Source: Cytophagales bacterium (lineage in GTDB: Bacteria; Bacteroidota; Bacteroidia; Cytophagales; Flammeovirgaceae). From it: a stretch of 64,000 nucleotides of DNA. Each line of letters starts with the position of its first letter. Positions within the stretch are counted from its first letter, which is position 1. The translations under genes and the position numbers were made by a program. The DNA lies in the NCBI GenBank assembly GCA_025056215.1, contig JANWWC010000005.1, positions 1 through 64,000 on the forward strand, written 5' to 3'. Positions 1 through 64,000 of this stretch are shown in pieces. The notes beneath the pieces are model-generated. The model had not been told where the DNA came from and ran no database searches. It saw only the letters and a program-made list of their open reading frames with translations.

Positions 1-282
1 CTACATCAAAATAGAGATTTACTCAAAAAAATATCTGTACAAGCAAGACAAAAAGCCTCTGAATATGCCTATGAAAAATGCTTTGCCAGATGGTTATCTT
101 TGTTTGATGAAATAAATACACAACCTGTATTTCCTGCTTCTTTCCAACCTAATGTAGTGCTACCCGCAGAAATATATCCAGCTTTTGCGCAGGAAGATAT
201 CAGACAGCCTACTTGGTGGCTGCGCACGAAGCAATACACCAGTTATTACACCCACCGTTTGCGCAAACTCATAGGCTTATGA
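1..282 (+). CDS. C-terminal end of a glycosyltransferase (5' truncated by the window)
   Basis: The reading frame is open from base 1 and ends at a TGA at 280-282, so only the last 93 residues are visible. The fragment begins with an amphipathic helix rich in Lys, Arg and Ala, followed by an aromatic and basic tail. That pattern is typical of the C-terminal helix of GT-B glycosyltransferases. The assignment rests mainly on context: the next gene is a GT4-type glycosyltransferase that starts inside this stop codon (ATGA overlap), which implies translational coupling in one surface-polysaccharide operon. The catalytic part lies outside the window, so the family is uncertain. Confidence 0.55.
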   Translation, partial: LHQNRDLLKKISVQARQKASEYAYEKCFARWLSLFDEINTQPVFPASFQPNVVLPAEIYPAFAQEDIRQPTWWLRTKQYTSYYTHRLRKLIGL

Positions 283-1445
283 AACCGCATATTATACACA
301 TTACGGCTTCGCTCGGTATCGGTGGTGTAGAAAAAGTATTGTTAGATATTTTACAACAAGCTGACGTAGAATCGTTTCGAGTGTCGGTGGTGGTGCTTTC
401 CGACAATGTAGAAATGCTCAAACGCTATACGCTTTCTCCGCAAATCGACATTCATACGCTTGCTTACGAGTTTGACAAACAATATAATTTGCTTTCTTAC
501 CTAAAAGCGTCTTTTTTGCCTTCTCATACCCGAAAACGCGCTGAAGAGTTTTTGCGCCTTATCAAAGAACTCAAACCCGATATTTTGCACTTTCATACGC
601 TTCCCCGCGAGTTGATGCTCGGTATTTTGGCAAAAAAAGAAATTCCCACCCTAGAGCTACTCTGTACAGACCATTTGGTACGGCTGGCAAAAGACGAATA
701 TTCACCTATTACACGGCGTTTGTTGGGATTTGCGTTTGCTAACTTGTGTAAAAGATTTCACTTAGCGGCAGTTTCTAAAAGCGTGTTGCAAATCATGGAA
801 GAATTTGGCTATCAGGGCAAAAATAAAATTGTAAAATTGATTGAAAACCAAATAGATATTCAAAAATATAATCCCGATGAAACTAAAAAAAGTGATATTC
901 CAACTGTTGTTTATGTGGCGCGGCTTTCAGCAGTAAAAGGTCATCTGGATTTGCTCCATGCGTGGAAAAAGGTAAAGTATTCGGCTAAAAAAAGGCTACG
1001 ACTCATTGGTCCAGCAGACCCAGATGTCGCTGAGCAAGTGCAAATGTTTCTCACTCAAAATGGTCAGATAGAAGATATAGAAGTGCTGGGTTCTCGCTCC
1101 GATGTGATCGAGTTATTAGCGCAAGCCCATATTGCAGTCTTTCCTTCTTACAAAGAAGGCTTGCCGATGGCACTTCTTGAAAAAATGGCAATGCAACTAC
1201 CTGTGATTTGCTCTGATATTCCCGAACTTACCGATATTATTCAGCATGAATACAATGGTTTGGTATATCCTTTGGGTAATACTGATGAATTGGCGGCTTG
1301 CATAGATAGGCTGCTTCAAAATCCGCAAGAATGTAAGCGACTCGGCGAAAATGCCCGTCAGACAGTTATCAAACGATTCGGAAGAGCCAGTTTAGCGTCT
1401 TTATACGAAGATTTTTATAAGGAAATCTTACTAAATAGTTGTTAA
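279..1445 (+). CDS. GT4-family glycosyltransferase
   Basis: A 388-residue GT-B glycosyltransferase. It probably transfers a sugar from a nucleotide-sugar donor during assembly of a surface polysaccharide. The N-terminus (MKPHIIHITASLGIGGVEKV) has the glycine-rich loop typical of GT4 enzymes. The C-terminal half carries VYVARLSAVKGHLDLL and the donor-site motif FPSYKEGLPMALLEKMA, whose E-x7-E-like pattern is characteristic. The ATG at 279 overlaps the upstream TGA by 4 nt. A longer in-frame start at 213 would lie wholly inside the preceding gene and adds no conserved sequence. There is no signal peptide or membrane segment. The exact sugar cannot be inferred. Confidence 0.9.
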   Translation: MKPHIIHITASLGIGGVEKVLLDILQQADVESFRVSVVVLSDNVEMLKRYTLSPQIDIHTLAYEFDKQYNLLSYLKASFLPSHTRKRAEEFLRLIKELKPDILHFHTLPRELMLGILAKKEIPTLELLCTDHLVRLAKDEYSPITRRLLGFAFANLCKRFHLAAVSKSVLQIMEEFGYQGKNKIVKLIENQIDIQKYNPDETKKSDIPTVVYVARLSAVKGHLDLLHAWKKVKYSAKKRLRLIGPADPDVAEQVQMFLTQNGQIEDIEVLGSRSDVIELLAQAHIAVFPSYKEGLPMALLEKMAMQLPVICSDIPELTDIIQHEYNGLVYPLGNTDELAACIDRLLQNPQECKRLGENARQTVIKRFGRASLASLYEDFYKEILLNSC

Positions 1446-1470
1446 ATCTTGTATAGATGTTTTTAAAAAA

Positions 1471-1478
1471 TATCTTTG
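1471..1478 (+). promoter_or_regulatory. Bacteroidota-type -7 box (TATCTTTG)
   Basis: TATCTTTG fits the TAnnTTTG consensus of the primary sigma factor in Bacteroidota. It lies 24 nt before the ATG of the methyltransferase gene at 1503. A TTG is present roughly 19-20 nt upstream. It would provide an internal start for the downstream polysaccharide genes. Confidence 0.5.
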
Positions 1479-1502
1479 TATATCTTTTAAGTTTTTCTTT
1501 AT

Positions 1503-2216
1503 ATGGGCGTTAAAATTTCGCGAAAAAAAAAGAGGGTGTGGTTGTTGAGTGTTATCTATCGCCTTCAGAAGCTCCTGCCGATTAGCAAAGAATTGAAATT
1601 TAAGCTATTTTTAAATTTGGAGTGGATTTTTGATAGGTTATCTCACGAGTTGTCTTTTAGTTTTTATACGCCTTTGGAGCATCCTTTTAGACATTACACT
1701 CAACTATTTTTATTGAAAAATATAGATGCTTCTTACTCAGTATTAGATTTGGGTTGTAAAGCAGGGGAAATTACTTACCTTCTTGCATCGAAAGCAAAAG
1801 AAGTAGTAGGTATTGATTACGACAAAGATGCTATTCAACTCGCGCAATCTTTGTATAAAAAAGAAAATTTAAAGTTCTATGCAGTAGAAGGATATGAATT
1901 CCTCAAAAATAATACTATTTCTTTTGATGTGTTAGTGCTTTCTCACGTGCTTGAACATTTAGACGAACCTGAAGAGTTTTTGAATAGGTTTAAAGGGTTT
2001 TTCAAATATATTTATATCGAAGTTCCTGATTTTGAAAAAAACTATTTAAACCTTTATAGAAAAAAGATGAACCTTAGCTTGTTATACACAGATGAAGACC
2101 ATGTTTCAGAGTTTGACAGAGAAGAGTTGAGGAGTTTGCTGAAAAAATGCAATTTGCAAGTATTAGAAGAAGAGTACAGGTTTGGCGTTCAAAGGTTATG
2201 GTGCAAAGTACTATAA
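1503..2216 (+). CDS. Class I SAM-dependent methyltransferase
   Basis: A 237-residue class I methyltransferase. Motif I (VLDLGCKAGEITYLLA) and the acidic residues after it (VGIDYDKDAIQLA) bind S-adenosylmethionine. The segment VLVLSHVLEHLDEPEEFL is the usual motif IV/V region of the Methyltransf_11/23 type. A basic N-terminal extension of about 60 residues (SRKKKRVWLL) precedes the domain. In this setting, between glycosyltransferases, the likely job is methylation of a sugar or glycan end, but the substrate is not shown by the sequence. A TATCTTTG promoter box lies just upstream. Confidence 0.85.
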   Translation: MGVKISRKKKRVWLLSVIYRLQKLLPISKELKFKLFLNLEWIFDRLSHELSFSFYTPLEHPFRHYTQLFLLKNIDASYSVLDLGCKAGEITYLLASKAKEVVGIDYDKDAIQLAQSLYKKENLKFYAVEGYEFLKNNTISFDVLVLSHVLEHLDEPEEFLNRFKGFFKYIYIEVPDFEKNYLNLYRKKMNLSLLYTDEDHVSEFDREELRSLLKKCNLQVLEEEYRFGVQRLWCKVL

Positions 2217-2262
2217 CAATTTTGCTTAAACTCTTTTGCTAATTTTAATTTGATGAAAACTT

Positions 2263-3177
2263 ATGTCACCATGTCCTTTTTGCGAATGCACTGACTATAA
2301 AAAATCTTATTTGCCTTCTACTTATTTTCATAATAAGCGGTTTGACGTAGTAGAGTGTAGAAGGTGTGGCTTGCAATATCTTTTTCCATTTCCTTCTTTA
2401 GATGATTACATAGCAATGTACCCACCCTCTTATCAAGAGGGTGTAGACAAAACAATTCTAAAAAACCTTTCTGAAAAGTTGCCGGGCTTGCGTTACTCTT
2501 ATCAGTACAAAATAAATTTAATTCAACGATTTGTAGGAGATTTGAGTCGCATCACCCTCTTGGATTACGGTTGTGGAAATGCTAATTTTGTGGTTAACTT
2601 AAACCATTATGGAATTCGTTGTGATGGAACAGAATTTAATTCGCTCCATGTAAAAATTTTAAGAGAAGCAATTCCAGAAAGTAATTTCTACACAATCGAT
2701 GATTTTTTAGCAGAAAAAACTCCAAAATACGATGTGATTCATTTAAGCAATGTTTTAGAACATTTAGATAAGCCTTTCGAGATTGTTCAAAAGATAGTTT
2801 CAAGGCTCAATCCTAATGGAATTCTATTAGTAGAAGGCCCTTTAGAAGATAATTTTTCGTTTGCCTTTTTAACAAGAAAATGGTATTTTAATTTGCGAAA
2901 CTTGTTGCAACCTTCGTGGGTAGCTTGCCATGTTCCTACACATATTTTCTTTTCTAATTATAAGAATCAGCGCAATTTCTTTCGAAGAATTCATGGGCTT
3001 CAAGAGCTTCATTATGAAGCAAAAGAAGAGCCTTGGCCTTATCCAGAGTTCAAAGAGCAAGCGAAAAATGCAGTAGACAAAATCAAATACTATATCGGAC
3101 AGTTTAGCAAGAAAATTTCTATGCTCAATTCAACTTGGGGAAACACATTTATTTATGTCGGAAGAAAAACAACCTAA
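2263..3177 (+). CDS. Zinc-ribbon SAM-dependent methyltransferase
   Basis: A 304-residue two-part protein. Residues 4-36 hold two cysteine pairs (CPFCEC and CRRCGL) that resemble a small zinc ribbon. From about residue 95 there is a class I methyltransferase fold with motif I LLDYGCGNANFVVNL and the downstream LSNVLEHLDKPFEIV. This arrangement is common in C-methyltransferase-like proteins of O-antigen and deoxysugar clusters. The last 23 nt overlap the next glycosyltransferase gene in another frame, which indicates tight operon packing. The acceptor is unknown. Confidence 0.85.
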   Translation: MSPCPFCECTDYKKSYLPSTYFHNKRFDVVECRRCGLQYLFPFPSLDDYIAMYPPSYQEGVDKTILKNLSEKLPGLRYSYQYKINLIQRFVGDLSRITLLDYGCGNANFVVNLNHYGIRCDGTEFNSLHVKILREAIPESNFYTIDDFLAEKTPKYDVIHLSNVLEHLDKPFEIVQKIVSRLNPNGILLVEGPLEDNFSFAFLTRKWYFNLRNLLQPSWVACHVPTHIFFSNYKNQRNFFRRIHGLQELHYEAKEEPWPYPEFKEQAKNAVDKIKYYIGQFSKKISMLNSTWGNTFIYVGRKTT

Positions 3178-4237
3178 AGTTTTGTTTATCAAAGGACGCC
3201 CTGATGCGCATCCTATTCATGCTTTGTATGCTGATGCAGTAAAGGCAGACCATATCTTTGAAGATTTTATTTTGCGGTGGCACGATAAGCCACAAAGTTC
3301 TCATCTAAGAAGATATGCGAGTTGGTTTTTTTGTGCTTTCAACATGCCCAAATCTTATGATGTTTATCTAGCAGAATGCGTTCGATTTCCTGTTGTAATT
3401 AGTAGGAAAATAGGAATAATATCCAGAAAGCAAAAAATTATTACAATAGTAGATGATGAGTCTTTATATTACATCTACAGCAATCAATACCCGAAAACTA
3501 CTATTCAGGCCATGAAGTGGTATTTGAAAAACAACGATGGTCTGATATGCATCGGAGAATTTCAAACATGGCTTGCAAAAGAGATACTAAAAGATGAGTG
3601 TCCACCTTTAGTTACAGCCTTCAACGGGATTAAAAAAAATCGGTTAGAAAAACTGCAAAAAAATAAATTTAATCCCATGTCTCGTAATATTTTACATATT
3701 AGCAATTTCGGCATGAACTTTCGCCTACATTATAAGGGACTTGATTTGATGGTAAAAGCTTTTGATGAAGCAAGAAAAATTTTACCTGATATTAAATTTT
3801 ATATTATTGGTCAGAACGATGAGGATGCTATAAGGTATTTGTTAGATTTAGTATCTGAAGAAACGCGACATCATATTATTTTTACAGGAAGGGTAGAAAA
3901 TATTGAAAGTTATTTCCAAGATGCAGCTTTGTATTTGCACACTGCTCGAGGAGAAGCTTTTGGTATTTCAATTTTAGAGGCGATGGCAGCAAGTGTTCCA
4001 GTTTTGATTTCTGAGGTAACAGGAGTAAGAGAAATCGTGAAAAGAGTGGCACCTTCCTTTGTAGTTCCGTTGGACGTAGAACACATTTCCAAACAAATAG
4101 TCGAGTATTTTACTTTGAATGTTGGAGAGAAGGTAGAGCTTTCTCAACGTTCTAAGAGTATAGCTTCTCTTTATTCAGAAGATTATGCAAAAGAAAGTTT
4201 TTTAGAGGCCTTCCAACAAGTTACTAACCAAAGATGA
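3155..4237 (+). CDS. GT4-family glycosyltransferase
   Basis: A 360-residue GT-B glycosyltransferase. The first half is divergent. The second half has ILHISNFGMNFRLHYKGLDLMVKAF, FYIIGQNDEDAIRYL and the donor-binding segment YLHTARGEAFGISILEAMAASVPVLIS, which is diagnostic of GT4. The ATG at 3155 lies inside the end of the zinc-ribbon methyltransferase gene, so the two are probably coupled. It is the last gene of the polysaccharide block. The next gene, 81 nt on, is metabolic and unrelated. Donor and acceptor sugars are not determinable. Confidence 0.88.
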   Translation: MSEEKQPKVLFIKGRPDAHPIHALYADAVKADHIFEDFILRWHDKPQSSHLRRYASWFFCAFNMPKSYDVYLAECVRFPVVISRKIGIISRKQKIITIVDDESLYYIYSNQYPKTTIQAMKWYLKNNDGLICIGEFQTWLAKEILKDECPPLVTAFNGIKKNRLEKLQKNKFNPMSRNILHISNFGMNFRLHYKGLDLMVKAFDEARKILPDIKFYIIGQNDEDAIRYLLDLVSEETRHHIIFTGRVENIESYFQDAALYLHTARGEAFGISILEAMAASVPVLISEVTGVREIVKRVAPSFVVPLDVEHISKQIVEYFTLNVGEKVELSQRSKSIASLYSEDYAKESFLEAFQQVTNQR

Positions 4238-4318
4238 TATTTCGAATAAATTTGTAAGAAGGGTTAATAATCAGATAAAATTTATACTTTCGCTCAAGGT
4301 TTATCACATTTCAAGCAA

Positions 4319-5365
4319 ATGAAACCGATAATAGAATGTGTCCCAAATGTTTCGGAGGGTAGCAACTACCGCATTATTGAAGCAATTGCCTCAGAAATAA
4401 GAAAAACAAAGGGAGTCAAACTTCTGCACGTAGATAGTCATAAAGATGCAAATCGGAGTGTTTTTACTTTTGCAGGAGTTCCTGAGGCAGTAGTAGAAGC
4501 TGCTTTTCGGCTCATTCAGAAATCGGTGGAACTTATCGATATGCGTTACCACAAGGGGCTACATCCTCGGATGGGTGCAGTTGATGTATGCCCTTTAGTT
4601 CCGATTCAAGGAATTTCGATGGAGGAGACTGCAGAGCTAGCGCGAAAGCTAGGTCAACGAGTGGGAGAAGAGTTACGAATCCCTGTTTATTTATATGAAA
4701 CTTCTGCCACTTCTCCGCTTCGCAAGAGATTGGAAGATGTGCGCAAAGGAGAGTATGAAGGGTTGCCCAAACGAATCGCTGAAGGATTTTTACCTGATTA
4801 TGGCAAAGCTGAATTTAATCCTAAAACGGGAGCTGTTATCGTCGGAGCTCGCCCGATTTTAGTAGCATACAATGTAAATTTAGCGACAAAATCAGTATCA
4901 GTTGCCAATGAGATTGCTTCTGAGATTCGAGAGAGTGGGCGCATCTTAAAAGAAAATGGTATCATTCAACGAGATGAAAATGGGAAACCTATCCGAGTTC
5001 CGGGTATTTGCAAAGCTGTAAAAGCAATTGGGTGGTATCTAGAGAGTTATGGGCGTGCTCAAGTTTCTATGAATTTGACTGATATTGAAATAACCCCCGT
5101 ACATGTAGCTTTTGAGGAAGTTTGTCGGGTTGCTGAAAAACACGGCACTTATGTGACAGGCTCTGAATTAGTAGGGCTCGCTCCTTTGCGAGTGTTTCGC
5201 GATGCGGCTAATTTTTATAAGCAATTTATTGGATACGCTAATAAAACGCTCACCGAAGAAGAAATTGTGAATTTTGCAGCAGCTTCTTTAGGGCTTGATG
5301 ATATGGATGCTAATTTTAATCCTTTCGAAAGAGTTTTAGAATATCAGCTCAAAGAGTTGTTGTAA
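4319..5365 (+). CDS. ftcD: Glutamate formimidoyltransferase
   Basis: A 348-residue formiminotransferase that moves the formimino group of formiminoglutamate to tetrahydrofolate. The opening (MKPIIECVPNVSEG), the stretch LLHVDSHKDANRSVFTFAG and HKGLHPRMGAVDVCPLVPI are family hallmarks. The N- and C-terminal FTCD subdomains are both present. The cyclodeaminase domain found in fused animal enzymes is absent. No other histidine-degradation gene (hutH, hutU, hutI) is in the window. Some bacterial relatives replace 5-formyl-THF cyclo-ligase, so a folate-repair role is an alternative. A hairpin plus T-run directly follows the stop. Confidence 0.92.
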   Translation: MKPIIECVPNVSEGSNYRIIEAIASEIRKTKGVKLLHVDSHKDANRSVFTFAGVPEAVVEAAFRLIQKSVELIDMRYHKGLHPRMGAVDVCPLVPIQGISMEETAELARKLGQRVGEELRIPVYLYETSATSPLRKRLEDVRKGEYEGLPKRIAEGFLPDYGKAEFNPKTGAVIVGARPILVAYNVNLATKSVSVANEIASEIRESGRILKENGIIQRDENGKPIRVPGICKAVKAIGWYLESYGRAQVSMNLTDIEITPVHVAFEEVCRVAEKHGTYVTGSELVGLAPLRVFRDAANFYKQFIGYANKTLTEEEIVNFAAASLGLDDMDANFNPFERVLEYQLKELL

Positions 5366-5397
5366 TTTAGAATTTATCTAAATTGTATTATTTTTTG
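5364..5397 (+). terminator. Rho-independent terminator after ftcD
   Basis: An 8-bp perfect stem (5364-5371 with 5377-5384), AATTTAGA/TCTAAATT, has a 5-nt ATTTA loop. A T-rich tail at 5386-5396 follows. It begins at the ftcD stop codon and separates ftcD from actB. Confidence 0.65.
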
Positions 5398-5472
5398 AGT
5401 TAAATTGTTGATTATTAGGTAGTTGTTTAGGGTAGCTTTTTCAGAAGTTTTTAAGTTTAATTTTTTTTTGTA

Positions 5473-5503
5473 TTTGTTTGAAAACGTTTGACTATTAGAT
5501 TTG
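5473..5503 (+). promoter_or_regulatory. Promoter of actB
   Basis: TTTG at 5473-5476, a 19-nt spacer and TAGATTTG at 5496-5503 match the Bacteroidota -33/-7 promoter (TTTG-N19-TAnnTTTG). Transcription would start near 5510, giving an untranslated leader of about 65 nt. Confidence 0.65.
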
Positions 5504-5575
5504 CACAAAAGAAAAAGACGAATAAGAGTCTTCAAATATTTAACTGCGAAATCAAACAATTCATACACTTCTGAT

Positions 5576-8500
5576 ATGGAAAACAAAAAGACCTACTGGA
5601 AAGGAATAGAGCAATTAACTAACCGTCCGGAGTTTATACAAAGAGCAGAAAAAGAGTTCGCGGAGCATTTGCCTATTAAAGATGCTTATGGAGATAATAC
5701 TCAGGGTTTTGGCGAGGCTAATCGCCGCGATTTTTTAAAGCTGATGGGTTTTAGTTTAACGGCGGTTTCTTTAGCAGCTTGTGAGGCTCCGGTAAAGAAA
5801 GCAATTCCATATCTAAACAAACCTGAAGATGTAGATCCTGGAATTCCTAATTACTATGCTTCTACTTTTATAGAGGGCGGCGAAGTATGTCCAGTAGTAG
5901 TCAAAACTCGAGAAGGACGACCTATTTTTGTTCAGGGGAATCATCTTTCCAAGCTTACCAAAGGTGCTACCAACGTACGTGTAAATGCTTCTGTGCTGAA
6001 TTTATACGACAATGAAAAAATCAAATACCCTACTATAAAAGGAGAGCAAGTAGAATGGAAAAAACTCGATGAAGAAATAATTGCTAAGCTCTCTTCTTTA
6101 GCTGCTGCTGGCAAGCCTGTAGTAATTGTATCTAATACAATATGCAGTCCGTCTACAAGACGCGTCATTAAACAGTTTCAGCAAAAATATCCTAATGTAA
6201 AACACGTACAGTATGATCCTTATTCGGCTTCAGCTATTCTGGAAGCACACAAGTTATTGTTTAACAAACCCTTTGTTCCTTCTTTTGACTTTAGCAAAGC
6301 AAAAACTATAGTGAGCTTTGGCGCTGATTTTTTGTGTGGATGGGTGCACTCTACGGAGTTTGAACATCAATGGGCTGAAAACCGGAAAGTAAGCAAGCAA
6401 AAAAAGGAAATGTCAAAACATTTCCAGTTTGAAAGTATTTTATCTTTAACGGGTGCTAATGCTGATTATCGCACGCCTATCAAGCCCTCTCAAGAAGGGC
6501 TTGCAGTAGTAGCACTCTATAATCTGATAGCAGCTAAAGCTGGGGTTCCTTCTCTTGCTGCTGCTGAGGTTCAAATTAAAAACTTGGATAAAGCAGCTGC
6601 CTCTCTGTGGGAGAATAGAGGGAATTCGCTTGTCGTTTCAGGCTCTACTGACGTAGCAGTTCAAGCGATAATTGCAGGTATTAATAACTTGTTAGATAAT
6701 TATGGCGCAACTATTGATATTAATCGCCCGCTTTTTGTAAAGCAGGGAAATGATTCCGAAATGTATCAATTCGTAAAAGAACTAACAGAAGGAAAAATTG
6801 GTGGGGTGATTTTTTATAATGCTAATCCTGTTTACGATTATCCGCTAGGCAATCAAATTGCAAATGCTCTTAAGAATGTTGAGCTTTCTGTCGCCACGGC
6901 GGACCGCTTGAACGAAACAGCTTCTCTATGTCAGTACAATGCGCCTGATTCTCATTGGTTAGAGTCATGGAATGACGCTGAACCTAAAAAAGGATTCTTT
7001 TCGCTGTCACAGCCGACAATTTCTACAATCTTTAGTACAAGACAAGTACAGCAATCGCTTTTAGTGTGGGCGCAATCACAAAGTTCTTACTACGATGTTA
7101 TTAAGGAATACTGGACCAATTCCTTGTTTAAGTTTCAAAATACAATCACAGATCCAGAACTCTTTTGGCAAACGTGCTTGCATGATGGTATTTTTGAGCC
7201 CCAAATCACAAATTATTATAGCCAAAATGAACCTTATTTAGAATTAGAAGTTAAAAAAGAAGAAAAAAATACTGATAAAAAAGCTGCAAAAGCTAATGCT
7301 GAAAGCGATTCAGATAGCAGAAAGATATCTTTAGACTTGTCAGCATATGCTTCAGCTATCAACAATACTTACAAGCCGAATAACGAAGGTATTGAATTTG
7401 TAGCATTTGTAAATGGAACTATTGGAACAGGAGCGTTTGCTAACAATCCCATCTTGCAAGAAACGCCTGAACCTATTTCAAAAGTTACGTGGGGAAACTA
7501 CGTTTCTATTCCTGTAAGCATGTCTAAGCAGTTAGGAATAGAGGTGTTTGAAAATAAGGTTTCTGTTGCTGAAATTAGTATTAATGGACAAAAATTCAAA
7601 TTGCCTGTTATTGCTCAGCCAGGCCAAGCAAATAATGTGATCGCAGTTCCTGTGGGATACGGTCGAAGTGCGGAGCAAGCAGGAAAAGTAGCTGCAGAAG
7701 CGGGCGGTGTAAATGTTTATCCATTTCTGACTGCTAATGAAAAAGGAGTGAGCTTCGTTATAACGCAAGGCGTAGGAATCGTAAATACAGGTGAGAAAGA
7801 GTTTGTGGCGCAAACGCAAACTCATCATACTATCATGGGACGCGAATCTATCATTCAGGAAACTACCTTGGCAGAATATCAAAAGAATGAGAAGGCAGGT
7901 AAGTTCGAGCCCTATATTTCTACTTATAAAGGAAAAGAGCGTCCTACTAATATTTCCCTTTGGGATATCCATGCAGATGGATATACAAAAGATGAGCGCA
8001 TCAAAGAAAAAGTCAAAGAACCCAAGGATATGACGTGGAATGAACGTCTTGGCTACAAAGCAGATGTTCATCCTTATAATAATCATCATTGGGGAATGGT
8101 CATCGATTTGAACGCATGTACGGGCTGCTCTGCTTGCATTGTGGCTTGTCATACTGAAAATAATGTGGCGGTTGTAGGTAAAAAAGAAGTAATTATGCGC
8201 CGCGAAATGCATTGGTTACGAATAGACCGCTATTATTCTCATTCTAAAGAAGTTACTTCTTATGCTGAGATGGAAGAAGCTACTGAAAACCCAGAAGTAG
8301 TTTTCCAGCCTATGATGTGCCAGCACTGCAACAATGCTCCTTGCGAAACAGTATGCCCTGTGGCAGCTACTACCCATAGTAGCGAAGGAATAAACCAAAT
8401 GACTTACAACCGTTGTATTGGCACAAAATACTGTGCGAACAATTGTCCGTACAAAGTTCGTCGTTTCAACTGGTTTAAGTACCACGATAATGACGAATTC

Positions 8501-8857
8501 GATTATTTCTTCAATAACGACCTGGGCAAAATGGTCATCAATCCAGATGTTACTGTTCGTTCTCGGGGAGTGATGGAGAAATGTTCGTTCTGTGTGCAAA
8601 GAATTCAGGCAGGAAAATTAAAAGCTAAAAAAGAAAATCGCCGTCCTGTAGATGGAGAGATAATCACAGCGTGTGCGGCTGCTTGCGCTTCTGGTGCTAT
8701 CAAGTTTGGAGATTTGAATGATTTTAATTCAGAAGTCCGTCAAATTATGGAGCAAGAACTTGAAGGACGCGCCTATGCTGTATTAGAAGAGCTGAATGTT
8801 CGCCCAAATGTTTGGTATTTGAGAAAGGTTCGCAATAATGAAGGTTCAAATGTTTAA
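5576..8857 (+). CDS. actB: TAT-variant molybdopterin oxidoreductase, alternative complex III subunit ActB
   Basis: A 1093-residue periplasm-facing iron-sulfur subunit of alternative complex III, the quinol:electron-acceptor oxidoreductase that replaces cytochrome bc1. RRDFLK at residues 50-55, followed by a hydrophobic run, is the twin-arginine-like signal, set back from the N-terminus as is usual for this family. Residues ~80-800 are a molybdopterin-oxidoreductase-like domain. The last 250 residues are ferredoxin-like, with clusters CTGCSACIVAC (~845), CQHCNNAPCETVC (~917), CIGTKYCANNC (~945) and CSFC (~1003). A Lys/Glu/Ala-rich insert lies around 556-585. The start at 5576 is chosen because codons upstream of it are basic and not family-like. 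The usual partners actA and actC-F are absent on both sides. Confidence 0.92.
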   Translation: MENKKTYWKGIEQLTNRPEFIQRAEKEFAEHLPIKDAYGDNTQGFGEANRRDFLKLMGFSLTAVSLAACEAPVKKAIPYLNKPEDVDPGIPNYYASTFIEGGEVCPVVVKTREGRPIFVQGNHLSKLTKGATNVRVNASVLNLYDNEKIKYPTIKGEQVEWKKLDEEIIAKLSSLAAAGKPVVIVSNTICSPSTRRVIKQFQQKYPNVKHVQYDPYSASAILEAHKLLFNKPFVPSFDFSKAKTIVSFGADFLCGWVHSTEFEHQWAENRKVSKQKKEMSKHFQFESILSLTGANADYRTPIKPSQEGLAVVALYNLIAAKAGVPSLAAAEVQIKNLDKAAASLWENRGNSLVVSGSTDVAVQAIIAGINNLLDNYGATIDINRPLFVKQGNDSEMYQFVKELTEGKIGGVIFYNANPVYDYPLGNQIANALKNVELSVATADRLNETASLCQYNAPDSHWLESWNDAEPKKGFFSLSQPTISTIFSTRQVQQSLLVWAQSQSSYYDVIKEYWTNSLFKFQNTITDPELFWQTCLHDGIFEPQITNYYSQNEPYLELEVKKEEKNTDKKAAKANAESDSDSRKISLDLSAYASAINNTYKPNNEGIEFVAFVNGTIGTGAFANNPILQETPEPISKVTWGNYVSIPVSMSKQLGIEVFENKVSVAEISINGQKFKLPVIAQPGQANNVIAVPVGYGRSAEQAGKVAAEAGGVNVYPFLTANEKGVSFVITQGVGIVNTGEKEFVAQTQTHHTIMGRESIIQETTLAEYQKNEKAGKFEPYISTYKGKERPTNISLWDIHADGYTKDERIKEKVKEPKDMTWNERLGYKADVHPYNNHHWGMVIDLNACTGCSACIVACHTENNVAVVGKKEVIMRREMHWLRIDRYYSHSKEVTSYAEMEEATENPEVVFQPMMCQHCNNAPCETVCPVAATTHSSEGINQMTYNRCIGTKYCANNCPYKVRRFNWFKYHDNDEFDYFFNNDLGKMVINPDVTVRSRGVMEKCSFCVQRIQAGKLKAKKENRRPVDGEIITACAAACASGAIKFGDLNDFNSEVRQIMEQELEGRAYAVLEELNVRPNVWYLRKVRNNEGSNV

Positions 8858-8894
8858 ATAATTTTTGAAAACCTTCTGTTTTAAGATTTTTTGC

Positions 8895-10979
8895 TTATGA
8901 TGTAAAGTTAATGCGGGCGTGATAGGCTGCCAGTTCATCAGGTGTAAAAGGCTGTTTCTCTAAGCTTAAATCGGAGTTAAGCATGCTGTTTCCTCTTCTT
9001 ACAATTCGCATATCATGAGCGTTGTTCTTGATAATGGTCTGAATAATTCTTCTTTCATCTAACTGGCAAAGCTCCTGATAGTTCTTTACATTCAGTTCAC
9101 TAGCAAGTTGATGAATAGCATCAGAAAACATTTGGCGCACGCGATGAGTCCACTGATTGACCGTTAAATCGATTATCACAGCGCGTGCGGCGGGAGAACG
9201 AATTACGTCTGTCAGTAAAATATTTTTAAGTTGCAAAGAAGGTAGGTTTACGTCAAATCGAATATTGAGAGCAGGAATCATATAATTTCTTATCGCTTCT
9301 TGCAGTTGTACAGCAATTAAATCGGGGTGATGTCCTGCTATGATGAATGCACTGAGCGCCTCTACATCATCTCGAATGGCTTTTTCTGCTTCAACTCCTT
9401 GTAGGCGATACTTTCCATTTTTAGCATACAAATTGAAAAATGTAATAACTGGATTTTGAATTTGTCCGCTTCTAATCTTATACTCCACATCGATTCCATA
9501 AATGCCAAAACAATCATCAAAAGCTTCTGGAAATTCGTGTTTCATGCGCGCTAAAAGTTGTGCTAAGGGACCATTTACAGCACTTCCCGCAAACTGAATA
9601 AACCCAAATGATAGAAAAGCTTTGTCGTAAGTATTAAGTGCATCTAAATTTCCTTCATGACTTGAAATTTTAAGAAGCGTTTTCATTAGATTGTCATCTA
9701 ACTGCAATTTTTTTTGCAGCTCTGGAGAAAAGACAGGTTTAGAAGAACCTACATAACTAATTCCATAAGGATAAACAGTAAACGGAGAGGGTACAAAATT
9801 TCGAAACTTAGCAATAATTTCTTTGTCTTCTTCAACAGGGTGAGGAAGGGTAAGCGTGTAGTGAGTGAGCTCTCGCATAAGTTTAAAGGTTAGGTCGTGT
9901 GTTGCTACTACCCCTGGCGTGTAGTGGCTACATTCCAAAAGTGCCATTCTTTCAGGGCGTTCAGCCCAATATCTACAATAAAGTTGTTGGAAGCGTTCGA
10001 TAGCCGCAATCGTTTGTGGAATAGAACTTGCTGTAATCGGTTGATTGCCAAGTTTACTAAAAAGCTCAGCAGGAGTTTCTACATTCGGAGAAAGAAGTTC
10101 TAAGTCGACAAGCCGTTTTTGTACTTTTTCAATGTCCGCAAGAAACATTCGTTCTTGCCCTTTGCCGACAGGAGCATTTAGTCCGAGCCTAAAAATTTTT
10201 TTGCCGTCTAAGATTTCGACATCTAAATATTTTCTGAATTTGCGGATGATGTTCGCTGTAGTAATCTCTGAAGATGGAATAGGAGGATAGTTCCCGTTTT
10301 GTGGAATCCATAGTTTTTGACCGATTTCTAAAGGTGTTCTTTCTTCTAAGCGATTATATTGACATAATGTTTTTGTGTCAATAAAGAACTGTTCTGCAAT
10401 CTTAGCTAAAAAATCTCCTTCTTTGACAGTATAAACCACCAAGTCTGGCAATTCGGTATTTTCTAAGTTGATTTCTTGGAGAGGAGTGCTTCTAATACGA
10501 AGCTTTTGTCCTTGAAAGAGAGTTGCTTCTTCCGAAAGCCGGTTGAGTTGTCGAATTTCTTCTACAGGAATGTTGAATTTCCTGCTAATTGAAGTTAGAG
10601 TATCGCCTCGCATCACTTCGTAAAAAACTGTTTCCATTCCATTTTCTTGGACTTTAGGAAGCTCAGAAACTATTAGTGTTTGTCCTACTGCAAGTGTTGC
10701 ATCATCAGGCAAATTGTTGAGTTCGAGAAGTCTGAGCAGAGAAAGGTTAAATTTGCGAGCAATTCCTACAAGAGTATCTCCTCGCTGTACGACATAAGTT
10801 TGTTGAGAAAATGCTGATTTTGGCTTTTTAGGTTCAGAAACGATGAGTTGTTGTCCAGGAAAAAGAGTAGCTTGACTACTCAGACCATTTAATGCCAAGA
10901 GTCGTTCTACAGATAATTGGTATTTTTTAGCAATTTGAGACGCCGTTTCTCCTCTCACCACTACATGAATCTGAGACAT
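8895..10979 (-). CDS. Four-LysM protein with a lysozyme-like C-terminal domain
   Basis: A 694-residue protein. Four LysM repeats occupy about residues 4-48, 61-105, 118-163 and 181-227 (pattern GDTL..IA/SRKF....LL.LN.L....L..GQ.L). They are expected to bind peptidoglycan. The C-terminal ~280 residues include KISSHEGNLDALNTYDKAF and SFGFIQFAG. These resemble a lysozyme/chitosanase-like catalytic region in which the Glu after SH would be the acid, but this is inferred. The first LysM starts at residue 4, so no signal peptide is present. The gene is alone, convergent with actB and divergent from the lipoprotein gene at 11109. Confidence 0.8.
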   Translation of the reverse strand: MSQIHVVVRGETASQIAKKYQLSVERLLALNGLSSQATLFPGQQLIVSEPKKPKSAFSQQTYVVQRGDTLVGIARKFNLSLLRLLELNNLPDDATLAVGQTLIVSELPKVQENGMETVFYEVMRGDTLTSISRKFNIPVEEIRQLNRLSEEATLFQGQKLRIRSTPLQEINLENTELPDLVVYTVKEGDFLAKIAEQFFIDTKTLCQYNRLEERTPLEIGQKLWIPQNGNYPPIPSSEITTANIIRKFRKYLDVEILDGKKIFRLGLNAPVGKGQERMFLADIEKVQKRLVDLELLSPNVETPAELFSKLGNQPITASSIPQTIAAIERFQQLYCRYWAERPERMALLECSHYTPGVVATHDLTFKLMRELTHYTLTLPHPVEEDKEIIAKFRNFVPSPFTVYPYGISYVGSSKPVFSPELQKKLQLDDNLMKTLLKISSHEGNLDALNTYDKAFLSFGFIQFAGSAVNGPLAQLLARMKHEFPEAFDDCFGIYGIDVEYKIRSGQIQNPVITFFNLYAKNGKYRLQGVEAEKAIRDDVEALSAFIIAGHHPDLIAVQLQEAIRNYMIPALNIRFDVNLPSLQLKNILLTDVIRSPAARAVIIDLTVNQWTHRVRQMFSDAIHQLASELNVKNYQELCQLDERRIIQTIIKNNAHDMRIVRRGNSMLNSDLSLEKQPFTPDELAAYHARINFTS

Positions 10980-11056
10980 GTGGTTACAAGTTTTTTAAAA
11001 GTTCAAAAAAAATATTGATTTTCAAAAAAAATTTACAAAATACAATAATAAGGGTA

Positions 11057-11087
11057 TTGAGCTAAGGGTCGTACTCGCTTAGATTTG
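11057..11087 (+). promoter_or_regulatory. Promoter of the lipoprotein gene at 11109
   Basis: TTG at 11057-11059, a 20-nt spacer and TAGATTTG at 11080-11087 fit the Bacteroidota promoter. The leader before the ATG is about 15 nt. Confidence 0.6.
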
Positions 11088-11108
11088 AAGTAGTTAATTT
11101 TTAAGGCT

Positions 11109-12077
11109 ATGAAAAAACAAATTTTATGGTTAGTGGCTTTAATTGCCACTCTTGCTTGCTCTAAAAAGCAAGATGATGCTCAGGATCCTTCTCCATCTGC
11201 TGGAAGAGTAGATACTACTTTGGTAGCTCCTTCTAGGGCAGAACAGTCTCGTACGCTTACCACAAGTGTAAGTTCTCAGCAGCAACTTAACACAGTGATG
11301 AAAAATGTAGATGAAGCGCTTAAAAGATTAAACATCGGGTTTCGAGAAAGTAATCAAGAAGAAAATTGTTATCTTCCGCAGGTGGTGAGCCGTGTAGCTT
11401 CTAATGTAAGCGGCTATGATTCTATTATTACAGTTGAATACCCTAATAGAAACTGTCAAGGAGTTACGCTTTCTGGCAGAATTGTAGTGTATTTCAAAAA
11501 AGGAAGTCGGTGGAGTTTGCAAGAAGAAATCAGAAGTGGATACAAAGATTCTGTGATATTCCAAAACGTGACGTGGATTTCTCAACAAGCTCGCTCTGTG
11601 TTTAACGGATATGCTGTAACTGAAGTAACAGGAAGAAGACTTATTGATTCTGTTTTTATCTCAGAGCAGCCTAAAAAAGTAGAAGCTACTGCACAACGAG
11701 AAGGGTATTGGCTTAAACGATATGCTGGCACAACTAGCAACAGAGGTTCTCAAACACTACAGTGGGTAAATCAACGCGACACCCTCAATGGAGTCTATAA
11801 GTATAGTGGATCTACTACTTATACTGCAGATTCAGTTACTTATTCCTATAACTATAACAACGAATTTAACAAAAGAAAATATACGGCGGAGGCAAAGGAT
11901 ATCTTAATTAAGTCTGGTTGCCATAGTTGGTATCCGATTAAAGGCACTTACACTTGGGCTTTTACCGACAAAGACAACAAAACAAGTCGTATGATTATAG
12001 ATTATGGCAATGGCACTTGTGACCGCACTTATGTGATTACTTATGCAGATGGTACAACCGAAACCAAAGAAAACTAA
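11109..12077 (+). CDS. Lipoprotein of unknown function
   Basis: A 322-residue predicted lipoprotein. The signal peptide ends in the lipobox LATLACS (Cys at residue 17). A low-complexity, charged and Ser/Pro-rich linker (KKQDDAQDPSPSAG) follows. The mature domain is rich in Thr, Ser, Tyr and aromatic beta-type segments, with paired cysteines (for example GTCDRTYVITYADG near the end). I do not recognise a named family. It is a single-gene unit with its own promoter and a strong terminator at 12099. Beta-rich envelope lipoproteins of this size are common in Cytophagales. Confidence 0.8.
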   Translation: MKKQILWLVALIATLACSKKQDDAQDPSPSAGRVDTTLVAPSRAEQSRTLTTSVSSQQQLNTVMKNVDEALKRLNIGFRESNQEENCYLPQVVSRVASNVSGYDSIITVEYPNRNCQGVTLSGRIVVYFKKGSRWSLQEEIRSGYKDSVIFQNVTWISQQARSVFNGYAVTEVTGRRLIDSVFISEQPKKVEATAQREGYWLKRYAGTTSNRGSQTLQWVNQRDTLNGVYKYSGSTTYTADSVTYSYNYNNEFNKRKYTAEAKDILIKSGCHSWYPIKGTYTWAFTDKDNKTSRMIIDYGNGTCDRTYVITYADGTTETKEN

Positions 12078-12098
12078 CCTGATTCTAAATTCTTTTTA

Positions 12099-12128
12099 GC
12101 CTTACGATTCGTTCGTAAGGCTTTTTTT
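12099..12128 (+). terminator. Strong rho-independent terminator
   Basis: A perfect 9-bp stem, GCCTTACGA (12099-12107) with TCGTAAGGC (12113-12121), encloses a 5-nt loop and is followed by seven Ts. It closes the lipoprotein gene that ends at 12077. Confidence 0.9.
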
Positions 12129-12238
12129 GTTAGTTGAAAGCAAGAATTTTGTACAAACTCGAATTTGAAAACTTTTTTATAGTTGTTAAGGAAGAAATTA
12201 TTTGTTTATTTCACATCGGCAGACAAAGAAACATTCAG

Positions 12239-15181
12239 ATGAAGCCGTTTATTTCTTTTCTTTTTATAACAAGCTTTTTAGGAAAAATCTTTGCTCAAAC
12301 AACACTCATCGATACAGATTTTTCTCGTTATTTTCGAACTGGTTTAGACCTCTGGGAGAAAGAAAAATACACTGCTGCTCAACAACAATTTGAAACTTAT
12401 CTAGCTTTTCAACCTCAGGGGGAGTTGGCTACGCAAGCAGAATATTATGCGAGTGTTTGCGCTTTGATGCTCAATCAACCTGATTTTGAGAAACGCATCA
12501 ATGCATTTGTTTCAAAATATCCTACTCATGCCAAGGCAAAAAGTGCAAATTATTACATAGGAAGTTATTATTACGATAAGCAAGACTATGGATTAGCAAT
12601 TAAGTACTTGCGAGGTTCTGTTCCTGTGACGCTGCGCACAGAAGAAGACGTAGCAGCAAATTTCAAATTAGCATATAGCTATTTGGCAACGCAACAGTAT
12701 CCTGAAGCAAGGCGTTTATTTGATAGAATTAAAAGAGGAACTCATGCTTATACGGAATCTGCAAGCTATTATGCTGGCTATTTAGCGTACGAAGATTTAG
12801 ATTATACTACTGCTATTGCCGATTTGGAGCGCGCCTCTAAGAATACTTATTACCAAAACGATGCGCTCGCCACATTAGCCTCTATTTTTTATAAGCAAGG
12901 TTCTTGCGAAAAAGCTACTGAATATGCTTATCGGATTCAAACCAAACAATTGCCTATTGCAGTAAGCGAAATTTTAGGTGAGTGCAGTTTTTTGAAAGGC
13001 AATTTTGTAGAAGCAGAGCGCCATTTTCTCGCAATTGAGAAAGGAAAGAATAACAAGCTTTCTCGCCCTACCAACTATCGGATTGGATTTACCAAGCTTA
13101 AGCTCAACAAACCGCAAGAGTCTACCGCTTACTTGAGCTTGGCTGCTGATGGTAACGACACACTTGCTCAATTAGCAGCCTACCATTTAGGAATTGCTTA
13201 TATAGGTACAAAGGAAAAAGAAAAGGCAGTAGCAGCTTTTGATAAAGCAAGAAAACTCTCTTTTGATAAAAAAATTCAAGAAAATGCCTTCTTTTATTTT
13301 GTAAAAGTGTGTTACAATTTAGGGCATTTTAACCAAGTAATTGAAGCAGGAGAAGCCTATAAAGAAAATTATCCTCAAGGTGAATACGCAGATGAAATAA
13401 ATAATATGCTTACAGACGCATATTTGAATTCGGGAGATTACACGCTAGCATGGGAAAAAGTATCTGCTTTTAAAAATAAAAATGAGCGAATCAAAACAGC
13501 TTTGCAACAAATTGCTTTTAATAAAGCTTCTGTGGCTTACAACCGAGAAGCCTATGCGGAGGCTAAGGTTGCTTTAATGCAGTCGTTAGAATATCCCAAG
13601 AACCCCAAACTTACAGAGGGGGCTTATTATTGGTTAGGTGAAATTTATTCTAATGAATCAAACTATGATTCTGCTTTAGGATGGTATCAGCGGATTGGAG
13701 AAAGTTCTGAATACACTCTCAAAGCTGCCTACGGTAAAGGATATTGTTTTTTTAACAAACGCGAATTTTCTAAAGCAATACCTTTTTTTCGGCGCGCTGG
13801 TGCCTTGACTTCGAACTTGCCTGTGCATGTTCGCAATGATGCGCAACTCCGTTTAGCGGATTGTTTGTTAGCGATGGGAAATGCCGAAGAAGCCTTTAAA
13901 AGTTATGAACAAGTACTCCCTTTTGTTCAGAATGAGAGAGATTACATTCTTCTTCAGCAGGCTAATGCTTTGTTTTTGCAAAAGCGATACGACGCTGCTT
14001 TAGATTATCACGATAGATTGCAAAGAGAATATCCACAATCTCGCTTTGTAGATCGCTCTATTTATTCGCAAGCGATGATTTGTTTCGAAAACAATCGGTT
14101 TATGCAGTCTATTACATACCTTAATAAAATTATCAACCAATTTCCGAACAGTCCATATTTTATGGAGGCACTGAATAGGCGCGCTTTGGCGCATCAGAAC
14201 AACGGCAATTTTGAGGCTGCCTCTTCCGATTACAAGCGCATCTTAGATATCACCCTAACAGGTGAATATGCATCAAATGCTATTCGTTCTCTACAAGAAA
14301 TTCAAGCGAATGGATATTCTGTTCGAGATTTTGAAGCTTATCGAGAAAAATATACAAAAGCAAATCCTAACAGCGATTTTGTCGTGCGCTCTGATTTTGA
14401 ATTAGCGCGCAAGCCTTATGACGACAATAAGTATTATGAAGCTATCAAATCGCTATCTGACTTTATTCAAAAATATCCCCAATCGGAAGAAGCGTTCGAA
14501 GCGTATTTTTATATCGGAAATTCGTACGAAAATCTTAAAAATTCTGAATTAGCAATTGAAAATTATCTAAAAGTAACGCGCGGAAGTTTTCGTTTTCGTG
14601 CTCTTCGCGCCGCAGCTCCTATGCTCTATCGAAAGGGAGATTATACTACTTTGGTCCAAAGTATGGAAATCTTGTTGAGCTCATCAAATGTGCGAGATAT
14701 TGAAACAGCCCAACTCTATTTGATGAGAGGATATTTTGAGCTCAAAGAATATGATAAATGTGAAGAGTTCGCTAATCGAATTCAGAATGGAAACAATACA
14801 AGACAGCAATTAACAGCGCGATTGTTTAAAGCTAAATTGATGTATACTAAAGGAGAACTCCAGAATGCTATGATGATGTTTGAACCTATTTCCCTGATAA
14901 GCAATACTGAAGAAGCAGCAGAAGCGCATTATTATATAGGAAAGATTTTGCGTGAACAAGGGAAATTAGAAGCTAGTACTTCTAAACTTCAGGAGTTTAA
15001 TGAGCGTCATCAAAACTTTTTTAAGTGGAAATTACTGGCTTTTTTGTTAATTGCAGAAAATTACATCGATGCAGAAGAAAGATTTCAAGCCAAAGCTACT
15101 TTACTTTCTATTGTAGAGCACTCAGATAATTTTCCAGAGATAAAGGCGCAAGCTCAAAGAAGACTCGAACAGCTCAATTAA
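12239..15181 (+). CDS. Large exported tetratricopeptide-repeat protein
   Basis: A 980-residue periplasmic TPR protein. The start at 12239 gives a clean signal peptide (MKPFISFLFITSFLGKIFAQ); the frame is open further upstream but that extension is not signal-like. From residue ~30 the protein is almost entirely helical TPR units (A.YY.G...Y....Y..AI..F patterns), with over 20 repeats suggested by eye. Segments such as FVDRSIYSQAMICFENNRF and YAEAKVALMQSLEYPKNP resemble YbgF/BamD-type TPRs. It is probably a scaffold for envelope protein complexes, but no partner is evident. Its stop overlaps the convergent helicase gene by 4 nt. Confidence 0.85.
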   Translation: MKPFISFLFITSFLGKIFAQTTLIDTDFSRYFRTGLDLWEKEKYTAAQQQFETYLAFQPQGELATQAEYYASVCALMLNQPDFEKRINAFVSKYPTHAKAKSANYYIGSYYYDKQDYGLAIKYLRGSVPVTLRTEEDVAANFKLAYSYLATQQYPEARRLFDRIKRGTHAYTESASYYAGYLAYEDLDYTTAIADLERASKNTYYQNDALATLASIFYKQGSCEKATEYAYRIQTKQLPIAVSEILGECSFLKGNFVEAERHFLAIEKGKNNKLSRPTNYRIGFTKLKLNKPQESTAYLSLAADGNDTLAQLAAYHLGIAYIGTKEKEKAVAAFDKARKLSFDKKIQENAFFYFVKVCYNLGHFNQVIEAGEAYKENYPQGEYADEINNMLTDAYLNSGDYTLAWEKVSAFKNKNERIKTALQQIAFNKASVAYNREAYAEAKVALMQSLEYPKNPKLTEGAYYWLGEIYSNESNYDSALGWYQRIGESSEYTLKAAYGKGYCFFNKREFSKAIPFFRRAGALTSNLPVHVRNDAQLRLADCLLAMGNAEEAFKSYEQVLPFVQNERDYILLQQANALFLQKRYDAALDYHDRLQREYPQSRFVDRSIYSQAMICFENNRFMQSITYLNKIINQFPNSPYFMEALNRRALAHQNNGNFEAASSDYKRILDITLTGEYASNAIRSLQEIQANGYSVRDFEAYREKYTKANPNSDFVVRSDFELARKPYDDNKYYEAIKSLSDFIQKYPQSEEAFEAYFYIGNSYENLKNSELAIENYLKVTRGSFRFRALRAAAPMLYRKGDYTTLVQSMEILLSSSNVRDIETAQLYLMRGYFELKEYDKCEEFANRIQNGNNTRQQLTARLFKAKLMYTKGELQNAMMMFEPISLISNTEEAAEAHYYIGKILREQGKLEASTSKLQEFNERHQNFFKWKLLAFLLIAENYIDAEERFQAKATLLSIVEHSDNFPEIKAQAQRRLEQLN

Positions 15182-17094
15182 GCATTAAAGTATTCGAGTT
15201 CCCAAGCGCTCTTGTAATCTCCTTCTTTTTGGATATATTCCAACAAATCACGATAAAAAGAGTGATTTCCAACGGTAGCAGAATCTCCAACGATAATTAA
15301 TTTATATCGTGCTCTTGTGATAGCTACATTCATTCGGCGGATATCCTCTAAGAAACCTATTTTTCCATCGGTGTTACTTCGAACTAAACTAATATAGATA
15401 ACATCTTTTTCTTGACCTTGAAATCCATCTATAGTGTTGATTTCTAGTGAATAGCTTTGAATTTCTTTTGTGAGTATCTCAGAAAAATATTCTACCTGTT
15501 TCTTGTACGGGGAAATTACAGCAATACTAATCGAACGGCTAGAAAGTTGTTGGATTAACTGTTGTAAGTGTTGGTGTAGCAAATGAGCTTCTTTGGGATT
15601 GAAATAGCTTTTAGTATCGTTTGTGTATTGTTCTTCAAATCCGCATCCCGCTGTATCAATCCAAGTAATGGGGCTATTTTCTGGATGACCTTCAGCAAAA
15701 AGTTGTAGATGAGCGACCGTTTCATGGGCTCGGAGCTGTGATTGATAAAATCTTCGAGAAGAAAATTCCATAATTTTAGAATTCGCCCTATATTGTATAG
15801 AGAGCATTTGACTACTTTCTGCTTGTTTTTGAATAGCTTTTTCAAACAGCGTAACAGATAAACCTTGTTGAGCAGCATTTATAGATTTGATTGTAGGAGG
15901 TAACTGGTGATGATCGCCTGCAAAAATCACTTTTTCAGCTTTCAAAATAGGAATCCAACAAGCTGGCTCGAGAGCTTGTGCTGCTTCATCAATCAGAGCA
16001 CAGGCAAATTGTTTATTTTCTAAAACAGGATTCGCGCTTCCTACCAAAGTGGCAGTAATGACTTGCGCTTTGGCGATTAGCTCGTCGATAATATTTTTTT
16101 CTTGTTGTTGAGCATCTTTTCGAAGTTTGCGTGCTTCTTCAAGAAGAAGTTTTCTTTGTTGGTATTCATTTTCTCCAAAATTGCGCTTGTATTTATAAGC
16201 TAATTTCTGGTATTCATCAGCTTGTTGTCTCCATTTTTTGATAAGTTTTGTATCTGGGTGAACAGAAATTTGATAATCTAATGAATAGCGCAAAAGGGTT
16301 TCTTGGATACGAGAAGGGTGGCCTATCCGCAGCACTTTTAAGCCCATGTCTCCTAAACGTTCTGTGAGCACATCTACTGCTGTATTGGAAGGAGCGCTAA
16401 CAAGTACTTGTTTTTTTTCCTGCACTAATAGTCGAATGAGTTGGCAGAGAGTGGTTGTTTTTCCCGTGCCAGGAGGTCCATGGACGATAGCTATTTCGTT
16501 AGCGCGCATAGCTATTTCTACTGCTTTTTGCTGAGAAGTGTTTAATAATGGCAGTTCAGGTACAAATTTTGTTGTATCAAAAGAGACTTTTTGAAGTCCT
16601 AACAGAATATTGCGCAATTTTTCTAATCGATTGTGATGTGCTTCAGATACAATTCTGATAGCTTTTTCCATTTCTTGGTAAGAAATGTTATCTATCGCCA
16701 TATCTAAGCCAAGTTTCCCTTCTTCTATCCATTCGGGAATTTCATCAAAAGGAAATTGAACTTTTACACGTTCTTTCCATAAAGAAAGAATAATTCCTGA
16801 AATCGTTTCGGAGTGTCTCCCGTTTTGCTGGTTAGAAAACAACGTAAGTACGTTTCCTACTTGCCAGCGTGTAGGCAAGTCTAGATGGGTAGTTCTTTCA
16901 AAAGTTAGTACAACAGATTGATTTATAAAATCTTGTTGAACAATTTGAACAGGATACCAAGTCCAGCCTTGTTCTCTTCGCTCTGAAATAGGAGCTTTTA
17001 GTATAATTTCTTCATACAATCTGATTTCTTCTTTTCTTTCTTCTTCCAAAAGTGTTTGAAGCTTTTCGAAGTAAGATTGAATAAATGCCTCCAT
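15178..17094 (-). CDS. Upf1/IGHMBP2-like superfamily 1 DNA/RNA helicase
   Basis: A 638-residue SF1B helicase. Walker A is IVHGPPGTGKTTTLCQLI (about residue 205). Motif Ia is VLVSAPSNTAVDVL, motif II is ACALIDEAAQALEPA, motif III is IFAGDHHQLPP, motif V is NTIDGFQGQEKDVIYISLVRS and motif VI is RRMNVAITRARYKL. The N-terminal ~190 residues hold the 1B/stalk-like region of the Upf1 group. It probably unwinds DNA or RNA 5' to 3' using ATP. Its start codon shares one base with the stop of the upstream amidotransferase gene, so the two are likely co-transcribed. Confidence 0.92.
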   Translation of the reverse strand: MEAFIQSYFEKLQTLLEEERKEEIRLYEEIILKAPISERREQGWTWYPVQIVQQDFINQSVVLTFERTTHLDLPTRWQVGNVLTLFSNQQNGRHSETISGIILSLWKERVKVQFPFDEIPEWIEEGKLGLDMAIDNISYQEMEKAIRIVSEAHHNRLEKLRNILLGLQKVSFDTTKFVPELPLLNTSQQKAVEIAMRANEIAIVHGPPGTGKTTTLCQLIRLLVQEKKQVLVSAPSNTAVDVLTERLGDMGLKVLRIGHPSRIQETLLRYSLDYQISVHPDTKLIKKWRQQADEYQKLAYKYKRNFGENEYQQRKLLLEEARKLRKDAQQQEKNIIDELIAKAQVITATLVGSANPVLENKQFACALIDEAAQALEPACWIPILKAEKVIFAGDHHQLPPTIKSINAAQQGLSVTLFEKAIQKQAESSQMLSIQYRANSKIMEFSSRRFYQSQLRAHETVAHLQLFAEGHPENSPITWIDTAGCGFEEQYTNDTKSYFNPKEAHLLHQHLQQLIQQLSSRSISIAVISPYKKQVEYFSEILTKEIQSYSLEINTIDGFQGQEKDVIYISLVRSNTDGKIGFLEDIRRMNVAITRARYKLIIVGDSATVGNHSFYRDLLEYIQKEGDYKSAWELEYFNA

Positions 17095-17819
17095 TAAAAA
17101 AGCTGATTTTGTTTAAAAAATTCATATGCTTTTTGCAAGAATACATTTCCAATATGATAAGTAGCAGGGTTTTGCGTGTCTTTCATGCGCTCAGGATGCC
17201 ATTGAATACCTAATATAAAGTTTTTGAATGATTGGGGTTCAATAGGTTCAATCGCTTCTACGATTCCATCGGGTGCATATGCACTTGCCTTTAGAGAAGG
17301 AGCTATTTTCCCGACTGCCTGATGATGGGAGCTATTAATCGTAAGTGAATCTGATTGAAGAATTTTATACAAAAGAGTATCTTGAACAATTTGAAGAGAA
17401 TGTTCAGCATCATGTCCATTTTTTTTGCCATGTCTAATATTGGATGTAGGCATATCTGTAGGAATATCTACAATAAGTGTACCTCCTAATGCTACGTTTA
17501 AAATTTGATGTCCACGGCAGATGCCTAATAAAGGAATTCCATTTGCAAGAGCGTATCGTATTAGCCACAGTTCTAATGCGTCGCGAGAAGTGTCTAATTT
17601 TCCGCATCGAGGGAGTTCATACCAGCATCCATACAAATCAGGATTGATATCGTTGCCACCCGTGATAAGGATACCAGATACATTTTTTAATTTTTCAGGT
17701 AACGCATGCAAGTCTTTCTGAAATTCATAACAATTCAGAATTTCGATGTTGGGGTTTATTCGCAAGAGCCATGTGTCGTAGTTTTCTTGCAATTTGGAAA
17801 TAGCAATAATAGGTTTCAT
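17094..17819 (-). CDS. Class I glutamine amidotransferase-like hydrolase (PuuD/C26 family)
   Basis: A 241-residue member of the gamma-glutamyl-GABA hydrolase (peptidase C26) family. The nucleophile elbow GICRGHQILNVALGG contains the catalytic Cys, and GIQWHPERM supplies the His and Glu of the triad. The early ILITGGNDINPDLYG is also typical. It would cleave gamma-glutamyl amide bonds in the cytoplasm. No other putrescine-pathway gene is nearby, so the physiological substrate is open. It is followed with a 1-nt overlap by the helicase gene. Confidence 0.88.
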   Translation of the reverse strand: MKPIIAISKLQENYDTWLLRINPNIEILNCYEFQKDLHALPEKLKNVSGILITGGNDINPDLYGCWYELPRCGKLDTSRDALELWLIRYALANGIPLLGICRGHQILNVALGGTLIVDIPTDMPTSNIRHGKKNGHDAEHSLQIVQDTLLYKILQSDSLTINSSHHQAVGKIAPSLKASAYAPDGIVEAIEPIEPQSFKNFILGIQWHPERMKDTQNPATYHIGNVFLQKAYEFFKQNQLF

Positions 17820-17838
17820 GGTGGAAAATAGTTAATGT

Positions 17839-19098
17839 TTATGATGTTTTCACTATTTCTTCGGATTTTTGTGCAATTGCGCGAAGTCTTTCTAAAAGAG
17901 GAGGATGAGAATAATAAAAAAATACATAGGCCGGGTGCGGGTTAAGGTTGCTGAGAGTATCGATAGAAAGCTTTTTGAGAGCTTCTCCTAATGCTTCTCC
18001 AGAACTTGTTTGACAAGCGAAAGCGTCTGCTTCGAATTCATTTTTGCGCGATATCATATTAAAAAGAAGACCTGTTATTGTAGATAAAGGAGAATAAAGA
18101 AGAAAAAAAGCAATAAGTCCTAAATGGATTTTAGGCTCTTGAGCGCCTAATGCATGGGAAAGTACGGGCTCACTGATGAAAATTTGTAAGATGTACAACA
18201 AAATCAGCGTGTTAATGGCAGAAATCAGAATACTTTTCAGAACATGTTTGCATTTGTAATGTCCTACTTCGTGGGCTAAAATGGCTACTAATTCTGGAAT
18301 GGAATGTTTTTCAATAAGCGTGTCGTAGAGGATAATCGTTTTGGTTTTTCCAATACCGCTAAAGTAAGCATTTGCCTTAGTAGTTCTTTTAGAGCCGTCC
18401 ATTACCATGATATTGTTAATCGGAAAATCAACGCTGTGAGCGTAGTTTTCAATAGCTGTTCGAAGTTCACCCTCTGGCAGAGGAGTAAGTTTGTTGAACA
18501 TCGGCACAATGAAGGTAGTATAAAACATAGTGATAGCAAGCATAAACAACACAAAAAAGAGCCAAGCATATATCCAGAAATAGTTGCCTATGCTTTGATA
18601 CAACCATATAAAAACATATAGCAAAATTCCACCAACAGTAGCGCTAAGAATCCAAGTTTTGAGTTTATCTGTCCAAAATAAAAGAGGAGTCATTTTATTG
18701 AATCCGAATTTTTCTTCGATGACAAATGTTGCATACCATTCAAACGGAAGATGAATAATATCGACACTCAGACCGTAACACCCAAAGAATACTAAGCTCG
18801 TCCATATACTGTTGCCCAACCAATTGCTAACGAGTTCATCTAACCATGCGAAGCCTTTTAAGAGTAAAAACAGGCTAAAGGTTAATGAGAATACAGAACT
18901 TAATCGATGTAATTTTTCTTTTGCAAAAGCGTATTCCTGAGATTTTATGTAGTGAGTAGTGTCGTAAATACCTGATAGTTCTTCAGGGAGAGCAGGTTTC
19001 CATTGTTTTTGATTTAAATATGATAGTATTTGTTCTACGATGAACTCTAATAGAACAATTCCTATGATGATGTATAATAAGTTTTCTGCTGAAACCAT
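17839..19098 (-). CDS. M48 membrane metalloprotease (Ste24/CAAX protease 1 type)
   Basis: A 419-residue integral-membrane zinc protease. The zinc site is LAILAHEVGHYKCKH (HExxH), with the third ligand in KNEFEADAFA. At least six hydrophobic segments are visible, and the N-terminal M48_N region (PEELSGIYDTTHYIKSQEYA) is typical of Ste24 homologues. It likely degrades or processes membrane proteins in the inner membrane. It is 19 nt upstream of the amidotransferase and 8 nt downstream of an exported protein of unknown function, consistent with one minus-strand operon (19808 to 15178). Confidence 0.92.
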   Translation of the reverse strand: MVSAENLLYIIIGIVLLEFIVEQILSYLNQKQWKPALPEELSGIYDTTHYIKSQEYAFAKEKLHRLSSVFSLTFSLFLLLKGFAWLDELVSNWLGNSIWTSLVFFGCYGLSVDIIHLPFEWYATFVIEEKFGFNKMTPLLFWTDKLKTWILSATVGGILLYVFIWLYQSIGNYFWIYAWLFFVLFMLAITMFYTTFIVPMFNKLTPLPEGELRTAIENYAHSVDFPINNIMVMDGSKRTTKANAYFSGIGKTKTIILYDTLIEKHSIPELVAILAHEVGHYKCKHVLKSILISAINTLILLYILQIFISEPVLSHALGAQEPKIHLGLIAFFLLYSPLSTITGLLFNMISRKNEFEADAFACQTSSGEALGEALKKLSIDTLSNLNPHPAYVFFYYSHPPLLERLRAIAQKSEEIVKTS

Positions 19099-19106
19099 AT
19101 GCGATG

Positions 19107-19808
19107 TTAATTTCGAGAACCTACATACAAAGCTACGTATAAAGATTGGAAAAATTGCTGTCCATAAGAATTGTGAATCATATAAATAGGTTTGAGGAGA
19201 TAGTCATTCATAAATCCAAATTCAAAACCAGTAATGCTTTGTTTAAAGGTACCAATTTCAAAACTCAGAGCAATTTTAGCACTTGCACCCATTATAGGTT
19301 GTGCTTGAAAGAGTGCAGCTACATAGTTGCCTACTCCTTCTATTTTGCTGCCGTTGTTGTGTACAGTAGGGTCGTAATGTACTTCTTTCCCGTCGTAAAT
19401 AATCAGGTAAGGGGCTCTTAATCCAATAGAGGGACCTGCTGCTACAATTGCATTTACGTGCACTCCTTGGTCTCTATCTTTGTAGAATAAAATTAATTCT
19501 CTTCCGTACATAGGGCGTAACATGTAAAGATAATACCGTTTGTTATAGATATAGCTTCTTCCTGAAAGCGCGGCATATACTAAGGTTTCTTTAGGATGTT
19601 TGATTCTTACCATTTCTAAATAAAGATGGTGATATGATTTTTCACTACATAAAAAAGCAGCGCGCGCTTTCAAGCCTCCTAAGACCCCGCCGATTGTATT
19701 GAAATTGATGCCATACCCGAATTCGCGCGTATAACTTGGGTCTTTCTCACTTTGGCTAAAGCCTTGAAACGCCCAACAAAATAGAATAATTCTTATAACT
19801 TTTTTCAC
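19107..19808 (-). CDS. Exported protein of unknown function, possibly outer-membrane
   Basis: A 233-residue protein with a GTG start. The cleavable signal peptide (VKKVIRIILFCWAFQGFSQS) supports this start. The mature part alternates aromatic and small residues (for example GYGINFNTIGGVLGGLKARAAFL and LYVALYVGSRN at the C-terminus ending in an aromatic-basic tail). This suggests a small outer-membrane beta-barrel. I do not recognise the family. It begins an apparent four-gene minus-strand unit with the Ste24 protease, the amidotransferase and the helicase, and is divergent from gmd. Confidence 0.75.
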   Translation of the reverse strand: MKKVIRIILFCWAFQGFSQSEKDPSYTREFGYGINFNTIGGVLGGLKARAAFLCSEKSYHHLYLEMVRIKHPKETLVYAALSGRSYIYNKRYYLYMLRPMYGRELILFYKDRDQGVHVNAIVAAGPSIGLRAPYLIIYDGKEVHYDPTVHNNGSKIEGVGNYVAALFQAQPIMGASAKIALSFEIGTFKQSITGFEFGFMNDYLLKPIYMIHNSYGQQFFQSLYVALYVGSRN

Positions 19809-19887
19809 AATTTATAGATTTTTTTCAAAGATAATGAAAAGCGTGCAGATGAACAATTTTGATAGTCTTTAAAGAGAAATTGCATTC

Positions 19888-19895
19888 TATTTTTG
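19888..19895 (+). promoter_or_regulatory. Candidate -7 box for gmd
   Basis: TATTTTTG matches TAnnTTTG and lies 58 nt before the gmd ATG, in the divergent region. No strong -33 match was found at the preferred distance, so this is tentative. Confidence 0.35.
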
Positions 19896-19953
19896 GTGTT
19901 TCTGTATAAAAAAGCCATATTCGCAGATTAAGTTTCAAGAACAACTGCTTTGT

Positions 19954-21069
19954 ATGAAGAAGGCTTTGATTACAGGAATTACGGGGCAAGACGGGCGATA
20001 TTTAGCAGAATTTTTACTTTCTAAGGGGTACGAAGTGCATGGAATTAAAAGAAGAAGTTCCTTGTTCAATACGGCGAGAATTGATCATCTCTACCAAGAT
20101 TTGCACGAAAAAGATGTTAGATTTATTTTACATTACGGCGATTTATCCGATTCTACTAATATTATTAGGATTATTCAAAATGTACAGCCCGACGAAATCT
20201 ATAATCTTGGTGCAATGTCGCACGTAAAAGTAAGTTTTGATGAACCTGAATATACAGCTCAAGTAGATGGAATTGGGACTTTAAGAATTTTAGAAGCTGT
20301 AAGAATTTTAGGACTGATTCCTAAAACAAAAATTTATCAGGCGAGTACATCCGAGTTATACGGGTTGGTTCAGGAAGTTCCTCAAAACGAAAAAACACCT
20401 TTCTATCCGCGTTCTCCTTATGCAGTGGCTAAATTGTATGCTTATTGGATAACAGTAAATTATCGCGAAGCATATAATATGTTTGCTTGCAATGGTATTT
20501 TGTTTAATCATGAATCGCCTGTGCGAGGAGAAACTTTCGTAACAAGAAAAATTACGCGAGGGGTCGCAAAAATAGCTCTAGGACTGCAGAAAAAACTCTA
20601 CATGGGAAATATTGATGCTAAACGAGACTGGGGACATGCTAAAGACTATGTAGAAGCAATGTGGTTGATGCTTCAACAAGAAAAACCTGAAGATTTTGTT
20701 ATTGCTACAGGAGTTACAACTACAGTTCGCGATTTTATTAAAATGGCTTTTGCAGAAGTAGGCGTAACTCTCGAATTCGTAGGAGAAGGAGTAAACGAAA
20801 AAGCTTACGTGAAGACAGTGAGTAAGCCAGAATACAAATTCAAAGTAGGAGACTTAGTAATGGAAATTGACCCTCGCTATTTTCGTCCTACTGAAGTGGA
20901 TTTGCTCATCGGAGATGCTACAAAAGCCAAAACCAAATTAGGGTGGAAGCCGCGTTACGACCTTTCTACCCTCGTAAAAGATATGATAAGCGCCGATTTA
21001 GAGTTATTCAATAAAGAACTTTATCTCAAAGAAGGGGGACATGAAGTTTATACAAGGCACGACGATTAA
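19954..21069 (+). CDS. gmd: GDP-mannose 4,6-dehydratase
   Basis: A 371-residue extended short-chain dehydrogenase that makes GDP-4-keto-6-deoxymannose, the precursor of GDP-fucose and other deoxysugars. The NADP-binding loop [29 protein letters not shown], the active-site [14 protein letters not shown], the catalytic pair [10 protein letters not shown] (YxxxK) and [16 protein letters not shown] are all conserved. The normal partner (GDP-fucose synthase or a reductase) is not adjacent: a tRNA and an RNA gene follow. It probably feeds the surface-polysaccharide pathway, of which a gene block lies at 1-4237. Confidence 0.97.
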
Positions 21070-21088
21070 TTTTTTATTTAGAAGACTT

Positions 21089-21118
21089 GCTTCTTTCATA
21101 GAGAATGCATTAAATTTG
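21089..21118 (+). promoter_or_regulatory. Promoter of tRNA-Asn
   Basis: TAAATTTG at 21111-21118, with TTG at 21087-21089 about 21 nt upstream, matches the Bacteroidota promoter and sits 15 nt before the mature tRNA. Confidence 0.55.
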
Positions 21119-21133
21119 CGACGGTAAATAAAA

Positions 21134-21207
21134 TCCTCCTTAGCTCAGCTGGTTAGAGCACATGACTGTTAATCATGGGGTCCTAGGTTCAAGCCCTAGA
21201 GGGGGAG
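21134..21207 (+). tRNA. tRNA-Asn (GTT)
   Basis: A 74-nt cloverleaf. The acceptor stem TCCTCCT (21134-21140) pairs with AGGGGGA (21200-21206), with discriminator G. The D-loop contains AGCTCAGCTGGTTAGAGC. The anticodon loop CTGTTAA gives GTT at 21168-21170. The T-arm is TAGGTTCAAGCCCTA. CCA is not encoded. A terminator follows within 10 nt, so this is a single-tRNA unit. Confidence 0.97.
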
Positions 21208-21214
21208 CAAAAAG

Positions 21215-21239
21215 ACCTGCTAAAAAGCAGGTTTTTTTG
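21215..21239 (+). terminator. Terminator of tRNA-Asn
   Basis: The stem ACCTGC (21215-21220) with GCAGGT (21227-21232) has a 6-nt loop and is followed by seven Ts. Confidence 0.85.
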
Positions 21240-21261
21240 TTTTTATAATTGGTGTATAAAG

Positions 21262-21357
21262 AAAAAAGCAAGCCAGCATCTCACCGCTACAACCGATTAC
21301 CCTTGCTTCGGTCAGGACCTGGGGGATTTTCAGGAGCTGGTAGTGCCAACTTGCCTT
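21262..21357 (-). ncRNA. ffs: Small signal recognition particle RNA (4.5S type)
   Basis: On the minus strand the sequence contains the SRP domain IV core (CCCCCAGGTCCTGACC, GAAGCAAGGGTAA) that binds Ffh and FtsY. The 5' arm GCAAGTTGGC (minus, from 21354) pairs over 10 positions, counting G-U pairs, with the 3' arm GCTGGCTTGC (to 21268), closing one long hairpin. A T-run follows at 21262-21267. On the minus strand TATATTTG (21360-21367) is a good -7 box just upstream. The RNA converges on the tRNA-Asn terminator. Exact ends are estimated to within a few bases. Confidence 0.9.
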
Positions 21358-21469
21358 TGCAAATATAGGAAAAATTTTACTATCAAAATCAGTTTTAAAA
21401 ATATTTTAAAGACTGTATTTACCGTTAAACGAATGGCTATTGCAAATAAGCTATTTCATTAGGATTTTA

Positions 21470-22255
21470 TTACCCAATAGCGGCACTTCTTGTCATTTCT
21501 TGAGCGAGTTCTTTTCCCAAGTAAAAATCAATAGTGTAGTGAACCCAGTACAAAATGGGGGTCATCAAAAGAGCTACCAAAGCTTTGTAGGTGTAATTAA
21601 CAATACAGACAGCTAATACATCTTCTATTTTCCAGTTGCCGAACCAATAAAATGCGACTAACAGTACCACAAAGCTATCGATCAACTGAGAAATCAGGGT
21701 GGAGCCTGTTGCTCTTAGCCACAAAAAGCGCGCTCCGGTCATTCGACGAACATATTGAAAAGTAATAACGTCGAGAAGTTGTCCAATTAGAAAGGCTACA
21801 ATTGATCCAATCATGATGCCTAATCCTTGTTGAAAAATAATGGTAAACGATTCGTTGATGTTAAGAGCATTGCCCTCAGAATCTTTTTGATACATATCTA
21901 ACCAAAAAGAAGCAGGCACTAATTTCGTAATACCCCATATCATTAGAAACATGTACGCAATTAGGGCAGCAGTAAGAAAAGAAATGATTCTTACTCCTCG
22001 TTTTCCGTAATATTCGTTTATTAAATCGCTTGTCACGAACACGAAGGGCCACAATAATACGCCAGCTGTAAGATTAAAACTATAAGTTTTCTCTCCAATT
22101 CTCCAACAAACAGGAGAAAATCCTAGAGTGGACTCTAAAGAAAATATCTTAGCGCCTACGATTTCTGCTAAAATAGCATTAGTAATAAACACGCTGCATA
22201 GAATTAAGTAGAGCTTTATTTTTTTGTCTTGTAGGAAGTTTTCTACTGAATACAT
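21470..22255 (-). CDS. Queuosine-precursor transporter (VUT/YhhQ family)
   Basis: A 261-residue inner-membrane protein with about six hydrophobic segments. The motif TNAILAEIVGAKIF in the first helix and WPFVFVTSDLINEYYGKRGVR are characteristic of the YhhQ/VUT family, which imports 7-deazaguanine queuosine precursors. RATGSTLISQLIDSFVV is another conserved helix. The gene follows a sensor-like gene by only 10 nt and is the last of a minus-strand run (25538 to 21470). Its partner genes for queuosine synthesis are not in the window. Confidence 0.88.
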   Translation of the reverse strand: MYSVENFLQDKKIKLYLILCSVFITNAILAEIVGAKIFSLESTLGFSPVCWRIGEKTYSFNLTAGVLLWPFVFVTSDLINEYYGKRGVRIISFLTAALIAYMFLMIWGITKLVPASFWLDMYQKDSEGNALNINESFTIIFQQGLGIMIGSIVAFLIGQLLDVITFQYVRRMTGARFLWLRATGSTLISQLIDSFVVLLVAFYWFGNWKIEDVLAVCIVNYTYKALVALLMTPILYWVHYTIDFYLGKELAQEMTRSAAIG

Positions 22256-22265
22256 AAACTTTGTA

Positions 22266-24224
22266 CTAAACTAATATGGTGTCTTGTTGTTCTTCTTTTA
22301 GTACTGCTACATCTTCTAAATAAAATACATAGTGCGGAAGTTCTTGTTGATGTTTAAGGATTGGAGTAGCGTCTACGCGCAGCCATATTTTAGTTCTATC
22401 TTTTCGGAACAAGTAAAATCCTCCTGTGAAAATTTTTCCTTTTTCAAGCTCTTTTTTCATGCGATTAAATTTTTCTTCAGAAAGAAATAACATAGCTAAA
22501 GGGGTTTGCAGAATATCTGCACGATTAAAACCTAACTTTTCAGTAAGGAGCTTATTAATTTCTAAGATGCGAAAGTTATGATTTGTTTCAATGACAATTC
22601 TGGTATTGTTGAGCAATTTTTCTTTGCTTTCCCAAATAAGTTGCTGCTGTTTAAGTTCTTGTTGAGTAGTAAGTAGTTGTTCAATATTGCGCCGAAGGGC
22701 TTCTTCTTGTTCGCGCATTTGGTTAGTGAGACGAGTGGATTCCTCCAAAAGACGCCGCGTGCGTTCATTTACACGCACTGAAGTGAGGGTGGATGCAAAA
22801 CTTTCAGCTACTTTCTCTACGAACTCTATTTGGTATGGTTCATAATGATGAAAGGACGCTAATTCAAAAACTCCGTAAATCAGTTCATTGACTTTAATAG
22901 GTACTATTAAAACATTAGTAGGTTTTTTTCGTCCTAGACCAGAACTAATTTGGATATAATTTTCGGGCACATCTGTGATATAAATTGTATTTCCCTCTTG
23001 CCATGCTTGTCCTGCAAGACCTTCTCCTTTATAAATTTTCTTTTCTAAGAATTTTTCTTTGTCCCATGCATAACAAGCTTGTAGCTCCATGTAAGGAGTT
23101 TCTTTTTGAAAATCGTTAATAATGAATACCGCACCTTGATTAGAAGAAGTTACTTGTACTAAATTAGAGAGAATTTCGCTGTAAAAAACCGAAAGATTGT
23201 CATGGTTTCTACGCAGAATATCTCCAAAGTGAGCTAATTCTTTGTTTACCCAGTTTCTTTGAATAGCTTCATTCGCCAATTTTGCCAAACTGTTTCGCAT
23301 ATTTATTAACGACATACCAAGCTCATCTTCTTCGCTTAAGGGTTGGTAAGTCGCTTGGTAGTTGCCACTTCCGATTTCATGGGCGAACGCTGCAGTCGCT
23401 TTTAGGCTGCTTACTAAACGGCGAAGTCCTCGAAGCATATCTCCAATTTCGTCGTTTTGTATTCGCTGAAAAATTTTTCCTTCTACATTAGGCATGATTC
23501 CTCGCGAGAGTTGGCTCATTTTTTCATTGAAATAAGAGATAGGAATTGTAATTTGCTGAAAGGCTAAAAATGATAAAATTATGCATACGCTTACCAAGCT
23601 AATAGAAAAAATGATTAAAGAAAGCTGTAGAGAATTCAAAATTTCATGAATTTGACGGTCAAGTTTATTTTTTTCGTTTTCTTTATCTTTTATCAAAAAT
23701 TCAAGTCTATCTACTAAAGTGTAAGAAGCTGGAATAATTTCTTTGTTGATAGCTTCTTCTGCAAAAAATTTTTTGCTGAAATCGTTATAATCTTCTTCTT
23801 CTGCAAGAGTCTGCATAATTCGTTGTTGTATGCGCAATACTTCATCGTATTGAATAATGATAGAGTCTACCTCGCTGGCTTGCGTTGGTTTTTTCCAACT
23901 TTTTTTCAGGATGCTAATTTTATCTTTTAAAGTAGGAAAGCTTAGCACTAAAATACGTTTCATATCTTCTTTATCATCTTTATTTTCAGGGAGATAAACC
24001 CAGTTTGTGATATAACTTCGAGAATTGTTGATCATTATTTTGAAATCTTCGATTGCTTCCAAGGAAGGAATTACATTTTCAAATGAATAGGCAATAAGCT
24101 CTTGTAAGCGATTAAAATTGCTAAAACTGTAAAAGATATTGACGGTAAAAATGCCTAATACAACAATATTTGCACCTAGTACTTTTTGACCAATGGTGAA
24201 TCTTAATTTTTTGAGATTAAACAT
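22266..24224 (-). CDS. Membrane sensor with HAMP, GAF and PAS domains but no output domain
   Basis: A 652-residue sensory protein. TM1 (~13-33) and TM2 (~205-227) flank a helical periplasmic region resembling a four-helix-bundle ligand domain. HAMP-like segments follow (~228-320), then a GAF domain (~345-485, GEGLAGQAWQEGNTIYITDVPE), a coiled coil (~490-540) and a C-terminal PAS (~545-640). The protein ends right after the PAS domain. No histidine kinase, GGDEF, MCP or PP2C domain is present. It lies between a TPR gene (12 nt upstream) and the VUT transporter (10 nt downstream). It resembles the HAMP-GAF-PAS part of the phosphatase at 29602. Confidence 0.85.
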   Translation of the reverse strand: MFNLKKLRFTIGQKVLGANIVVLGIFTVNIFYSFSNFNRLQELIAYSFENVIPSLEAIEDFKIMINNSRSYITNWVYLPENKDDKEDMKRILVLSFPTLKDKISILKKSWKKPTQASEVDSIIIQYDEVLRIQQRIMQTLAEEEDYNDFSKKFFAEEAINKEIIPASYTLVDRLEFLIKDKENEKNKLDRQIHEILNSLQLSLIIFSISLVSVCIILSFLAFQQITIPISYFNEKMSQLSRGIMPNVEGKIFQRIQNDEIGDMLRGLRRLVSSLKATAAFAHEIGSGNYQATYQPLSEEDELGMSLINMRNSLAKLANEAIQRNWVNKELAHFGDILRRNHDNLSVFYSEILSNLVQVTSSNQGAVFIINDFQKETPYMELQACYAWDKEKFLEKKIYKGEGLAGQAWQEGNTIYITDVPENYIQISSGLGRKKPTNVLIVPIKVNELIYGVFELASFHHYEPYQIEFVEKVAESFASTLTSVRVNERTRRLLEESTRLTNQMREQEEALRRNIEQLLTTQQELKQQQLIWESKEKLLNNTRIVIETNHNFRILEINKLLTEKLGFNRADILQTPLAMLFLSEEKFNRMKKELEKGKIFTGGFYLFRKDRTKIWLRVDATPILKHQQELPHYVFYLEDVAVLKEEQQDTILV

Positions 24225-24236
24225 AATTTTTAAGTT

Positions 24237-25538
24237 TTATGCACCTCCGTTTCGAAGCATATCCAATTCTTTAATAGCAGCATAACGGTATATGCCGTAG
24301 GTAGCTGCTTTAAAGGCATTTGTAGCTAAATTTTTGTCGTTCATGGTTTTGCTAATGAGTCCCAGTGCAAAGTTGTATTGAGCTTTTGTGTCTAAGTCTA
24401 ATCCTGGAAAGGCAATAAGCTCATTGAGAATATTTTTGGCTTCTTCGTAGTTTTTTTTGCGAGCTAAAGCGAGAGCTTTGATAAAAGATGCATTATAATT
24501 TTTGGGTTGTATTTTCAAACATTCGTCTGCTGAAAAGATAGCATCGTCATAAAAACCAGATTCGAGTTGTAATTCGCAAAGTTCGCGATAGCGTGCAGAT
24601 TTTCGTACGGGATCTTTTTCAGTGGCGATAGCTGTTTTTTTGTGTTCTAGTACAGCGGTGCGATCAGTATTTGCTTGTGCGATGCGAGACATCATTTCAT
24701 GGGCTTGCGTAAAAGTGGGATCCATGCTCAAAGTATACTCTAAGAGTTCTTTAGCTTTTTTGTACTCATATACTTTCAAATAAGCCAATGCCAAATTGTA
24801 GTTGTATTGTGGTGTCATTTCAGCGATTAGGCTTCGATATTGTCCGTAATTTGCTTTTTTAAAAATTTCGTTGGCTTTTTCATATTGTTTGAGTTTATGA
24901 AGAGCGTATCCTAATTCGTAGTAATAGCGAGCTGCCTCTTCAGGACTTTCGGTTGTAAGTTGAGGAATAGCCTTATCCATAGCAGCGCGCGCCGCTTCAT
25001 AATTTCCTATGGCGTTATAATATTTAGCTTCAAAGTACAAAATTCTGATATCGTTAGGAGCGACTGCTTTTGCATCTTTGATATGTTTGCCTGCTTCTTG
25101 GTATCTTTCTAATTTAAATAGGATTTCTAAGATGTTATCTTTATATTGGAGGCGTTCTTTAGGGTCTGCTTCGTATTGGTAGGCAAGGTCGAAGTATTTG
25201 ATAGCTTCGTTGTATTTTTCTTTTTGACGATAGAGCCAGCCCAAGCGGAAGTAGGCTTGTGTATAGTCTTTTTGGAGTTCGATGGTTTTTTCAAAGCATC
25301 GAATAGCGTTTTCTTGGTCTTTGAGTAAAATGTAGCATTTACCTTTCTGAAAAAAGTACTTATAGTTGGTAGGGTCAGCTTTAATAGCCATATCGTACAT
25401 ATCTATAGCAGCGCGGAAGTTGTTTTCTTGTCGTAGTTTTTCAGCTTGTATATAGTAATCCAAAGCGCGGTCTTGGGCAATAGCAAATGTTGCTATTAAC
25501 ATTAAGCCACTATAGCTTATCTTTTTTAAAAAATGCAT
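24237..25538 (-). CDS. Exported tetratricopeptide-repeat protein
   Basis: A 433-residue TPR protein. The start at 25538 gives a normal signal peptide (MHFLKKISYSGLMLIATFAIAQ); the 21 codons before it are basic and unlike a signal. The mature protein is built of TPR units, for example FRAAIDMYDMAIKADPTNYKYF, CFEKTIELQKDYTQAYFRLGWLY and KYFDLAYQYEADP. It probably works as a protein-binding scaffold in the periplasm. The next gene downstream, 12 nt away, is the HAMP/GAF/PAS sensor, so a shared function is plausible but unproven. Confidence 0.85.
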   Translation of the reverse strand: MHFLKKISYSGLMLIATFAIAQDRALDYYIQAEKLRQENNFRAAIDMYDMAIKADPTNYKYFFQKGKCYILLKDQENAIRCFEKTIELQKDYTQAYFRLGWLYRQKEKYNEAIKYFDLAYQYEADPKERLQYKDNILEILFKLERYQEAGKHIKDAKAVAPNDIRILYFEAKYYNAIGNYEAARAAMDKAIPQLTTESPEEAARYYYELGYALHKLKQYEKANEIFKKANYGQYRSLIAEMTPQYNYNLALAYLKVYEYKKAKELLEYTLSMDPTFTQAHEMMSRIAQANTDRTAVLEHKKTAIATEKDPVRKSARYRELCELQLESGFYDDAIFSADECLKIQPKNYNASFIKALALARKKNYEEAKNILNELIAFPGLDLDTKAQYNFALGLISKTMNDKNLATNAFKAATYGIYRYAAIKELDMLRNGGA

Positions 25539-25654
25539 GTGCTTGTATCTACACCTCCATCGGAATTTCATTATAATTCCAAATAAAAGTTTAAAATTCA
25601 TTTATTCAAACATTACACTACAAACCTTTGTCTTTATAAAAAACGTTCATTTTG

Positions 25655-26665
25655 TTATTTAAGTTTAACATAAGTAGCTCCATAGCCAAATTTTTCTTTT
25701 TGAGCATCTTTGTAATAAGCAATATGAGGGTTTTGGCTCAGCGATTTAGCAATTGCATGCTTGAGAACTCCGTTTCCTACTCCATGGATAAAAGTGATGC
25801 TTTCTGCTCCTTGCAAAATAGCTTCGTCGAGTTTTTTTTCAAAGACTTGGAGTTGAATAGCAAGTTCTTTCCCTTTTTCAATAACGTATTCTTTAGAAAG
25901 TGATTCGATGTGCAAATCTACTTCGAGGTTCTTATTTTGAGATTTGTTGGTAGCCAAATTGGAACTTATCGCTGTAGGAGTTTGCTTCGCAGCAATTTCT
26001 TGTCGAATTTGAGAAACATCGATTGCTTCAAATCTCTCTTTGTCGAGTGGCACGCAATATCCTTCTGATTGTAGGAAAGGGAATGGCTGGGGTTTTTGTT
26101 GAAGGACTGATTTCAGATTTATTTTTCGCAACTGCGGCAATTGAAACAAAGAGGGTCCTTTTTGAAAAAACATCAACTGGAAAATGAGAGTACTATTTTC
26201 TTGAAGGTTCTGATAGGAAATTTGAGATATTTTTTGGCGCTTGAAAGGCAAAATTTCTCCTGCTTGAATTCCGAAGTACTGTTGTTCGCATTCTTTGCCC
26301 ATCACAAAATAACTTGTTAGTTCTGTGTGATTAAAAAGCCATATTTCTAAGCATTGAGAAGAATTTTGACGTAAAAAAAATACAAACAAACCTTTTTGTG
26401 AGAAATTGTCTAGAGATTGATGATTTTCATCTGATACGGAGAGAGACGGACGATTTTCGAAACGAGGTCGATGTTCTGAAAAAATATTTGAAGGCTTCCC
26501 AAAATAAGCATTTTCCATTTCTGATACTACCACCAGTTCAGATTTTAAAAAACTAATTCTGAAGCCTTCCTCGATTTCTACCTCTACTTCTTTTTCAGAA
26601 AGAATTCTGGTAATGATTCCTTTTTCTTTAGCATGCTTACTCCTGACGCGATCTCCTACGTTCAT
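25655..26665 (-). CDS. Smr-domain protein with N-terminal DUF2027 region
   Basis: A 336-residue protein typical of Bacteroidota. The N-terminus (MNVGDRVRSKHAKEKGIITRI) is a beta-rich KOW/SH3-like segment. The middle matches the DUF2027 type. The C-terminal ~85 residues form a Smr (small MutS-related) domain with EVDLHIESL and TFIHGVGNGVLKHAI, the DLH and HGxG motifs associated with nuclease or nucleic-acid binding. Cellular substrate unknown. It follows nuoC by only 6 nt, so both probably share a transcript despite unrelated roles. Confidence 0.85.
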   Translation of the reverse strand: MNVGDRVRSKHAKEKGIITRILSEKEVEVEIEEGFRISFLKSELVVVSEMENAYFGKPSNIFSEHRPRFENRPSLSVSDENHQSLDNFSQKGLFVFFLRQNSSQCLEIWLFNHTELTSYFVMGKECEQQYFGIQAGEILPFKRQKISQISYQNLQENSTLIFQLMFFQKGPSLFQLPQLRKINLKSVLQQKPQPFPFLQSEGYCVPLDKERFEAIDVSQIRQEIAAKQTPTAISSNLATNKSQNKNLEVDLHIESLSKEYVIEKGKELAIQLQVFEKKLDEAILQGAESITFIHGVGNGVLKHAIAKSLSQNPHIAYYKDAQKEKFGYGATYVKLK

Positions 26666-26671
26666 AGTTTT

Positions 26672-27166
26672 TTAGTATTTAACAGTGATGCCATGATATT
26701 TTTCTTGATGCTTATAGTTTTTGCGAAGAGGAAAGCCTTCCCAATCGTCAGGCAATAGAAGCCGACGTAGATCAGGGTGACCATCAAAAATAATGCCGAA
26801 CATTTCAGCGGTTTCTCGCTCTAACCAATTAGCTCCTCCCCATAGGCTTGTAAGAGAAGGGATTTTTTCTTGCTCTTGGGGGTTTTCTTTTCGTTCGATA
26901 AATACTCGTAAAATAGCCCAATGGTTATACGGAATAGAATACAAATGATAAACTACTTCTAAAGTGGGCTGTGGGAAGTTATCAATTCCTGTAATGCAAG
27001 TGAGCATATCGAAGTAAAGCCCTTCTGTATCTCTTAAAAACTGACAAATTTCTATTAAAGAAGAAGGTTTCACGATCAAACTTGGTTGGAGTCCATTTTT
27101 ATCTTGTTGGAGAATAGCATCTCCGAACTTTTTTGTAAGCAATTCAGCTAGTTCGTCGAAAGACAT
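26672..27166 (-). CDS. nuoC: NADH-quinone oxidoreductase subunit C
   Basis: A 164-residue 30-kDa-type subunit of respiratory complex I, located in the peripheral arm. The family signature is clear: NWLERETAEMFGIIFDGHPDLRRLLLPDDWEGFPLRKNY near the C-terminus (residues ~118-155, described here as two blocks, ERETAEMFGI and GHPDLRRLLL). Length is normal for a stand-alone NuoC. No other nuo gene occurs in the window, although these genes usually form one operon. Downstream, 6 nt away, is the Smr protein. The upstream region (27167-27533) is a divergent AT-rich spacer. Confidence 0.93.
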   Translation of the reverse strand: MSFDELAELLTKKFGDAILQQDKNGLQPSLIVKPSSLIEICQFLRDTEGLYFDMLTCITGIDNFPQPTLEVVYHLYSIPYNHWAILRVFIERKENPQEQEKIPSLTSLWGGANWLERETAEMFGIIFDGHPDLRRLLLPDDWEGFPLRKNYKHQEKYHGITVKY

Positions 27167-27484
27167 ATTTTTAATTTTTTTTTAGTCTTGAAATTTTAAG
27201 AAAAAGAGCAAAGATTACTTTAGCGTATAAAATTAAAAAAATATTGATTATCAAACAATTCTGCAATAGTTGAACAAATAAATAGTATCAATTGCAATTA
27301 GAATTATAGCGTAAGATTGTCAAAATTCGAAAATTTAAGTTGCATTCGAAAGGTTTTTGGGTCGTTGTAGCTAAGCCAATACAGGCAACTGATTTAGATG
27401 ATTTGCGTTTTGTTGAATTGTTAAAACGGTTCTATGATTTGTGTGTCAAAAGAAAAAACTTCTTTTTCGTGTTTAATTTTTTAA
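27167..27484. other. Divergent intergenic region between nuoC and panB
   Basis: AT-rich spacer with many short A and T runs. No RNA gene or convincing protein is visible. A 62-codon open frame at 27340-27528 runs into the panB promoter and shows no family similarity or plausible leader. The right end carries the panB promoter described separately. Confidence 0.6.
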
Positions 27485-27524
27485 TTGTTGCGAAGAATAT
27501 TCTTGGTATGTTTGCAAGAATATT
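27485..27524 (+). promoter_or_regulatory. panB promoter within a perfect inverted repeat
   Basis: TTG (27485-27487), a 19-nt spacer and TATGTTTG (27507-27514) form a Bacteroidota promoter just upstream of panB. A 10-bp perfect inverted repeat, AATATTCTTG (27496-27505) and CAAGAATATT (27515-27524), brackets the -7 box exactly, as an operator would. Confidence 0.5.
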
Positions 27525-27533
27525 TTGAAAGAT

Positions 27534-28346
27534 ATGTCTTCTAAGGAAATTCGCAAAATCACTACGCACCAACTTCAGGAAATGAAGAAGCGCCGTGAAA
27601 AGATTTCGATGCTCACAGCATACGATTATTCGATGGCAAAAATACTCGATGAAGCAGGCATTGATGTAGTTTTAGTAGGCGATTCAGCTTCAAACGTGAT
27701 GGCAGGCAACGAGACTACCCTTCCTATTACGCTCGATAATATGATTTATCACGCTTCTTCAGTAGTAAAAGCAGTGAAACGCGCAATGGTAGTAGTAGAT
27801 ATTCCATTTGGATACTATCAAGGAAATTCTGAGGAGGCGCTTCGTTCAGCAATTCGCATTATGAAAGAAACCGGCGGGCATGCTGTCAAAATGGAAGGAG
27901 GTGTAGAGATTCACGAATCAGTTAGGCGCATCGTGAACGCGGGAATCCCTGTGATGGGGCATTTAGGACTTACTCCTCAGTCGATTTATAAATTTGGAAC
28001 TTATTCTGTGAGAGCCAAAGGAGAAGCAGAGGCGCGCAAACTTGTTGCTGATGCTCTTCTTCTGCAAGAGTCGGGCTGTTTTGCTATTGTGTTAGAAAAA
28101 ATACCTGCACGTTTGGCAGCAGAAGTTACTTCTAAACTTGAAATTCCTGTAATTGGAATTGGAGCAGGTGTAGAAGTGGACGGACAAGTACTGGTTACAC
28201 ATGATATGCTCGGTATCAGTACGCAATTTCAGCCCAGATTTTTGCGCAGGTATGCCGAATTAGGGAAATTGATAAAATTAGCAGTAGAAAATTATATTAA
28301 AGATGTTAAAGAAATGAACTTTCCTAATCACTCTGAGAGTTATTAA
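27534..28346 (+). CDS. panB: 3-methyl-2-oxobutanoate hydroxymethyltransferase
   Basis: A 270-residue enzyme of pantothenate (coenzyme A) synthesis; it transfers a hydroxymethyl group from methylene-THF to alpha-ketoisovalerate. Conserved blocks are [52 protein letters not shown] and [16 protein letters not shown], including the Mg-binding Asp residues. The ATG at 27534 is preferred over an in-frame TTG nine bases earlier, which would lie almost at the transcription start. Other pan genes are not in the window. The gene stands alone with its own promoter. Confidence 0.97.
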
Positions 28347-28392
28347 ATTATAAAAATTTAAGCATATTAAATATAAAAATTTAAAGTAGTGT

Positions 28393-28719
28393 ATGAAAAG
28401 CGTTTTTCTTACAGGATTTTTGAGCGCACTCTTATTAGGATGTACTCCTAAGGGTGATGCAGAGGTAGTTATTAAAACATCTGCTGTTTGCGATATGTGC
28501 AAAAATACCATTGAAAAAAAATTAAAGGATGTAGAAGGGATTGCCTCGGCAAATCTTAATGTGGATACAAAGGAGATTACAGTAAGTTATTTTTCTGCAA
28601 AAACGTCTCCAGAAAAAATAAGGAAAGCCATAGCAGAAGTAGGCTACGACGCAGATGATGTGAAAGCTGTTCCTGAGGCATACGAAAAACTGGAAGAATG
28701 TTGTAAAAAAGAAAAGTAA
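28393..28719 (+). CDS. Heavy-metal-associated (HMA) domain lipoprotein
   Basis: A 108-residue protein. The lipobox SALLLGC puts a lipid anchor at Cys17. The mature part is a single HMA fold, with the metal-binding CxxC in VCDMCKNTIEKKL and the usual VEGIASANLNVDTKEITVSY strand-helix pattern. Two more cysteines (ECC) sit at the C-terminus. It likely binds copper or another soft metal in the periplasm. No P-type ATPase or metal regulator is adjacent; panB and purQ flank it. Confidence 0.88.
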   Translation: MKSVFLTGFLSALLLGCTPKGDAEVVIKTSAVCDMCKNTIEKKLKDVEGIASANLNVDTKEITVSYFSAKTSPEKIRKAIAEVGYDADDVKAVPEAYEKLEECCKKEK

Positions 28720-28783
28720 ACGTTCTCATTTTTTGAAATACTTCTTTAACTTGCCAAAGTGTGGTAGTGTAAAGTTTTTTTCA

Positions 28784-29470
28784 ATGAAGTTTGGTGTAGT
28801 TGTTTTCCCTGGCTCTAACTGCGACGATGATATGGTTTGGGCAATTGGCGAAGTGCTCAAACAGCCTGTTGTAAAGTTGTGGCACAAAGAGTCTGACTTG
28901 CAGGGATGTGACTTTATTGTATTGCCTGGTGGTTTTTCATATGGGGATTATTTGAGATGTGGAGCCATCGCGCGCTTTTCTCCTATCATGAACGAAATTA
29001 TTCGATTTGCTAAGAAGGGAGGCTATGTGTGGGGAATATGTAACGGCTTTCAGATTCTTACAGAATCTGGTTTGTTACCAGGAGCCTTGTTGTTGAATAC
29101 TAATCAAAAGTATATTTGTAAAAATGTGTACATCAAGCCTGCAACTACTCGCACTCTCCTTACTCAAAAATTGTCTCCTTATCGCCCTCTTAAAATTCCG
29201 ATTGCTCATGGAGAAGGAAGATATTATGCTCCTATCGATACGCTCAAAGAATTGCAAGATAATGATCAAATCTTATTTCAATACTGCAACCCATATGGGC
29301 AAGTTATCGAAGAAGCGAACCCAAATGGTTCGATGCTTAACATTGCTGGAATTTGCAATGAGTCCCGCAATGTTTTTGGTATGATGCCGCATCCTGAGCG
29401 CGCTGCTCACAAAATCTTAGGAAATACTGATGGCGCTAAAGTGATGGAATCTTTATTAGCTGGAATTTGA
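28784..29470 (+). CDS. purQ: Phosphoribosylformylglycinamidine synthase, glutaminase subunit
   Basis: A 228-residue class I glutamine amidotransferase of purine synthesis. It supplies ammonia to PurL for conversion of FGAR to [21 protein letters not shown] at the N-terminus, the nucleophile [19 protein letters not shown] and MPHPERAAH (catalytic His and Glu) are all present. The start at 28784 gives the canonical N-terminus; the frame extends 17 codons further upstream without conservation. purS and purL are not in the window. Confidence 0.96.
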
Positions 29471-29601
29471 AATATATGAATAAAAATTACGTGTGTGAGT
29501 AAAAAAAGGAGAATAGTTTAATTGAAATTCAATTCCTACGTTTTTTGCAATCGTATTTTTTTGTGGAGCATTTGTAAATATGCCGTTTAAAATTAAATCT
29601 T

Positions 29602-32424
29602 ATGAAAGATGTTTCTCTGAAAAATAAATCAATTCTAATGTTTGTGCTCGCTGCAATTTGGGTTACAGCAAACATTGGAGTCATTTTTTTAGGAATTTAT
29701 ACTTTCACAGATACGGAAAATAGGCTTTGGCTTGTTAGAAAGCTCCACACAAATCTTTATCATATCGAGTTGCATCTTCAAAATATGGATGCAGATAAAC
29801 AAAAGCATCTTTCAGCGATTAGACAACTATCTGACGAAGTTCAAAAATCTATTAAAATTTTGAAACTAGGAGGTTATTATCAAGAGCAACAAAAGGTATT
29901 GCCTTGTCCTAAAGAATTGTTGCATTATGTAATTGAAATAGACGCTGATTTAGAAAAGCAGTACTCTTTGTGGGAAAAAATGATGCAGTATGGATTTACT
30001 TCTGACACAACTGCAGCAAGTAAGTTTGTTGAGTCAGTTTCTTTAGCAAAGACAAAGATTGATAACACTCTTCAAACATTCGATTTATTGACAGAAGTTG
30101 TAGAAAAAGACTATCAAAAAAGACGCTATCAGCACGATCAATTTATAGTTATTTTGTTAATTATTAACCTTGTTTCAATTTTAATAGCGGGAATTGTATT
30201 TTACCAGAATATCATTCGTCCGCTTAGAAAGGTTGCGTATCGGGTTGCTTCTTACGTAGAGTATCCAACTCAGGAACGATTTATAGAAGGGCAAGTCTCT
30301 GACGACGAGATAGGTCAACTTGCCAAAGCGTTCAATACTTTAACAGAGTGGCTTTGGCTCAGTATTCAGAACTTAGAAAAAATACGCCAAGGCTCTGGAG
30401 AGCTTTTATCTAATGAAAGTTTTGCAAAACATCCGTTAGAAGCGCGCCTAAAAGAAACGCTTGTTGCTTTTTCTTCTTTGCGACAAAGCGAATTTGAGCA
30501 CAATTGGCAAATGGAAGGAACCACAAGTCTTACGGATGTGCTTGATAATCATGGCGGAAATCTTTCAGAATTTTGTCGAGCAGTGTTGCAATTTTTGGTA
30601 AAATATACCTCTGCTACTTGTGGAGTCTTTTTTATTTTAGAGAATGTTGAAAAGGTTGAACATGCTACTTTTTTAGGAGTGGATTCCGACTCATATAACC
30701 TAACAGAAAAGGGAATTATTCTCAGAGCAATTCAAGAAAAGAAACCTATTGTAGTCAATGGATATGAAAATAACTTAAAGATTTCTACAGGTACTTCCTT
30801 GTTTACTCCTATCTCGCTTGTGGTGGTGCCTCTTTTTTCTGCATCTCACACTACTTTACAAGGAATTTTAGAGATAGCTTACGATGCTCCTTTGCCTCCT
30901 TATAAGGTCCAGTTTTTTGCAAATGTTTCTGATAATATTGCATCTTCTATTGCAGAGGTGAAGTACACGCGCAAAATGGGAGAGATGTTGCAACAAACTC
31001 AAGACCTTATGCACGATTTGCAGATGAGCGAAGAAGAGCTTCGTCAAAATATGGAGGAACTTCTGGCAAGTCAAGAAGAAATTCGCCGACAGATGCAACG
31101 CGCCGAAACGCTCAAAAATGAACTTGCTGCGCGTATTTCAGTATTAGACGAAACTGCTATCATGTCCGAATCAGATTTGTACGGAAACATTACTTATGTC
31201 AATAAAAAACTTTTAGAAATTACAGGATACACAGAAGAAGAAGTTCTTGGAAAGCCTCATAAGATTTTGCGACATCCCGATACTCCCTCAGAAGTATTTC
31301 GCGAGATGTGGGCTACTATTAAAAGTGGAAAGCTATTCCGCGCAATTATTAAAAATCGGAAAAAAGACGGTTCTCCTTATTGGGTTAATGCTGTAGTAAC
31401 TCCCATTTTTGACGCTGACGGAAAAATTGCCAAGTATATTAGCATTCGTTTTGACATTACGGAGCAAATTCAGCAAAATGAAAAAATTCAAGCGTTGCTT
31501 AATGAAACATCATACCAAAACAAACTTCTTCTTCAAAAAGAAGAAGAACTCACAAAATCTTATGCAGAGTTGAAGCGTTCTAAAGAATTACTCGACGAAT
31601 ACAATGCTTCTTTGGAAAGAAAAGTTCAAGAACGTACCGCCGAAGTGATTGCTCAGAAAGAAAGCATTGAAAGCAGCATTCGATATGCTAAGCGTATTCA
31701 GTACGCGATGTTGCCTTTGATTGATGAGATTCAAAAACATTTACCTGAGTCTTTTGTGTTGTACAAACCCAAGGATGTAGTTTCGGGAGATTTTTATTGG
31801 TTTGCCCAAGAAAACGGAAAAATTTTTATTGCTGCAGCCGATTGTACAGGGCATGGAGTGCCCGGCGGATTTATGAGTATGATTGGAATGAGCAAGCTCA
31901 ATCAAATCGTAAAAGAAAATCATATCTTTCAGGCTAATAAGATTTTAGACAAACTACATGAAGAAATTTTTGCAGCTCTCAATCGACAGACTAATACACA
32001 AGTAAAAGATGGAATGGATATTAGCCTTTGTGTGATTGATAAACAACGCCGTTCCATAGAATTTTCAGGCGCGCATCAATCGTTGTTGTATTTTGATGAA
32101 AATAACGTACTCCAACTCATCAAAGGAGATAGAAACGGAATAGGAGGAAATTATCATCTGACAGACAATCATTTTACTTTGTACCAAATTCCATATCCTA
32201 CCCTTCCAACAGAATTTTATATTTTTTCCGACGGTATTACTGACCAGTTTGGAGGTCCAGAGAATAGAAAATATGGCATGAAGAATCTATCCAAACTTCT
32301 TCAAGAAATTCATACTGAAGAAATGAATTTACAACATTATCACATTAGCACCGTTTTGACGCATTGGCAAGGAGAAAACAAACAAACAGATGATATGCTT
32401 ATGATTGGCTTTCGACTCCCTTAA
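29602..32424 (+). CDS. HAMP-GAF-PAS sensor with SpoIIE-type PP2C phosphatase domain
   Basis: A 940-residue inner-membrane signalling protein. TM1 is ~13-35, a periplasmic helical domain spans ~36-180 and TM2 is ~183-203. HAMP (~205-265), GAF (~310-460) and a coiled coil follow. PAS (~520-625, NITYVNKKLLEITGYTEEEV) precedes a second coiled coil. The SpoIIE/PP2C serine phosphatase occupies ~715-940, with VVSGDFYWF and AADCTGHGVPGGFMSMIG holding the metal-binding aspartates. Such enzymes dephosphorylate anti-anti-sigma or SiaC-like proteins; a SiaC-like protein is encoded 1.7 kb away at 34141. Its 3' end overlaps the convergent glycosyltransferase gene by 26 nt. Confidence 0.92.
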   Translation: MKDVSLKNKSILMFVLAAIWVTANIGVIFLGIYTFTDTENRLWLVRKLHTNLYHIELHLQNMDADKQKHLSAIRQLSDEVQKSIKILKLGGYYQEQQKVLPCPKELLHYVIEIDADLEKQYSLWEKMMQYGFTSDTTAASKFVESVSLAKTKIDNTLQTFDLLTEVVEKDYQKRRYQHDQFIVILLIINLVSILIAGIVFYQNIIRPLRKVAYRVASYVEYPTQERFIEGQVSDDEIGQLAKAFNTLTEWLWLSIQNLEKIRQGSGELLSNESFAKHPLEARLKETLVAFSSLRQSEFEHNWQMEGTTSLTDVLDNHGGNLSEFCRAVLQFLVKYTSATCGVFFILENVEKVEHATFLGVDSDSYNLTEKGIILRAIQEKKPIVVNGYENNLKISTGTSLFTPISLVVVPLFSASHTTLQGILEIAYDAPLPPYKVQFFANVSDNIASSIAEVKYTRKMGEMLQQTQDLMHDLQMSEEELRQNMEELLASQEEIRRQMQRAETLKNELAARISVLDETAIMSESDLYGNITYVNKKLLEITGYTEEEVLGKPHKILRHPDTPSEVFREMWATIKSGKLFRAIIKNRKKDGSPYWVNAVVTPIFDADGKIAKYISIRFDITEQIQQNEKIQALLNETSYQNKLLLQKEEELTKSYAELKRSKELLDEYNASLERKVQERTAEVIAQKESIESSIRYAKRIQYAMLPLIDEIQKHLPESFVLYKPKDVVSGDFYWFAQENGKIFIAAADCTGHGVPGGFMSMIGMSKLNQIVKENHIFQANKILDKLHEEIFAALNRQTNTQVKDGMDISLCVIDKQRRSIEFSGAHQSLLYFDENNVLQLIKGDRNGIGGNYHLTDNHFTLYQIPYPTLPTEFYIFSDGITDQFGGPENRKYGMKNLSKLLQEIHTEEMNLQHYHISTVLTHWQGENKQTDDMLMIGFRLP

Positions 32425-33751
32425 AATGAATTGATTGAAACCATTGTATGCTGATGGTTATTAAAGTATAGCCGTACAAAAGAGATAACACGAGAAGCGG
32501 AACGGGTGTTGTTTGAAATAAATAAGGTTGGTAGCTCATGAAGGAGCAAAAAATCAGAAGAGTTCCTCTATACCAGTAAGTGGGAAACAAAAATATATAT
32601 ATGACAGATAGAACGTCTACTCCAAAAAAATAGCGTTCATGCATTTGTGGAAGTAAATAAGGAATCCAACCTAAAGAAAGCATCACCAAAACAAACCTTT
32701 CTTGAGGAGTAAGACGAGGACGATAAGCAAGAAAATAAAGAATCATTGATAGGATAATAAAAATGACTAATAAAATTCCAGCGTATTTAAACATTGTAGT
32801 AGGAGCATGAGAGACAATTTGGTAAATACTAGGAGCATTTAAAGAGAGAGGATGTGAGCGCCCAATTTGTCGTATGTAGATGAGCGCCATATCTATCCAA
32901 GAGCGCCCTAATAACCAAGCGGGAAGGCATGTTAAGAACCATAATCCCGCAAAGATGCTTAAATGGCGTTTGCGAATAAAGCCTAAGCAATAGCCATACA
33001 ACAATGGAAGGGCAAAAAAAACCGCTTGCAGCTTAAACAGAAAAGCCCACGTAAAAAAAAACACAATTTGAGAGCCTGAAGAAGGTTGTTTAATAAAAAA
33101 ATAAGTAGCCCAAAGTAAAAAAAACACATACATCATGTCGCACTGAGCCCATAAAGCGCCGTTCAAAAGGACTGTAGGACAAAACAAAATTGCGATTCCT
33201 GCTATTACAGGGCGTAGAGAAGAGTTTTGAAAAAACAAACGCACTATTTTATAAACAACATAAGCACTTGCATAATCGAACAGCACAGAAACGAGTTTGA
33301 TTGCATACAAGTCTCGAAACGGAAGATAAGTAAGCAAGGCGATAATATACAAATACAATACGTTATAATCCGAAAAGTTTCCTTTAGAAAGTGCTTGAAA
33401 GCCTCCATTTTTTTGGATGAAGTCGAACCACATCGATAAGGCATTGCAATAATCATCTGATTCAAAAGGAAAGAAAACAATTCTAATTAGAAAACTAATA
33501 AGCAAAGCAAATATCATCCATATTTTCAAATGAGCATCTTTGCTGAAGAAATGTTGGAAGCGTATCCACCAGTCTATCCACAAATAAGCAGAAAATCCGA
33601 ATGCTACTGCAATCAAATAAGGATTGAGACTTCCGTATTTGGCGTACTTAGCAGCAAAAACAGATAGCGGAATGTTGAAAGGAAGTAAGAAAAGCAGTAA
33701 AAGAGGTAGCGAATTTAGTAAAAGAGCGCTCCAAAGTTGTGCTGATTTCAT
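32399..33751 (-). CDS. GT-C type membrane glycosyltransferase
   Basis: A 450-residue polytopic membrane protein with about ten to twelve hydrophobic segments. It fits the polyprenyl-phosphate-dependent mannosyl/arabinosyl transferases (GT39/GT87-like). The acidic FPFESDDYCNALSMWFDF after the second or third helix is in the position of the catalytic Asp motif of GT-C enzymes. FSDYNVLYLYIIALLTYLPF and ALWAQCDMMYVFFLLWATY are also typical. It would act on the outer face of the inner membrane. No linked polysaccharide gene is adjacent. The 3' end overlaps the phosphatase gene. Confidence 0.75.
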   Translation of the reverse strand: MKSAQLWSALLLNSLPLLLLFLLPFNIPLSVFAAKYAKYGSLNPYLIAVAFGFSAYLWIDWWIRFQHFFSKDAHLKIWMIFALLISFLIRIVFFPFESDDYCNALSMWFDFIQKNGGFQALSKGNFSDYNVLYLYIIALLTYLPFRDLYAIKLVSVLFDYASAYVVYKIVRLFFQNSSLRPVIAGIAILFCPTVLLNGALWAQCDMMYVFFLLWATYFFIKQPSSGSQIVFFFTWAFLFKLQAVFFALPLLYGYCLGFIRKRHLSIFAGLWFLTCLPAWLLGRSWIDMALIYIRQIGRSHPLSLNAPSIYQIVSHAPTTMFKYAGILLVIFIILSMILYFLAYRPRLTPQERFVLVMLSLGWIPYLLPQMHERYFFGVDVLSVIYIFLFPTYWYRGTLLIFCSFMSYQPYLFQTTPVPLLVLSLLYGYTLITISIQWFQSIHFKGVESQS

Positions 33752-33972
33752 AATTTTCTTGTTAATATGTTTTCATATCGTTTACATTCAAAGTTAGAAC
33801 GCATATTCAAAAGATTTTTTTAGCTCGTCATTCTTTAGTAAAATCTTGACTTCTTTTGGAAAAATGAATAAAAGAGAATATTTTCTTTACGTAATTAAAA
33901 ATATAAGATTGCGCTTGTTTTCTTCTAATATTAGTTTAATTTTATATTAAAGTATTTTTAAACATAAAAGTT

Positions 33973-34137
33973 ATGCGTGAACCTCCTTTAAGTTTAGAAG
34001 AAATGGAAGCTCGTATCCTCATGCTAAAAGTAAAAGTGCAAAAGCACATGAAGGATGTAGAACAACTTCTTGAGAGTACTAAAAAAAAGGAAAACTATCA
34101 AACAAATTCAGACCCTAAATCGGGGGGGTTAAAATGA
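33973..34137 (+). CDS. Small protein of unknown function (54 aa)
   Basis: An ATG at 33973 opens 54 codons ending at TGA 34135-34137. The product begins MREPPLSLEEMEARI and is mostly one charged amphipathic helix with a Ser/Gly/Lys tail. There is no signal or membrane segment. An AT-rich promoter-like region precedes it, and it stops 3 nt before the convergent DUF1987 gene ends. I do not recognise it. The good codon pattern and leader-like upstream spacing favour a real gene, but it could be fortuitous. Confidence 0.5.
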   Translation: MREPPLSLEEMEARILMLKVKVQKHMKDVEQLLESTKKKENYQTNSDPKSGGLK

Positions 34138-34140
34138 ATT

Positions 34141-34536
34141 TTAATCTGCTCGGTATTCTATGAATTCCATCTTAATTTTTGTTTCGTCTTGCATATCGAT
34201 GCCTTCTTGTTTAATGTCATCATCGTCAGGAGTGGGATACATCCACACTACATTGACGTCGTATCCTTTATCTTGATAAGATTTTAAAACTCTCATCATA
34301 TCAGTTAAGCAACGCGAAGAACTCGTATTAAAGTAGGTGAGCTTGATAGTGAGTTCCAAACTTTTGTTACCATTAGCAAAATACTCGTGAATCCATCCGA
34401 TGAGTCTATCGTAAAATTCAAAAGACTCCTCCAAGTAAGATTCTCCCATGATTTTACATCTTCCTGTAGAAGCAGAGAAATGCACATAAGGCGTGAAGTA
34501 ACTATCGTGTGAACCTTCAATTAGAATATCTTTCAT
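34141..34536 (-). CDS. DUF1987 (SiaC-like) regulatory phosphoprotein
   Basis: A 131-residue protein of the DUF1987/SiaC family. In Pseudomonas, SiaC is phosphorylated by the SiaB kinase, dephosphorylated by the HAMP-PP2C protein SiaA, and controls a diguanylate cyclase. The N-terminal TPYVHFSASTGRCKIMGESYLE and the phosphosite-region KLTYFNTSSSRCLTDMM (Thr71 and three serines) are recognisable. The C-terminus is acidic. No SiaB-like kinase is adjacent, but a HAMP/PP2C phosphatase ends at 32424. It is followed upstream on the strand by tadA, 28 nt away. Confidence 0.88.
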   Translation of the reverse strand: MKDILIEGSHDSYFTPYVHFSASTGRCKIMGESYLEESFEFYDRLIGWIHEYFANGNKSLELTIKLTYFNTSSSRCLTDMMRVLKSYQDKGYDVNVVWMYPTPDDDDIKQEGIDMQDETKIKMEFIEYRAD

Positions 34537-34564
34537 AATTACATCAAATTTCGAGGTAAATTTT

Positions 34565-35014
34565 TTAATTTTCTCTCAATTCTTGAAAAAAACGAGTCAA
34601 TAAATTTGTACTTTCTGCAGCGAGCACACCACTTTTCACAATCGTTTTAGGGTGTAAGGATTTTGGAGCAATGGTTTGGTAGCCTCTTTTAAGGTCGTGA
34701 GCACCAAAAACGAGCCTCCCTAAATTTGCCCAATACATGGCTCCTGCGCACATAGGGCAAGGTTCTAATGTTACGTAAAGCGTGCAATCTGCCAAGATGC
34801 GAGAGCCTAAATAATGAGAAGCACTCGTAATCGCCAACATTTCAGCGTGCGCTGTAGCATCTTGCAATTTAATCGTTTGGTTATATCCTTTCCCTATGAT
34901 TTTATTTTGACAAACTACAAGCGCTCCTATTGGCACTTCTCCTTCTTCAAATGCTTTTTGGGCTAATTGAAGAGCTTTTTGCATAAAAAATTCATCGTCT
35001 ATAGAGAGGCTCAT
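34565..35014 (-). CDS. tadA: tRNA-specific adenosine deaminase / nucleoside deaminase
   Basis: A 149-residue cytidine-deaminase-fold enzyme. The zinc and proton-shuttle motif TAHAEMLAI (HAE) and the PCPMCAGAMYWA motif (PCxxC) form the active site. VPIGALVV and GKGYNQTI are typical of TadA, which makes inosine at the wobble base of tRNA-Arg(ACG). A related guanine-deaminase-type function cannot be excluded. The start at 35014 lies directly after the stop of the upstream thioredoxin-fold gene. A longer start at 35062 would overlap that gene and is less likely. Confidence 0.9.
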   Translation of the reverse strand: MSLSIDDEFFMQKALQLAQKAFEEGEVPIGALVVCQNKIIGKGYNQTIKLQDATAHAEMLAITSASHYLGSRILADCTLYVTLEPCPMCAGAMYWANLGRLVFGAHDLKRGYQTIAPKSLHPKTIVKSGVLAAESTNLLTRFFQELREN

Positions 35015-35015
35015 T

Positions 35016-35633
35016 TTAATTTTTAGGGCTTTTTTTGGCTTTCCATTTGATAGAACAGCCAATTGCTTTTGTAGTATGTTGCGTTACTTTTTTGTTGGCA
35101 AGTAGCTCTTCTACAGCATCTTCTACGTATTTCTTTTTCACTTGAGAAATGTTTTGACTGTTGTCATCTATAGCTCCGCTATACTCCAGTACATATTGAT
35201 TGCTTACTTTTCTTACAACAAATACATGAGGAGTTTTGGTAGCTCCGTAGCGCTTGGCTGTGTTTTGAGATTCATCGAACAAGTAGGGGAAGGTATATCC
35301 TTTTTCTTTGGCAATTTTTTGCATATTTTCGAAAGAATCTTCGGGATATGCTTCCGGATCGTTAGGATTAATAGCGATTACAGGATAGCCTTTTTCGCGA
35401 TATTTTTTATCTAATTCTATGATGCGACTCTCATACGCCTTGGAGTAAGGGCAATGGTTGCATGTAAAAATAAGGATAAATCCTTTGGCATTAGGGAAAT
35501 CTTTCATGCTGATAATTTCTCCATCCACATTCATCAAGCGAAAATCAGAAGTGTGTTCTCCGATTTTATAGCCTTGAGCATAGGTTGTAAGATAAAAAAT
35601 TAGTGCGATTTTTAAAGAGAATATTGCTTTCAT
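35016..35633 (-). CDS. Exported thioredoxin-fold (AhpC/TSA-like) protein
   Basis: A 205-residue protein with a signal peptide (MKAIFSLKIALIFYLTTYAQ). The thioredoxin-like domain has the redox motif FTCNHCPYSKAYE (CxxC) after a hydrophobic beta strand, and TKTPHVFVV supplies the cis-proline. The spacing matches thiol-disulfide or redoxin proteins that respond to peroxide or reduce periplasmic disulfides. The start at 35633 is chosen because it gives a signal peptide; nine upstream codons are not signal-like. tadA follows with one base between the genes, so they are probably co-transcribed. Confidence 0.85.
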   Translation of the reverse strand: MKAIFSLKIALIFYLTTYAQGYKIGEHTSDFRLMNVDGEIISMKDFPNAKGFILIFTCNHCPYSKAYESRIIELDKKYREKGYPVIAINPNDPEAYPEDSFENMQKIAKEKGYTFPYLFDESQNTAKRYGATKTPHVFVVRKVSNQYVLEYSGAIDDNSQNISQVKKKYVEDAVEELLANKKVTQHTTKAIGCSIKWKAKKSPKN

Positions 35634-35763
35634 TGTTAAATACAGTATTTTTAAGAACACTCTCTTTAACGAAAAAGTAGAAAAATGGTTTAAGAATTTC
35701 GTTTTGTAACATTAAAAAATCCTATAAGAGCTTTGTTTGTATTTAAGATTTCGGGGAAATTGT

Positions 35764-35771
35764 TAGATTTG
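35764..35771 (+). promoter_or_regulatory. -7 box for the Xer recombinase gene
   Basis: TAGATTTG, a perfect TAnnTTTG match, lies 17 nt before the ATG at 35789. No clear -33 element was seen at the usual distance. Confidence 0.45.
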
Positions 35772-35788
35772 GTAAAACGAATGAGATT

Positions 35789-36691
35789 ATGCTGATAGAA
35801 TGTTTTATCAATTTTTTACGTTATGAAAAAAGAGCGAGCGAGCATACGCTTTCGGCATATCAAACTGACTTAGTGCAGTTGAGTTATTTTTTAGAACAGC
35901 TTTTTCGAACTTCTTGCACAGATACTGTTGAGTGGTGGGCGAAGGTAGAACATTTTCATATTCGGCAGTGGATACTGAGTTTGAGTCAGTTACAATTAAA
36001 ATCCAGAACTATTAACCGAAAAATTACAGCTATCCAACAGTTCTTTACATATTTAGTTGAAAAAAAATTTATCAAAAGTTCACCTGCTGATAAAATTTTT
36101 TCGTTAAAAGAAGATAAAAAACTCCCTGACTTTGTCAAAATACAAGAAACAGAGCAGTGGCAGTCTAAAATACCACAACAGACGAATAGTTTTGTTGAGA
36201 TACGCAATACTCTGATTATTGAACTTTTATATGGAACAGGTATGCGACGCGCAGAATTAATTAAGCTTCAACTAGAAGATATAAATTTGAATGCTCAGTT
36301 TATCAAAGTACTCGGCAAGCGAAATAAGCAGCGCCTGATTCCTCTGCATTCAGACTTATGTAAGTTAATAGAGCAATATTTAGCAATACGACCTTTTACT
36401 GAACATCGCACACTGATTGTAACAGAAAAAGGGGAATCTGCTTATCCGATGTTAATCAATCGGGTTGTAAAACGCATGCTATCTCACACAAGTGCAGAGC
36501 GAAAAAGTCCTCATACGCTGCGTCATAGCTTTGCAACTCATTTACTCGAGAACGGAGCTAGTTTGCGTGCAATTCAAGATTTGTTAGGGCATTCTTCTTT
36601 GCAAGCTACTCAAGTCTATACCCATGTTTCGGTAGAACGTTTAAAAGAAGTGCATCGAAAGGCACATCCGAAATCTAAAAATCAAGATTAA
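35789..36691 (+). CDS. Tyrosine recombinase of the XerC/XerD type
   Basis: A 300-residue site-specific recombinase that likely resolves chromosome dimers at dif. The N-terminal SAM-like core-binding domain (~1-95) precedes the catalytic domain. The catalytic residues are visible in [13 protein letters not shown] (Arg), [15 protein letters not shown] (His-x-x-Arg), [16 protein letters not shown] (His and the nucleophilic Tyr) and the intervening Lys region [13 protein letters not shown]. Length and motif order are those of a chromosomal Xer protein rather than a phage integrase. Only one Xer gene is in the window. No dif site could be confirmed nearby. Confidence 0.93.
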
Positions 36692-36730
36692 ATCATATAT
36701 TTTTTGTTCCACTTTCTAAATACAACAGCC

Positions 36731-37114
36731 ATGAAACTTCAAGTAAATGCAGTTGGGTTCAAAGCAGATCAGAAACTCATCAACTTCATTCAAGAAAAAG
36801 CCGATAAGCTCAATACGTTTTATGACCGCATTCAAGGAGGTGAGCTATTTTTAAAACTCGAAAAAGGCGAGCACAGCCGAGAAAACAAAGTTGTGGAAAT
36901 ACGCCTCAACGTTCCAGGTCAGACTCTTTTTGCAAGAGAAATCAATACGTCTTTTGAAGCCGCTGCTATGGAAGCTGTTGAATCGTTAAGAAGGCAACTT
37001 CATAAGTTCAAAGAGAAACTTCAAAATAAGCACGATAAAAACTTTGACAGCGAAAAAGAAAAATTTATTCGCTCTAACGAAGAAGATATCACTTCAGAAG
37101 TGTATAATGAATAA
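36731..37114 (+). CDS. hpf: Ribosome hibernation promoting factor (HPF/RaiA family)
   Basis: A 127-residue HPF/YfiA protein that binds the small ribosomal subunit under stress or stationary conditions. MKLQVNAVGFKADQKLINFIQEKADKL, VEIRLNVPGQTLFAREI and AVESLRRQLHKFKEKL are family-typical. There is no long C-terminal dimerisation domain, so it is of the short type. The start at 36731 is used because the upstream in-frame codons are not conserved. It lies 39 nt after the Xer gene, probably in one transcript, and is followed by a strong terminator. Confidence 0.93.
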   Translation: MKLQVNAVGFKADQKLINFIQEKADKLNTFYDRIQGGELFLKLEKGEHSRENKVVEIRLNVPGQTLFAREINTSFEAAAMEAVESLRRQLHKFKEKLQNKHDKNFDSEKEKFIRSNEEDITSEVYNE

Positions 37115-37118
37115 TTGG

Positions 37119-37148
37119 AAACCCGGTTCTCTAAGACCGGGTTTTATC
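37119..37148 (+). terminator. Rho-independent terminator after hpf
   Basis: The perfect 8-bp stem AAACCCGG (37119-37126) and CCGGGTTT (37137-37144) has a 10-nt loop, with a short T-run at 37142-37145. It also covers the end of the opposing gene, so it may work in both directions. Confidence 0.8.
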
Positions 37149-37506
37149 TTAGAATAGCATCAACAGTAAGTATTAGAATTTCCATAAGGACGCGAATAAC
37201 TATCTCAATGAGAACTTGTATAAAAATTGCGCGCAATATTTCTTTCACGTAAGAAGGTTGTTTGCGGCATCCATAAGGGGCAGTAGGTCGATAGACAACC
37301 GAAGGTTTGGTCTCAGGCTCAGAGATTGGTTCTTTCTCTTTTTGAGGTCGAACGTAAATTTCTTCTCGGAAAGTGGTGTCTTTTGTAAAAGGAGGAGGAG
37401 TGCAGAAGAATTGGTAAGTTTTAGAGAGCCCGCTTCCATAGGAAGACAAACATAAGAGTAGAAAAATTGTTATTATAAAAACTCTTGTAGCCGTGAATGC
37501 TCTCAT
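37144..37506 (-). CDS. Small exported protein of unknown function with C-terminal hydrophobic helix
   Basis: A 120-residue frame with a signal-like N-terminus (MRAFTATRVFIITIFLLLCLSS), a Pro/Glu/Lys-rich middle with two cysteines (FFCTPPPF and YGCRKQP), and a final hydrophobic stretch (IFIQVLIEIVIRVLMEILIL). No family recognised. The signal peptide and the shared terminator support a real gene. However, an opposing open frame of 79 codons occupies part of it, so I keep moderate confidence. It is divergent from the YceI gene. Confidence 0.5.
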   Translation of the reverse strand: MRAFTATRVFIITIFLLLCLSSYGSGLSKTYQFFCTPPPFTKDTTFREEIYVRPQKEKEPISEPETKPSVVYRPTAPYGCRKQPSYVKEILRAIFIQVLIEIVIRVLMEILILTVDAILR

Positions 37507-37522
37507 AAAACTTAATGTATGT

Positions 37523-38095
37523 ATGCGAAATATACTTTTAAAACGGATAGCTCCTAAAATATGTTTAGCCTTTATATGTTGTTTTTATGTTGTCTTTTTG
37601 CAAGCACAAACGTGGAAAATAAAGCAGGCAAATGTTCACTTTAGAATTAAAAATGCAGGCATATACGTAGAAGGCAGTTTCGCTAAATACGGCGTGAATT
37701 CCATGAAATTCGATACACTTCACCTTGAGCAAAGTTTCATAGATATTTTTGTAGAAGTTGCTTCTATTAACACAGAAAATAAAACGCGAGATAAACATTT
37801 GCTTGCAGAAGATTTTTTTGACGCTCAGCAACATCCTATTATCCAAATCAAGAGTCAGCGCATTGCAAAAAAACAAAATCAGGAATATGTAGGTTTTTTT
37901 GAGGTGAAAATTAAAGGAATTGTTCAAACGATGGAGATTCCTTTCACTTTTCAGAGAACTGGAAATAGCGCCACTTGGGAAGCTAAATGGCAATTGGATA
38001 GAACAAAATTTAATGTAGGAAATCAGAATATGATTGCTAAAATTACTATGTCGAATATAGTAGAGGTACACGTAAAACTCATCGGAGAGAGTTAG
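37523..38095 (+). CDS. YceI family periplasmic protein
   Basis: A 190-residue protein with a signal peptide ending in LQAQ. The mature lipocalin-like YceI beta barrel is seen in TWKIKQANVHFRIKNAGIYVEGSFAKY, the conserved NTENKTRDKHLLAEDFFDAQQHPIIQIKS segment (~70-100, in two blocks) and TKFNVGNQNMI. YceI proteins bind isoprenoid or polyisoprenoid lipids. The ATG at 37523 gives a better signal peptide than the in-frame ATG at 37493, which would overlap the divergent gene. Confidence 0.88.
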   Translation: MRNILLKRIAPKICLAFICCFYVVFLQAQTWKIKQANVHFRIKNAGIYVEGSFAKYGVNSMKFDTLHLEQSFIDIFVEVASINTENKTRDKHLLAEDFFDAQQHPIIQIKSQRIAKKQNQEYVGFFEVKIKGIVQTMEIPFTFQRTGNSATWEAKWQLDRTKFNVGNQNMIAKITMSNIVEVHVKLIGES

Positions 38096-38155
38096 TTTTT
38101 GCAAAGATTTTTATATGCCAATCTCAAAACTTATATTTGTAAAAAGTGTATTTTT

Positions 38156-38665
38156 ATGGCGATCATCCAATCAGTTCGAGGATTTACGCCCACATGGCAA
38201 GAGGGTTGCTTTTTTGCAGAAAATGCAGTGCTCATCGGAGATGTTGTTTTAGGAAAGCATTGTAGTGTCTGGTTTAATACAGTTCTACGCGGCGATGTAA
38301 ATTATATTCGCATAGGTGATAATACTAATATTCAAGACGGAACTGTAATACACGGCACCTACCAAAAATACGGAACTACTATCGGAAATGGGGTTTCTAT
38401 CGGGCATTCGGCTGTTATTCATGGTTGTACCATTCAAGATAATTGTCTAATAGGGATGGGCGCTATTATATTAGACGGGGCTGTCATACAAGAAGGTTCA
38501 TTAATAGCGGCAGGTGCTGTAGTGTTGGAGCACACTATTACAGAGGCAAAACATCTCTATGCTGGAATTCCTGCTAAAAAAATCAAACCTCTTTCTGATG
38601 AGATGTTAGAAGCCATTCGCCGCAACGCAAACCAATATTTGATGTACAAAGAATGGTACTCTTAA
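38156..38665 (+). CDS. Gamma-class carbonic anhydrase-like hexapeptide protein
   Basis: A 169-residue left-handed beta-helix protein. It shows repeated hexapeptides (IGDVVLG, IGDNTNIQDGTVIHG, IGNGVSIGHSAVIHG, LIGMGAIILDGAVIQEG, LIAAGAVV). The three zinc-ligand-type histidines are in IHG and IGHSAVIHG. It belongs to the YrdA/PaaY gamma-carbonic-anhydrase group, whose activity is proven in only a few members. The start at 38156 gives the canonical N-terminus (MAIIQSVRGFTPTWQ). Confidence 0.9.
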   Translation: MAIIQSVRGFTPTWQEGCFFAENAVLIGDVVLGKHCSVWFNTVLRGDVNYIRIGDNTNIQDGTVIHGTYQKYGTTIGNGVSIGHSAVIHGCTIQDNCLIGMGAIILDGAVIQEGSLIAAGAVVLEHTITEAKHLYAGIPAKKIKPLSDEMLEAIRRNANQYLMYKEWYS

Positions 38666-38681
38666 AACAAATATCAAAACT

Positions 38682-39200
38682 CTACCAATTTGCTACACTT
38701 TTGTTGAAAATATCGAAAATGATTTGTTCAAAAATAATAGGAATGAGCGACTGCTCTACTTCTCGAAGTGTCTGAGAAGCACTAAAGTCTTGGTAGAAGG
38801 AAAACACTTGCTTAAAGTCTTTTTTTTCTTCTTTGGTGTTAGTGAATTGAACTTCTATTCCAATAGTAAGTCTTTGCAGAGCGGCACTTTGAGTTCCTCC
38901 TGCTTGTGGAGCTAAAGGCGTCGCTTGATAATTAATAATTCTTCCTTCGAACTGAATGTCGCCATTTTCATTTACTAAAATGAGTTTTGTATTTCGTTGG
39001 AAATACTCTTTGAGTTCTTCTGTAAAACGAATAGCGATGTTGGCAGGTCCTTCTGCTGTTTCGTTGTAAAAATTAGCAATGCTAATGGTTTTGATGGTAG
39101 GAGGGAGGTTAGCGCCTGTAAAAGTAATGACACTTTTAGCACATGCCCCAATTCCACACAGCAAGCAGATTACGACAAGTCGAAAAAGGTTCTGCATCAT
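38682..39200 (-). CDS. lptE: LptE family lipopolysaccharide-assembly lipoprotein
   Basis: A 172-residue outer-membrane lipoprotein. Lipobox GIGAC (Cys20) follows a hydrophobic signal. The mature domain begins with ITFTGANLPPTIKTISIANFYNET and contains FTEELKEYFQRNTKLILV, the LptE pattern of Bacteroidota. It would plug the LptD barrel. The start codon (ATGATG at 39200/39197) overlaps the stop of the LytTR regulator gene, implying coupling. lptD is not in the window. Confidence 0.88.
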   Translation of the reverse strand: MMQNLFRLVVICLLCGIGACAKSVITFTGANLPPTIKTISIANFYNETAEGPANIAIRFTEELKEYFQRNTKLILVNENGDIQFEGRIINYQATPLAPQAGGTQSAALQRLTIGIEVQFTNTKEEKKDFKQVFSFYQDFSASQTLREVEQSLIPIIFEQIIFDIFNKSVANW

Positions 39201-39889
39201 ATTATACCGAGTCTTTCCATAAGAGCGTTCTTATAAGAAGCTCCTACAGGTACAGTTTTTTTCTGAATCGTAATGTTCATATCTTCGATTTGATCAATCT
39301 TAGAAGCGTTTACAATAAATGAACGATGCACTCTTACAAAGTCGTTCGAGGAAAGTTTTGCTTCCATAGCTTTCATAGTAGAGTGAACGATGTGCTTTTT
39401 GTCGGTGTTGGTGTGAATAATAACGTAATCTGAGAGCGCTTCCACAAATAAGATGTCTTTTAGCTTGATGCGAATGATTTTTCCGTCTGATTTTACGTAA
39501 ATATCTTCCTTGTTGTGAGTATCTAGAATGGTTTTATTCAAGTTATCGCGAACCTTATTTACTGCTTTGATAAACCTTGAATATTGCGCGGGTTTCACAA
39601 TATAATCGGCGATGTTTAAGTCGAAAGCTTCGATGGCTTGGTCGCGCCTTCCTGTGATGATTATATATTGCACTGATGGATTATTCAAGGCACTTACTAA
39701 CTCCATTCCACTCATGTCAGGCATGTCAATATCTAAAAAGACCATATCGACACTTTCTCGTTTAAGCGTGTTATAGGCTTCTATGCCATCTTTGCATTCG
39801 GCGATCAATTCAAGTCCCTCCGTTTTTCGGACCATTTGCCGTACAATATCACGAGAGATTTCATCGTCATCAACAATTATGCAAGTCAT
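39197..39889 (-). CDS. LytTR-family response regulator
   Basis: A 230-residue two-component regulator. The receiver domain (1-~120) shows the acidic pocket DDDEISRD, the phospho-acceptor in MVFLDIDMPDMSG (Asp near 53), and the late IADYIVKPAQYSRF (Lys). A LytTR DNA-binding domain (~135-230) has FVEALSDYVIIHT and VRVHRSFIVNASKIDQIE. No histidine kinase is next to it. Its stop overlaps the start of lptE by 4 nt, so the two genes are co-transcribed. Confidence 0.92.
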   Translation of the reverse strand: MTCIIVDDDEISRDIVRQMVRKTEGLELIAECKDGIEAYNTLKRESVDMVFLDIDMPDMSGMELVSALNNPSVQYIIITGRRDQAIEAFDLNIADYIVKPAQYSRFIKAVNKVRDNLNKTILDTHNKEDIYVKSDGKIIRIKLKDILFVEALSDYVIIHTNTDKKHIVHSTMKAMEAKLSSNDFVRVHRSFIVNASKIDQIEDMNITIQKKTVPVGASYKNALMERLGII

Positions 39890-39992
39890 GTTTTTAAAGG
39901 ATTATTTTGCAATGCTAATATAATCAAATCAAGGCAAAAAAGAACTTACGCTCCACTTTTTGCCTAAAATTTGGTCGTTCTAAAGATTCTTC

Positions 39993-40109
39993 TTAAGCTC
40001 TTTTAAGAATGATGGGTGCATGCTTCGCATAAGTAGGGCATGTTTTATAAGAACAAGCCGAAATCAAACCTAAGATTGTAATACCAAGTATTAAAATGAC
40101 TTTTTTCAT
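39993..40109 (-). CDS. Very small lipoprotein (38 aa)
   Basis: An ATG at 40109 (minus) opens 38 codons ending in TAA at 39993-39995. The product begins MKKVILILGITILGLISACS, a full lipoprotein signal with lipobox ISAC (Cys19). The mature peptide has only 20 residues and contains KTCPTYAKHA. A hydrophobic signal with a correct lipobox is unlikely by chance. Cys-Pro-Thr-Tyr tails occur in other tiny Bacteroidota lipoproteins, but function is unknown. It is divergent from the gene at 40287. Confidence 0.7.
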   Translation of the reverse strand: MKKVILILGITILGLISACSYKTCPTYAKHAPIILKRA

Positions 40110-40286
40110 AGATAGTTAAATTTTAAGTTTAACATTACAAATATACGAAAAAAATCTTTTTAAAAAAATAACTCATTCGCATACACGAATTTTTAGTGTA
40201 AGTTGTTAAGTGAAAAATACCATACAGTTAGTATGGAAAATTTAATTTTTTTGTCGATATTGCTTTAAAATTTAACCTTTTAAGTG

Positions 40287-40745
40287 ATGAAAAGACTAAT
40301 TTTTTTGGTAGTATCGATAACAATACTTTTTGAAGTAGGATATTCCCAAAGTGCTATTACTTCTATGAAGCCAATTATGGAAATGGGATATCAGTTTGTA
40401 AATGAGATAGAAAAACAAATGGGAAGTAACGCAATCGTTCAGCGCGCAGAATTTGATTTTGCTTTTGATGATAATTTTAGTTATGTAGATGTATCGCCAG
40501 AGCTAAAATATGTAATCGCTGCTTTGGGAGACGAACAAATTAATGATATTTCTCTTATGGTATATCGGAAAGTAAATAATCAATGGACATTGTTAGCACA
40601 AGATAATGAGAATTCTCCTAAGGCTTTAGTAGAGTTTACTCCCTCTAAACAAGAGGAATACGCTATCGATGTTCGCGTAAATTCGTATAAGAACACTCAG
40701 AAAATAGGACATGTCGCAACTTTTATTTTAGTAACCAAAAAGTAA
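40287..40745 (+). CDS. Exported protein of unknown function
   Basis: A 152-residue protein. The signal peptide (MKRLIFLVVSITILFEVGYSQS) and the start at 40287 (an in-frame GTG lies 3 nt earlier) are clear. The mature domain is acidic and beta-rich with VDVSPELKYVIAALGDEQINDISLMVYRK and ends EYAIDVRVNSYKNTQKIGHVATFILVTK. The shape suggests a small jelly-roll or PPC-like fold, but I do not recognise a named family. It is convergent with the site-2 protease gene. Confidence 0.7.
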   Translation: MKRLIFLVVSITILFEVGYSQSAITSMKPIMEMGYQFVNEIEKQMGSNAIVQRAEFDFAFDDNFSYVDVSPELKYVIAALGDEQINDISLMVYRKVNNQWTLLAQDNENSPKALVEFTPSKQEEYAIDVRVNSYKNTQKIGHVATFILVTKK

Positions 40746-40756
40746 GATTGAGAATA

Positions 40757-41875
40757 TTATCGAATGATAAGAGGTTCTGGCGAAAAACATAAGACAAATA
40801 TTATGAGAGCGGCAAATCCTAAGAGCTTGCGCGGGAAATTAAGTGGTTTTTGATCGTATGTTGTGGGATGATATACTCCTAAAATTCTTCCGATTAGAAA
40901 ACTCATAGCGAGCCATCCTTGAAATCCTGTTATTTCTGGAAAGTAAGATTTTACAAAAAATTGAAAAGTGAACACCGCCACTGCTAATAGAAGCACACTT
41001 AAAGAGTTCTCGAAAATACGACTAAACACAAGATACAAGAAAAAAATGTACAAAGGAGTTCCCCATAGTAAAGTATCGAGGTTGTCGTGAATAGAGAAGC
41101 TATCTATTCCTCCGATCACCGTAAGAAGAATCAGAAATAAAGGAGAAATAATGCGATGCCATTTAGCGCCCATAAGTCCATAAAGAATGTGCCCTCCGTC
41201 CATTTGCCCAACTGGAAATAAATTAAGTGCCGTAAAAAAACAGGCTAAAAAACCTGCCAAGAGAAATGGATAATGCATAATTTCATATTCATTGGGTAAG
41301 AGACTTTTATCTGCTACAAATTCTCTAAAAAGATAAAAAAGCAGATTATCGCCCATGATAATCTTAATTTCTTGATTCTGATAAACATATTGTGCATAAT
41401 CTAATCCGAATTGGGCATATTCTGGGTGGATTGTGAAAATGTGTTCTGGGGGAGGGAGATGAGTAAAGCCATAGTAAACTACTCCTAAAGCTACTAAAAA
41501 GCCTGCTAATGGTCCCGCAATTCCGACGTCGAAAAACTCTTTTCTGCTTCTGGGAGAGCTTTCAATCCGGATAAAAGCTCCCATGGTTCCGATGCTTGGC
41601 ATTAAACTTCCGAACCACATCGGGATGTAGTAAGGAAGAGTTACATTTAATCTGTAAAACTTAGCAGTAAAGTAATGACCAAACTCATGAGCGGTTAGGA
41701 TTCCTAAAAAAGGTAGAGAAAAATAAAGCCCTCCTAAAAATTCTTGATAAGAAATGGTGTTTTCTGAAAAAAAATAGGTTTTGCCTGTTATCCACTCCGC
41801 TCCTGCTAAGGTAGTAGTGAGTAAAGTAATACAAAACAGTAAAAGATGAATGATGTTTCGATGCTGCTTTAGCAT
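40757..41875 (-). CDS. M50 (site-2-protease-like) membrane metalloprotease
   Basis: A 372-residue intramembrane zinc protease. The active-site helix is ILTAHEFGHYFTAKFY (HExxH at residues 63-67). The second motif NLFPVGQMDGGHILYGLMG supplies the Asp ligand. Several other hydrophobic segments are present. There is no PDZ domain, as in the compact Bacteroidota and cyanobacterial (EGY1-like) forms. Substrates could be anti-sigma factors or other membrane proteins; none is adjacent. Confidence 0.9.
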   Translation of the reverse strand: MLKQHRNIIHLLLFCITLLTTTLAGAEWITGKTYFFSENTISYQEFLGGLYFSLPFLGILTAHEFGHYFTAKFYRLNVTLPYYIPMWFGSLMPSIGTMGAFIRIESSPRSRKEFFDVGIAGPLAGFLVALGVVYYGFTHLPPPEHIFTIHPEYAQFGLDYAQYVYQNQEIKIIMGDNLLFYLFREFVADKSLLPNEYEIMHYPFLLAGFLACFFTALNLFPVGQMDGGHILYGLMGAKWHRIISPLFLILLTVIGGIDSFSIHDNLDTLLWGTPLYIFFLYLVFSRIFENSLSVLLLAVAVFTFQFFVKSYFPEITGFQGWLAMSFLIGRILGVYHPTTYDQKPLNFPRKLLGFAALIIFVLCFSPEPLIIR

Positions 41876-41981
41876 ATTGCATAGAAATTTTAAGCCAACA
41901 AGTAGCTGAAGGCAAATTTAAGTTTCAAGATTTGAATTTTCTTTTTCGAAAGAATTCTTTATTTGAAGAAACAGCGCGTAA

Positions 41982-42668
41982 TTACAAGATTCTTTTCGCT
42001 TTTACAAAATAGGTATTCCAATAGTCCGAAAATAGGCTTTCTTCTCTTACGCCTGCACTTGTAGAAGCATGAATAAATAGAATATCTTGCTTAGTAATTT
42101 TACTTATCATTCCTACGTGTGTGATGCGATTATTTCCTCCTGGATAGGTAAAAAAGACTAAATCACAGAGTTGGAGTTGTTGTTTATTTACTTCTTTTCC
42201 TATTTCAGCCTGTTCTCGCGAAGTACGCGGAAGTTCTAATCCAATTTCACGAAAGCTGACAACCATCAAGCCTGAACAATCAATCCCTGAAAAATCCATG
42301 CCGCCGAGTTTATGTCGGGTGCCTATATAGGACCGAGCCTTTTCAAGCACAATTTTTTGCTCTTGTATTAAAACGTCGTCAGATGAGGGCATACTGTGTT
42401 GTTGCAAGGCAGGAGAAGAGTTTTTTTTAGAGCTTTTTTCTTCATGAATCGGGATTTCCTTTACAGAGTCCTGTAGGGGAGATGTTTTAGCAGTAGTTTT
42501 ACCTGTTAATTGATTTTTTTTTCCGTAAACGGCATTAGAGGTAAAAAAACGGATTTCTCTCTTGATAATCTGGGAATTTTTAGATGATTTATACACAGGT
42601 CCTGTACTTTGACAAGAAAGCATACTACTAGAGATGCTTATCCCTATAAGCAAAATAGCGATTCTCAT
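41982..42668 (-). CDS. NlpC/P60 peptidase lipoprotein
   Basis: A 228-residue predicted lipoprotein (lipobox SSMLSC) with a C-terminal NlpC/P60 domain. The catalytic Cys is in FSGIDCSGLMVVSFREIGL, the His in RITHVGMISKI and the third polar residue in ILFIHASTSAG. Such enzymes cut the D-Glu to meso-DAP bond in peptidoglycan stems. A low-complexity, Ser/Lys-rich linker (~60-105) separates the lipid anchor from the domain. A strong terminator (42731-42759) separates it from the upstream gene. Confidence 0.9.
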   Translation of the reverse strand: MRIAILLIGISISSSMLSCQSTGPVYKSSKNSQIIKREIRFFTSNAVYGKKNQLTGKTTAKTSPLQDSVKEIPIHEEKSSKKNSSPALQQHSMPSSDDVLIQEQKIVLEKARSYIGTRHKLGGMDFSGIDCSGLMVVSFREIGLELPRTSREQAEIGKEVNKQQLQLCDLVFFTYPGGNNRITHVGMISKITKQDILFIHASTSAGVREESLFSDYWNTYFVKAKRIL

Positions 42669-42730
42669 GGTAGAAAGGATTATTTGGTTTTTTGCAATGT
42701 GCTCAAATTTAATTTTTTCAAAAGAAAGAA

Positions 42731-42759
42731 AAAAGCTCTAAACATGTTTTAGAGCTTTC
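42731..42759 (-). terminator. Terminator of the 44151-42796 gene
   Basis: On the minus strand a perfect 11-bp stem, AAAGCTCTAAA (42732-42742 on plus) with its complement at 42748-42758, has a short loop and is followed by a T-rich tail (TTTTTTCTTTC). Confidence 0.8.
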
Positions 42760-42795
42760 TATGTGGTTGGTCAAAATTAAGCGAATGTGAAAAGG

Positions 42796-44151
42796 TCACT
42801 TTTTTTTATCAGTTGTCATGCAATAAGATTTAACGGGTATTTTTTCCTCCTTTATTTTCTTATCGGCTTTGTAGTACTGGATATTGATTTCTTTTTCATG
42901 GAGCACGAAGTTATACTTATTTCCTTTGCTAGATTTAATTACCAAGGCATTTTGGTTGCTAATATCGAGTTGTATATCGTATTGGCGTTTGCCTACAAAA
43001 TCTCCTAAGTCTATGTCTCCGTACAAGATATGTTGTATTTCTCCTTCATTTTTAATAACCACTTCGCATGGTAGTTTAGAACTCTTCAAAGTGAGTTTGT
43101 TGTGCTCTATTTTCTTTTCATCAAAGTGAGTTTCTACGATTTTAATCTCTCCTTGATTCACTCCTTTCATTTCATACAAATAGTTGTATTGATCGTATAT
43201 CCAATACTCGTTCCCTTTTCTTAGAAGTACGTAGTCGTCGTACATTTCTTCTATTTCGAAGTCAGTCGTGATTTTATCGGCTGTTTTTTTACGCTCTCGC
43301 AGCCATTTTTCGCTGTTTAACCATCTAATATCTCTATCATAGAGAGCACGCGCTAATTCTAATTTTTTAGCCTTAGAAGTAGGGCTTAAATTGCTATTCT
43401 GAATATTGGCTACTACTCTGTTGTATTCTTTTTCAAATAGCCGCGAGCGAGATTTCTGTAAGAATGATTCAAAGTGTTTAGCTGTATAGATAACTTTTTC
43501 TTTAGGTTGCTCAGGTGCTTTTTCGATTTCGGCAGTTGGTATTTCAGCATCTATGATTTCTTCTTTGGAGCTTTCTACCGCTTCTTGTATTTCTATAGGG
43601 GGCTTTGAAACGCGAGGTTGCGCCTTAATTTCTTGTGTTTCATCAAATTCAAAAATTGTCTTGTCGTCTTCTCCTGCCTTTATGTCTGGGTTGGTTTTTA
43701 TTTTTAAAGTTCCTTTTCGATTTGATGCGACATTTGTACCGACAGCAGGCATCGCATATCCACCTTTTGCTACGTATTTTTGATAATTACGGGCTCTCAT
43801 GGAGAAAATTTTAGGTTCCATATATCGGATAGTATTAATTTCCATGGAACCGTAGGTTATAATTTCGTTTCCTTCATTTTTCTGAAAAGAAATATAACCA
43901 CTCTGAGGCAATTCATCGAGCTCTATGAGATAGTTATTAATAGGGTATTGCTTTGAGGAGCGTGTATTTCGATCATATACATGAAATTCCATTTCGCGAG
44001 TATCTTGCAAGAGAAGTTTGATTTTGCCATCATCAGTTTTAGTAGCTACAAAAAGTACTGGAGGAGATTGAAAAATTCGGCGTTTTGCAACTTGTGCGTA
44101 AATTGCATTTGTAGTTATTAATAAAAATGCGGAAAGTAACCAATATTGCAT
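42796..44151 (-). CDS. Exported protein of unknown function
   Basis: A 451-residue protein with a signal peptide (MQYWLLSAFLLITTNAIYAQ). A beta-rich N-terminal domain (~21-135) is followed by a Glu/Pro/Ile-rich linker (~170-225), a helical Lys/Glu-rich segment (~228-290) and a second beta-rich domain with FVGKRQYDIQLDI. The C-terminus is basic. No family recognised. The domain layout suggests a periplasmic or surface protein. It stands alone between convergent or divergent neighbours and has its own terminator. Confidence 0.7.
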   Translation of the reverse strand: MQYWLLSAFLLITTNAIYAQVAKRRIFQSPPVLFVATKTDDGKIKLLLQDTREMEFHVYDRNTRSSKQYPINNYLIELDELPQSGYISFQKNEGNEIITYGSMEINTIRYMEPKIFSMRARNYQKYVAKGGYAMPAVGTNVASNRKGTLKIKTNPDIKAGEDDKTIFEFDETQEIKAQPRVSKPPIEIQEAVESSKEEIIDAEIPTAEIEKAPEQPKEKVIYTAKHFESFLQKSRSRLFEKEYNRVVANIQNSNLSPTSKAKKLELARALYDRDIRWLNSEKWLRERKKTADKITTDFEIEEMYDDYVLLRKGNEYWIYDQYNYLYEMKGVNQGEIKIVETHFDEKKIEHNKLTLKSSKLPCEVVIKNEGEIQHILYGDIDLGDFVGKRQYDIQLDISNQNALVIKSSKGNKYNFVLHEKEINIQYYKADKKIKEEKIPVKSYCMTTDKKK

Positions 44152-44349
44152 GACTTAAAAGTTTTTCATTGTATTTTTACGATAGATTAACGCTCTTGAT
44201 TTGAATTTATTTTTTAAATACTAAGTTTTTTTAAGAAAATGAAAAGGTTGAAAAATTTTCTTTAAAAAGTGCTGTTTTTATTGGAAAATACAATAAAATT
44301 AATTTTCTTATAAGTATATTTAAAGTAACAAAAGAAATCGAGATTCGCC

Positions 44350-44763
44350 ATGATAAGAGCTACTTCGCATTCTGTTGTTTCTGAAACTACAGAAGGAATT
44401 ACTGTTTCGGTGTTCGCCAATTATGAGCCAGATTATTCTAATCATTTGCAAAAGCATTACGTGTTTACATACGAAGTAACGATTCATAATAAAAGTGAAT
44501 ATACAGTGCAACTGTTGCGCCGCCAATGGTTTATCTATGACGCAAATGCTTTAGGAGTTCGAACGGTAGAAGGAGAAGGAGTAGTAGGGATGCAGCCCGT
44601 TATTGAACCAGGTCAGAAATACACCTATGTTTCGGGCGCGAACTTAAGAGCTCATTTCGGGAAAATCACAGGCTTTTATACGATGGAACGCCTATTCGAT
44701 GGCAAACAGTTTGCCGTAAAGATACCAGAATTTTCTATGATAGTTCCTTATCGACTCAATTAA
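44350..44763 (+). CDS. apaG: ApaG domain protein
   Basis: A 137-residue beta-sandwich protein of the ApaG/DUF525 family. EGITVSVFANYEPDYS, FTYEVTIHNKSEYTVQLLRRQWFIYDA, EGEGVVGMQPVIEPGQKYTYVSG and FGKITGFYTM are all typical. ApaG is linked to magnesium/cobalt phenotypes in Enterobacteria, with unclear biochemical function. Single gene, convergent with adk. The C-terminus IVPYRLN is the usual ending. Confidence 0.93.
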   Translation: MIRATSHSVVSETTEGITVSVFANYEPDYSNHLQKHYVFTYEVTIHNKSEYTVQLLRRQWFIYDANALGVRTVEGEGVVGMQPVIEPGQKYTYVSGANLRAHFGKITGFYTMERLFDGKQFAVKIPEFSMIVPYRLN

Positions 44764-44795
44764 TGTCGATAAGATTAAGCTCTTATAACAAAAGC

Positions 44796-45371
44796 TTATT
44801 TCTTTTTTTCGATAGCTTCGCAAATTTTTTCAAAAATATCATCAATAAGTCCAACTCCGTAAATGCTTACAAATTTTCCTTGCTGATGATAATAGTCTGC
44901 AACTGGTTTTGTTTCTTCTTGATATACCCGAATTCGATTATTAATTTTTTCTAAATCCTGGTCATCAGTTCTTCCAGAAGTTTTTCCGCGCTCTAAAAGT
45001 CTTTTTCTTAATTCATCTTCTGGTACTTCAAGTGCAATCATAACAGAAATGGGAGTTTTTCGCTCTTCCATAAGAGCATCTAAAGCTTTTGCCTGAGGAA
45101 CAGTGCGCGGAAAGCCATCGAAGATGCATCCCTTAGAGTTCTCTAAAGATTGTAGTTTTTCTTTTACCATGCTAATTACTACCGAATCAGGAACGAGTTC
45201 TCCTTTGTCCATATAACTTTGGGCTAACTTCCCGAGAGGAGTTTCTTCTTTAAGATGTTTTCGAAATAAATCTCCAGTCGAAATATGAGTGAACCCATAT
45301 TTTGCAATAAGTTTCTCACTTTGCGTTCCTTTGCCGGCGCCGGGCGGTCCGAATAATACGATATTGTACAT
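44796..45371 (-). CDS. adk: Adenylate kinase
   Basis: A 191-residue NMP kinase that interconverts AMP, ADP and ATP. Walker A VLFGPPGAGKGTQSEKL, the AMP-binding STGDLFRKHL, the FDGFPRTVPQAKAL signature and RLLERGKTSGRTDD are all present. It is the short form: the LID is short and lacks the zinc cysteines. The ~190-residue length is normal for Bacteroidota. It is a single gene convergent with apaG. Confidence 0.96.
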   Translation of the reverse strand: MYNIVLFGPPGAGKGTQSEKLIAKYGFTHISTGDLFRKHLKEETPLGKLAQSYMDKGELVPDSVVISMVKEKLQSLENSKGCIFDGFPRTVPQAKALDALMEERKTPISVMIALEVPEDELRKRLLERGKTSGRTDDQDLEKINNRIRVYQEETKPVADYYHQQGKFVSIYGVGLIDDIFEKICEAIEKKK

Positions 45372-45491
45372 TTTTACTAAAATTTGAATGCTGAATGTAA
45401 CAAAGTCTTAAAACAGTTTTAAATCTAAAGAAAAGTTGTGAAATTTTTGCAAAAAATCTACCTTCTTAAATTCTTTCTATAAATTCGCTGT

Positions 45492-46394
45492 ATGAGTAAT
45501 TTTGCTTCCTTAAAAATGAAGAAAAAACGTTGGTACTTGTTCTGGATTGCACTCGCATTATTGATTTGGTACTTGTATTCCCAAGAGAGAGAAACTAACG
45601 ATAAGAAGGAAGCTTTAAACTTTCAACAAAGTTCATCAAAGTCAAGTTTATCGTCTGATGAGGAATCAAAAAAACAGAAATTCGATTTTTTGCCAGTTTC
45701 TAATCATAATCGAAAAACTCAGGTTCTTTCTTACAAATGTTTTACTCTTTCGTTTGTGCATCAGTTTCGAATGGCGGAGTGGGTCGCTTACTCACTTACA
45801 AAACAACAAGTATTAGCTCAAGATATGGAGCGTTCTAATGATTTTCGGCCTGATTCCCGCGTAAATTCGGCTTTGCCAACCGATTATCTTCATAGTGGTT
45901 ATGATAGAGGGCATCTTTGTCCCTCAGAAGATATGAATTACGATCCTGTTTGTATGAGTGAAAGTTTTTTGATGACCAATATTGCACCTCAAATTCCAGA
46001 TTTTAATAGGGGAATATGGAAGTCGCTTGAAAATCATGTTCGTATCTGGGCAAAAGAAAATGAGGTTTTGTATGTGGTAACAGGACCTGTTTTTACACAA
46101 AACATGGAAAAAATTGGCAAAAATCAGATTCCTGTTCCAAAATACTTCTATAAAATTATTTTAGATTATCACCAGCCAGAATATAAAATGATTGGCTTTT
46201 TGATTCCGAATGAAAAATCTGAACGTTCTTTATTAGAATTTCGAGTAAGCGTAGATAGCATTGAAGCTCTTACAGGAATAGATTTTTTCCCAGCTCTTCC
46301 CGACCATATTGAGGACAAATTTGAAGATAGCAATTTCAATGAACCTTTGTTTTCAGGGTTATCTGATCGTCCCAAGAAGAAAAGAAAGAAATAA
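45492..46394 (+). CDS. Membrane-anchored DNA/RNA non-specific endonuclease
   Basis: A 300-residue nuclease of the Serratia NucA/EndA (beta-beta-alpha-Me) family. An N-terminal hydrophobic helix (~14-30) suggests a signal anchor, followed by a Ser/Lys/Glu-rich linker. The active site YDRGHLCPSEDM carries the DRGH motif (residues 138-141, catalytic His), and MTNIAPQIPDFNRGIW supplies the metal-binding Asn. It probably digests extracellular or periplasmic nucleic acids. The C-terminus is basic (KKKRKK). A start at residue 9 (45516) is also possible. Confidence 0.9.
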   Translation: MSNFASLKMKKKRWYLFWIALALLIWYLYSQERETNDKKEALNFQQSSSKSSLSSDEESKKQKFDFLPVSNHNRKTQVLSYKCFTLSFVHQFRMAEWVAYSLTKQQVLAQDMERSNDFRPDSRVNSALPTDYLHSGYDRGHLCPSEDMNYDPVCMSESFLMTNIAPQIPDFNRGIWKSLENHVRIWAKENEVLYVVTGPVFTQNMEKIGKNQIPVPKYFYKIILDYHQPEYKMIGFLIPNEKSERSLLEFRVSVDSIEALTGIDFFPALPDHIEDKFEDSNFNEPLFSGLSDRPKKKRKK

Positions 46395-46410
46395 TTGTTT
46401 GAAAATAAAA

Positions 46411-46431
46411 AAGGCAGATAACGACTGCCTT
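46411..46431 (+). terminator. Hairpin between convergent genes
   Basis: A 7-bp stem, AAGGCAG (46411-46417) and CTGCCTT (46425-46431), has a 7-nt loop. On the plus strand the following T-run is weak; on the minus strand the stem is followed by TTTTTATTTTC. It probably ends the minus-strand gene at 46455. Confidence 0.5.
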
Positions 46432-46454
46432 GCTTAAAGGAGAATCTTTGAAAG

Positions 46455-47213
46455 TTATTTTATTTTTTCTTCGAGTTCTTGCATGCGCTTGAAAGCATCT
46501 GCTCGTCCTAATTCGAAAGAGCGCTTAAACATGTTGTAGGCATCTTGGTAATGTGCACGTTTTTTATTAGGAGCTAGTTTGGTTTTTTCGGCTAAAGCAA
46601 TGTTGTCTTCTCCTCGCAAATAGAACAAGTCAGCTGCTTCTTTGAGTGCTTGTTTTTGCGTTTCGCTAAGTTTACTTTCGAGTTCAGAAATTTCTGCTTT
46701 TTTCTTAGAGAGTTCAGCTTCTTTTTCTTTAATTTCTTCTTTTTGGAATTCTATTATTTGATTAAGTGCTGTGTTTTCTCCTTTCAATTTTTCTACTTTA
46801 GCTGTTAAATCTGAAATGATAGCATCTTTTTCTGCAAGTTGTTTCTTCATTTCCTCTACCATTTTTTCTAACAATTTATTTTTGCTGCTCGATTTGTTCA
46901 AGGCTTTTTCAAGAGCTTCAATTTGCTTCTTGCTTTTTTCCATATCTGCTTTGATGGCTTCGGCTTTCTTTTGGAAATCCTCAAAGCTGATTCCTTTTTC
47001 AAGGCTAATGCGCAAATTTTTTTGAGATGTTTCAATTCCATCAATAATTTCACTTACCTTTAAAAGCCTCTGAGTAAGTTCTGCCTCCTGTGATTGTGTA
47101 GCAGTAAGTACGTTTTTCAAAGAATCTAACTCAGCTACTTTTTGTTCGTATTCTGATTTTGAAACACAAGCGTAAAGGCTTAATGCCACTATGCTAATGA
47201 TAAGATACCTCAT
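46455..47213 (-). CDS. Coiled-coil lipoprotein
   Basis: A 252-residue predicted lipoprotein (lipobox SLYAC, Cys16). Residues ~20-190 form a long coiled coil rich in Lys, Glu and Leu with regular heptads (for example SSKNKLLEKMVEEMKKQLAEKD). The last ~55 residues resemble a TPR-like helical pair (AYNMFKRSFELGRADAFKRM). It may be a periplasmic spacer or scaffold; no enzymatic motif is present. The gene is single and divergent from argB. Confidence 0.8.
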   Translation of the reverse strand: MRYLIISIVALSLYACVSKSEYEQKVAELDSLKNVLTATQSQEAELTQRLLKVSEIIDGIETSQKNLRISLEKGISFEDFQKKAEAIKADMEKSKKQIEALEKALNKSSSKNKLLEKMVEEMKKQLAEKDAIISDLTAKVEKLKGENTALNQIIEFQKEEIKEKEAELSKKKAEISELESKLSETQKQALKEAADLFYLRGEDNIALAEKTKLAPNKKRAHYQDAYNMFKRSFELGRADAFKRMQELEEKIK

Positions 47214-47299
47214 GTTTGAAAAATTTTAGTGTTGAAGAACACTACAAAAGTAAGCATTTAACAGATTTTAACAAAAAATACTAAATTTTATTTATAAGT

Positions 47300-47361
47300 A
47301 TCTTGGTTAGAATAAAATGTGTTATTTTGAAGTTTAAAGTAAACAAGAGCCTAACCAAGAT
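47300..47361 (+). repeat. 11-bp inverted repeat framing the argB leader
   Basis: ATCTTGGTTAG (47300-47310) and CTAACCAAGAT (47351-47361) are perfect inverted repeats 40 nt apart. The right arm contains the first two bases of the argB ATG (47360-47362). If transcribed, the arms could pair and hide the start codon. Confidence 0.5.
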
Positions 47362-48151
47362 GCAAAAATCCGAGTTAATCGTATTGAAGATAGGAGGAAA
47401 AATAGTAGACGAAGATAACCTCTTAGGAAAAGTATTAGAAGATTTTTCAGCATGGAACGTTCCTAAAATTCTCGTGCATGGAGGAGGCAAAATTGCTACT
47501 GAGATAGGTCATCGTTTAGGAATTGAGGCGAAGATGCATAACGGAAGACGTATTACCGATCAACCTACTCTTCAAGTTGTTACAATGGTATACGGAGGGT
47601 TGATCAATAAAGCAATTGTAGCTAAGTTGCAGTCGCTGGGCATCCAAGCGTTAGGAGTCACAGGAGCAGATCTTGACATCATTCGCGCACAAAAGCGAAG
47701 CCCACAACCTATTGACTTCGGATTTGTTGGAGATATTACCTGCATCAATGTTCCTATTTTACAAAAGTTACTTGAATGGAAAATCACACCCGTTTTTGCT
47801 CCACTTACTCACGATGGAAAAGGAAATCTTTTTAACACAAACGCTGATACGATAGCGCAAGAGGTAGCTGTAGCGCTGAGCCAGTATTACGAGGTGAAAC
47901 TTATTTATTCTTTTGAAAAGAAGGGAGTTTTAAGCAATCCTAATGACGAAGAAAGTTATATTCGGTTCATCAATACGGCTTCTTATAAACAACTTTTGTC
48001 TTCGGGTATAATTTCAGGAGGAATGATTCCAAAAATGGAGAACGCTTTTGAAGCTCTAAAACGCGGTATTGCTTCTGTTATGATTGTGCAAGCCGATTAT
48101 TTAAAATCGGTGAGAGAAGAAGAATTTATCGGCACTAAAATTACGCTTTAA
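47360..48151 (+). CDS. argB: Acetylglutamate kinase
   Basis: A 263-residue amino-acid kinase of arginine synthesis; it phosphorylates N-acetyl-glutamate (some Bacteroidota use N-succinyl-glutamate). VLKIGGKIVDEDNLL, KILVHGGGKIATEIGHRLG, VYGGLINKAIVAKL, LFNTNADTIAQEVAVAL and GIISGGMIPKMENAFEAL mark the substrate and ATP sites. The start at 47360 gives the canonical N-terminus. No other arg gene is adjacent. The gene is convergent with a TRAP binding protein. Confidence 0.95.
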   Translation: MQKSELIVLKIGGKIVDEDNLLGKVLEDFSAWNVPKILVHGGGKIATEIGHRLGIEAKMHNGRRITDQPTLQVVTMVYGGLINKAIVAKLQSLGIQALGVTGADLDIIRAQKRSPQPIDFGFVGDITCINVPILQKLLEWKITPVFAPLTHDGKGNLFNTNADTIAQEVAVALSQYYEVKLIYSFEKKGVLSNPNDEESYIRFINTASYKQLLSSGIISGGMIPKMENAFEALKRGIASVMIVQADYLKSVREEEFIGTKITL

Positions 48152-48161
48152 TGTTTTGGAA

Positions 48162-49133
48162 TTATTCTTGAGTTGCTCGAATGCGTTGAATATAAGAATA
48201 AATCTCTGGTTCATTGCGATAGTTTTCTGCAAGAGCAGCTACTTTCTGAGCAAATACGGTCTTATCAGGTCTAATGATTTGGACTCCTTCCTTTTCTAAT
48301 AGCGCCAAACATTCGTTTTCAGAGATTTCCCATAATCTTCTTTGCTCTATAACAGATTCTTGAGCTGCTTCTAAAAGCCATTTCTTTTCTTGCTCAGAAA
48401 GTAAGTTCCATACTTTCGTACTGATTATCAATACATCGGGTACAGAAGTGTGCTCATTGAGAGTATAATATTTGCACACTTCATAATGGCGAGAAGTTAC
48501 AAAAGAAGGAGGATTGTTTTCTGCTCCATCTACTACTCCTTGCTGAAGAGCTGTAAAAAGCTCTCCAAATGAAATAGGAGTAGGCGATCCTCCCAAAGCA
48601 TTTACCATTTCAATAGCAGTTTGGCTTTTCATAACTCGGATTTTAAGGCCTTGTAGGTCTTCAGGGCTGTAAATAGGTTTCTTAGTGGTGTAAAAACTCC
48701 TGCTGCCTGCATCATAAAAACATAGCCCGCGCAGCCAATATTTTTCAGCTTGCACTAAAAGTTCTTGTCCGATAGGTCCATCTAACACTTTGAATTGATG
48801 CTGGCGGCTTCTGAAAATATAAGGCAATCCTAATGCTTTGAAGTTAGGTGCAAAATTCTCCATAACGGCTGAAGAAACTTTTGTCATCGCTAAGCTCCCG
48901 ATTTGGAGAAGTTCTAAGCACTCTCGTTCAGAGCCTAATTGGCCACTTGTATAAATTTGGATAGTAAGTTTTCCTCCTGACTTTTCTGCAACGCGTTTTG
49001 CCATGTACTCCATTGCCAAGTGTACGGGATGTTGCGCATCGAGCCCATGGGCTAGTTTTAGCACGCGCGAATCAGAAATTTGAGAGCAAGACGCTGAAAG
49101 TAAAGCAATTATCCAATAAAAAGTTTTTTTCAT
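48162..49133 (-). CDS. TRAP transporter substrate-binding lipoprotein (DctP family)
   Basis: A 323-residue periplasmic solute receptor. The N-terminal lipobox LLSASC indicates a lipid anchor. The mature protein matches DctP receptors: LAHGLDAQHPVHLAMEYMAKRVAEKSGGKL, GQLGSERECLELLQIGSLAM, LKIRVMKSQTAIEMVNALGGSPTPISFGELFTALQQGVVDGAENNP (the Arg in IRVM usually binds the ligand carboxylate). The permease subunits (DctQ/DctM) are not in the window. The C-terminal EISENECLALLEKEGVQII is typical. Ligand unknown, likely an organic acid. Confidence 0.92.
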   Translation of the reverse strand: MKKTFYWIIALLSASCSQISDSRVLKLAHGLDAQHPVHLAMEYMAKRVAEKSGGKLTIQIYTSGQLGSERECLELLQIGSLAMTKVSSAVMENFAPNFKALGLPYIFRSRQHQFKVLDGPIGQELLVQAEKYWLRGLCFYDAGSRSFYTTKKPIYSPEDLQGLKIRVMKSQTAIEMVNALGGSPTPISFGELFTALQQGVVDGAENNPPSFVTSRHYEVCKYYTLNEHTSVPDVLIISTKVWNLLSEQEKKWLLEAAQESVIEQRRLWEISENECLALLEKEGVQIIRPDKTVFAQKVAALAENYRNEPEIYSYIQRIRATQE

Positions 49134-49222
49134 ACTCTTGTGTTACTTTTGTTTTCAAATTTATACAATTCGTCAAATTTCCAGTAACAATTTAAAAAAT
49201 CCAAGTGCGAGCTAAAGTCAGT

Positions 49223-50527
49223 ATGATTCGATTTTTACCTTCCAAAATTGCCATTGGACTAGGGGGAGTATTCTTGGTAGTGGCAACTCTTATGTGGTAT
49301 TGGAATAGAACCCCACCTTTGTGGGTAGAAGTACAAATGTCAAAACTTGATACCGTGCGTGAACGCGTGAATGGTTCTGGGAAGATTTATCCGTCTGAAG
49401 AGATTCAAATTAGTTCTGAGGTTTCAGGAGAGGTGCGCGAGTTGTTCGTCAAAGAAGGAGATTCTGTAAAAGTAGGAGACTTGCTAGCGCGTATCAGACC
49501 TGACAATCTTTTAGCTATCCGCGACCGCAACTTGGCCTCTCTGAATGCACAAAAAGCTAATTATGCTAGAGCAAAAGCTCAAACACTTCAAGCCAAGGCG
49601 CGACTTCTTAAAGCAGAACTCGATTGGAAAAGAAGTCAAACTTTATTAGACCAAAAAACAATTTCTTTACAGGAATACGAAAATTTTGTTTCTCAGTACG
49701 AAATCGCTAAGGCAGAATACGAAGCAGCATTTCAAAATGAAGAATCTGCTCGCCATAGCGTCGCAAGTGCAGTTGCTGCTTTAGATGAAGCCGAAAAAAA
49801 TCTGAAACTCACAAACATTTATGCACCCATCTCTGGAATCATTACAAAACTATCCATCAAAAAAGGAGAGCGCGTTGTGGGAACGGCGCAAATGGCAGGT
49901 ACTGAAATGATGCGTATTGCCAACTTTGAAACAATGGAAGTACATGTGAATATCAATGAAAATGATATTATCAAAATACATCTTCGCGATACGGCAATAG
50001 TAGAAGTAGATGCTTACGCTCGTGATAATCAAAAGTTTTTAGCAGTTGTAACGCATATCGCTAATTCGGCGAATCAATCTTTAGACAAAGCAGTAGGTGC
50101 TAATGTTGAGCAAGTAACGGAATTTACGGTTCGGTTGCTGTTGTTGCCAGATTCTTACCGACATCTTCTTGTTCGAGGAATTCCACCTTTTCGCCCAGGA
50201 ATGACGGCAACTGTTGAAATTACTACTGATATTAAACCTAATGCATTAGTTGTTCCTGTTTCGGCTGTTGCAGTAAGAAATTTATCAGAGTCAGAAAATC
50301 CTTCAATGCAAAAACTTTCAGAAGTAGTTTTTGTGTATGATTCTCTTCAATCTTGCGCCCGCATGCGAAAAGTGCGCACGGGGATTAGCGACTTTGAAAA
50401 CATCGAAATTCTTTCTGGTATTACTGAAAAAGAACTTATTATTGTAGCTCCATTTAGTCTTGTTTCTAAGGTACTCAAAAATGGAGATAAGGTTCGAGTC
50501 AAGCCTTTAAAAGATAAACTGAGATGA
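49223..50527 (+). CDS. HlyD/MacA-type membrane-fusion (periplasmic adaptor) protein
   Basis: A 434-residue adaptor. TM at ~7-25 anchors it in the inner membrane. A split lipoyl domain (ISSEVSGEVRELFVKEGDSVKVGDLLARI and later NIYAPISGIITKLSIKKGERVVG), a helical hairpin (~95-180) and beta-barrel domains follow in the usual order. It is the adaptor for an ABC (MacB-like) or RND efflux pump, but neither pump nor TolC gene is adjacent. A GTG at 49205 is an alternative start. Its stop overlaps the OsmC gene start by 4 nt. Confidence 0.9.
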   Translation: MIRFLPSKIAIGLGGVFLVVATLMWYWNRTPPLWVEVQMSKLDTVRERVNGSGKIYPSEEIQISSEVSGEVRELFVKEGDSVKVGDLLARIRPDNLLAIRDRNLASLNAQKANYARAKAQTLQAKARLLKAELDWKRSQTLLDQKTISLQEYENFVSQYEIAKAEYEAAFQNEESARHSVASAVAALDEAEKNLKLTNIYAPISGIITKLSIKKGERVVGTAQMAGTEMMRIANFETMEVHVNINENDIIKIHLRDTAIVEVDAYARDNQKFLAVVTHIANSANQSLDKAVGANVEQVTEFTVRLLLLPDSYRHLLVRGIPPFRPGMTATVEITTDIKPNALVVPVSAVAVRNLSESENPSMQKLSEVVFVYDSLQSCARMRKVRTGISDFENIEILSGITEKELIIVAPFSLVSKVLKNGDKVRVKPLKDKLR

Positions 50528-50943
50528 TGAAAATAGAAATTAGCCGATTAGATGATGCTTTTCACTTCGAAGCTGTCAATGAAGAAGGTAGAACAGTACA
50601 AGTAGATGCGTCCCCTGAAATAGGGGGAAAAAATCAAGGTGTTCGGCCTATGCAGTTGCTTTTAGTAGCGATTGGTACTTGTAGCGTATTCGATATGTTG
50701 GTAATTCTAAAAAAACAAAGGCAAGAGGTAAAAGACGTAAAAATTACTGTAATAGGCGAAAGGGCAAAAGGTGTAGTTCCTTCTCCTTTCGTAAAGATTA
50801 AAATGCATTTTCGATTTTGGGGGAATTTAGAGGAAGAAAAGGTAAAACGCGCTGTAGAATTAGGTGTCGAAAAATATTGTTCCGTCAGAGAAATGCTGAA
50901 GCACGACGCTGAGATTAGTTATACTTATGAAATAAATCCTTAA
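50524..50943 (+). CDS. OsmC family protein
   Basis: A 139-residue OsmC/Ohr-fold protein with a peroxidase-type architecture. AVNEEGRTVQVDASPEIGGKNQGVRPMQLLLVAIGTCSVFDMLVILKK shows the first helix with one active-site Cys (GTCS). VEKYCSVREML contains the second Cys. The pair would reduce organic hydroperoxides. Two overlapping start codons (50524 and 50527) overlap the adaptor stop, which implies translational coupling with the efflux adaptor. Confidence 0.88.
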   Translation: MMKIEISRLDDAFHFEAVNEEGRTVQVDASPEIGGKNQGVRPMQLLLVAIGTCSVFDMLVILKKQRQEVKDVKITVIGERAKGVVPSPFVKIKMHFRFWGNLEEEKVKRAVELGVEKYCSVREMLKHDAEISYTYEINP

Positions 50944-50954
50944 GAAGATCAATT

Positions 50955-52190
50955 TTAAGATGCGCTATTTGATATAGGAGTGTTGGAGCGTTTAACTTTC
51001 ATTTTAGGCTCGTTACTTTTCTGTTGTTTAAAGCGATTAATAAAACGCTGTAGGCTATTGTTGTTGCCATCTTGATTGAATTCTTCATCGCTTCGGCTCA
51101 CGCTTAAAATAATTCCTATAGACATGCCCGTAAAAATAAGTGACGTTCCTCCCATGCTTAGTAAGGGGAGCGGCAAACCTGTTACAGGAAGCAATCCGAT
51201 AGAAACTCCAATATGGACAAATGCTTGTACGACGATACTAAAAGCGAGTCCCGCAGCTAATAAACCTCCAAAAGCGCGTTCCGTTCGTGCCACAATAAGG
51301 ATACTTCTATATAAGAAAACTAAATACAAAAAAATAATGAAGCTAGCAAAGATAGTTCCATATTCTTCTACAATGATTGCAAAAACAAAATCGGAATAAG
51401 GGTGGGGCAAGAAATTGCGTTGTGTACTTTGTCCGATTCCTTTTCCTAAAATACCTCCAGTAGCAATTGCAATATACGATTGTTCTACTTGAAAAGGAAC
51501 ATGGGTAGCATCTGTATACGCGGCCAAACGGCTTCGGACGGTTTGTCCTCGTTGTCCAAAAGTAAAAGCAAACATTCCTGCTATTACTCCTACCACAATG
51601 AGCATAATAATGTTCTGTATAGGAACTCTTCCGATAAACATCAATAGAAGGCAAGTCATAAAAAGAAGAGAAGCAGTAGACCAATCGCTTACACCAATGA
51701 GTCCACAAATAATGCCGCACCAAATAATTACCGGCATAATAGCGCGTTCGAATTCGTGAATACTCAGTTGCCGTTTGGAAAGCATGCTGGCTAAGTTAGC
51801 AATGAGTGCTAGTTTGGCTAAATCTGAAGGCTGAAAAGAGTATTTTAATAAAGGAATAGTAATCCAGCGAGATGCTTGATTGAGCGTTGTTCCAAACTGC
51901 CAGGCAATGAGCAACAAAGGCACTGAAATAATGAGTGCAATCCGCGATAAACGAGAATAGTACTTATAATGAATATTGTGGCATAAATAGGTAGCTATTA
52001 AAGAAATAACAACTAATAAACTATGTTTTATTAAAAAATATTCGGTATCACCTCCATAGCTTTTGTAAGCTAAGCTACCTGTTGCGCTATACACTACCAA
52101 AATGCTTAACAGAGAAAGAAAAATAGTAATTGCCCAAATAACCTTGTCGCCTTTCAGCTCATCCACTATAATTTGTAAATATTTCATCAT
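50955..52190 (-). CDS. ftsW: FtsW/RodA/SpoVE family lipid II polymerase
   Basis: A 411-residue SEDS-family membrane protein with ten predicted helices. The signature LPVTGLPLPLLSMGGTSLIF and the N-terminal LSILVVYSATGSLAYKSYGGDTEYFL match FtsW of Bacteroidota. It would polymerise septal peptidoglycan with a partner transpeptidase. A basic, Asn-rich tail follows. The gene is not accompanied by mur or fts genes. A leader of about 75 nt separates it from a hairpin and a 21-codon ORF at 52285-52350. RodA cannot be fully excluded. Confidence 0.88.
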   Translation of the reverse strand: MMKYLQIIVDELKGDKVIWAITIFLSLLSILVVYSATGSLAYKSYGGDTEYFLIKHSLLVVISLIATYLCHNIHYKYYSRLSRIALIISVPLLLIAWQFGTTLNQASRWITIPLLKYSFQPSDLAKLALIANLASMLSKRQLSIHEFERAIMPVIIWCGIICGLIGVSDWSTASLLFMTCLLLMFIGRVPIQNIIMLIVVGVIAGMFAFTFGQRGQTVRSRLAAYTDATHVPFQVEQSYIAIATGGILGKGIGQSTQRNFLPHPYSDFVFAIIVEEYGTIFASFIIFLYLVFLYRSILIVARTERAFGGLLAAGLAFSIVVQAFVHIGVSIGLLPVTGLPLPLLSMGGTSLIFTGMSIGIILSVSRSDEEFNQDGNNNSLQRFINRFKQQKSNEPKMKVKRSNTPISNSAS

Positions 52191-52262
52191 ATTTGTTTAC
52201 AAAAATTAATGTACAAAATTCTAAAAATAAATTTACAAATTTTCGATCTGAATTAGCTTTGC

Positions 52263-52297
52263 AAAAAAAAAGATATGTGAAACATCACATACCTTTT
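52263..52297 (-). terminator. Strong minus-strand terminator or attenuator upstream of ftsW
   Basis: On the minus strand a 13-bp stem (plus 52285-52297 with 52268-52280), with one G-U pair and a TGTT loop, is followed by about nine Us. It lies 73 nt before the ftsW start. Its 5' arm contains the last codons and the stop of the 21-codon ORF at 52285. Confidence 0.8.
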
Positions 52298-52350
52298 AAC
52301 CTTAACCAATAAACAACACATAAAATAAATACTGCTATATTGCTTAGCAT
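52285..52350 (-). CDS. 21-residue hydrophobic peptide (small membrane protein or leader peptide)
   Basis: An ATG at 52350 (minus) opens 21 codons ending in TGA at 52285-52287. The product is MLSNIAVFILCVVYWLRLKG plus a final Met: one transmembrane-length hydrophobic run followed by a basic end, the layout of tiny single-pass membrane proteins. A candidate promoter, TTTTG-N19-TTTATTTG, lies just upstream on the minus strand and would start transcription within about 15 nt of the ATG. The terminator begins inside the last codons. No known family recognised. Confidence 0.45.
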   Translation of the reverse strand: MLSNIAVFILCVVYWLRLKGM

Positions 52351-52520
52351 GTACTTATCTGCGCAAATAAATAAAAAAATCCTAACAATTCAAAACAAAT
52401 GTTTACCTTTTGTTTAAAATAAAAAAACAAGAGTATTTTTTTAAAAAAAATTGAAAAAAAAGATTTAATTTTTATAATTTTGATAAAGATGCAAAATTAC
52501 TAAAATAAAAGCTACTCTAT
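52351..52520. other. AT-rich divergent region upstream of the Lrp gene
   Basis: Very AT-rich spacer between the minus-strand leader of ftsW and the Lrp gene. It contains A- and T-runs and the candidate minus-strand promoter near 52360-52395. No further RNA or protein gene is visible. Confidence 0.5.
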
Positions 52521-53006
52521 ATGCTACCAGATAAAAATAATGCTGAAATCGACATAGTAGATATTAAAATACTTTCTGAGTTGATGAAAGATGCTAAAAC
52601 TCCCTATACGGAGATAGCAGAGCGTATTTTTGTATCAGGAGGGACGGTGCATGTGCGCATGAAAAAATTAGAAAAAATGGGAATTGTAAAAGGAGCTACT
52701 CTTGACATAGATTTTTCTAAACTTGGATACGATATTACGGCTTTTTTAGGTATATTTTTAGAAAAAAGCTCTTATTATGATGCTGTATGCAGAGAGCTTG
52801 TAAAAATCCCTGAGGTGCTCAACATTCACTATATCACAGGGAGCTATGCTATTTTGGCAAAAATTATTTGCCGAGATACCAACCATTTGAGGCATGTGTT
52901 GTATGATAAAATTCAGCAAATCCCAGGGGTTTCTTCTACTGAAACGATGATTTCTCTTGAAGAAAGGCTCAATCGCCCTCTGATGCTGGATACAGATTTG
53001 TTTTAA
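52521..53006 (+). CDS. Lrp/AsnC family transcriptional regulator
   Basis: A 161-residue regulator with the Lrp/AsnC two-domain layout. The N-terminal helix-turn-helix is DIVDIKILSELMKDAKTPYTEIAERIFVSGGTVHVRMKKLEKMGIVKGATLDID (residues ~10-62, in outline). The C-terminal RAM ligand-binding domain follows with LGIFLEKSSYYDAVCRELVKIPEVLNIHYITGSYAILAKI. It probably responds to an amino acid. Target genes are not obvious; the next gene is a lipoprotein 1 nt downstream. Confidence 0.93.
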   Translation: MLPDKNNAEIDIVDIKILSELMKDAKTPYTEIAERIFVSGGTVHVRMKKLEKMGIVKGATLDIDFSKLGYDITAFLGIFLEKSSYYDAVCRELVKIPEVLNIHYITGSYAILAKIICRDTNHLRHVLYDKIQQIPGVSSTETMISLEERLNRPLMLDTDLF

Positions 53007-53007
53007 G

Positions 53008-53586
53008 ATGGTGAAAGGCTGCTGGTTGTTAATAGGGTTGTTCATTTTACAAGCTTGTCGCAATCCTTACATTAAGCAAGATCCCCCAGAATTGTTTTCT
53101 ACCACTGATGATTCAGAGTTATATTTCAAAAATGTAAGGCAAATCTTTTATTACCGAACTACAGATACTACTCAACGAGAGTTTTTTCGCATTAAATCAA
53201 TGCCTCAAAATAATAACGTTCCTCTGATTGGACTTTGTATTGTAAACCATTGGAAAGCTGATAAGGCATTTCTTTTGCTAGAGCCTAACGGTTGGTTTGT
53301 GAGTGAAGATTCTATAGAAGTGTTGTGGCACGATGCTCAAAATCCTCTTATTCATGGCAAAATTTTTTTTGAACAAGGTCCTATTTATAAGCATTATTTT
53401 TTTGCTTTAGAAATTTATCGAGGCATTTTGAAGGAATATAAGTTTGAAGTAAGACAAAGAAATCGAAAAGCTCCTTTTTTAGAAGACGAAGAAGCGCGTG
53501 AAGCTTTTCGAATTACAGTAAAAGACTTTTTAAAGCTCATCAATCAATTGGAAGAATCAGAAAAAATTTTAGAATCATCTCCATAA
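53008..53586 (+). CDS. Lipoprotein of unknown function
   Basis: A 192-residue predicted lipoprotein (MVKGCWLLIGLFILQACRN, lipobox LQAC). The mature part is charged and mixed alpha/beta, with LIGLCIVNHWKADKAFLLLEPNGWF, and ends in a helical segment (VKDFLKLINQLEESEKIL). I do not recognise the family. It begins 1 nt after the Lrp-type regulator stop, so both are co-transcribed. The large decayed region starts directly downstream. Confidence 0.75.
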   Translation: MVKGCWLLIGLFILQACRNPYIKQDPPELFSTTDDSELYFKNVRQIFYYRTTDTTQREFFRIKSMPQNNNVPLIGLCIVNHWKADKAFLLLEPNGWFVSEDSIEVLWHDAQNPLIHGKIFFEQGPIYKHYFFALEIYRGILKEYKFEVRQRNRKAPFLEDEEAREAFRITVKDFLKLINQLEESEKILESSP

Positions 53587-53672
53587 AAATTGTAGATAGA
53601 GTTTTCTGAACAATTTGCTTTTCGAAACTTTCACTCAGAGTACCTAATCTACGTTTCGAATGAGCAGAATTT

Positions 53673-55300
53673 ATGTATTTAGCGAGTTTGTTATTGATAA
53701 GTTCTTGTTTAAGAGCGCAAACAATTCCTAACTAAAGGAAAAAACTTTTGGGGTCGGGCCTTTTTACAGAATTATCAAGTTCTTACAAGTTCACCTTCCT
53801 AAAAGGTGCAAATCGTTTTACATGCTTCCTAGGATAAGAATACGCGTATTCAAATGAGCATTCCACAGTAGCCAGCAGATGAGTGTTTTTTAGAATTTGC
53901 TTGGTACTCGCCTTGCAAGCGATACGTTAGTATGCGACAATAAAAACCTTATTCCGTATTTACAAAAAGTGAATCTCCAAAGATGTTTGTTTGAGTTGAG
54001 CTATTAAAGTGTATAATCAATGTTTTTCTTCTAATTTAGTGAAAATGATTACTCTTATATTTCTGTGTGATTTTTTCTCCTTGCGGAAATTTTTCATCTA
54101 CAATTAGTCAGAAGGTTCGAGCTTGTCAGTGGTTTGCGCTTCTAACTGCTTTTTTATCTGATACGATTTGCTATAGAGATACGACTATTTTAATAACTAC
54201 TTTTAAAGCAATTCTTTTTTAGATAATTTTTAATCGAACAAATTTACAAGCTAACAGGCAATGAACTTTTTCTGTTGTTGTCTTTTTGCAGAGCAATTGC
54301 AGAACTTTAACAGGAGAGCGCTTGCGATTAGCAGGAAACCCTGTTAGAATTCTTACATATCAATGCTACGCAAGCAGATTGGTGTGAGTTTTGCGTCGGC
54401 GCTTCCTATTCAGGGGAATTGTACGGCTCCTTCTGAGCTTGATTGATTTCGTTCGACTTATTTCACAACTATAGCATTACGCGGACAACTTTTGATTTTT
54501 ATCCTAGTCTTTGTTTTACAAGCAAGAAGGTTTCAGTTTTTTTTAAATTCCTATTTCTTTGGAGGCTCGAACTTCCCTATATACAGTTTCGTTTTTCCAA
54601 TGTGTCAATGATAATTTTGGGGTTAGCAGAAAATTTTTGGGCCGTGAAAATTAGTTAAGAAAACCGTTTGTAAATACTCTTGGAAATCTCCCTCGAGTTT
54701 GTTTTTTTGGAGTATTTACTTACAAAAGCTTTTCCAGGCTTGTCCACTAAGTACCTGTGCAAGTAGCAGAGAGTTTGATAGGTTGTTTTGTGAGTGATTC
54801 AGGAGTATTCTACGTTTGTGAAAATTCTTCTTCAACTTACTAAATCAGGGGATACATCTGTTTGCGGTAATGAAACAGTTATGCGTTAAGCCTTTGCTTC
54901 AAAGCAAGGTTCCTATTTTGTTGGACGCTCTCTAGAATTGGAGATGAGGACACCTCTTTTTTAATGTTTACATACTACTATTGTTTACAAGACAAATGCT
55001 TTCTCACAAGTGCGCATCGAACAGCGAAAAAAATCAACTTTAAAATCTTTTCTTCAAATTGTTTAGGCGATAGTACGCAGCATATTCCTGCGTTAATTTG
55101 AAAAACGCTTTTCTGATACAATTCCTTTATTTTAGTATTTTGACCTTATGCTAAGCTTTCTACTTTTAAGGTAAGCAGTTTCTGTCAGACCTTCTTCTAC
55201 TACAGGATATCGTTAAAAATTCTGGTTTGCTTCAAGTTTTTGGCAATACTTTTTCTTCTGAATAAAACTTTAATCAGTTTTCTGACGATTAAGAATCATG
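53673..55300 (+). pseudogene. Decayed gene for a giant secreted surface (IgGFc-binding/Ig-like, gliding-type) protein
   Basis: No frame is open for more than ~70 codons, yet coding remnants are ordered as in Cytophagales surface proteins. An ATG at 53673 gives a complete signal peptide (MYLASLLLISSCLRAQTIPN), then a stop. In the next frame, 53734-53868 reads KGKNFWGRAFLQNYQ, a stop, KVQIVLHAS, a stop, DKNTRIQMSIPQ, a stop. This matches the KGKDFWxxFxQNY...S.KNTR..VSIPQ start of these proteins. Later pieces include SDTLVCDNKNL (~53916-53950), SDSGVFYV (54793-54816), DTSVCGNETV (54851-54880) and SSNCLGDSTQ (55051-55080), the Ig/PKD-module pattern. Frameshifts and nonsense codons separate them. 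The 3' end is undefined. Confidence 0.72.
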
Positions 55301-55317
55301 CATAGCCTATCAAAAAA

Positions 55318-55935
55318 TTAAACTTGGATAATAAGAATTTGGCGGATGGTATCTCCTAGTTTGAGTTGCGGTAAATATTTTAAATCTCGATTTAATACTT
55401 TTCCAAAGATAGTGTGATTCCCGTCTAAGCATTCAGGAATTTCGTTTCCTACGCACAAATAAAACTGAGAACTTACTCTATCGCGGATAGTATTTGCCAT
55501 GCCAATTGAGCCAAGTTCATGGTAGACCAAAGGTGTATTGCATAACTTAAAGTATTGCTTCGCAGATTCTACAAATTTATTAATTTTATTGTGTAGGCGA
55601 TTGCTCAGATAACCATCGAATTCAGAAGGAGTTTCGCCATGCCTAAGAGAAATTGGCTTTTCTTCTCTCAAAGCGTAATGCGATGAGCCTTGATACCTCG
55701 AAGATGCAGAAATTTCGTTTTTAATAAAATAACCTGCATCTCCTGTGCCATCATTATGCGGGCAACCACTCTGAATGAGAACGTTAGGAATATGCTTGAA
55801 AAACTTTAGCCCATTGTAAAATCCTTCTTTAGCTAAAAAACAAAAATTGTCTACTGTTTTAGGAGCAATTTCTTCAAACAGTTTTACATCGATACTAAAG
55901 TGAGCTAGTTCAATTCTTGCGAGTAATGCGCTCAT
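55318..55935 (-). CDS. Cyclophilin-type peptidyl-prolyl isomerase with an insertion
   Basis: A 205-residue cyclophilin-like protein, longer than the usual ~165. Family motifs are APKTVDNFCFLAKEGFYNGLKFFKHIPNVLIQSGCPHNDGTGDAGYFIKNE and, later, GSIGMANTIRDRVSSQFYLCV and LDGNHTIFGKVL. About 55 extra residues (roughly 80-135) separate these two halves. The catalytic FHRVIP motif reads FFKHIP, so the active-site Arg is a Lys and the preceding His is Phe; activity may be reduced. No signal peptide is seen. Its ATG overlaps the TGA of the small upstream gene (ATGA). Confidence 0.85.
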   Translation of the reverse strand: MSALLARIELAHFSIDVKLFEEIAPKTVDNFCFLAKEGFYNGLKFFKHIPNVLIQSGCPHNDGTGDAGYFIKNEISASSRYQGSSHYALREEKPISLRHGETPSEFDGYLSNRLHNKINKFVESAKQYFKLCNTPLVYHELGSIGMANTIRDRVSSQFYLCVGNEIPECLDGNHTIFGKVLNRDLKYLPQLKLGDTIRQILIIQV

Positions 55936-56117
55936 CTAGTTTTTGTGAAAAACATCAACACAGAGGAGACCACACCAAGTTGAAGTAGCTCAGAAATACC
56001 AAAACTTCTTAGAATAATCCAAATTACAACGCTTGATGCCATTACTGCTAAGTTCATATAGCTTCTACCGATAACAAAAGTGATTTGTTGTGCTCGTTCT
56101 TTTACTTTAGTTTGCAT
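55932..56117 (-). CDS. Small two-helix membrane protein (61 aa)
   Basis: A 61-residue protein. A basic start (MQTKVKERAQQITFVIG) precedes two hydrophobic segments (~22-39, NLAVMASSVVIWIILR, and ~43-57, LLQLGVVSSVLMFF) and a short basic end. Its stop and the cyclophilin start overlap as ATGA, which supports a real, translationally coupled gene. I do not recognise the family. Confidence 0.65.
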   Translation of the reverse strand: MQTKVKERAQQITFVIGRSYMNLAVMASSVVIWIILRSFGISELLQLGVVSSVLMFFTKTR

Positions 56118-56374
56118 TGAATTAAGAAATTTAGGTTTTATAATTGTACAAAATTAATAAAGTAGAAGTTTTTCCATGTTCAACTTTTAGGTTCTAGTAT
56201 AACGGAATTGTTCTTGGAATATTGCAATTTATAAAAATTTATACAAATAATGTTAAATAAAAAGGTTAATTTTTTTAAAATTATTTTGAGAGAGAGATTT
56301 GAAAGTAATTTTTAGACATACTTTCGTAGAGAAAGTATTTTCTATAAGACATTAAAAAGACGAGATTGTAAATT

Positions 56375-57463
56375 TTATTGATGAGGAAGAGGCGGTGGTA
56401 CGCTCGCAAAAATAGGAGTTAAATCAGGAACTTGATGAGCAGGAGTCCAGTTGCTCATTCCTTGTTTCCATACAAGTGTTTGTCCGTTAATGGTTCCTTG
56501 TTTTGCCATATTAGAAAGAACCTCGAGGGAGTAAGGTCCTGATTGTTGTCCGTGGAGCGCTACAAAAAACTGCACGGTAGGAGGGATAGGGGGAGGAGTA
56601 GGAGCTCCTTGCGGAGTAGAAAATTGTCCTGTTATTTGGTTAGCCATCATTTGTCCTACAGCAAATCCCATTCCCATTCCTGCAAATCCAGATGGATTTT
56701 GCGCTGCTTGTTCAATAGAGTTAGCTGCTTGAAACTGCGTGAATTGTTGGAGATTTCCTTGCATAAGGTTCATACTTGTTTTTTTGTCTAGAATAGCTTC
56801 CACTTCTTGCGGCAAGGAAATGTTCTCAACGAGTAACTTAGTAATTTCAAGTCCATACTGATTGAACTCAGGGCTTACAATTCTGCGCAAACTTTCGGAA
56901 ATATTGTCGTAGTGAGTCGCTAAGTCTAAAAGGGGGATTCGCTCACTGGCTACGACATCTGCAAATCGCGTGATGATGATATTTCGAAGTTGATTAGAAA
57001 TTTCTTCTACTGTAAAATGAGCATCTGTTGAAACGATTTCTTTCATTAAGGTTTCTGGCTCTATTACCTTAAAGGCGTAAGTCCCGAAGGCGCGCAATCG
57101 TATTGCGCCTAGTTCTGGGTCGCGCATCATAATAGGATTTTTGGTGCCCCATTTTTGGTCCGTAAAGTTTTTGGTATTCACAAAATACACTTCCGCTTTA
57201 AAAGGGCTATTAAAACCATATTTCCAGCCTTTTAGACTGCTTAAAATAGGAAGGTTAGCGGTATTAAGCGTATACATTCCGGGCTGAAAAACATCTGCAA
57301 TTTGTCCTTCATTTACGAAAACGGCCACTTGTCCTTGTCTTACGGTAAGTTTGGCGCCATTTTTAATTTCGTTATTATAGTGCTCGAATCTCCATACGAT
57401 TGTATCAGATGAATCATCAAGCCATTCGATAATATCAATAAATTGACTTCTGAACCAGCCCAT
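56375..57463 (-). CDS. SPFH-domain protein with C-terminal GYF_2 domain
   Basis: A 362-residue protein of the virion-core-like (YdjI/SPFH) type. The N-terminal ~240 residues form an SPFH/band-7-like domain (AKLTVRQGQVAVFVNEGQIADVFQPGMYTL, FVNTKNFTDQKWGTKNPI). A Gly/Met/Ala-rich linker (~250-300, SGFAGMGMGFAVGQMMANQ) and a Pro run follow. A GYF_2 domain (~305-355) has HGQQSGPYSLEVLSNMAKQG and LVWKQGMSNWTPA. Such proteins form large cytosolic or membrane-associated assemblies, role unclear. hslV is 15 nt upstream on the same strand. Confidence 0.88.
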   Translation of the reverse strand: MGWFRSQFIDIIEWLDDSSDTIVWRFEHYNNEIKNGAKLTVRQGQVAVFVNEGQIADVFQPGMYTLNTANLPILSSLKGWKYGFNSPFKAEVYFVNTKNFTDQKWGTKNPIMMRDPELGAIRLRAFGTYAFKVIEPETLMKEIVSTDAHFTVEEISNQLRNIIITRFADVVASERIPLLDLATHYDNISESLRRIVSPEFNQYGLEITKLLVENISLPQEVEAILDKKTSMNLMQGNLQQFTQFQAANSIEQAAQNPSGFAGMGMGFAVGQMMANQITGQFSTPQGAPTPPPIPPTVQFFVALHGQQSGPYSLEVLSNMAKQGTINGQTLVWKQGMSNWTPAHQVPDLTPIFASVPPPLPHQ

Positions 57464-57478
57464 ATGTTTAAATTAAAA

Positions 57479-58024
57479 TTAAGATGTTAAAACTTCGATA
57501 GTAAAATTATGATTGGTATAGATACAAATATCTGCTGCGATTTGCAAACTTTCGCGCACAATTTCTTGAGCAGAAAGATGAGATGCGTGTTTTTTAAGAG
57601 CAAGCGCAGCAGATTGCGCATACATGCCTCCTGAACCGATGGCTGCAATTTGTTGGTCTGGCTCTATTACATCGCCTGTGCCTGAGATAATCAGAATTTC
57701 TGAGCGATTTACTGCAATCATCATTGCTTCTAACCGTCTTAGGTAGCGATCAGTTCTCCAATCTTTTGCTAGTTCAATGGCGGCACGCTTCATATTGCCA
57801 CTGTAGGCACTTAGTTTTTCGTCGAACCTTTCTAATAAAGTGAAAGCATCAGCAGTAGAACCTGCAAAACCTACTAAAATATTTCCTGCTTGTAGCTTTC
57901 TAATTTTTTTGACATAGCTTTTTACTACTGTGTTACCCATAGTAGCTTGCCCGTCTGCACCGATGGCTACTTCGCCGTTGTGCATAACAGCACAGACTGT
58001 GGTTGCGTGAATTTTAGATTGCAT
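57479..58024 (-). CDS. hslV: HslV protease subunit (ClpQ)
   Basis: A 181-residue proteasome-beta-like threonine protease. After a short N-terminal peptide, [39 protein letters not shown] shows the nucleophilic Thr (residue 8) and the [10 protein letters not shown] signature. Processing of the seven leading residues would expose Thr. [17 protein letters not shown] and [20 protein letters not shown] are typical. HslV needs the HslU ATPase, whose gene is not in the window. It precedes the SPFH/GYF gene by 15 nt. Confidence 0.95.
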
Positions 58025-58124
58025 AACTAAGGATTAAACATAATAAAAAGTTTCGATTGTCTTCGTTGCTAAGGCAACACAAAGAAGCAAAACTTTTCAT
58101 AAAATTGTGAAAAATTTCATTTAA

Positions 58125-58610
58125 ATGAAGATAAAAGTATTATTTGTTTGCTTAGGAAATATTTGCCGCTCTCCATTAGCTGAAGGAATTTTTAAGCATA
58201 TGGTCAAACTTCGAAATCTCACCTCTTACATACAGGCAGATAGCGCAGGTACAGCAAGTTATCATATCGGAGAACCACCTTATTATCTTTCTTTGCAAGT
58301 AGCTGAAAATCATGGAATTAGATTAGAGCATCGAGCGCAGCAGCTCAAAAGGCAGCATCTTGATGAATATGACTACATTTTGGTGATGGATGAAATGAAT
58401 TTGCGAGATGTGCTCAGATTAGCAGGGAAAGCGTCTTACAAAGCTAAAATCATGAAAATGCGACAATTTGATGATCAGCAGTCCTCCCAAGATGTTGAAG
58501 ATCCTTACGGATATAAACTGCCTATTTTTGAGGCATGTTATCAGATTCTGCATGAATCGTGCGCTAATTTTCTTGATTATTTAATACAAAAACATTCTTT
58601 AGGGTCGTGA
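58125..58610 (+). CDS. Low-molecular-weight protein-tyrosine phosphatase
   Basis: A 161-residue LMW-PTP. The active-site P-loop is VCLGNICRSPLAEG (Cys9, Arg15), and VEDPYG supplies the general acid Asp near residue 126. These enzymes dephosphorylate protein tyrosine and sometimes act on polysaccharide tyrosine kinases. There is no tyrosine kinase nearby. Its stop (TGA) overlaps the GTG start of the lipid-kinase gene, so translation is coupled. Confidence 0.94.
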   Translation: MKIKVLFVCLGNICRSPLAEGIFKHMVKLRNLTSYIQADSAGTASYHIGEPPYYLSLQVAENHGIRLEHRAQQLKRQHLDEYDYILVMDEMNLRDVLRLAGKASYKAKIMKMRQFDDQQSSQDVEDPYGYKLPIFEACYQILHESCANFLDYLIQKHSLGS

Positions 58611-59479
58611 AAGAATTATTATTTATTGTTAATCCTGTTTCAGGGACGATTCAAAAAAAACAGATAGTCGAAAAAATAAAACGTTGGCTTCACAAAGTTC
58701 CTTTTGAGATTATATTTACACAATATCCAGGACATGCGACACAGATTGCTCAAAGAGCAGTAGAAAAAAAAATTTCTAAAATTGTAGCAGTAGGAGGAGA
58801 TGGAACTGTAAACGAAGTCGCTAGAGCACTTATTCATTCCTCTTCAACATTGGGCATTTTGCCTGTGGGTTCTGGAAACGGATTAGCCAGACATCTTAAA
58901 ATCCCTATGAAACTTCAAGGCGCTTTGAACCTAATATTACACGGCAAACCCGTTTCCATTGATGTAGGATATGTAAACGAGCGACCCTTTTTTTGTACTT
59001 CAGGTTTAGGCTTCGATGCATTAGTGAGTTATTACTTCGATAAAGCTACCTCAAGAGGTTTGTTGAATTATGCTAAAATTACGGTGCGAGAATATTTAAA
59101 AGCCAAAGAAACAACCTTTCAAGTGCATGAAAATGGTGTAACCTATACCTTAGAAGCATTGATGCTTACATTTGCGAATGCTTCTCAATATGGAAATAAC
59201 GTTTATATTTCTCCAAAAGCGAATATTTCAGATGGATTTCTGGATTTTTGTTGCTTCAAGAAAGCGAATTTTTGGCAAATTCCTTCTGTAGTATGGGATA
59301 CGGTGAATAAAACGATTCATCAAAATCCACTGCTTCGTATTCAACAAGTGAAGCAAGTTTCTGTCGAAACGCCTAAAGAAACTTTTGTTCACATTGACGG
59401 AGATTATATTAATCTCAATACCTGTCAGTATAATTATAGAGTTCAGCCTTGTGGTTTGCAAGTAATTGCTGGTAGCTAA
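58607..59479 (+). CDS. Diacylglycerol-kinase-family lipid kinase (YegS/DgkB-like)
   Basis: A 290-residue kinase with the DAGK catalytic domain. LFIVNPVSG at the start, the nucleotide-binding VAVGGDGTVNEVARAL (GGDGT), LGILPVGSGNGLARHL and FFCTSGLGFDALVSYYFDK are all conserved. It phosphorylates a lipid such as diacylglycerol, or a related alcohol. The GTG start at 58607 overlaps the phosphatase stop; no ATG fits the conserved N-terminus. The TSUP gene follows 14 nt later. Confidence 0.92.
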   Translation: MKELLFIVNPVSGTIQKKQIVEKIKRWLHKVPFEIIFTQYPGHATQIAQRAVEKKISKIVAVGGDGTVNEVARALIHSSSTLGILPVGSGNGLARHLKIPMKLQGALNLILHGKPVSIDVGYVNERPFFCTSGLGFDALVSYYFDKATSRGLLNYAKITVREYLKAKETTFQVHENGVTYTLEALMLTFANASQYGNNVYISPKANISDGFLDFCCFKKANFWQIPSVVWDTVNKTIHQNPLLRIQQVKQVSVETPKETFVHIDGDYINLNTCQYNYRVQPCGLQVIAGS

Positions 59480-59493
59480 AATTAAGGTGATTA

Positions 59494-60222
59494 ATGGGAA
59501 TCGAAAAATTAATCATATTGTTTATAAGCTCTTATGCAGCTGCTACCATCTCAGGGGCTGCAGGATTTGGAGGCGCTTTAGTATTGCTTCCGATTCTTAC
59601 TTATTTTATAGATGTCAAGACAGTAGTTCCTATCCTTACTATCGGACAACTGTTTGGAAATGCTTCACGTGTTTGGTTAGGGCGCAAAGAACTTGCCCGG
59701 GAACCTATTTTTTTATTTTTACTAACGGCTATTCCTTGCGCAATAGTAGGGAGTTATCTTTTAGTAGACATTCAAGTGAGATTTATTAAAGTAGGAATCG
59801 GAATTTTTCTTTGGGCATTGGTTCTTTATCGGAGATTATATTCTCAAAAAAGCATTTCTTCTCCAGGAATGTTGATAATGTTGATAGGAGGAGGTATTAC
59901 AGGTTTTTTATCGGGGATTGCAGGAAGTGCGGGACCCATCGGAGCTGCATTTTTTTTGAGTCTCCCCCTTTCACCTACTGCTTACGTTGCTAGCGAAGCA
60001 TTCACAGCGTTTGTTATCCATGTAATGAAAATAGTTGTCTATCAAAAATACCTTCTTATTCGGGCAGAGGAACTGTCTTACGGAGTTTTTATCGGATTAG
60101 CAATGATAGGAGGGAGTTGGACAGGTAAGAGAATTATCGAAAAAATTAGCAAAAAAAATTTTACCACGCTTGTAGAGATTTTGCTAGTAGTTTCTGGAAT
60201 TCAAATGGTTTTGACTGCTTAA
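59494..60222 (+). CDS. TSUP (TauE/SafE) family permease
   Basis: A 242-residue inner-membrane transporter with about seven or eight hydrophobic segments. The first half contains the glycine-rich TISGAAGFGGALVLLPIL and the second half GGGITGFLSGIAGSAGPIGAAFFLS, the internal repeat diagnostic of TauE/SafE (sulfite, taurine or related anion export). Its place in the phosphatase-lipid kinase transcript is probably co-transcription without clear function. It is convergent with sdhC through a shared terminator. Confidence 0.9.
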   Translation: MGIEKLIILFISSYAAATISGAAGFGGALVLLPILTYFIDVKTVVPILTIGQLFGNASRVWLGRKELAREPIFLFLLTAIPCAIVGSYLLVDIQVRFIKVGIGIFLWALVLYRRLYSQKSISSPGMLIMLIGGGITGFLSGIAGSAGPIGAAFFLSLPLSPTAYVASEAFTAFVIHVMKIVVYQKYLLIRAEELSYGVFIGLAMIGGSWTGKRIIEKISKKNFTTLVEILLVVSGIQMVLTA

Positions 60223-60226
60223 CGAT

Positions 60227-60257
60227 AAAGGCATCTAAACCATAATTAGATGCCTTT
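60227..60257 (+). terminator. Bidirectional terminator between TSUP and sdhC
   Basis: A perfect 11-bp stem, AAAGGCATCTA (60227-60237) and TAGATGCCTTT (60247-60257), has a 9-nt loop. Both arms end in T- or A-rich sequence, so it can serve the convergent genes on both strands. Confidence 0.85.
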
Positions 60258-60261
60258 CAGG

Positions 60262-60945
60262 TTATGCCATATGTTTCAAAAACATTACAACAGCTACTAC
60301 TGCAAAACCGGCAGGAAGAACAAACGCTAATATAGTTCCTAAGCCTTTGATGAGAGGATTATATTTTACATGGTTCAATCCTAATGTTTGGAACGCACTT
60401 TGGAAACCATGATTAAGGTGAAAACCTAATAAAACAAAAGCTATTAAATAAATCAAGGTATACCACCACTGTCCGAATACAGTAGCTGTTATTTTGTACA
60501 TGTCTTTATATTCTTTTCCATCGATAGTAACGGTGCTTACGTCTCCATAATGATACTCCCAGTAAAAGTTTTTTAGATGTAGCAGCAAAAATAAGAGCAC
60601 AGCGATGCCTGAAAGTCCCATGTTTTTAGAGAACCAACTCGCTTCCGATTTTGGGCTTATGGCATATTGGATAGGTCTTGCTTGTTGGTTGTAGCGAAGA
60701 AGGTAAATGCCTGTGTAAATATGAAGAGCAAACCCTACCACTAAGCCTATTTCTAATACGCGAATAAGAGGATTAGTAGACATGAAAGCAGAATACACAT
60801 TGAAAGTTGCGCCGTTGTCATCTTTCAGAAGATTTAAGTTCCCTGAGAGGTGTACAATGAGAAATGAAATAAGAAATAATCCTGATAGGGACATAATAAT
60901 TTTTCTTCCTAACGAACTTGTGAGGGCATCGATAAGCCATTTCAT
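60262..60945 (-). CDS. sdhC: Succinate dehydrogenase cytochrome b subunit
   Basis: A 227-residue membrane anchor of succinate dehydrogenase/fumarate reductase (b558, Bacteroidota type). Five hydrophobic helices carry heme-ligand-type histidines: LIVHLSGNLNLL, GFALHIYTGIYLLRYNQQARP, LLLLHLKNFYWEYHYG and LGFHLNHGFQSAFQTLG. The catalytic SdhA and SdhB genes are absent. Downstream the gene runs into the terminator at 60227, so it is a single-gene unit on this strand. Confidence 0.93.
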   Translation of the reverse strand: MKWLIDALTSSLGRKIIMSLSGLFLISFLIVHLSGNLNLLKDDNGATFNVYSAFMSTNPLIRVLEIGLVVGFALHIYTGIYLLRYNQQARPIQYAISPKSEASWFSKNMGLSGIAVLLFLLLHLKNFYWEYHYGDVSTVTIDGKEYKDMYKITATVFGQWWYTLIYLIAFVLLGFHLNHGFQSAFQTLGLNHVKYNPLIKGLGTILAFVLPAGFAVVAVVMFLKHMA

Positions 60946-61054
60946 AGTGTTTGATGTTTAGGTTTTTTGAGTAGTAAAATTTTGTAGTTCAAAACTAATG
61001 GCAAAAACGATTTGTTTACAACTCTGGCGCAAAATTTCCGCTCAAGAAGTATAT

Positions 61055-61555
61055 TTAAGAGGGAATGCTACTTTGTGGATGATATACTTTATAAAATTCA
61101 AGAGTAGAGGCGCTCACTTCTTGCCACTGAGCAACGTAAAAACGAAGTATTGCTACTGAAGCAGTTTGTAGTTGAATAGAGTTATCAGATGCTAAATATT
61201 GAGCTAATAAAGAAAGAAAAGGATTGTGCCCTACAATTGCTAGAGCATGAATTTTATTATCAGCGCAGCGTATTCTTTCTAAGAGTTGTACGTCGTTTTC
61301 TTCATATATTTCGGGGATAAGCTCTACCATGTTTGATTTTAAAAAAATTGAGGCAAATATCTGTGCCGTTTGTGCAGTACGTACTGCTGAGCTTGCCCAG
61401 ATCTTATCTATTTGAGGGTAGTTTACCTTTAACCACAAAGCGGCGTTACGCGCTTCTAAGATGCCTTTTTCTGTAAGTTTTCTGTCATAGTCTGCTTGTC
61501 GAGTTTGTTTTTCTTCGGCTTTCCCGTGCCTAAAAAGAATTAGCTGCTTACTCAT
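61055..61555 (-). CDS. sixA: SixA-type phosphohistidine phosphatase
   Basis: A 166-residue histidine phosphatase. The catalytic RHG motif is LILFRHGKAEEKQ at the start. DYDRKLTEKGILEARNAALWL and IWASSAVRTAQTAQIF (second Arg), then ALAIVGHNPFLSLL (His) complete the active site. SixA removes phosphate from phosphohistidine of phosphorelay or PTS proteins. The start at 61555 places RHG at the usual position; the frame runs much further upstream through the tRNA region but is not coding. Confidence 0.92.
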   Translation of the reverse strand: MSKQLILFRHGKAEEKQTRQADYDRKLTEKGILEARNAALWLKVNYPQIDKIWASSAVRTAQTAQIFASIFLKSNMVELIPEIYEENDVQLLERIRCADNKIHALAIVGHNPFLSLLAQYLASDNSIQLQTASVAILRFYVAQWQEVSASTLEFYKVYHPQSSIPS

Positions 61556-61635
61556 AAAAGAATGATTTGATAATAAAAGAAATTTTTGCTCATCGAAAGC
61601 GTTACGAAATTCAAGAAAAATGCGTACAAAAACAA

Positions 61636-61668
61636 AAAAACACATCTGCAAAACGCAAATGTGTTTTA
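61636..61668 (-). terminator. Terminator of the initiator tRNA
   Basis: On the minus strand AAAACACATTTGC pairs with GCAGATGTGTTTT around a short loop and is followed by T-rich sequence. It lies just downstream of tRNA-fMet and upstream of sixA. Confidence 0.75.
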
Positions 61669-61673
61669 CTTTG

Positions 61674-61746
<73 letters not shown>

Positions 61747-61820
61747 ATCATTTTTGCGCTGCAAAGTTAATATGAATTATTTGTGAATCCAAATTTTTTT
61801 TATGTTTTTTAACCTTATAC

Positions 61821-62756
61821 ATGGGTACTATGTTGCGCGTTGTGAATGTCTCTAAAAAATATCCCTTTTCTTCCAAAAATGCTTTGAACAACGTTTCTTT
61901 TTCTCTAAAAACAGGAGAATGGCGCGCAATAGTAGGCGCTAATGGGAGTGGCAAGAGTACTTTGCTCAAGATTTTAGCTTGCGCTCTTCCTGCTGATAGT
62001 GGAGAAATATGGCTTGAAGACGAGCAAATTACTCAATACTCTTTATATTCTCTTCTTGCTGAGCATCCTCATATTCAATATGTTTCACAGCATTTGGGTC
62101 TCAAACCTTTTCATACAATCAGAGAGAATATTGCATATCCTATTCGACATTTAGGAGAGCGAGCACGCCGTCAAAGAATCGAAGAACTTCTAGAAATTTT
62201 TGAGCTGCAAGAATTTCAGAATCAAAAACCTCAAACTCTTTCTGGAGGTCAACAACAGAGAGCAGCTTTAGCAGTAGCTCTTGCTAATATTCCTACTCTT
62301 TTGTTATTAGACGAGCCTTTTAGTCATCTGGATATGCCGCTGCGATTTGAGTTATATCAAGTTATTCAAAAAATACGCAATCTTTTTTGTACTACAATTC
62401 TTTGGGTAACACCTCAACTAGAAGAAGCACTCGCCTACGTTGATACGGTTTCTGTATTAGAAAAAGGATGTCTTGTTCAGACTGGAACTCCTCAAGAAAT
62501 CTACTATGCGCCTGCAACCTTCTCAATAGCAAAATTATTCGGAGAATATAACATTGTAGAAGGAAGCATAGTGCGTCCTTCTCGAATCGAAATTGCTTTA
62601 AATCCTACAGGAAATTATGTAATTCAACAAGTTACTTTCTGTGGAATTTATTATCGCGTGGTGGTAGAGCATTTTGTTCACCGCCAACAGTTAGTGGTTT
62701 ATTCTTTGGAGAAACTTCCACTTTTTCATCGCGCAGATGTGCGGTTCAAAAATTAA
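61821..62756 (+). CDS. ABC transporter ATP-binding protein
   Basis: A 311-residue ATPase. Walker A is AIVGANGSGKSTLLKIL, the signature is TLSGGQQQRAALAVAL, Walker B is TLLLLDEPFSHLD, and the Q-loop is in HIQYVSQHLGL. The C-terminal ~75 residues look like a TOBE-type domain, as in iron, molybdate or polyamine importers. The CGWCPE-like regulatory motif is absent. No permease or binding protein is adjacent, so the substrate is unknown. An in-frame ATG 9 nt further on is an alternative start. Confidence 0.88.
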   Translation: MGTMLRVVNVSKKYPFSSKNALNNVSFSLKTGEWRAIVGANGSGKSTLLKILACALPADSGEIWLEDEQITQYSLYSLLAEHPHIQYVSQHLGLKPFHTIRENIAYPIRHLGERARRQRIEELLEIFELQEFQNQKPQTLSGGQQQRAALAVALANIPTLLLLDEPFSHLDMPLRFELYQVIQKIRNLFCTTILWVTPQLEEALAYVDTVSVLEKGCLVQTGTPQEIYYAPATFSIAKLFGEYNIVEGSIVRPSRIEIALNPTGNYVIQQVTFCGIYYRVVVEHFVHRQQLVVYSLEKLPLFHRADVRFKN

Positions 62757-62779
62757 GCGTTTGTTTTGAAAATTAGGAA

Positions 62780-63229
62780 TTACCCAATTCCGATAAGTTT
62801 TTTGCCTGTTTGGTGAGTAGGATTGTGAACTAAAACATGTTTAGCATAACGAAAGGCTTCCTCCTGGCTAATGAGTCCCTCATCGTAATACTTGAGAAGT
62901 TCTTCTTGTGCGGTCCAATCGGCAGGATCGAGCTGGATGCTTTTTTTGAGATGATATACAGCAGCTATTTTATGATGAGGAGCTTGTAGGTGGGAAATAA
63001 CTTGTGCTGCAATTTTATGCCAAAATGAAGTTTCTTTCCTTTGTAATATGAAATTAACAAACGTATAGGCAATGATTCCTTTTTCAGTCGCAATTTGAGT
63101 AAGTATTTTGACAATTTCTTTCGCATCTTTTTGAAGAATCATTTGATAGGCCTCGTAAAACTTGTTTTCTTTTATCAGATGCGCAATCAAAGAATGTGTA
63201 TTATCATGTAATGATATTTTAGCAGTCAT
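62780..63229 (-). CDS. Helical protein of unknown function
   Basis: A 149-residue protein. It is mostly alpha-helical, with a TPR-like pattern (AVYHLKKSIQLDPADWTAQEELLKYYDEGLISQEEAFRYAKHVL). There is no signal, membrane segment or catalytic motif. A stretch of repeated Leu/Ile/Lys residues dominates the first half. No family recognised; it may be a short TPR adaptor. Single gene, convergent with the ABC ATPase. Confidence 0.7.
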   Translation of the reverse strand: MTAKISLHDNTHSLIAHLIKENKFYEAYQMILQKDAKEIVKILTQIATEKGIIAYTFVNFILQRKETSFWHKIAAQVISHLQAPHHKIAAVYHLKKSIQLDPADWTAQEELLKYYDEGLISQEEAFRYAKHVLVHNPTHQTGKKLIGIG

Positions 63230-63363
63230 GGGAATAAAGCGTTTGAAGTTGTTTGAAAGCGAAAAAAATATTGTATTATTGCTACGTAGAACTCTCGAAA
63301 AAGGTTCTAAACATCTTTTAATGATTGTTAATGATTCTTAGTTTTAGAGCAAATTCATATGTC

Positions 63364-63816
63364 ATGAGTCTCAGTGTTGGACAAATAGCGCCTGATTTTG
63401 TTGCTAAAGATCAAAATGGCAATCCTATAAGGCTTTCCGATTTTCGCGGGAAAAAAGTAGTTTTGTATTTTTATCCGAAAGATGATACGCCAGGCTGCAC
63501 AGCAGAAGCCTGTGACTTGCGAGATAACTACGAGCGCTTGCAAGCTCATGGTTATGTAGTGATAGGAGTCAGTTCTGACGATGAAAAATCCCACCAAAAG
63601 TTTATTCAAAAGTATCAACTCCCTTTTTCGCTTATTGCGGATACAGATTTAACAGTTCATCAACTCTACGATACTTGGAAAGAAAAAAATATGTATGGCA
63701 AAAAATACATGGGAACCCAACGTACTACCTTTCTTATCGACGAACAAGGAAAGATTATTGACATTATCACTAAAGTAGATACTAAAGCCCATACGGCTCA
63801 AATTTTAAAATCTTGA
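63364..63816 (+). CDS. bcp: Thioredoxin-dependent thiol peroxidase (BCP type peroxiredoxin)
   Basis: A 150-residue peroxiredoxin. The peroxidatic Cys lies in YPKDDTPGCTAEACDLRDNY, with the resolving Cys five residues later. LSVGQIAPDFVAKDQNGNPIRLSDFRGKKVVLYFYPKD is the standard N-terminus, and YMGTQRTTFLIDEQGKI is conserved near the end. It reduces hydrogen and organic peroxides using thioredoxin. The start at 63364 is chosen for this N-terminus; 13 codons upstream are not conserved. hisB begins 17 nt later. Confidence 0.95.
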   Translation: MSLSVGQIAPDFVAKDQNGNPIRLSDFRGKKVVLYFYPKDDTPGCTAEACDLRDNYERLQAHGYVVIGVSSDDEKSHQKFIQKYQLPFSLIADTDLTVHQLYDTWKEKNMYGKKYMGTQRTTFLIDEQGKIIDIITKVDTKAHTAQILKS

Positions 63817-63833
63817 TTTTGTAGAAATCAGAT

Positions 63834-64000
63834 ATGAAAATTCTTAAAAAAGCCTTATTTATTGATCGCGATGGTACTATTATTGTGGAACCACCTACTG
63901 ACTTTCAAGTAGACTCTCTCGAAAAATTAGAGTTTATTCCTAAGGCTATTACAGCGCTTCATAAAATTGCGCATGAGCTGGATTATGAACTCATCATGGT
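63834..64000 (+). CDS. hisB: HisB, N-terminal histidinol-phosphatase part (3' truncated by the window)
   Basis: Only the first 55 codons are visible. [32 protein letters not shown] is typical of the HAD-type histidinol-phosphatase domain of bifunctional HisB; the two aspartates of DRDGT are catalytic. The dehydratase half would lie outside the window. The gene follows bcp by 17 nt. A stand-alone histidinol-phosphatase cannot be excluded. Confidence 0.9.

Follow-up and report, generated by a model that had tools for sequence, protein, structure and literature searches.

Probable remnant of an IgGFc_binding-type surface-protein gene in an ORF-free interval of a Cytophagales genome

Related surface proteins and bacterial pseudogenes

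The systems closest to the locus of this study are the intact IgGFc_binding-type (PF17517) surface proteins of the same order and bacterial pseudogenes generally. Like bacterial pseudogenes in general (e.g. PMC2916853), the locus is free of open reading frames (ORFs), carries nonsense and frameshift damage and has intact genes on either side, and no feature distinguished it from them. The leaders of IgGFc_binding-type proteins and that of the locus share the pattern [ST]xGKxFW..F...N...TxxxxSIP, which in the proteins follows a signal peptide and in the locus a candidate one. The locus differs from these proteins in its stops and frameshifts, in its length of only about 1.65 kb, and in that neither a PF17517 core nor a sorting domain was detected.

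Intact homologues had open frames of 349-3,270 aa, some of them cut at contig ends, and those of the leader set measured 588-3,270 aa. Proteins with PF17517 were present in 18 of the 58 genomes of the order. A search with the leader alignment gave matches in 40 of 117 genomes; as the region was the first row of that alignment, its own match there is no evidence. Of the 18 family genomes, counting the own one, 3 carried the leader, and the putative remnant would add one point to the patchy occurrence of IgGFc_binding-type surface-protein genes in the family. The own genome contained one intact leader-bearing protein (G000:C9:14749-19779, 1,676 aa) with PF17517 and a T9SS sorting domain (CHU_C / TIGR04131). 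A leader of the same kind with one TAG inside was observed at G054:C5:28956-29132 and may be a further broken member, this time from another family.

The ORF-free interval and its 5' leader

The candidate remnant of one gene occupies positions 53587-55317 on the plus strand of the window, that is, the whole 64-kb stretch of DNA that was analysed. Among spaces longer than 300 bp, with ORFs taken from stop to stop and counted from 120 aa upwards, the widest gap in the window was 53584-55320 (1,737 bp), two times the size of the runner-up at 2214-3076 (863 bp); the tile with the runner-up gap lay outside the top six for the leader profile. Within 53587-55317, just two ORFs (51 and 71 aa) had a usual start and a length of 50 aa or more. 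The longest stop-free run in six frames was 75 aa, compared with 84 ± 16 in 300 dinucleotide shuffles, so that the ORF content of the interval is that of random DNA. Both the gap size and the shuffle-like stop-free runs showed that the original prediction was right in describing 1.7 kb with no usable ORF. Stops on the plus strand of the interval were somewhat depleted (92 versus 108 ± 6 expected from shuffles). This depletion is uninformative, since the 84 tiles of the window, mostly gene-containing, showed nearly equal average depletion (z -1.96 ± 1.72; 26 of 84 at -2.7 or lower). A codon-usage frame HMM gave no signal, its plus-strand values being no higher than those of shuffles (reached by 23-92 of 200).

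The gene upstream of the interval (53008-53586, plus strand, 192 aa) is intact, has a lipoprotein-like start and could be assigned to neither a Pfam nor an NCBIfam family with the thresholds applied; it was present in 17 of 27 relatives at 30-38% identity. The convergent neighbour (55318-55935, minus strand) is an intact cyclophilin-type peptidyl-prolyl isomerase (PF00160). An intact gene that only appears broken through sequencing or assembly errors might be expected in a draft assembly of 17 contigs, but so dense an error load should also break both neighbours, and because both flanking genes are intact this explanation is hardly credible.

The shuffled-DNA-like ORF content and codon usage would also be expected of an interval that never coded for a protein, or of a structured RNA or long regulatory region. 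Against this stand the leader homology at the 5' end described below, an Rfam search with no match inside the interval, and the folding energies of 22 folded segment-strands (z -1.3 to +3.3), none of which was unusually stable; the structured-RNA alternative raised with the original prediction thus showed no sign by Rfam or folding energies. Conservation of the DNA was also absent among 37 relatives, none of the same genus, apart from one A+T-rich match of 56 nt in G008 (79% identity, E 4.5e-4), which there coincides with the beginning of an unrelated frame of 171 aa. A plasmid search with the interval DNA gave no match. A non-coding origin is accordingly rated very improbable.

A candidate signal peptide, MYLASLLLISSCLRAQTIPN, was read at 53673-53732 on the plus strand. 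It is the sequence MYLASLLLISSCLRAQ directly upstream of the leader and lies out of the leader frame. By the rule applied here, a comparable signal peptide occurred in the first 150 nt of 6.8% of 1,000 shuffles, and a second candidate was found within the region at 54363.

The Phe-Trp leader of IgGFc_binding type, TKGKNFW...DKNTRIQMSIPQ, lies at 53731-53868 on the plus strand. From TKGKNFW to SIPQ the match keeps to one frame over about 45 amino acids, with two in-frame stops inside and a third immediately 3' (1 TAA and 2 TAG), and identity to 13 aligned IgGFc_binding-type leaders reached up to 31%. The description of one frame broken only by stops holds for 53731-53868. With a profile of 43 leaders (hmmsearch; own intact protein included, region left out), the region ranked first among 3,001 sequences, namely itself and 3,000 shuffles, at 9.3 bits (E 4e-4 over six frames), while the top shuffle scored 6.5 bits; the region also led the window tiles. 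Smaller profiles placed the region second (9 leaders) and first (23 and then 22 leaders) among 1,001. A frameshift-tolerant leader scan gave 36.9 for the region and 19.7 ± 2.4 for shuffles, with 0 of 200 shuffles equal to it. With the own protein omitted, the scan gave 33.7 versus 19.8 ± 2.5, and one shuffle of 1,000 (38.7) exceeded the region while none of the 84 tiles reached it; a tile measured 1,444 nt and the region 1,731 nt. A frameshift-aware search of the kind suggested with the original prediction found an IgGFc_binding-type leader at the start of the region. These results support the reading of the start of 53673 to about 55300 as a gene remnant whose leader belongs with IgGFc_binding-type (PF17517) surface proteins. 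Coding homology with a broken frame, the mark of a pseudogene, was present in the leader, whose frame is interrupted by stops. A leader of 45 residues can suffice to assign an ORF-free stretch whose remainder has eroded.

Ig-like motifs, core and sorting domain

Downstream of the leader, the peptide fragments quoted in the original prediction were found in the sequence at their places. A matrix of the Ig-module cysteine motif, built from 79 instances in other proteins and excluding the own intact protein, was applied to the region. By a version of the matrix that included the own protein, suggestive copies on the plus strand were LASDTLVCDNKNLIPYLQ at 53912-53965, AFLSDTICYRDTTILITT at 54148-54201, FKIFSSNCLGDSTQHIPA at 55039-55092 and TFKVSSFCQTFFYYRISL at 55162-55215. 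The best copies by this version were, in order, those at 54148, 53912, 55162 and 55039, and the top-scoring one, at 54148-54201, was absent from the fragments listed in the original prediction. The stretch with DTSVCGNETV (54842-54895, plus strand) had a low matrix score of 1.0, and a stop-free stretch at 54446-54547 (plus strand) weakly resembled the end of an Ig-like module by the module profile.

The top-1 to top-6 sums of the cysteine motif were reached by 83, 43, 27, 15, 10 and 11 of 1,000 shuffles and by 7, 4, 0, 0, 0 and 1 of 84 tiles, respectively. The full module profile, with frameshifts allowed, was slightly high against shuffles and unremarkable against window tiles, its top-4 sum being reached by 26 of 300 shuffles and 22 of 84 tiles, which is unconvincing. 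The module signal faded from profile to profile. With a first one, none of 200 shuffles equalled the whole region and 2 of 200 equalled its remainder; two larger module profiles were reached by 8-50 of 200 shuffles, varying with the number of summed hits, and the full profile just described, with the own protein omitted, by 11-103 of 300 shuffles and 15-47 of 84 tiles across its sums. A regular expression for the cysteine motif (3 versus 0.52; 28 of 2,000) was discounted because the region itself had shaped it. Ig-like modules downstream of the leader are no more than suggestive. The Ig modules of the original prediction found agreement in the cysteine top-4 sum (15 of 1,000 shuffles, 0 of 84 tiles) but not in the full module profile. 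The module-like order claimed for the later fragments fared similarly: the fragments are present, but DTSVCGNETV scored low and the full module profile was ordinary. Fragments picked by eye as module-like need real-sequence controls.

A PF17517 search of the own genome gave a match at C9 only and none in the region. The leader-plus-core profile, applied to the rest of the region, scored 21.4 compared with 20.9 ± 2.4 in 300 shuffles, showing no PF17517 core, and with a leader-plus-core profile of 380 columns the region scored 1.9 bits versus 5.1 in shuffles and was not ranked first. For sorting-domain remnants, the type B (CHU_C) score of the region was reached by 131 of 200 shuffles and 50 of 66 tiles, and the type A score by 15 of 200 shuffles and 5 of 66 tiles, with the match at the 5' end. 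Pfam searches of the plus-strand frames (frame 0 to 55098) and of joined readings gave only a sub-threshold DUF1919 match (E 0.026).

A tblastn search of the intact own protein against the region alone gave E 11 at best. With flanks included, the best match (E 0.018) fell within the upstream gene, in minus-strand orientation. The joined reading gave 23 weak matches outside the region in 58 genomes (best E 0.006); 7 of the 23 were re-aligned together with the intact own locus and none was leader-like, and the best match (L035) was antisense to a longer frame. Pairwise frameshift alignment was run with 35 frames, 20 from the own genome and 15 from relatives, the latter taken from one strand of the loci so that some were other than the intended surface proteins. 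With a lax penalty, 4, 6 and 1 of 60 shuffles reached the three summary scores; with a strict penalty, 43, 44 and 17 of 60 did, and reversed proteins outscored real ones.

Significant homology was thus limited to about 45 residues, with the rest of the 1.7 kb lacking a reliable match. Together with the difference between the leader frame and the candidate signal-peptide frame, and with the one shuffle in 1,000 that beat the region in the frameshift-tolerant scan, this would fit a decayed gene for an exported protein of another kind, with a coincidental leader match. Such a gene is unlikely, given the first rank of the leader among 3,001 sequences, the 0 of 84 tiles that equalled it, its right position in the gene, and the cysteine-motif top-4 sum that no tile reached.

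Decay was simulated by randomly mutating the intact own gene (8 replicates per setting). The region itself had a leader score of 33.7, a leader-plus-core score of 29.4, a module top-4 sum of 78.3 and a stop z of -2.7. A model running from the leader directly to the modules, with 20-30% replaced sites and 2-4% indels, gave leader scores of 27-35, leader-plus-core scores of 25-31, module sums of 78-95 and stop z of -1.5 to -1.8. At the same settings, a model that kept the core gave leader-plus-core scores of 58-169, well above the observed 29.4; its module sums (75-83) fit, and its stop z of -2.5 at the mildest setting fits too. The two models are told apart by the core and not by the module score, since only leader-plus-core differs from the observed value. 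The PF17517 core is either deleted or was never present. Deletion appears likelier than original absence because PF17517 is also present in every one of the 15 genomes, out of the 58, in which the leader was found. The internal loss of the original prediction agrees with the simulation, which favours a leader without core and falls short of proof.

Proposed history and genomic surroundings

The interval is quite probably a pseudogene of a known kind, that of an IgGFc_binding-type surface protein. The original gene would have run on the plus strand from 53673 to about 55300 and encoded a surface protein destined for export, in which an N-terminal signal peptide preceded the Phe-Trp leader. The gene may have fallen out of use, after which nonsense and frameshift mutations would have built up and much of it would have been lost, the PF17517 core and the C-terminal sorting domain probably among the losses. 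Relaxed selection may account for this loss, leaving a neutral remnant that, judged from its sequence, is most likely without present activity.

A large original size, T9SS export and Ig-like modules would be expected by analogy with relatives. The original prediction of a decayed giant T9SS surface-protein gene was borne out for the decay and the leader, while the modules were suggestive. The size and secretion route came from relatives and were not confirmed: the remnant covers only about 1.65 kb compared with 349-3,270 aa in intact homologues, and the region held no remnant of a type A or type B sorting domain.

The own genome measured 2.83 Mb, and 16 of the 17 same-family genomes searched measured 5.4-9.5 Mb, with one at 3.0 Mb. 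A tentative reading, held with low confidence, is that the gene became non-functional while the genome of an undescribed Flammeovirgaceae genus was contracting, with one intact leader-bearing protein left, and that the IgGFc_binding-type surface proteins of the family are disappearing one at a time; if true, the remnant would date one such surface-protein loss. Alone, the remnant means little, being an ordinary dead gene in a genome that is small for the family.

The own genome contained 12 CHU_C matches, 7 above the cut-off including the C9 protein, in frames of 319-1,677 aa, and 23 PKD_4 matches, 13 of them above the cut-off. A very large putative surface protein, with an open frame of 6,177 aa and a PKD match, was observed in the area of G000:C10:208251 (L113). 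At G000:C10:475000-479200 (L110), three PKD-bearing frames (416, 426 and 764 aa) lie side by side, each starting in a lipoprotein-like manner, and are probably a tandem family.

Two other non-coding elements were observed in the window. The first, of about 70 nt (52263-52336), is conserved in relatives and lies between an ftsW/rodA-like gene (50955-52190, minus strand) and an Lrp/AsnC gene (52521, plus strand). Its identity was 87-97% over 32-78 nt in all relative loci fetched (15/15; L242-L256), compared with about 63-75% for matches in the coding genes beside it, and for 13 of the 15 loci the contig carried an Lrp match on the same strand, no more than 600 nt away. ARAGORN found no tRNA in the 15 loci, Rfam gave no match in any of the 8 loci scanned, and on the window stretch itself the only Rfam match was sub-threshold and located elsewhere. 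The core is nearly invariant (CTTAACCAATAAACAACA...) and a hairpin was present in most loci, the minus strand reading hairpin and then T-run in a terminator-like manner; the element is a candidate for an undescribed small RNA or regulatory element. The second is a Bacteroidales small SRP RNA (RF04183) at 21262-21363 on the minus strand, which adjoins tRNA-Asn.
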